From positions 1 to 34,646 of the forward strand of contig JAIPCE010000016.1 in NCBI GenBank assembly GCA_021738345.1: a DNA stretch of 34,646 bases, given 5' to 3'. The notes below the pieces were generated by a model. That model saw nothing but the letters and a program-made list of their open reading frames with translations. It was not told where the DNA came from and did not search any database. This document shows, in pieces, positions 1 to 34,646 of this stretch. This DNA comes from Rhodoferax sp. (GTDB lineage Bacteria; Pseudomonadota; Gammaproteobacteria; Burkholderiales; Burkholderiaceae_C). Numbering within the stretch: the stretch's first letter is position 1; every line of letters begins with the position of its first letter. The position numbers and the translations under genes were made by a program.

Positions 1-6102: not shown

Positions 6103-9051
6103 CTAACTAGTCGACTTGTTCCAGGCAGTGACCTGCTGCGCCACATAGGCGTTGAGCGCCGAGAGCCCCGCCATTTTGGCGTCCAGGGCAGCATATTGCT
6201 TGCGCAAACGCGCCTCGACCACGGCTGCCCGGTTATTAACCCGGGTCTGTTCTGTTGCGTTACGTTCGAGTTCCTTTGTCAAGGCAGTCGACTTGTTGGT
6301 CACCGCACCGCCAGCACCAAGTACACCCCTGCCCAGAGCTGCCAACTTCAACGCAAACCCGTTGGTCTGGGCGTTATTGTTGTCCAGAGTAAAAAACTTG
6401 ATGAGCTCGTTGCCATTATTGGCGGCAACGCTGAGCTTACCGGTATTCATGGTCAAAGACCCGTCCAATTGGCGCTCTATACCCACATCCGACAGTCGCC
6501 GATAGACCGAGCCACCGCTGATCGAGCCCATTACATTGCGCAAAATGCTTTGCAAGCCCAGAACGGCCGCGTCACCCTGAAACAATGACGAGGTTTTGGT
6601 TGCAACGTCGTACTTGGTCAATTCCGTCAGTGATTTATTGAGCGCATTGAAAGCGGTGATGAAATCTTGCGCATTTTTGACCGTGGGTGTCACATCTTCC
6701 CGAATCGCCATGGTGATGGGTGACTTGGTTTCGGTACCCCCGACGTTGTTGTAATGGGTCGTTGTGGTGGCGTTGAGGGTAATCGTCACCCCGGAAAAGT
6801 TGCCGCTCAAGGTGTTGGTGCTGGAGCTTACCGCAACCCCGTTAATGCGGGCTTTTGCATCTGCACCATATTTGGGAGTGACATCCGACCCGGCCATGCC
6901 AAAGGCACCTGCCAGCGGGTCAAACGCCATGCGCGATAGCCCGTAGTCGTCGTTATTGGTACCGTCTCCGGTGTCGGTGGCCTGAATCCGGAAGCCAGCG
7001 GCTGATCCGCTTGCCTTGGAACTGAGTTGCAAACGGTCGCTGACCCCGTCAAAAAAGGCGGTCGCGATTACGCCTGCATTTGCGGCATTGATCTTTGCGG
7101 CAAGTGTGGTCACCGTATCGGTGTCTTTAACATCTATCGCCACATCTGAGGTCCCGCTGGTAGGGTTAAAAGTGGGCAAAGCCGCACTTGTGGTGGCCAA
7201 ATTATTTTGCGCGTTGGTGAGGGCCGTTTGCGCTGACGAAACGGCCGTCTGCGCAGTCGAGACCGCAGATTGCGCATTGCTGCTGACCAACGCCACCGAT
7301 GTGGCTACCGTTTGTGCTTCGTTCCGCACCGTGGTGGCCGCAGTGACTGCAGCCTGCGCTGCGTCGCGCGTAGCGGTGGGTGCCAGCAGGTCTTGCGCGG
7401 CCGAATCTGCAGCGGCCTGGGCGCTTACCTGGTCGTTTGTGGCATTGGTCAGGGTATTTGAGGCAGCCAGTACCGCTGCGTCGGCGTTGACCTTGCCAGT
7501 CAAGGCCGTCGCCTCTGCCCCGCTTGCTGCTGTAGCTGCCGACTGCGCGGCAGTTTTTGCAGTCGACGCGGCCAGTGCGGCACCCTTGAGTGCGGATGCA
7601 TCGGTGAGATCTGCCGTGGCGGTCAAACCGGCAGCCGTCGTTTGTACTGCCTGGGCGCTGACGACATTGCTCGCAGCAGTGATCGCAGAGCCAATGAGCG
7701 ACGAGGCGTCTGTCGAATCTGCCGCCGCGGTATATCCATCTGCCAGTGCTTGCACGGCAGGGTCGGTTGCGCCCAACACAGCATACGCATCGTTTTTGGC
7801 GACCAATGCGGCAGCCTCTGCGGCCTGCAGGCTTGGGGTGCTATGGTCATTAGCCGCCACAGCGTTAACCCAGGCGGTATAGGCCAATGAATAGTCCACT
7901 GCCTCAAGGGTCGATGTTCCGGCAAAAACTTCCAAAGCACTGGCGGCGCTGGAATCGGCAAGCAGTGCATTGTCTCTGGCCTGGTTTGCAGCCGTCAACT
8001 CGGCAGATCCCACCAGCCCCAGCGCTCCAAAGGCGATGTTTTTCGCCGAAAGGGCGGCATCCTCAGCCGCTTGCAGGCTCGGTGTGACATGGTCGTTTGC
8101 GGCCACGGCACCCACCCAGGCGGTGTAGGCGTTGGCGTAGCCCTGTGCCACTGGTGTACCCACCGCGTACGCAGTCAAGGCGCTTGCAGCCGAGTTCAGC
8201 TCAACCATGGCGGCACTGGCAGCGCTTGTGGCAGCGTCCGATGCGGTGGTCGCCGCATCCAGGTTGCCGTTGGCGCTCACAGTCGCGCTCTGGGCAGTTA
8301 CGTAGGCCTGGTCAGCCGCATTGGCGGCAGATTGCAATGAAGTCAGATTGGTGTCGGCCGCCGTCACGGCATTGGTAGCAGAAGTCAGGGTGGCATTGGC
8401 GGCAGTCAGCGCAGAGGTAAAGGGCAGCAGGTCGGCGTTCGCCTGCGTCAAATCAGCATTTGCGGTGTCGAGGGCACTCTGCGCAGTGAGCAGGCTTGCA
8501 TTGGCGTTGTCGAGATCGCTCGGGTCAGGCACCGCAGCATTGGCGGCCACCAAATCGGCCTGCGCAGAATCCAGCGCGGCCTGTGCGAGCGGGACGGCGG
8601 CCTGCGCCGCTGCCACTGCCGCACTATCAACAATCGAAGATCCCGAGACACCCGTCCAGCTACCCAGGCTGATCGTCAAGGTTCCGGCCCCTACGTACGC
8701 ACCTGCAGCCAGTGCCCTGGAAGATGTTTCCTGCTTTTGTGCCAATGCATCGACATCCAGGGTAAAAGATGCGACCGCGGCCGTATCGGTGGCAGTAATC
8801 GTAGCGGCTGCGGTATTGGAAGACGACGCGGTGCGCGAAACCCAGACCGAGGGCGATGCAATCCGGTTGGCGACATCGCTAAGCGCTGCAAACTGGGACT
8901 TGATCTCGCCAAAGGCCGATATTTGTGCTTTTTCGAGCGTTGCTTTCGACTCCAGTGCTTGCAGTGGCGCCTTTTCCAAGGCCGTCAACTTTGTGACTAT
9001 GCTCTCGGCATCCAGGCCACTACCAATACCCAGCGAAGAAATGGTTGCCAC
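6103..9051 (-). CDS. fliD: Flagellar hook-associated protein 2 / filament cap FliD with large Ala-rich insertion
   Basis: N-terminus VATISSLGIGSGLDAESIVTKLTALEKAPL and C-terminus typical of FliD. GTG start at 9051 preferred over ATG at 9066 because AGGAGG lies a few nt upstream of the GTG (ATGTGCAGGAGGCTGTT-GTG). Confidence 0.92.
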   Translation of the reverse strand: MATISSLGIGSGLDAESIVTKLTALEKAPLQALESKATLEKAQISAFGEIKSQFAALSDVANRIASPSVWVSRTASSSNTAAATITATDTAAVASFTLDVDALAQKQETSSRALAAGAYVGAGTLTISLGSWTGVSGSSIVDSAAVAAAQAAVPLAQAALDSAQADLVAANAAVPDPSDLDNANASLLTAQSALDTANADLTQANADLLPFTSALTAANATLTSATNAVTAADTNLTSLQSAANAADQAYVTAQSATVSANGNLDAATTASDAATSAASAAMVELNSAASALTAYAVGTPVAQGYANAYTAWVGAVAANDHVTPSLQAAEDAALSAKNIAFGALGLVGSAELTAANQARDNALLADSSAASALEVFAGTSTLEAVDYSLAYTAWVNAVAANDHSTPSLQAAEAAALVAKNDAYAVLGATDPAVQALADGYTAAADSTDASSLIGSAITAASNVVSAQAVQTTAAGLTATADLTDASALKGAALAASTAKTAAQSAATAASGAEATALTGKVNADAAVLAASNTLTNATNDQVSAQAAADSAAQDLLAPTATRDAAQAAVTAATTVRNEAQTVATSVALVSSNAQSAVSTAQTAVSSAQTALTNAQNNLATTSAALPTFNPTSGTSDVAIDVKDTDTVTTLAAKINAANAGVIATAFFDGVSDRLQLSSKASGSAAGFRIQATDTGDGTNNDDYGLSRMAFDPLAGAFGMAGSDVTPKYGADAKARINGVAVSSSTNTLSGNFSGVTITLNATTTTHYNNVGGTETKSPITMAIREDVTPTVKNAQDFITAFNALNKSLTELTKYDVATKTSSLFQGDAAVLGLQSILRNVMGSISGGSVYRRLSDVGIERQLDGSLTMNTGKLSVAANNGNELIKFFTLDNNNAQTNGFALKLAALGRGVLGAGGAVTNKSTALTKELERNATEQTRVNNRAAVVEARLRKQYAALDAKMAGLSALNAYVAQQVTAWNKSTS

Positions 9052-9140
9052 AACAGCCTCCTGCACATTCTAGAAAACCGGATTGTCTAACTTTGGTCCT
9101 GTTTGTAAACCCGGAAAAGCCCATGATTTCTCAAACAACT

Positions 9141-9178
9141 CAAAAAGGCGGGAGGAGACCGTGGTCTCCTCCCGCCTT
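9141..9178 (-). terminator. Rho-independent terminator of fliC
   Basis: Perfect 16-bp stem AAGGCGGGAGGAGACC / GGTCTCCTCCCGCCTT with 2-nt center, followed on the minus strand by a T run, just past the fliC stop (9209). Confidence 0.9.
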
Positions 9179-9208
9179 AAGTATCGACTAATCTAGCGGA
9201 TTCTTGAA

Positions 9209-10780
9209 TCAGCGCAGCAGGGCCAACACACCTTGTGGCAATTGGTTCGCCTGCGCCACCATCGCGGTACCGGCTTGTTGCAAAATCTGAGCGCGAGACA
9301 GGCTGGCAGTTTCTGTCGCAAAGTCTGCATCCTGCACACGGGACCGCGATGCACTCAGGTTTTCCACAGAGGTCGACAGATTGTTGACCGTTGTCTCAAA
9401 ACGCGATTGCAAGGCGCCGTAGCTTGCGCGCTGGCTATTGACTGCAGCAATCGATGCATCAACAGTAGCCAATGTGCGGGTGGCAGCGTCGACGGTCGAC
9501 ACATCCATCGTGCTGGCAGCCTGTAATTGGCTAGATGAGGAGATCGCAACAAAATACCCGGTCTTGGCTTCGTTGGTGGACGCAGCGGTAGATGTCGTAC
9601 CAAACGTCTTATCCGAATCAAGCGTCAAGGACCCATTGATATAAAAGGTATTTGCCGCCACGTCCGCATCCGCCGAAGTCGCAGGCGCTGAACCGACCAA
9701 CGCACCGGCCGCACCGATCGTCATGGAACTTGTTGCCGCTGAGCGGTTGCTGATCACAATATCATTGCCTGACTCGTTGGCCAGCGTGATGCCGGTGCCT
9801 GCCGCGTTCAGTTTTGCCGTCACCCCGGTGATGGATGCCTTGTCGTTAAAAGCCCTGATTGCCGCCGACAAGCCGTCCGCATCGTTTTTTGCACCGACGG
9901 AAAAAGTGACTTGCGCTGGCGTCGTCGCGTTGTCCGACAAAATATTCAGGGTGTAAGAACTGTCGACCGTGAAAGCAGTGGCATCGATTTCGGTCCGAGC
10001 AGTGGCGGTGACGCCCGTGCTCTTGGTCTGGGCATTGATATTGGCCGCAACCGTCTTGGCGCTATCCCCTGCCGCAATCGCAATCGTTGCAGAACCGGCA
10101 GCACCGTTGATGACGAAGCCTGCCGCATCTTCTGCGATTTTGGACCCTGACCCCAGCGCGACGGCAGTCGCTACCAAGGCCTGGGATGTAGTCGTCATGG
10201 CTTTCGATCCGGTCACCAGATCTCCGGCCGCGCCCGCTGTGGTGGCGACGACAGAACCCATGCGGTTGTTACCATACTTCGAGGTGGTGAAATTGGACGA
10301 GATGGCCGTGATAGTTTGGTTGGCATTGGCACCGACCTGGAAGGTAGCGGAACCAAAGCTTCCGTCGAGCAGGCTCTGACCGTTAAACTGGGTCGTCTTT
10401 GCAATGCGGTCAAGTTCAGAGGAAAGCTGGCCCACCTCGGCATTCAGCGCTGCGCGGTCGCTAGCGCTGTTAGTCGCATTGGCAGACTGCACCGCGAGTT
10501 CGCGAATGCGCTGCAAAATGGTGTTGGACGAGCTCAGCGCACCTTCTGCGGTCTGCGCCAGAGAAATACCGTCATTGGCATTGCGTGAGGCTTGGTTGAG
10601 GCCACGCACTTGCGAAGTCATACGCTCGGAAATACCCAGACCGGCTGCATCATCTTTGGCGCTATTGATGCGCAAACCCGACGACAAGCGCTGCATCGCC
10701 TGACCCAAGGATGCCTGGTTCAACGTCAAATTGCGTTGAGCACTCAACGAAGCGATATTGGTATTGATAGTGGCTGCCAT
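9209..10780 (-). CDS. fliC: Flagellin (copy 1)
   Basis: 523 aa; [54 protein letters not shown] ... [35 protein letters not shown]-type D0/D1 ends. Confidence 0.97.
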
Positions 10781-10888
10781 TTTGTAACTCCTGAAAACTT
10801 ACCTATTCCGGCGAAATGCCGATCTCAACGCCAGCATTGCTGCTGACCGCTATGACCGGTGCGCCTCATATGAGGTTGTCCGGACGGC

Positions 10889-10966
10889 GAACCATCTTTT
10901 GGTCCGTTGGATTTGTTTTCGGGCAATTGCCAAAAAACTTTAATGGCGATGCACCAAAGATGGTTC
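10889..10966. repeat. Inverted repeat GAACCATCTTTTGGT ... ACCAAAGATGGTTC bracketing the fliC promoter
   Basis: Left arm 10889-10903 and right arm 10953-10966, reverse complements except one bulged T; 49-nt interior. Confidence 0.8.
10916..10942 (-). promoter_or_regulatory. Sigma-28 promoter for fliC: TAAAGTTT-N11-CCCGAAAA
   Basis: Perfect -35 TAAAGTTT, 11-nt spacer, -10 6/8. Confidence 0.75.
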
Positions 10967-11213
10967 CTAGCATGCCGCTTTTGCCAAGGAAATCGAAACA
11001 AGAGGGTGTTTACCCCGCACCTCTCGCAATTAAGGGTTTACCCCTATCAAGTTCTGTTGCGCATTGGCAATTTGGACGGTTTTTGCCGTGCTTATCGCTC
11101 GAATGCAAATGCTTGGCATCTCCAAAATTCATCCCATCGTTACTGATTGTCTGCGGGTAAGCAGGCTCTGCAATCGGCGGCGAGCCGGTTTCAATTAATT
11201 TAGGAGTTTCGCA

Positions 11214-12803
11214 ATGGCTTCAACTATCAACACCAACATTCAGTCGCTGACTGCGCAACGCAATCTCAGTCAGTCACAAATGTCGCTCGCCACTTCGATG
11301 CAGCGGCTGTCCTCGGGTATGCGCATCAATAGCGCCAAGGACGATGCCGCCGGCCTGGCCATCAGCGAGCGCATGACCTCGCAAATTCGGGGTGTCAACA
11401 TGGCGGCTCGCAACGCCAACGATGGCATCTCGCTCTCCCAGGTGGCTGAAGGTGCGCTAGGGAGCGCCTCCAGCGTGCTGCAGCGCGTCCGCGAACTGGC
11501 AGTTCAGTCGGCCAATGCAACCAACTCTGCGTCTGACCGGGCGGCGCTCAATGCCGAGGTGGGGCAACTCACCGCCGAACTCGACCGCATTGCAAAAACT
11601 ACCCAATTTAACGGACAAACCCTTCTGGATGGCAGCTTTACTTCGGCCAGCTTCCAGGTCGGTGCGAACGCTAACCAAACCATTATTGCCACCACATCCA
11701 ACTTCAGCACGGCCAACTACGGCAACAACCGCATTGGCGCTATCGTGGCACCATCTACGGGTGGGGTTGGTGATTTGATCATGGGGACAGCTATGGCTGG
11801 TACCAATCGGACTGAGGCCGTACCCTCGGGAACCTTTGGATACAGCTCAGTAACGGACGATATCTTGTCCATTAGCGGAACCACCGGTTCCACCACGATC
11901 GCGATTACTGGCTCCCAAGCGGGCACACTGATCGGAGACACCGCCAAGTCAGTGGCCGCGAAAATAAATGCTCAGTCCGGCACCACGGGTGTAACCGCTT
12001 CAGCGCGAACCGAGCTGGACATCGAAGGATTTGATCCCGCTGGCAATTACTCTCTTGACGTAGTGTCCAATAACCCACTAGCAACACCAGTAACAGTGGC
12101 GTTTAATATCGGCGCTGGTTTGAAAACCCCTGACGATCTTGCGGCTGCCATTACCGCGTTCAACGACAAATCGTCCCAAACCGGTGTGACTGCCAAGATC
12201 AATGCTGCAGGAACCGGTATCACGCTGACCAATGATTCCGGTGCAGACATTGCCATCAAGAGTTCTTTGGCGTCTGCTGGTAGCTTCACAATCGGGAAGT
12301 TTGCGCTCGCTACACCCAACGCTGAAGATCTGGGAAGGCCGGTTGCGCCTGACACTAGCGTCCACGTTATTGGTGCCGTTACTCTGGATTCGAACAGCAG
12401 TTTCAGCATCGGCTCTTCAACTGGAGCGCCGAACCCCAATGGTGGAGTCAGCTTTTTCACGGGTCTGAGTTCGGCCAGCCAGCTTCAGGCCACGGCATCG
12501 CTAGACGTGTCCACAGTGGCTGCTGCCACGCGCACTTTGTCCACCGTAGACTCGGCAATTTCTGTAATCGCCGGTCAACGCGCAAAATTCGGCGCCTTGC
12601 AGTCGCGTTTTGAATCCACGATTGCCAGCCTGAACACCACGTCCGAAAACTTAAGCGCATCCCGCTCGCGCATTCTGGACGCCGACTTCGCACTGGAAAC
12701 CTCGAACCTGACCCGCACCCAAATTCTGCAACAAGCCGGCACCGCGATGGTGGCCCAAGCCAACCAGTTGCCGCAGGCGGTGTTGCAGTTGTTGAAGGGT
12801 TAA
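11214..12803 (+). CDS. fliC: Flagellin (copy 2)
   Basis: 529 aa; [54 protein letters not shown] ... [26 protein letters not shown]. Divergent from copy 1. Confidence 0.97.
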
Positions 12804-12812
12804 GCTGAGTAA

Positions 12813-12910
12813 GGACTGAGGACTGAGGACTGAGGACTGAGGACTGAGGACTGAGGACTGAGGACTGAGGACTGAGGACTGAGGACTGAGGACTTAGGAC
12901 TTAGGACTTA
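12813..12910. repeat. Tandem 7-bp array: 11 x GGACTGA then 3 x GGACTTA
   Basis: Direct count in the sequence; begins 10 nt after the second flagellin stop codon. Confidence 0.97.
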
Positions 12911-12968
12911 GAGGCGGACGGGTTGGGTGGCGTTGTGCCAATTCAGCCCGGACGCGCGATATAGGTTT

Positions 12969-13203
12969 ATTGGGGTCGGATTCCAATATCCATGCGAAGC
13001 ACCCGTAGGGACACACGAAGTGTGGTGGATTTTGGCAAAACCCCAAGTCCAGGACTCTGACCCCAATAAACCGGGAAGTACCAACACTGCTCGGCTTCGG
13101 CTTCTCCATGAAACCGCAATTTTTGGGGTCAGAGTCCAAAAAGACCTGCCCTTCGGTCATCCCTACGGGCGCTTCGCGGTCTTATTGGAATCTGACCCCA
13201 ATA
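12969..13203. repeat. Nested inverted-repeat intergenic element A (REP/BIME- or MITE-like, GGGGTC(A/G)GA motifs)
   Basis: Motifs ggggtcggattcc (12972), ggactctgacccc (13052), ggggtcagagtcc (13125), ggaatctgacccc (13186). Outer arms also share GCGAAGC(A/G)CCCGTAGGGA in inverted orientation. Confidence 0.85.
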
Positions 13204-13460
13204 ATCGCTAGTCACCCTATCGGCCACAGAAAGACTCCCCTTCCTTCGCACTCGCCCACACTCATGTCAACATCGGGTACGACACTCACGTAGCTCGACT
13301 GCACCCCTCTCCGCCCCCGCTGTAGGAATTCCCCCTACATCCACTTCCCATTTCCCCGACATTCTGATTAGCCCGTTTCGGATTCAAGTTTCGAGGCATA
13401 GCGACCACAATTTGCTCCATGGTGATTCAAACGAATGACCCCCCTCAACCGGAGACCGAC

Positions 13461-13787
13461 ATGACCAACGAGCAAATTCTCAACGAGATCAGGGAAGCCA
13501 ACATGACCTACCTGATGCTGGCCCAGACCCTGATTCGCCAGGACAAAGCCGAGGCGCTGTTTCGCCTGGGCATGTCGGAAGAAGCAGCTGACATGATTGG
13601 GGCACTCTCCCCCGCGCAGATTCTGAAGATTGCCTCGGGCAACATGCTGCTGTGTCGATTCCGGGTGGACGATGACATGGTATGGAACCTGCTGACCAAC
13701 CACACTGCCAGCAAAGTCGACAACGACGCCACGACCAAGCTGCACGCAAGCATCCTGATGGCCGGCAAGTTTGCCGAAGCCATGTAA
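13461..13787 (+). CDS. flhD: Flagellar transcriptional activator FlhD
   Basis: MTNEQILNEIREANMTYLMLAQTLIRQDKAEALFRLGMSEEAADMIGALSPAQILKIA; immediately upstream of flhC. ORF track start 13419 is over-extended. Confidence 0.93.
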   Translation: MTNEQILNEIREANMTYLMLAQTLIRQDKAEALFRLGMSEEAADMIGALSPAQILKIASGNMLLCRFRVDDDMVWNLLTNHTASKVDNDATTKLHASILMAGKFAEAM

Positions 13788-13817
13788 ACCCCACACAGAC
13801 CGCACAGGAGCATCACC

Positions 13818-14354
13818 ATGGCCACCAAGAGTGTTTTGAACGATTCCAAGCAAGTCGAACGCGCCGTCGCATTGATCCAACTCGGTGCCCGCCTGCAGGT
13901 GCTGGAAAGCGAAACCGATCTGTCTTATGAGCGCCTGTTGCGCCTTTATAAAGAAGTAGCCGGCCGCTCACCCAGCAAAGGCCAACTGCCTTTCTCTACC
14001 GAGTGGTTTCTGACCTGGCAGCCCAATATCCACGCCTCGCTGTTCCAGAACACCTACGAATACCTGACCAAGGTCAGCGCCATGGACGATATTGACGCGG
14101 TCATGGCGGCCTACCGCCTGTACACCGAGCAAATCGCGGCCTGTGGTGTTGAGCCCCTGCTCTCCATCACCCGCGCCTGGCGTCTGGTGAAGTTTATTGA
14201 CAACAACATGCTGTCGATGACCAAGTGCTGCAAGTGCGGTGGCCATTTTGTCAGCGAAGCCTACGAAAACTCCCGCCACTACGAATGTGGTCTGTGCACC
14301 CCGCCGGCACGTGCTGGCAAGGGCGCGGCTGCCGGCGGAATCATGTTGCACTAA
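13818..14354 (+). CDS. flhC: Flagellar transcriptional activator FlhC
   Basis: 178 aa; zinc-site cysteines CCKCGG...YECGLC; follows flhD. Confidence 0.95.
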   Translation: MATKSVLNDSKQVERAVALIQLGARLQVLESETDLSYERLLRLYKEVAGRSPSKGQLPFSTEWFLTWQPNIHASLFQNTYEYLTKVSAMDDIDAVMAAYRLYTEQIAACGVEPLLSITRAWRLVKFIDNNMLSMTKCCKCGGHFVSEAYENSRHYECGLCTPPARAGKGAAAGGIMLH

Positions 14355-14360
14355 ACACCA

Positions 14361-14380
14361 AGGGGCCAAGGCCCCTTTTT
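14361..14380 (+). terminator. Rho-independent terminator after flhDC
   Basis: GGGGCC-AA-GGCCCC followed by TTTTT. Confidence 0.85.
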
Positions 14381-14430
14381 CTTGGCCAAAAAAACCTTTG
14401 GTTCGCGAGCACCGGGCTCTGACGGATAAT

Positions 14431-14457
14431 TCAAGCGCGAGCAAACTTCACCGATAT
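14431..14457 (+). promoter_or_regulatory. Possible sigma-28 promoter for motA: TCAAGCGC-N11-ACCGATAT
   Basis: -10 6/8, -35 4/8, 11-nt spacer; ~70 bp upstream of motA. Confidence 0.4.
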
Positions 14458-14528
14458 GATGGCTAATGCCTTGTAAACCAACCCACTCTTGCGCTTTAGG
14501 GCCCTAGCATCACTGGCACAATTCACCT

Positions 14529-15386
14529 ATGTCTGTACTCATTGGCTGGGGCATTATTCTGGTATGCGTGTTTGGCGTGTACATCTTCCACGGTGGCAAC
14601 ATCATGGTGGTGCTGAAGGCTTTGCCGTTTGAATTGATCACTATTGGTGGCGCTACCGTGGGCGCGTTCCTGGCCAACAACCAGAGCAAGGTGGTCAAGG
14701 CCACCATGAAAGGCCTGGGGTCGTGCTTCAAGGGCAGCAAGTACACCAAAGCCCGCTACATGGAGCTCATGGCGCTCATGTACGACATTTTGCAGAAAGC
14801 GCGCAAAGAAGGCCTGATGGCGATCGAAAAAGACGTCGAAGAACCCCACGAATCGGCCCTGTTCAAAAAATATCCGGCGGTGGGCTCGGATCACCACGTC
14901 GTCGAGTTCATTACGGATTACCTGCGGATGATGGTTTCGGGCAATTTGAATGCCCATGAAATCGAATCGCTGATGGACAGCGAGATCGAAACCCACCACC
15001 ACGAAGAACACGCTGCCGTGGCGGCCCTGCAACGGGTGGCGGGCGGACTGCCGGCCTTCGGCATTGTGGCGGCGGTGCTGGGCGTGGTAAACACCATGGG
15101 ATCGGTGGGCCAACCCCCGGCAGTGCTGGGCGGCATGATTGGCTCGGCCCTGGTGGGAACATTCTTGGGGATTTTGTTGGCCTACGCTTTTGCCGAGCCG
15201 CTTGCCGGCGTGCTTGAACAAAAAGTAGAAGAGGCGGGCAAAGAGCTGCAGTGCATCAAGACCACACTCTTGGCCAGCATGCAGGGTTACAACCCCTCTA
15301 CTGCCATCGAGTTTGGCCGCAAGGTGCTGTATTCCACCGAGCGACCCACGTTCATTGAACTCGAAGCCTATGTCAAGCGCAAATAG
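14529..15386 (+). CDS. motA: Flagellar motor stator protein MotA
   Basis: 285 aa; PAFGIVAAVLGVVNTMG, ALVGTFLGILLAYAFAEPLA. Confidence 0.96.
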   Translation: MSVLIGWGIILVCVFGVYIFHGGNIMVVLKALPFELITIGGATVGAFLANNQSKVVKATMKGLGSCFKGSKYTKARYMELMALMYDILQKARKEGLMAIEKDVEEPHESALFKKYPAVGSDHHVVEFITDYLRMMVSGNLNAHEIESLMDSEIETHHHEEHAAVAALQRVAGGLPAFGIVAAVLGVVNTMGSVGQPPAVLGGMIGSALVGTFLGILLAYAFAEPLAGVLEQKVEEAGKELQCIKTTLLASMQGYNPSTAIEFGRKVLYSTERPTFIELEAYVKRK

Positions 15387-15413
15387 GCGCGTGCGGCCCA
15401 AGGGCAGTTAACC

Positions 15414-16358
15414 ATGGCGGGGGACGCGAAAAAACTCCAGCCCATCATCATCAAGCGGATCAAGAAGGGCGGCCATGTAGCACACGGGGGCGCCTGGAAA
15501 ATCGCCTACGCCGACTTTGTCACTGCGATGATGGCGTTTTTTTTGCTCATGTGGTTGCTCGGCAGCACGACCGAAGGGGATAAAAAGGGGCTTTCAGATT
15601 ATTTCTCGTCACCGCTCAAGGTGGCCATGCAAGGCGGCTCGGGTGCCGGTGCCAGCAACAGTGTCATTACCGGGGGGGGCAGTGACCTGACCCAGTCCGC
15701 TGGGCAGGCGCGGCGCGGCGATGGTAACGACAAAACCGCCAAAAAGATGTCCGGCGACAAATTGAAGGCCGAAGTCGCCCGGCGCGATGCCCAGTTGCTT
15801 GCAGCACTGAGCGCAAAGATTGCGGCGGCCATTGCCAGCAATCCAAAAATGTCCGAGTTCAGCTCGCAAATCCGCCTCGAAATCACGCCCGACGGGCTGC
15901 AAATCCAGATCGTAGATGACCAGCGCCGCCCCATGTTTGATAGTGGCAGCGCGGCCGTCAAACCCTATATGCGCGACATCCTGCGAGAAATCGGTGTAGC
16001 ACTTCTCGACGTCGAAAACAAGATCAGTCTCGACGGGCACACCGACCGGTCTTCGTATGCCAATGCGGCCCGCGGGTATAGCAATTGGGAATTGTCTGCC
16101 GACCGCGCCAACTCGTCCCGGCGCGAACTCGCTGCGGCCGGCATGCCCGAAGAAAAACTGGCGCGCGTAGTGGGCATGGCATCGAGTCTGCTGCTCGAAC
16201 CCGAAAACCCCTTGAGCCCGAGCAACCGGCGCATCAGTATTTTGGTCATGACCAAAGATGCCGAAGAGCGGCTGCTAGGCGGCAACAAAATCCCGGTAGA
16301 ACTCGAAGCCGAACCGGCACCGGCGCCCCCGCCAAACACGCCGCAAGCAAGGCAATAA
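15414..16358 (+). CDS. motB: Flagellar motor protein MotB
   Basis: 314 aa; HGGAWKIAYADFVTAMMAFFLLMWLL plug/TM and OmpA-like LDGHTDRSSYANAARGYSNWELSADRANSSRREL. Confidence 0.96.
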   Translation: MAGDAKKLQPIIIKRIKKGGHVAHGGAWKIAYADFVTAMMAFFLLMWLLGSTTEGDKKGLSDYFSSPLKVAMQGGSGAGASNSVITGGGSDLTQSAGQARRGDGNDKTAKKMSGDKLKAEVARRDAQLLAALSAKIAAAIASNPKMSEFSSQIRLEITPDGLQIQIVDDQRRPMFDSGSAAVKPYMRDILREIGVALLDVENKISLDGHTDRSSYANAARGYSNWELSADRANSSRRELAAAGMPEEKLARVVGMASSLLLEPENPLSPSNRRISILVMTKDAEERLLGGNKIPVELEAEPAPAPPPNTPQARQ

Positions 16359-16449
16359 AACAGACCATCAGAAATTTCCGCTTCTCTAAGGGTGCGAAAA
16401 TTAGGTCATACTCACAAATATACGAAAATTGCCCCGGAAAGGGTTATCC

Positions 16450-16839
16450 ATGGCCAAAGAATTGCGTTTTTTAATCGTTGATGATTTCTCCACCATGCGC
16501 AGGATCGTGCGCAACTTGCTGAAAGAAAGCGGTTATGCCGACGCCGACGAAGCCGAAGATGGCGTGATCGCCCTGCAAAAACTTCGCAATGCGAGCTTTG
16601 ACTTTGTGGTCAGCGACATCAACATGCCCAATATGAACGGGTTCCAGTTGCTGATGGAAATCAAGAAGGACGAAAAACTCAAGCACATTCCGGTCCTGAT
16701 GGTCACTGCCGAGGCCCGCAAGGAAGACATCGTCATGGCAGCCCAGCAGGGCGCGTCCGGCTACATTGTCAAACCCTTCACCAAGGCCACACTCGAAGAC
16801 AAGGTCAACCATATTCTCACCAAATTGGGACTCAAGTAA
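16450..16839 (+). CDS. cheY: Chemotaxis response regulator CheY
   Basis: [29 protein letters not shown]...[12 protein letters not shown]...[13 protein letters not shown]...[12 protein letters not shown]. Confidence 0.96.
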
Positions 16840-16841
16840 AT

Positions 16842-17504
16842 ATGTGTGCCGATTCCTCGCTTGCCACAGACCCCGCGTCTACACCCACTGCGTCCACGGT
16901 TACCAGCGCAGAGGTCCATCAACAGCTCGGCGCCCTCACCCGGCAACTCCATGACTCCCTGAATGGTCTGGGCCTGACCGAAAAAGTCAAAGACTGGGCC
17001 GGTGAGCTGCCCGATGCCAAGAGCCGGCTCTCGTATATTGCCCGACTGACCGGGGAGGCCGCAGAAAAAGTGCTCAACCAGGTCGATCAGGCCAAGGCGC
17101 AGCACGACCACATTGCCGCCGAAGTACGACGCATTGGTGCACTGATGGTCGAGGACCCGATGGCTGCGGTCGCCCAGGGTCATGTCATGAATTTTGTACA
17201 TGACATCGAACAGACCAGTAAGAAAGTGGATGCGCACCTGACCGAGATCATGATGGCGCAAGACTTTCATGACCTCACTGGCCAGGTCATTGCCAAAGTC
17301 GTGAACCTCGCCGCAACCATTGAAGAGCAATTGGTGCTGCTATTGATTCAAACCGCCCCGCCTGACACGACTGTCAAGGCACCCACTCCCCATGCCCCCT
17401 ACGTGCCCGCGCTCGAGGGCCCGGCCGTCAATCCAGAAACTAATCCGGATGTGGTGGCAAATCAGTCGCAGGTCGACGACCTGTTGGCCAGCCTCGGTTT
17501 TTGA
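16842..17504 (+). CDS. cheZ: CheY phosphatase CheZ
   Basis: 220 aa; LTEIMMAQDFHDLTGQVIAKV catalytic motif, C-terminal VDDLLASLGF CheY-binding tail. Confidence 0.95.
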   Translation: MCADSSLATDPASTPTASTVTSAEVHQQLGALTRQLHDSLNGLGLTEKVKDWAGELPDAKSRLSYIARLTGEAAEKVLNQVDQAKAQHDHIAAEVRRIGALMVEDPMAAVAQGHVMNFVHDIEQTSKKVDAHLTEIMMAQDFHDLTGQVIAKVVNLAATIEEQLVLLLIQTAPPDTTVKAPTPHAPYVPALEGPAVNPETNPDVVANQSQVDDLLASLGF

Positions 17505-17619
17505 GTCGCTTCGCCGCAACTCGGATCTGCGGCGAATAGGGCGGAATCCGCCCCGCTTATCGCCCTTTAGTTTGGCGCAGTGGTCGCGACAATGGTAGTG
17601 AACTCTAGAGTCCCCTACC

Positions 17620-18774
17620 ATGGAACAAGGCAGTCAAGATCGCAACCTACCCGCCTCTGAGCGCAAATTACGCAAGGCGCGCGAAGACGGGCAAGTCGGC
17701 CGCTCGGAAGACCTATCGCACCTGGCGGTATTGGGTACCGGTGCCGTTGCCGTGCTGGTGCTGGCCCCGGTGCTTTTTGAGCAACTCAAACAAGACCTGA
17801 GCCGCCAATTGTCGTTCGACGCGAGCACCGTGCAACAGACCGGCAACATGGTCACGCGCCTGGGCGAGGCCACCAGCATTGGCCTGGCCGGATGCGTTGC
17901 CTTTGCGGCACTGGTGATTTCGGCAGCCATCGCGGCAGCCGTGGGTTCGGGCGGCTGGGTCAATAGTCTCAAGCCCCTGATGCCGGACCTGAGTCGCCTC
18001 AACCCCCTGTCAGGATTTGGAAACCTGTTTAGCAAGAAAAAAATGATCTCGGTGGCCAAGATGTCGCTTTTGACTGCCATTCTGACAACCATCGCAACGC
18101 TGTACCTTAGCGCCGGCCTGCAAACGGTGGCTGCCACGGTGCTACAACCCTCTAGCGCCGCCATTGCCCACTTGACCCAATGGCTGACCAAGGGGCTGGG
18201 CTTGATGCTGCTGGTGATATTGCTGGCGGCAATGGTTGACGTCCCGCTGCAAATGTTCCTGCACAAAGGTGAACTCAAGATGTCACACCAGGAAGTCAAG
18301 GAAGAGGGCAAGGAGTCGGACGGCAACCCGCAGATCAAAAGCAAAATTCGCCAGAAGCAACGCGAAATTGCCCAGAAAAATAGTGTCAATGCCGTTCCCA
18401 AGGCCGACTTTGTGGTGATGAACCCGACCCACTTTGCGGTCGCCATTCGCTACGACGAGGCCACCATGGGTGCGCCACAGGTCATCTCCAAGGGTGCCGA
18501 CCTGCTGGCCCTGAAAATTCGGGATGTTGCCAAACAACATGCCATTCCCGTACTGCAGTCGCCCATGCTGGCGCGTGCCTTGTATGCCAACGCGGAACTG
18601 AACCAGGACATTCCTGCGACTTTGTTTACGGCTGTCGCCCAAGTGCTGGCCTATGTCTATCGCCTGCGCGCCGCGCTACGGGGCGCGGGCCCCATGCCCG
18701 GCGAGGTACCACAGCCCTTGGTGCCCCCAGAACTCGATCCGCTTTCTAGAACGCTGAAGGCGAGCACACCATGA
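17620..18774 (+). CDS. flhB: Flagellar export switch protein FlhB
   Basis: 384 aa; SEDLSHLAVLG, autocleavage motif VVMNPTHFAVAIRYD (NPTH). Confidence 0.97.
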   Translation: MEQGSQDRNLPASERKLRKAREDGQVGRSEDLSHLAVLGTGAVAVLVLAPVLFEQLKQDLSRQLSFDASTVQQTGNMVTRLGEATSIGLAGCVAFAALVISAAIAAAVGSGGWVNSLKPLMPDLSRLNPLSGFGNLFSKKKMISVAKMSLLTAILTTIATLYLSAGLQTVAATVLQPSSAAIAHLTQWLTKGLGLMLLVILLAAMVDVPLQMFLHKGELKMSHQEVKEEGKESDGNPQIKSKIRQKQREIAQKNSVNAVPKADFVVMNPTHFAVAIRYDEATMGAPQVISKGADLLALKIRDVAKQHAIPVLQSPMLARALYANAELNQDIPATLFTAVAQVLAYVYRLRAALRGAGPMPGEVPQPLVPPELDPLSRTLKASTP

Positions 18775-20852
18775 ACGCCCAACTGAAATCCTTGCAGCTG
18801 TGGTACGCCTCCAACGCCAATGTGGTGCAGGGCGCGGCCGCACCCATGCTGGTGGTGGCCATCTTGGCGATGATGGTCTTGCCGCTGCCCCCGCTGTTGC
18901 TCGATGCCTTCTTTACTATCAACATTGCGGTGGCCCTGATGGTCATGATGGTGGCTGCCTATATGGTGCGGCCCTTGGACTTTGCCGCGTTTCCCTCAGT
19001 CTTGCTGCTGACCACCCTGATGCGCCTGTCGCTCAACGTGGCATCGACCCGGGTCGTGCTGCTGGAAGGGCATACCGGGCCGGGCTCGGCCGGTGCCGTG
19101 ATTGAGGCCTTTGGGCACTTCCTGATCGGTGGCAATTTTGCCGTGGGTTTGATAGTGTTTGCGATTTTGGTGGTGATCAACTTTGTCGTGGTAACCAAGG
19201 GTTCGGAGCGGATTGCCGAGGTCTCCGCCCGCTTTACCCTGGACGCCATGCCTGGCAAGCAAATGGCGGTCGACGCCGATTTGAACGCTGGTTTGATTGA
19301 CGAAAAAGAAGCCAAGCGCCGCCGCGCCGAGGTGGGCGAAGAAGCCGAGTTTTTTGGCTCCATGGACGGTGCCTCCAAATTTGTACGCGGCGATGCGGTG
19401 GCTGGTATTCTGATTTTGCTGATCAACATTTTTGGTGGCTTTGCGATTGGCATCTTGCAGCACGACCTGACTGCCTCACAGGCGGCCAACACCTACATTT
19501 TGCTGGCCGTCGGCGACGCCCTGGTGGCCCAGATACCGGGCTTGCTGATTTCGGTGGCCGCTGCCATGGTGGTGTCGCGCGTGGGCAAAGATGACGACAT
19601 CGGCAAGCAGATCGTCGGGCAAATGTTTGTCTCGCCCCGGGTGCTGGGCATTACCGCCGTCATCATGTTCATCTTGGGCGTCATCCCCAACATGCCGCAC
19701 TTCGTGTTTCTGTCGATTGCAGCGGTACTGGCCTACGGCGCCTGGATGTTGGCACACAAACCACCGCCAGAAGAGGCGCAAACCCTGGTGCCGCCACCCG
19801 CCGCTGATACCGAGGCCTCGTGGGACGACCTGCAGCCAGTCGACCAATTGGGACTGGAGCTGGGCTACCGCCTGATCGCGCTGGTCGACAAGAACCGCCA
19901 GGGTGACTTGCTGACGCGTATCAAGGGCGTGCGGCGCAAATTTGCCCAGGAAGTGGGCTTTCTGCCACCTGCCGTTCATGTGCGTGACAACCTTGAGCTC
20001 AAACCCAGCGGCTACCGCATCACCCTGCGGGGCGTGATTGTGGGCGAAGGCGAGGCGTTTCCGGGCATGCATCTGGCCATCAACCCCGGCGGCATCACGA
20101 CCCCGCTGATTGGCACCCCGACCACCGACCCAGCCTTTGGGCTACCGGCGCACTGGATCGACGAGCGGCAAAAGGAAGCGGCGCAAATGGCCGGATTTAC
20201 CGTGGTTGATTCCGAGACTGTCATGGCCACACATTTGTCACACTTGATGCAGGTCCAAGCCTCCAAATTACTAAGCCGAACCGAAACCCAACAACTCGTG
20301 GAGCATGTTGCCAAACTGGCTCCCAAACTGATTGAAGAAGTCGTACCCAAGATGGTCTCTATCGCAGTTTTCCAAAAAGTGCTGCAGTTGCTGCTAGACG
20401 AAGCGGTCCACATCCGTGACATTCGCACCATCATCGAATCGATCGCAGAGCATGCACTCACCACCACCGACCCGGTCGAGCTGGCCCGGCGCGTGCGCGT
20501 GGCACTGTCGCCCGCGATCGTGCAGCAAATTTATGGCCCGACACGCGAACTCAACGTCATCGCCATCGACCCCGGTCTGGAGCGGCTGCTGGTTCAGGCG
20601 CTGGGCAATTCCGCCGGACCGGCGCTTGACCCAGGTGTAGCCGACATGCTGACGCGCACCGCCGCCGAAACCGCCATGAAACAGGAAGAAGTGGGCTTGC
20701 CCGCGTGTCTGCTGGTTCCTGACCAGATTCGTGGCTCCATTGCCCGCCTGCTGCGGCGCGTGGCACCCCGTCTGCAGGTGCTGTCGCACAGCGAAATACC
20801 TGACACCCATACGATCCGCATTGGTCCGATTCTGAGAGGCGCATTACCATGA
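18771..20852 (+). CDS. flhA: Flagellar export protein FlhA
   Basis: 693 aa; FHIPEP-family features RPLDFAAFPSVLLLTTLMRLSLNVASTRVVL; ATGA overlap with flhB. Confidence 0.97.
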   Translation: MNAQLKSLQLWYASNANVVQGAAAPMLVVAILAMMVLPLPPLLLDAFFTINIAVALMVMMVAAYMVRPLDFAAFPSVLLLTTLMRLSLNVASTRVVLLEGHTGPGSAGAVIEAFGHFLIGGNFAVGLIVFAILVVINFVVVTKGSERIAEVSARFTLDAMPGKQMAVDADLNAGLIDEKEAKRRRAEVGEEAEFFGSMDGASKFVRGDAVAGILILLINIFGGFAIGILQHDLTASQAANTYILLAVGDALVAQIPGLLISVAAAMVVSRVGKDDDIGKQIVGQMFVSPRVLGITAVIMFILGVIPNMPHFVFLSIAAVLAYGAWMLAHKPPPEEAQTLVPPPAADTEASWDDLQPVDQLGLELGYRLIALVDKNRQGDLLTRIKGVRRKFAQEVGFLPPAVHVRDNLELKPSGYRITLRGVIVGEGEAFPGMHLAINPGGITTPLIGTPTTDPAFGLPAHWIDERQKEAAQMAGFTVVDSETVMATHLSHLMQVQASKLLSRTETQQLVEHVAKLAPKLIEEVVPKMVSIAVFQKVLQLLLDEAVHIRDIRTIIESIAEHALTTTDPVELARRVRVALSPAIVQQIYGPTRELNVIAIDPGLERLLVQALGNSAGPALDPGVADMLTRTAAETAMKQEEVGLPACLLVPDQIRGSIARLLRRVAPRLQVLSHSEIPDTHTIRIGPILRGALP

Positions 20853-22267
20853 ACATCCAACGCTTTACCGCTGCGACATCCCGTGAAGCACTGGCCAAGG
20901 CACGCATGGCCTTTGGCGAGGGCACTCTGATCCTCTCGAATCGACCCACCGAACACGGCGTCGAGGTGGTCGCCACCGCCGAAGATTCGCTGGCCCAGCT
21001 CGACGAAGACATGGCCGTTGCCAGCGCCAAGACCGCCCCCCAGCCACGCCGCGAGGCACCACCTAGCTACAAAGACGTCGCGGGCAAGGTCGAGGACGAT
21101 GCCACGCAGCTCGCCATGAGCACACTGTCGTTTCAGGACTATGTGCGCGAGCGCATGCTGCGCAAGCGCAGCGAATCTGGCCAGTCGCCCGCGCAAGAGC
21201 GCAGCAACACCTTCACCAGCGAAGCGCCGCCCTTCAAGCCAACGCCTGCTGCGCCAAAGGCCGCCCAGATTGTGCGCAAGACAGCGGCAGCGCCTGCAGC
21301 AGCCGCTACTAGCGCATTGCCGCAGGGCATTGTGGAAGAACTCCACGCCATGAAGGAGATGATGGAGGACCGCTTCAACACCCTGACCTGGCTGGGTCAG
21401 GCCCGGCAAAACCCGATCCAGTCGAACATGATGCTTAAACTGATCCGTGCCGGCTACTCACCCACTTTGTCACGCACCATTCTGGAGCGTATGCCCGAAG
21501 ACATGGATGCCAATGCCTCAGGCCGCTGGGTCATTGACGTGCTGGAGCGCAACTTGCGCACCGACGCCGACAAACCCGCGCTCAAGGAAGAAGGCGGAAT
21601 TTTCGCCCTGATTGGCGCCACTGGTGTCGGCAAAACCACCACGGCAGCCAAGCTCGCAGGCCTGTGCGCAGGCGCCTATGGTGCCGCCAGTGTGGGGCTG
21701 ATTACCTTGGACACGTACCGGGTCGGTGCCCATGAGCAACTGCGCGCCTACGGCAAGATGCTTGGTGTGGTGGCACACCTGGCGCATGACCGGGCGGCGC
21801 TGCAAGACCTATTGGGACTGCTGTCGAACAAAAAAATGGTCCTGATCGACACCTCGGGCCTGGCCCCGCGCGATCCGCGCAAGCGCGAACTGCTTGAACT
21901 GCTGGACCTGCCCAACATCAAACGCCTGCTGGTGCTCAATTCCAGTGGCCATGGCGACACGCTCGACGATGTCATCAGTTCGTTCAAACAAAGCAGCGCC
22001 CAGCAAGTGATCTTCTCGAAGATTGACGAAGCCGTGAAACTGGGGCCGGCCATTGACGCAGCCATCCGTCACCAGCTCACCGTTCGCGGTGTCACCACCG
22101 GCCAACGCGTCCCCGAGGACTGGGAAGCTGCGGTCGCGCCCAAGCTCATTCGACAATCGCTGCAAAGTTCCACCCAGTCGGCCTACGACCCCAGCGCCAG
22201 CGAACTGGGATTCTTCTTCAGCCAGGCCGGCGGACAAAAGTCGGTCAGGGGGCATCTGGATGCTTGA
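20849..22267 (+). CDS. flhF: SRP-like GTPase FlhF
   Basis: 472 aa; FALIGATGVGKTTTAAKLA, LITLDTYRVGAHEQLRAYGKMLGV, VLIDTSGLAPRD. Confidence 0.95.
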   Translation: MNIQRFTAATSREALAKARMAFGEGTLILSNRPTEHGVEVVATAEDSLAQLDEDMAVASAKTAPQPRREAPPSYKDVAGKVEDDATQLAMSTLSFQDYVRERMLRKRSESGQSPAQERSNTFTSEAPPFKPTPAAPKAAQIVRKTAAAPAAAATSALPQGIVEELHAMKEMMEDRFNTLTWLGQARQNPIQSNMMLKLIRAGYSPTLSRTILERMPEDMDANASGRWVIDVLERNLRTDADKPALKEEGGIFALIGATGVGKTTTAAKLAGLCAGAYGAASVGLITLDTYRVGAHEQLRAYGKMLGVVAHLAHDRAALQDLLGLLSNKKMVLIDTSGLAPRDPRKRELLELLDLPNIKRLLVLNSSGHGDTLDDVISSFKQSSAQQVIFSKIDEAVKLGPAIDAAIRHQLTVRGVTTGQRVPEDWEAAVAPKLIRQSLQSSTQSAYDPSASELGFFFSQAGGQKSVRGHLDA

Positions 22268-23033
22268 CTCCACGCTCAGCCAGGCAGACGGCTTGCTGGC
22301 GCTCTCCACCTCCCGTGCTGCACGCCTGCTGGCAATGGTGAGCCATGGCGATGAGCAAGCGGAGCTACCGCTGCTGTGGCGACTATGCTCGGTACTGACC
22401 GATTTTGGCTACCCCGTCACCGTGCTCGATGCCACCGTCTGTGAAGATGCGAGCAATCCGGGTCTGGAACAATCGCTCTCTAACGCGTGCTGGGTTGCCA
22501 CCGACAAGGTCGACGCACCGCACTGGTCCGTGCTGCCTGCAGGCATCGGCGTACAACAGCTTTGCCTCGGCCCGGCAGACCGCCTTGACAAGCTGCGCCG
22601 TCTGGGGCATCTGTTTCCGGCCGACGGTGTAGTCATCTTGTACTGCAACGCCGAATGGATGGTGTCCTTGCTGGCCGACACCGACACCGAACCCCTGCTG
22701 GTGGTCTCGGCCACGAAAACTTCGGTCATGAGCAGCTATCTGGCACTCAAGCGACTCCTGAAAAGAGGAAACATCGAGCCAACTATCGTAAACTTGGTGT
22801 CAGAATGGGGTGCCGGGGCGCTAAGTCTGGGCGAATGTGCAAGAAATTTCTTAGGATATGACGTGAAGCCAATCAAGATTGTGGCGCGCTCGGACGACAC
22901 ACCAGCCGGTGACGACCTGCAGCGCCTGGCCTTGCGCCTGCTTGAAAGCGCCGTTCCCCTGTCCAGTCGCGCAAGCTTATCCCTCGGGTTGGGTAGCCGT
23001 CCCGCCCTGCTCCGGGAGGCCAGGAGTCATTGA
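22260..23033 (+). CDS. FlhG/FleN-position MinD/ParA-like protein lacking a recognisable Walker A motif
   Basis: MLDSTLSQADGLLALSTSRAARLLAMVSHGDEQAELPLLWRLCSVLTDFGYPVTVLDAT...; sits between flhF and fliA with overlapping start/stop codons on both sides. Confidence 0.75.
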   Translation: MLDSTLSQADGLLALSTSRAARLLAMVSHGDEQAELPLLWRLCSVLTDFGYPVTVLDATVCEDASNPGLEQSLSNACWVATDKVDAPHWSVLPAGIGVQQLCLGPADRLDKLRRLGHLFPADGVVILYCNAEWMVSLLADTDTEPLLVVSATKTSVMSSYLALKRLLKRGNIEPTIVNLVSEWGAGALSLGECARNFLGYDVKPIKIVARSDDTPAGDDLQRLALRLLESAVPLSSRASLSLGLGSRPALLREARSH

Positions 23034-23749
23034 TGTACACCGTCAAGGGTCAACTGGACCGGTCCGCGCTGATTCGGCAGTACCAGCCGTTGGTGCGGCG
23101 TCTGGCCCACCACATGATGGCCAAATTGCCGCCCAGTGTGGAAGTCGACGACCTGATTCAGGTCGGACTGATCGGCCTGTCCGATGCCTTGGCACGCTAT
23201 GAGTCCGCCCAGGGCGTCCAGTTCGAGACCTTTGCCACCCAGCGTATCCGTGGCGCCATGCTCGATGAGCTACGCGAAAATGACTGGATGTCACGCGGGT
23301 CCCGCAAGAGCCAAAAAGACATAGAGGGGGCCATCCGCAAGGTCGAGCACCGCTTGGGTCGCTCCCCTTTGGAGTCCGAGGTAGCGCAGGAAATGGGTCT
23401 GTCCCTGGAGGAATACCAAACCCTGCTAGGCAAGGTGCGCGGCACCCAACTGATCTATCTGGAAGACATGGCGCGTGGCGGCGAAGACGACGATACCTAC
23501 CTCGACCGCCATGTCGCTGACAGCGAGGCTGACCCGCTCAATATGCTACGCGACCAGCGCATGCGCCAGGCCCTGGTGGCCGCCATCAAGCTGTTGCCCG
23601 AACGTGAGCAGTACATCATGAGCATGTACTACGAGCAAGACATGAACCTCAAAGAAATCGCTGCCGTACTTGACGTGACAGAGTCCCGTGTCTGCCAGCT
23701 GCACAGCCAGTCGATTGCCCGCCTGAGAGCCAAAATGCACTCACATTGA
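23033..23749 (+). CDS. fliA: RNA polymerase sigma factor for flagellar operon, FliA (sigma-28)
   Basis: MYTVKGQLDRSALIRQYQPLVRRLAHHMMAKLPPSVEVDDLIQVGLIGLSDAL...RIRGAMLDELRENDWMSRGSRK...LDVTESRVCQLHSQSIARLRAKM. Confidence 0.97.
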   Translation: MYTVKGQLDRSALIRQYQPLVRRLAHHMMAKLPPSVEVDDLIQVGLIGLSDALARYESAQGVQFETFATQRIRGAMLDELRENDWMSRGSRKSQKDIEGAIRKVEHRLGRSPLESEVAQEMGLSLEEYQTLLGKVRGTQLIYLEDMARGGEDDDTYLDRHVADSEADPLNMLRDQRMRQALVAAIKLLPEREQYIMSMYYEQDMNLKEIAAVLDVTESRVCQLHSQSIARLRAKMHSH

Positions 23750-23797
23750 TGTGCGTAGCAATGCAGTGGGGGCGGTCCGAGTGAGGCAAGGCAAGGC

Positions 23798-24026
23798 AAT
23801 GGGGTCGGATCCCCATTCAAGACAAAAATCGGATCGGCGAAAAAAATGGTGAACGAAATGGGGCTCTGACCCCAATGCTTTGCCGCTTCGCCGGAGAAAG
23901 CCATTGCGCGCAAACACCTTTTCACCCTCCACCACCGCGCTGCAATAGGGGTCAGAGCCCGATTTCGTTGGAGGTTTTCTTCCCCGATCAGGCTATTGTC
24001 CTGAATCGGGATCCGACCCCCATTGC
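23798..24026. repeat. Nested inverted-repeat intergenic element B (same motif layout as element A)
   Basis: Arms ~23798-23879 and ~23943-24026 are imperfect reverse complements over ~80 bp. Motif order ggggtcggat, gctctgacccc, ggggtcagagc, atccgacccc. Confidence 0.85.
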
Positions 24027-24077
24027 ACCGCTATCCTCACGCCAACACCATTGCACCGCTATGCTCGCCCCAGCGCT

Positions 24078-24455
24078 TCAAGCCAACATGCCGCGAAGCG
24101 CGCCGGATTGTCTGGGGCCGCTGCCGTAGGGGCCGGTACCTGCGTAAGTGGGCTTGGGCGCAGAGGGAATGACGACCTGCAAGGCGCGCTCGACGACGGC
24201 GGCCTGACGCAGCAGGCCTTCGCGCAGGGCGGGTAAGCGGCGCGACACCGACTTCAGACGTGCCAGGCTTTGCACAGAGGGCTTGTCCGCCGCCCGCATA
24301 CGGTCCAGCAACTGTAAAAGCACGACGGCGGATCGTTGCAGACTGTCCACCGAGGCCTGGAGGGCTTGGGCATCTCGGGACAGTAAAACGGCAGAAACCT
24401 CGTGGAGCTGCTGCTCGACGAGGTCCAATTGTTCAACCCACAGAGTCTTTGACAT
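24078..24455 (-). CDS. flgN: Flagellar chaperone FlgN-like
   Basis: 125 aa helical protein MSKTLWVEQLDLVEQQLHEVSAVLLSRDAQALQASVDSLQRSAVVLLQLLDR...; directly downstream of flgM. Confidence 0.75.
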   Translation of the reverse strand: MSKTLWVEQLDLVEQQLHEVSAVLLSRDAQALQASVDSLQRSAVVLLQLLDRMRAADKPSVQSLARLKSVSRRLPALREGLLRQAAVVERALQVVIPSAPKPTYAGTGPYGSGPRQSGALRGMLA

Positions 24456-24459
24456 CAGA

Positions 24460-24493
24460 GCGCCCCTGCACTTTCAAAAAGTGCACAGGCGCC
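24460..24493 (-). promoter_or_regulatory. Hairpin between flgM stop and flgN start, overlapping the flgN RBS
   Basis: Minus strand GGCGCC-TGTGCACTTTTTGAAAGTGCAGGGGCGC; AGGGG of the 3' arm is ~9 nt upstream of the flgN ATG. Confidence 0.65.
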
Positions 24494-24495
24494 GC

Positions 24496-24822
24496 TCAAC
24501 TCTTGGTGCGAGTGAGCATCTCCTGTGCGTTGGATAGAAGTTTGTCGGCAATCGCCTCGGCATTGACCACATAACTGCCGTCTTCGATCGAGGCTTTGAC
24601 GCTGGCGACTTTTTGCGTGTCGATGTCCGCACCCGCGCGGCTGGCCTTCTCGAGGCCCCGCGCCAGGGTAGACACGGTCACAGCGACGCTGGGTGATCGC
24701 GCGGTCTGTGTGGCGGCCGCATTCGCAGTGCCCGATGCATTCGCATTGCGCTCTGTCTTGGCGGCGTTTGCCGCGTTGCTTTGACTGATTGAAGCGGAAT
24801 AATCTGATTGACCTATTTTCAT
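24496..24822 (-). CDS. flgM: Anti-sigma-28 factor FlgM
   Basis: MKIGQSDYSASISQSNAANAAK...VASVKASIEDGSYVVNAEAIADKLLSNAQEML. Confidence 0.93.
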   Translation of the reverse strand: MKIGQSDYSASISQSNAANAAKTERNANASGTANAAATQTARSPSVAVTVSTLARGLEKASRAGADIDTQKVASVKASIEDGSYVVNAEAIADKLLSNAQEMLTRTKS

Positions 24823-24864
24823 GGTGCCCTCCAAAACCACAATGGGTGTGGCCTCGTACGAATA

Positions 24865-34646: not shown

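Follow-up and report, generated by a model that had tools for sequence, protein, structure and literature searches.

The fliD Gene and Its Locus

What does the flagellar filament of a Rhodoferax species carry at its tip when its cap protein is about twice the usual length? The question is raised by the fliD gene of the window, that is, the whole stretch of DNA analysed here, which is one entire contig of 34,646 bases from a genome of 4.87 Mb (346 contigs, completeness about 91%). The frame at 6103..9066 on the (-) strand is uninterrupted and comprises 987 codons counted from the first GTG. The GTG at 9051, preceded by AGGAGG, is likely the start of the gene, giving a product of 982 aa with the coding part at 6106-9051 (-) and the stop codon at 6103-6105. 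The main features are as follows:

6103..9051, (-) strand: fliD including the stop codon, 982 aa, likely GTG start at 9051 (open frame, Pfam FliD_N and FliD_C, start alignment with relatives)
9057..9062, (-) strand: Shine–Dalgarno sequence AGGAGG, 5 nt upstream of the GTG (sequence)
8731..9021, (-) strand: FliD_N domain (Pfam PF02465), residues 16-112 in the 987-aa frame
7171..8655, (-) strand: insertion, residues 133-627 (495 aa), in the D3 beta-hairpin loop (alignment with uninserted relatives)
6169..6867, (-) strand: FliD_C domain (Pfam PF07195; Pfam profile search)

The Pfam search detected FliD_N (E 9.1e-19) before the inserted segment and FliD_C (E 6.7e-33) after it, both above the Pfam cut-offs, and no domain between them, i.e., none inside the insert. 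The gene is flanked by flagellin on one side and by the FliS/FliT genes on the other, and flhC, flhB, and flhA lie farther along the window. A genome-wide search revealed a single copy of full-length FliD. Both domains, the flagellar gene context, and the single copy identify the product as the filament cap FliD, which likely shares the pentameric cap role of the known FliDs. The window also contains two divergent flagellin genes, at 9209-10780 (-) and 11214-12803 (+), encoding proteins of 523 and 529 aa with a Flagellin_IN motif in each. Downstream of fliT, at 1903-5191 (-), the frame of a Sel1-repeat protein, with 10 repeats, slightly overlaps that of an outer-membrane efflux protein.

A 495-aa Insertion in the D3 Head

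The initial annotation held that FliD is interrupted by a segment of ~490 aa at 7170-8634, making the protein ~980 aa long, about twice the usual. The alignment with uninserted relatives bore this out: the insertion comprises 495 aa, its coordinates (measured 7171-8655) had been placed correctly within a few codons, and the product of 982 aa stands against 460-500 aa in the ordinary FliDs of relatives. The insert is rich in Ala (32%), Thr (12%), and Ser (10%) and carries a strong net negative charge (39 D/E vs 8 K/R).

When an uninserted relative was aligned to the P. aeruginosa FliD structure 5fhy, whose numbering was shifted, by count, to allow for the 18 residues ahead of residue 78 that are presumably a tag, the insertion site corresponded approximately to residues 132-136. 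Head 2/D3 of P. aeruginosa FliD spans residues 104-230, and the neighbouring heads touch at residues 165-171 (PMC5072837). The insertion site falls within Head 2/D3, away from the 165-171 inter-head contact. The outer plate of native caps consists of D2-D3, and their plug of D0-D1 (PMC12221982).

Heptad Arms of the Insert

The insert can be divided into two arms flanking a central region:

8170..8625, (-) strand: outgoing heptad arm, predicted helices 143-173 and 177-294 (AlphaFold2, heptad columns)
7900..8142, (-) strand: tip module copy 1, from residue 304, with W312 (E 2.9e-24)
7633..7896, (-) strand: tip module copy 2, residues 386-473, with W394 (E 3.3e-31)
7201..7596, (-) strand: return heptad arm, predicted helices 486-554 and 556-617 (AlphaFold2, heptad columns)
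7222..7276, (-) strand: local 21-bp (one heptad) tandem repeat near the return-arm base, 2.6 copies, 76% matches (Tandem Repeats Finder)

The helical, coiled-coil nature that had been proposed for the segment agrees both with its periodicity and with the AlphaFold2 helices of 118, 69, and 62 residues. Ala and hydrophobic residues follow a period of 3.50 residues that stays phase-coherent along the whole window insert (power 6.0-6.2 vs 2.2-2.4 at the 99th percentile of shuffles), which is the heptad periodicity of core residues found in coiled coils. Two successive core columns of the outgoing arm are 82% and 86% Leu/Ala-type, with Ala prevailing in the second. The insert of one relative (L116) has the same 3.50-residue period, and in the remaining inserts it is weaker or missing.

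The 21-bp periodicity of the DNA is wholly accounted for by the protein (codon-shuffle test, z near 0), indicating that the heptads are preserved at the protein level and not at the level of DNA. Recent DNA slippage was rejected as the source of the heptads, given this z value and the merely local extent of the DNA repeats. No 21-bp repeats were found in the inserts of the G062 and G028 genomes.

The lengths of the two arms flanking the module co-vary (r=0.985, n=8, related species), as is expected if the arms pair. Topology forces an antiparallel course on the arms, because the insert begins and ends in a single beta-hairpin. The Alacoil, an antiparallel Ala-rich coiled coil, is defined by close helix packing. 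The arms resemble it in their Ala-rich heptads and in being antiparallel by topology.

A Conserved Module at the Tip

A helical module of ~80 aa is located near the middle of eight inserts and is present in the window as two tandem copies. It follows the pattern AYxxWVxAIxANDHxTPxLxxAE..., in which Y, W, N, D, P, L, E, and A are invariant across nine units. Its score against shuffled sequence (mean z 14.7) is far over that expected from composition, the median for the arms being 1.5-2.4. Thus, the most conserved part of the insert is the tip module and not the base.

No recognisable module was found in the G028 insert, and the G066 insert has, by inspection, a degenerate one at most. The G028 insert of 907 aa (L031:1-4017) lacks the W..ND module; around SDIGPLRSAQQKAQADYAASL it apparently has longer repeats, and its tip may differ. 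Downstream of this fliD on the opposite strand (L031:4940-6770), a 610-aa frame resembles, by eye, a TPR/O-GlcNAc-transferase-type glycosyltransferase, the product of which could glycosylate flagellar Ser/Thr residues.

Within the genus, the module was detected in FliD alone, and the search of 396 other genomes of the family did not detect it. Neither the module nor the insert had a match in Pfam, PHROGs, or PDB, and these searches revealed no similarity of the tip module to known binding domains. A phage or mobile origin was rejected, as no match was found in phages or viral contigs and the plasmid matches among those listed covered the FliD core alone.

Predicted Structure

The helices and the hairpin of the insert are predicted by AlphaFold2 and by topology. 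The model of the short form (L075), built from 31 sequences, has a pLDDT of 88 and consists of a helix (138-177), a tip (182-200, 206-229, 231-240), and a second helix (243-272) between the D3 strands 123-133 and 276-279. The structure search with this model gave FliDs as the best matches (E down to 1.7e-26), confirming the D1-D2-D3 fold. The window FliD (38 sequences; pLDDT 76.7, pTM 0.45) was modelled on the same plan with longer arms: out-helices 143-173 and 177-294, back-helices 486-554 and 556-617. Confidence in this model drops at the tip and in the regions flanking it (pLDDT 27-60 around 288-349 and 449-486). The predicted arms of the window insert would measure ~20-23 nm at 1.5 A per residue. 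Against the viral structure library, most matches were generic coiled coils and tail proteins with a very low TM-score.

Both models place the insert outside D3, where it emerges from a single hairpin at the start of this domain, between the two strands; this disagrees with its being buried in the standard D2/D3 fold. The anatomy of the insert is well supported, whereas a role in binding or sensing and the exposure of the arms on the assembled cap are inferred.

Distribution and History of the Insert

Inserts in the same loop occur in ten other species of one Rhodoferax (Comamonadaceae) clade, nine of which were measured (100-907 aa). The lengths are 907 aa in G028, where the contig ends within the 5' end of the gene, 538 in L116, 536 in G062 (closed chromosome), 370 in L062/G085, 156 in L063/G098, 147 in L066/G072, 144 in L075/G067, 122 in L074, and 100 in G066; L129 is a fragment in which the insert starts. 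The comparison suggested in the initial annotation therefore established the insertion as real but not unique to this genome: it is a clade-specific, length-variable insert with a conserved tip module. Nor do all close relatives share the same long FliD with a described function, as many have no insert; the ordinary FliDs belong to close relatives outside the clade and also to some inside. An assembly artefact or chimeric contig might be suspected in so fragmented a genome, but its probability is negligible: identical junctions recur in independent assemblies of ten other species, including the closed chromosome, which refutes misassembly.

In the PF07195 scan of 103 genomes of the genus, 75 exceeded the cut-off, most of them with the usual FliD length. 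The open-frame lengths given for G015 and G003 disagreed with their sequences and were left out. The short-form insert searched by BLAST, within its sensitivity, in 401 genomes of the family (few of this genus included) matched the genome of the window only, a result that bears on the other genera. In trees built on the FliD core with the insert left out, all the inserted FliDs fall into one clade (SH-aLRT 94; 83/90 in the careful tree), which also includes six uninserted FliDs. One exclusive clade of inserted sequences was not rejected (p-AU 0.185). The simplest reading, though not proven, is that the insert was gained once and afterwards lost at least once.

The strongly supported sister pairs differ widely in insert length: 538 aa in L116 and 122 in L074, 536 in G062 and ~150 in L063 and L075, 907 in G028 and 370 in L062. 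The difference between sister species reaches fourfold with the site kept, and the module is kept as well save in G028 and G066. The insert is dispensable, since some members of the clade do not have it. Inserts evolve faster than the core, and pN/pS is higher in the insert than in the core.

Such lability could be expected of a tolerated expansion, i.e., Ala-rich low-complexity heptads accumulating in a permissive loop of a dispensable head and selected only for solubility or exportability. The arms show little residue conservation, which together with the variable or missing insert and its raised pN/pS fits this explanation, as does the swimming of P. aeruginosa without FliD heads (PMC8533109). 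Nevertheless, we consider it rather unlikely, as it does not account for the eight invariant residues in nine units of the tip module and their z of 14.7, for a heptad phase preserved while synonymous codons show no extra repeat, or for the matched lengths of the two arms.

It is somewhat less probable still that the arms serve a structural or protective purpose, packing on the cap or the upper filament, or bundling, and so stabilising or shielding the cap without a specific target, for example against shear, proteases, flagellum-using phages, or grazers. Five copies of Ala-rich heptads per cap could bundle, and the strong negative charge could repel; D3 rests on the D2 of its neighbour (PMC12221982), which could bring a D3 insert within reach of the neighbouring subunits. 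However, a range of 100-907 aa on the same cap is ill-suited to a fixed contact, and conservation peaks at the tip, not at the base. In addition, insert length showed no relation to flagellin length in the measurable loci; for the same reason, matching of the insert to flagellin size was rejected.

Comparison with Known Systems

The FliDs of Salmonella (9gnz), P. aeruginosa (5fhy), and E. coli (5h5v) share the core domains, their order, and the fold with the window FliD but have a short loop in place of the 495 aa. An extra domain within FliD is likewise present in C. jejuni (D4) and H. pylori (the D2-D5 head), the latter being likened to the window FliD by description and not by sequence alignment. 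The D4 domain of C. jejuni is inserted in the D1 helix bundle and is thought to be globular (PMC7316729), whereas the window insert maps to D3 and is a helical hairpin of variable length. Other proteobacterial long FliDs (frames of about 650-915 codons) are enlarged like the window FliD; in six of them, drawn from the class and the phylum, the extra parts look flagellin-like and beta-rich by inspection, and Ala reaches at most 27% per 60-aa segment compared with 42% here. The other long FliDs retrieved by their large frames were rejected as carriers of the same insert type, being frame extensions or different inserts.

The FliDs of L036 and L049 (same genus) and L141 (same family), ~710-830 aa long, have apparent tandem beta-type head repeats (T-V-x-F ... 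G-G-L-x-Y-T-A/S ...), unlike the helical insert. A Rhodoferax-like FliD fragment (L137:188-1090) contains a different insertion with Flagellin_IN motifs in the same D3 loop region, and this loop may be an insertion hotspot.

Trimeric autotransporters are stalk-and-head adhesins with a variable coiled-coil stalk and a conserved end module, and they are separate outer-membrane proteins. The window insert has a similar plan of stalk and end module; here, though, it is a hairpin inside a cap subunit and its binding is putative.

Proposed Function and Biological Meaning

Flagella still form when FliD heads are removed, enlarged, or exchanged, even for the D2-D5 head of H. pylori (PMC8533109). For the accessory D4 domain of C. 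jejuni FliD, a part in adherence is suspected (PMC7316729). Because heads are replaceable in this way and D4 is a suspected adherence domain, we read the insert as a stalk carrying a tip. By this analogy, contact with surfaces or particles would be its likeliest role.

In the proposed arrangement, each cap would bear five inserts, one per FliD subunit, each a helical hairpin hung on the D3 head. One Ala/Leu heptad arm would extend about 20 nm out from D3, the small helical module, duplicated in the window species, would form the turn, and the second heptad arm would lead back to the D3 hairpin from which the first departs. Capping and building of the filament would stay with the FliD legs (D0/D1), while the arms would hold the tip module off the cap, bringing it into contact with surfaces, polymers, particles, or cells. 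Arm length would then be a variable spacer and the tip the functional element. We give about an even chance to the explanation that the insert is a stalk-plus-tip appendage on the flagellar cap, the tip module of which contacts surfaces or particles. More tentatively, and with the balance against it, the five arms could be length-tunable and carry a new clade-specific binding module, turning the flagellum into a long-reach organ of touch or capture with a reach of about 5 to 60 nm across species, set by the number of heptads.

Enlarged FliDs are already known, and an insertion in the FliD head is of a known kind. In the open-access literature, we found no account of a coiled-coil insert in FliD or of a Rhodoferax FliD, and no description of a D3 insert that combines an Ala-heptad stalk of variable length with a conserved tip. 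The results suggest that the flagellum tip in one branch of the freshwater genus Rhodoferax bears a previously undescribed reaching or binding device.

Flagellar caps have mostly been studied as assembly machines of near-fixed size, and the purpose of the dispensable FliD head is still a question. The insert suggests that the export of a long helical hairpin and its carriage at the filament tip are possible. The natural series found here, with one site, a shared tip module, lengths of 100-907 aa, and relatives with no insert, makes it possible to test whether tip functions dock on the head and whether reach is under selection.
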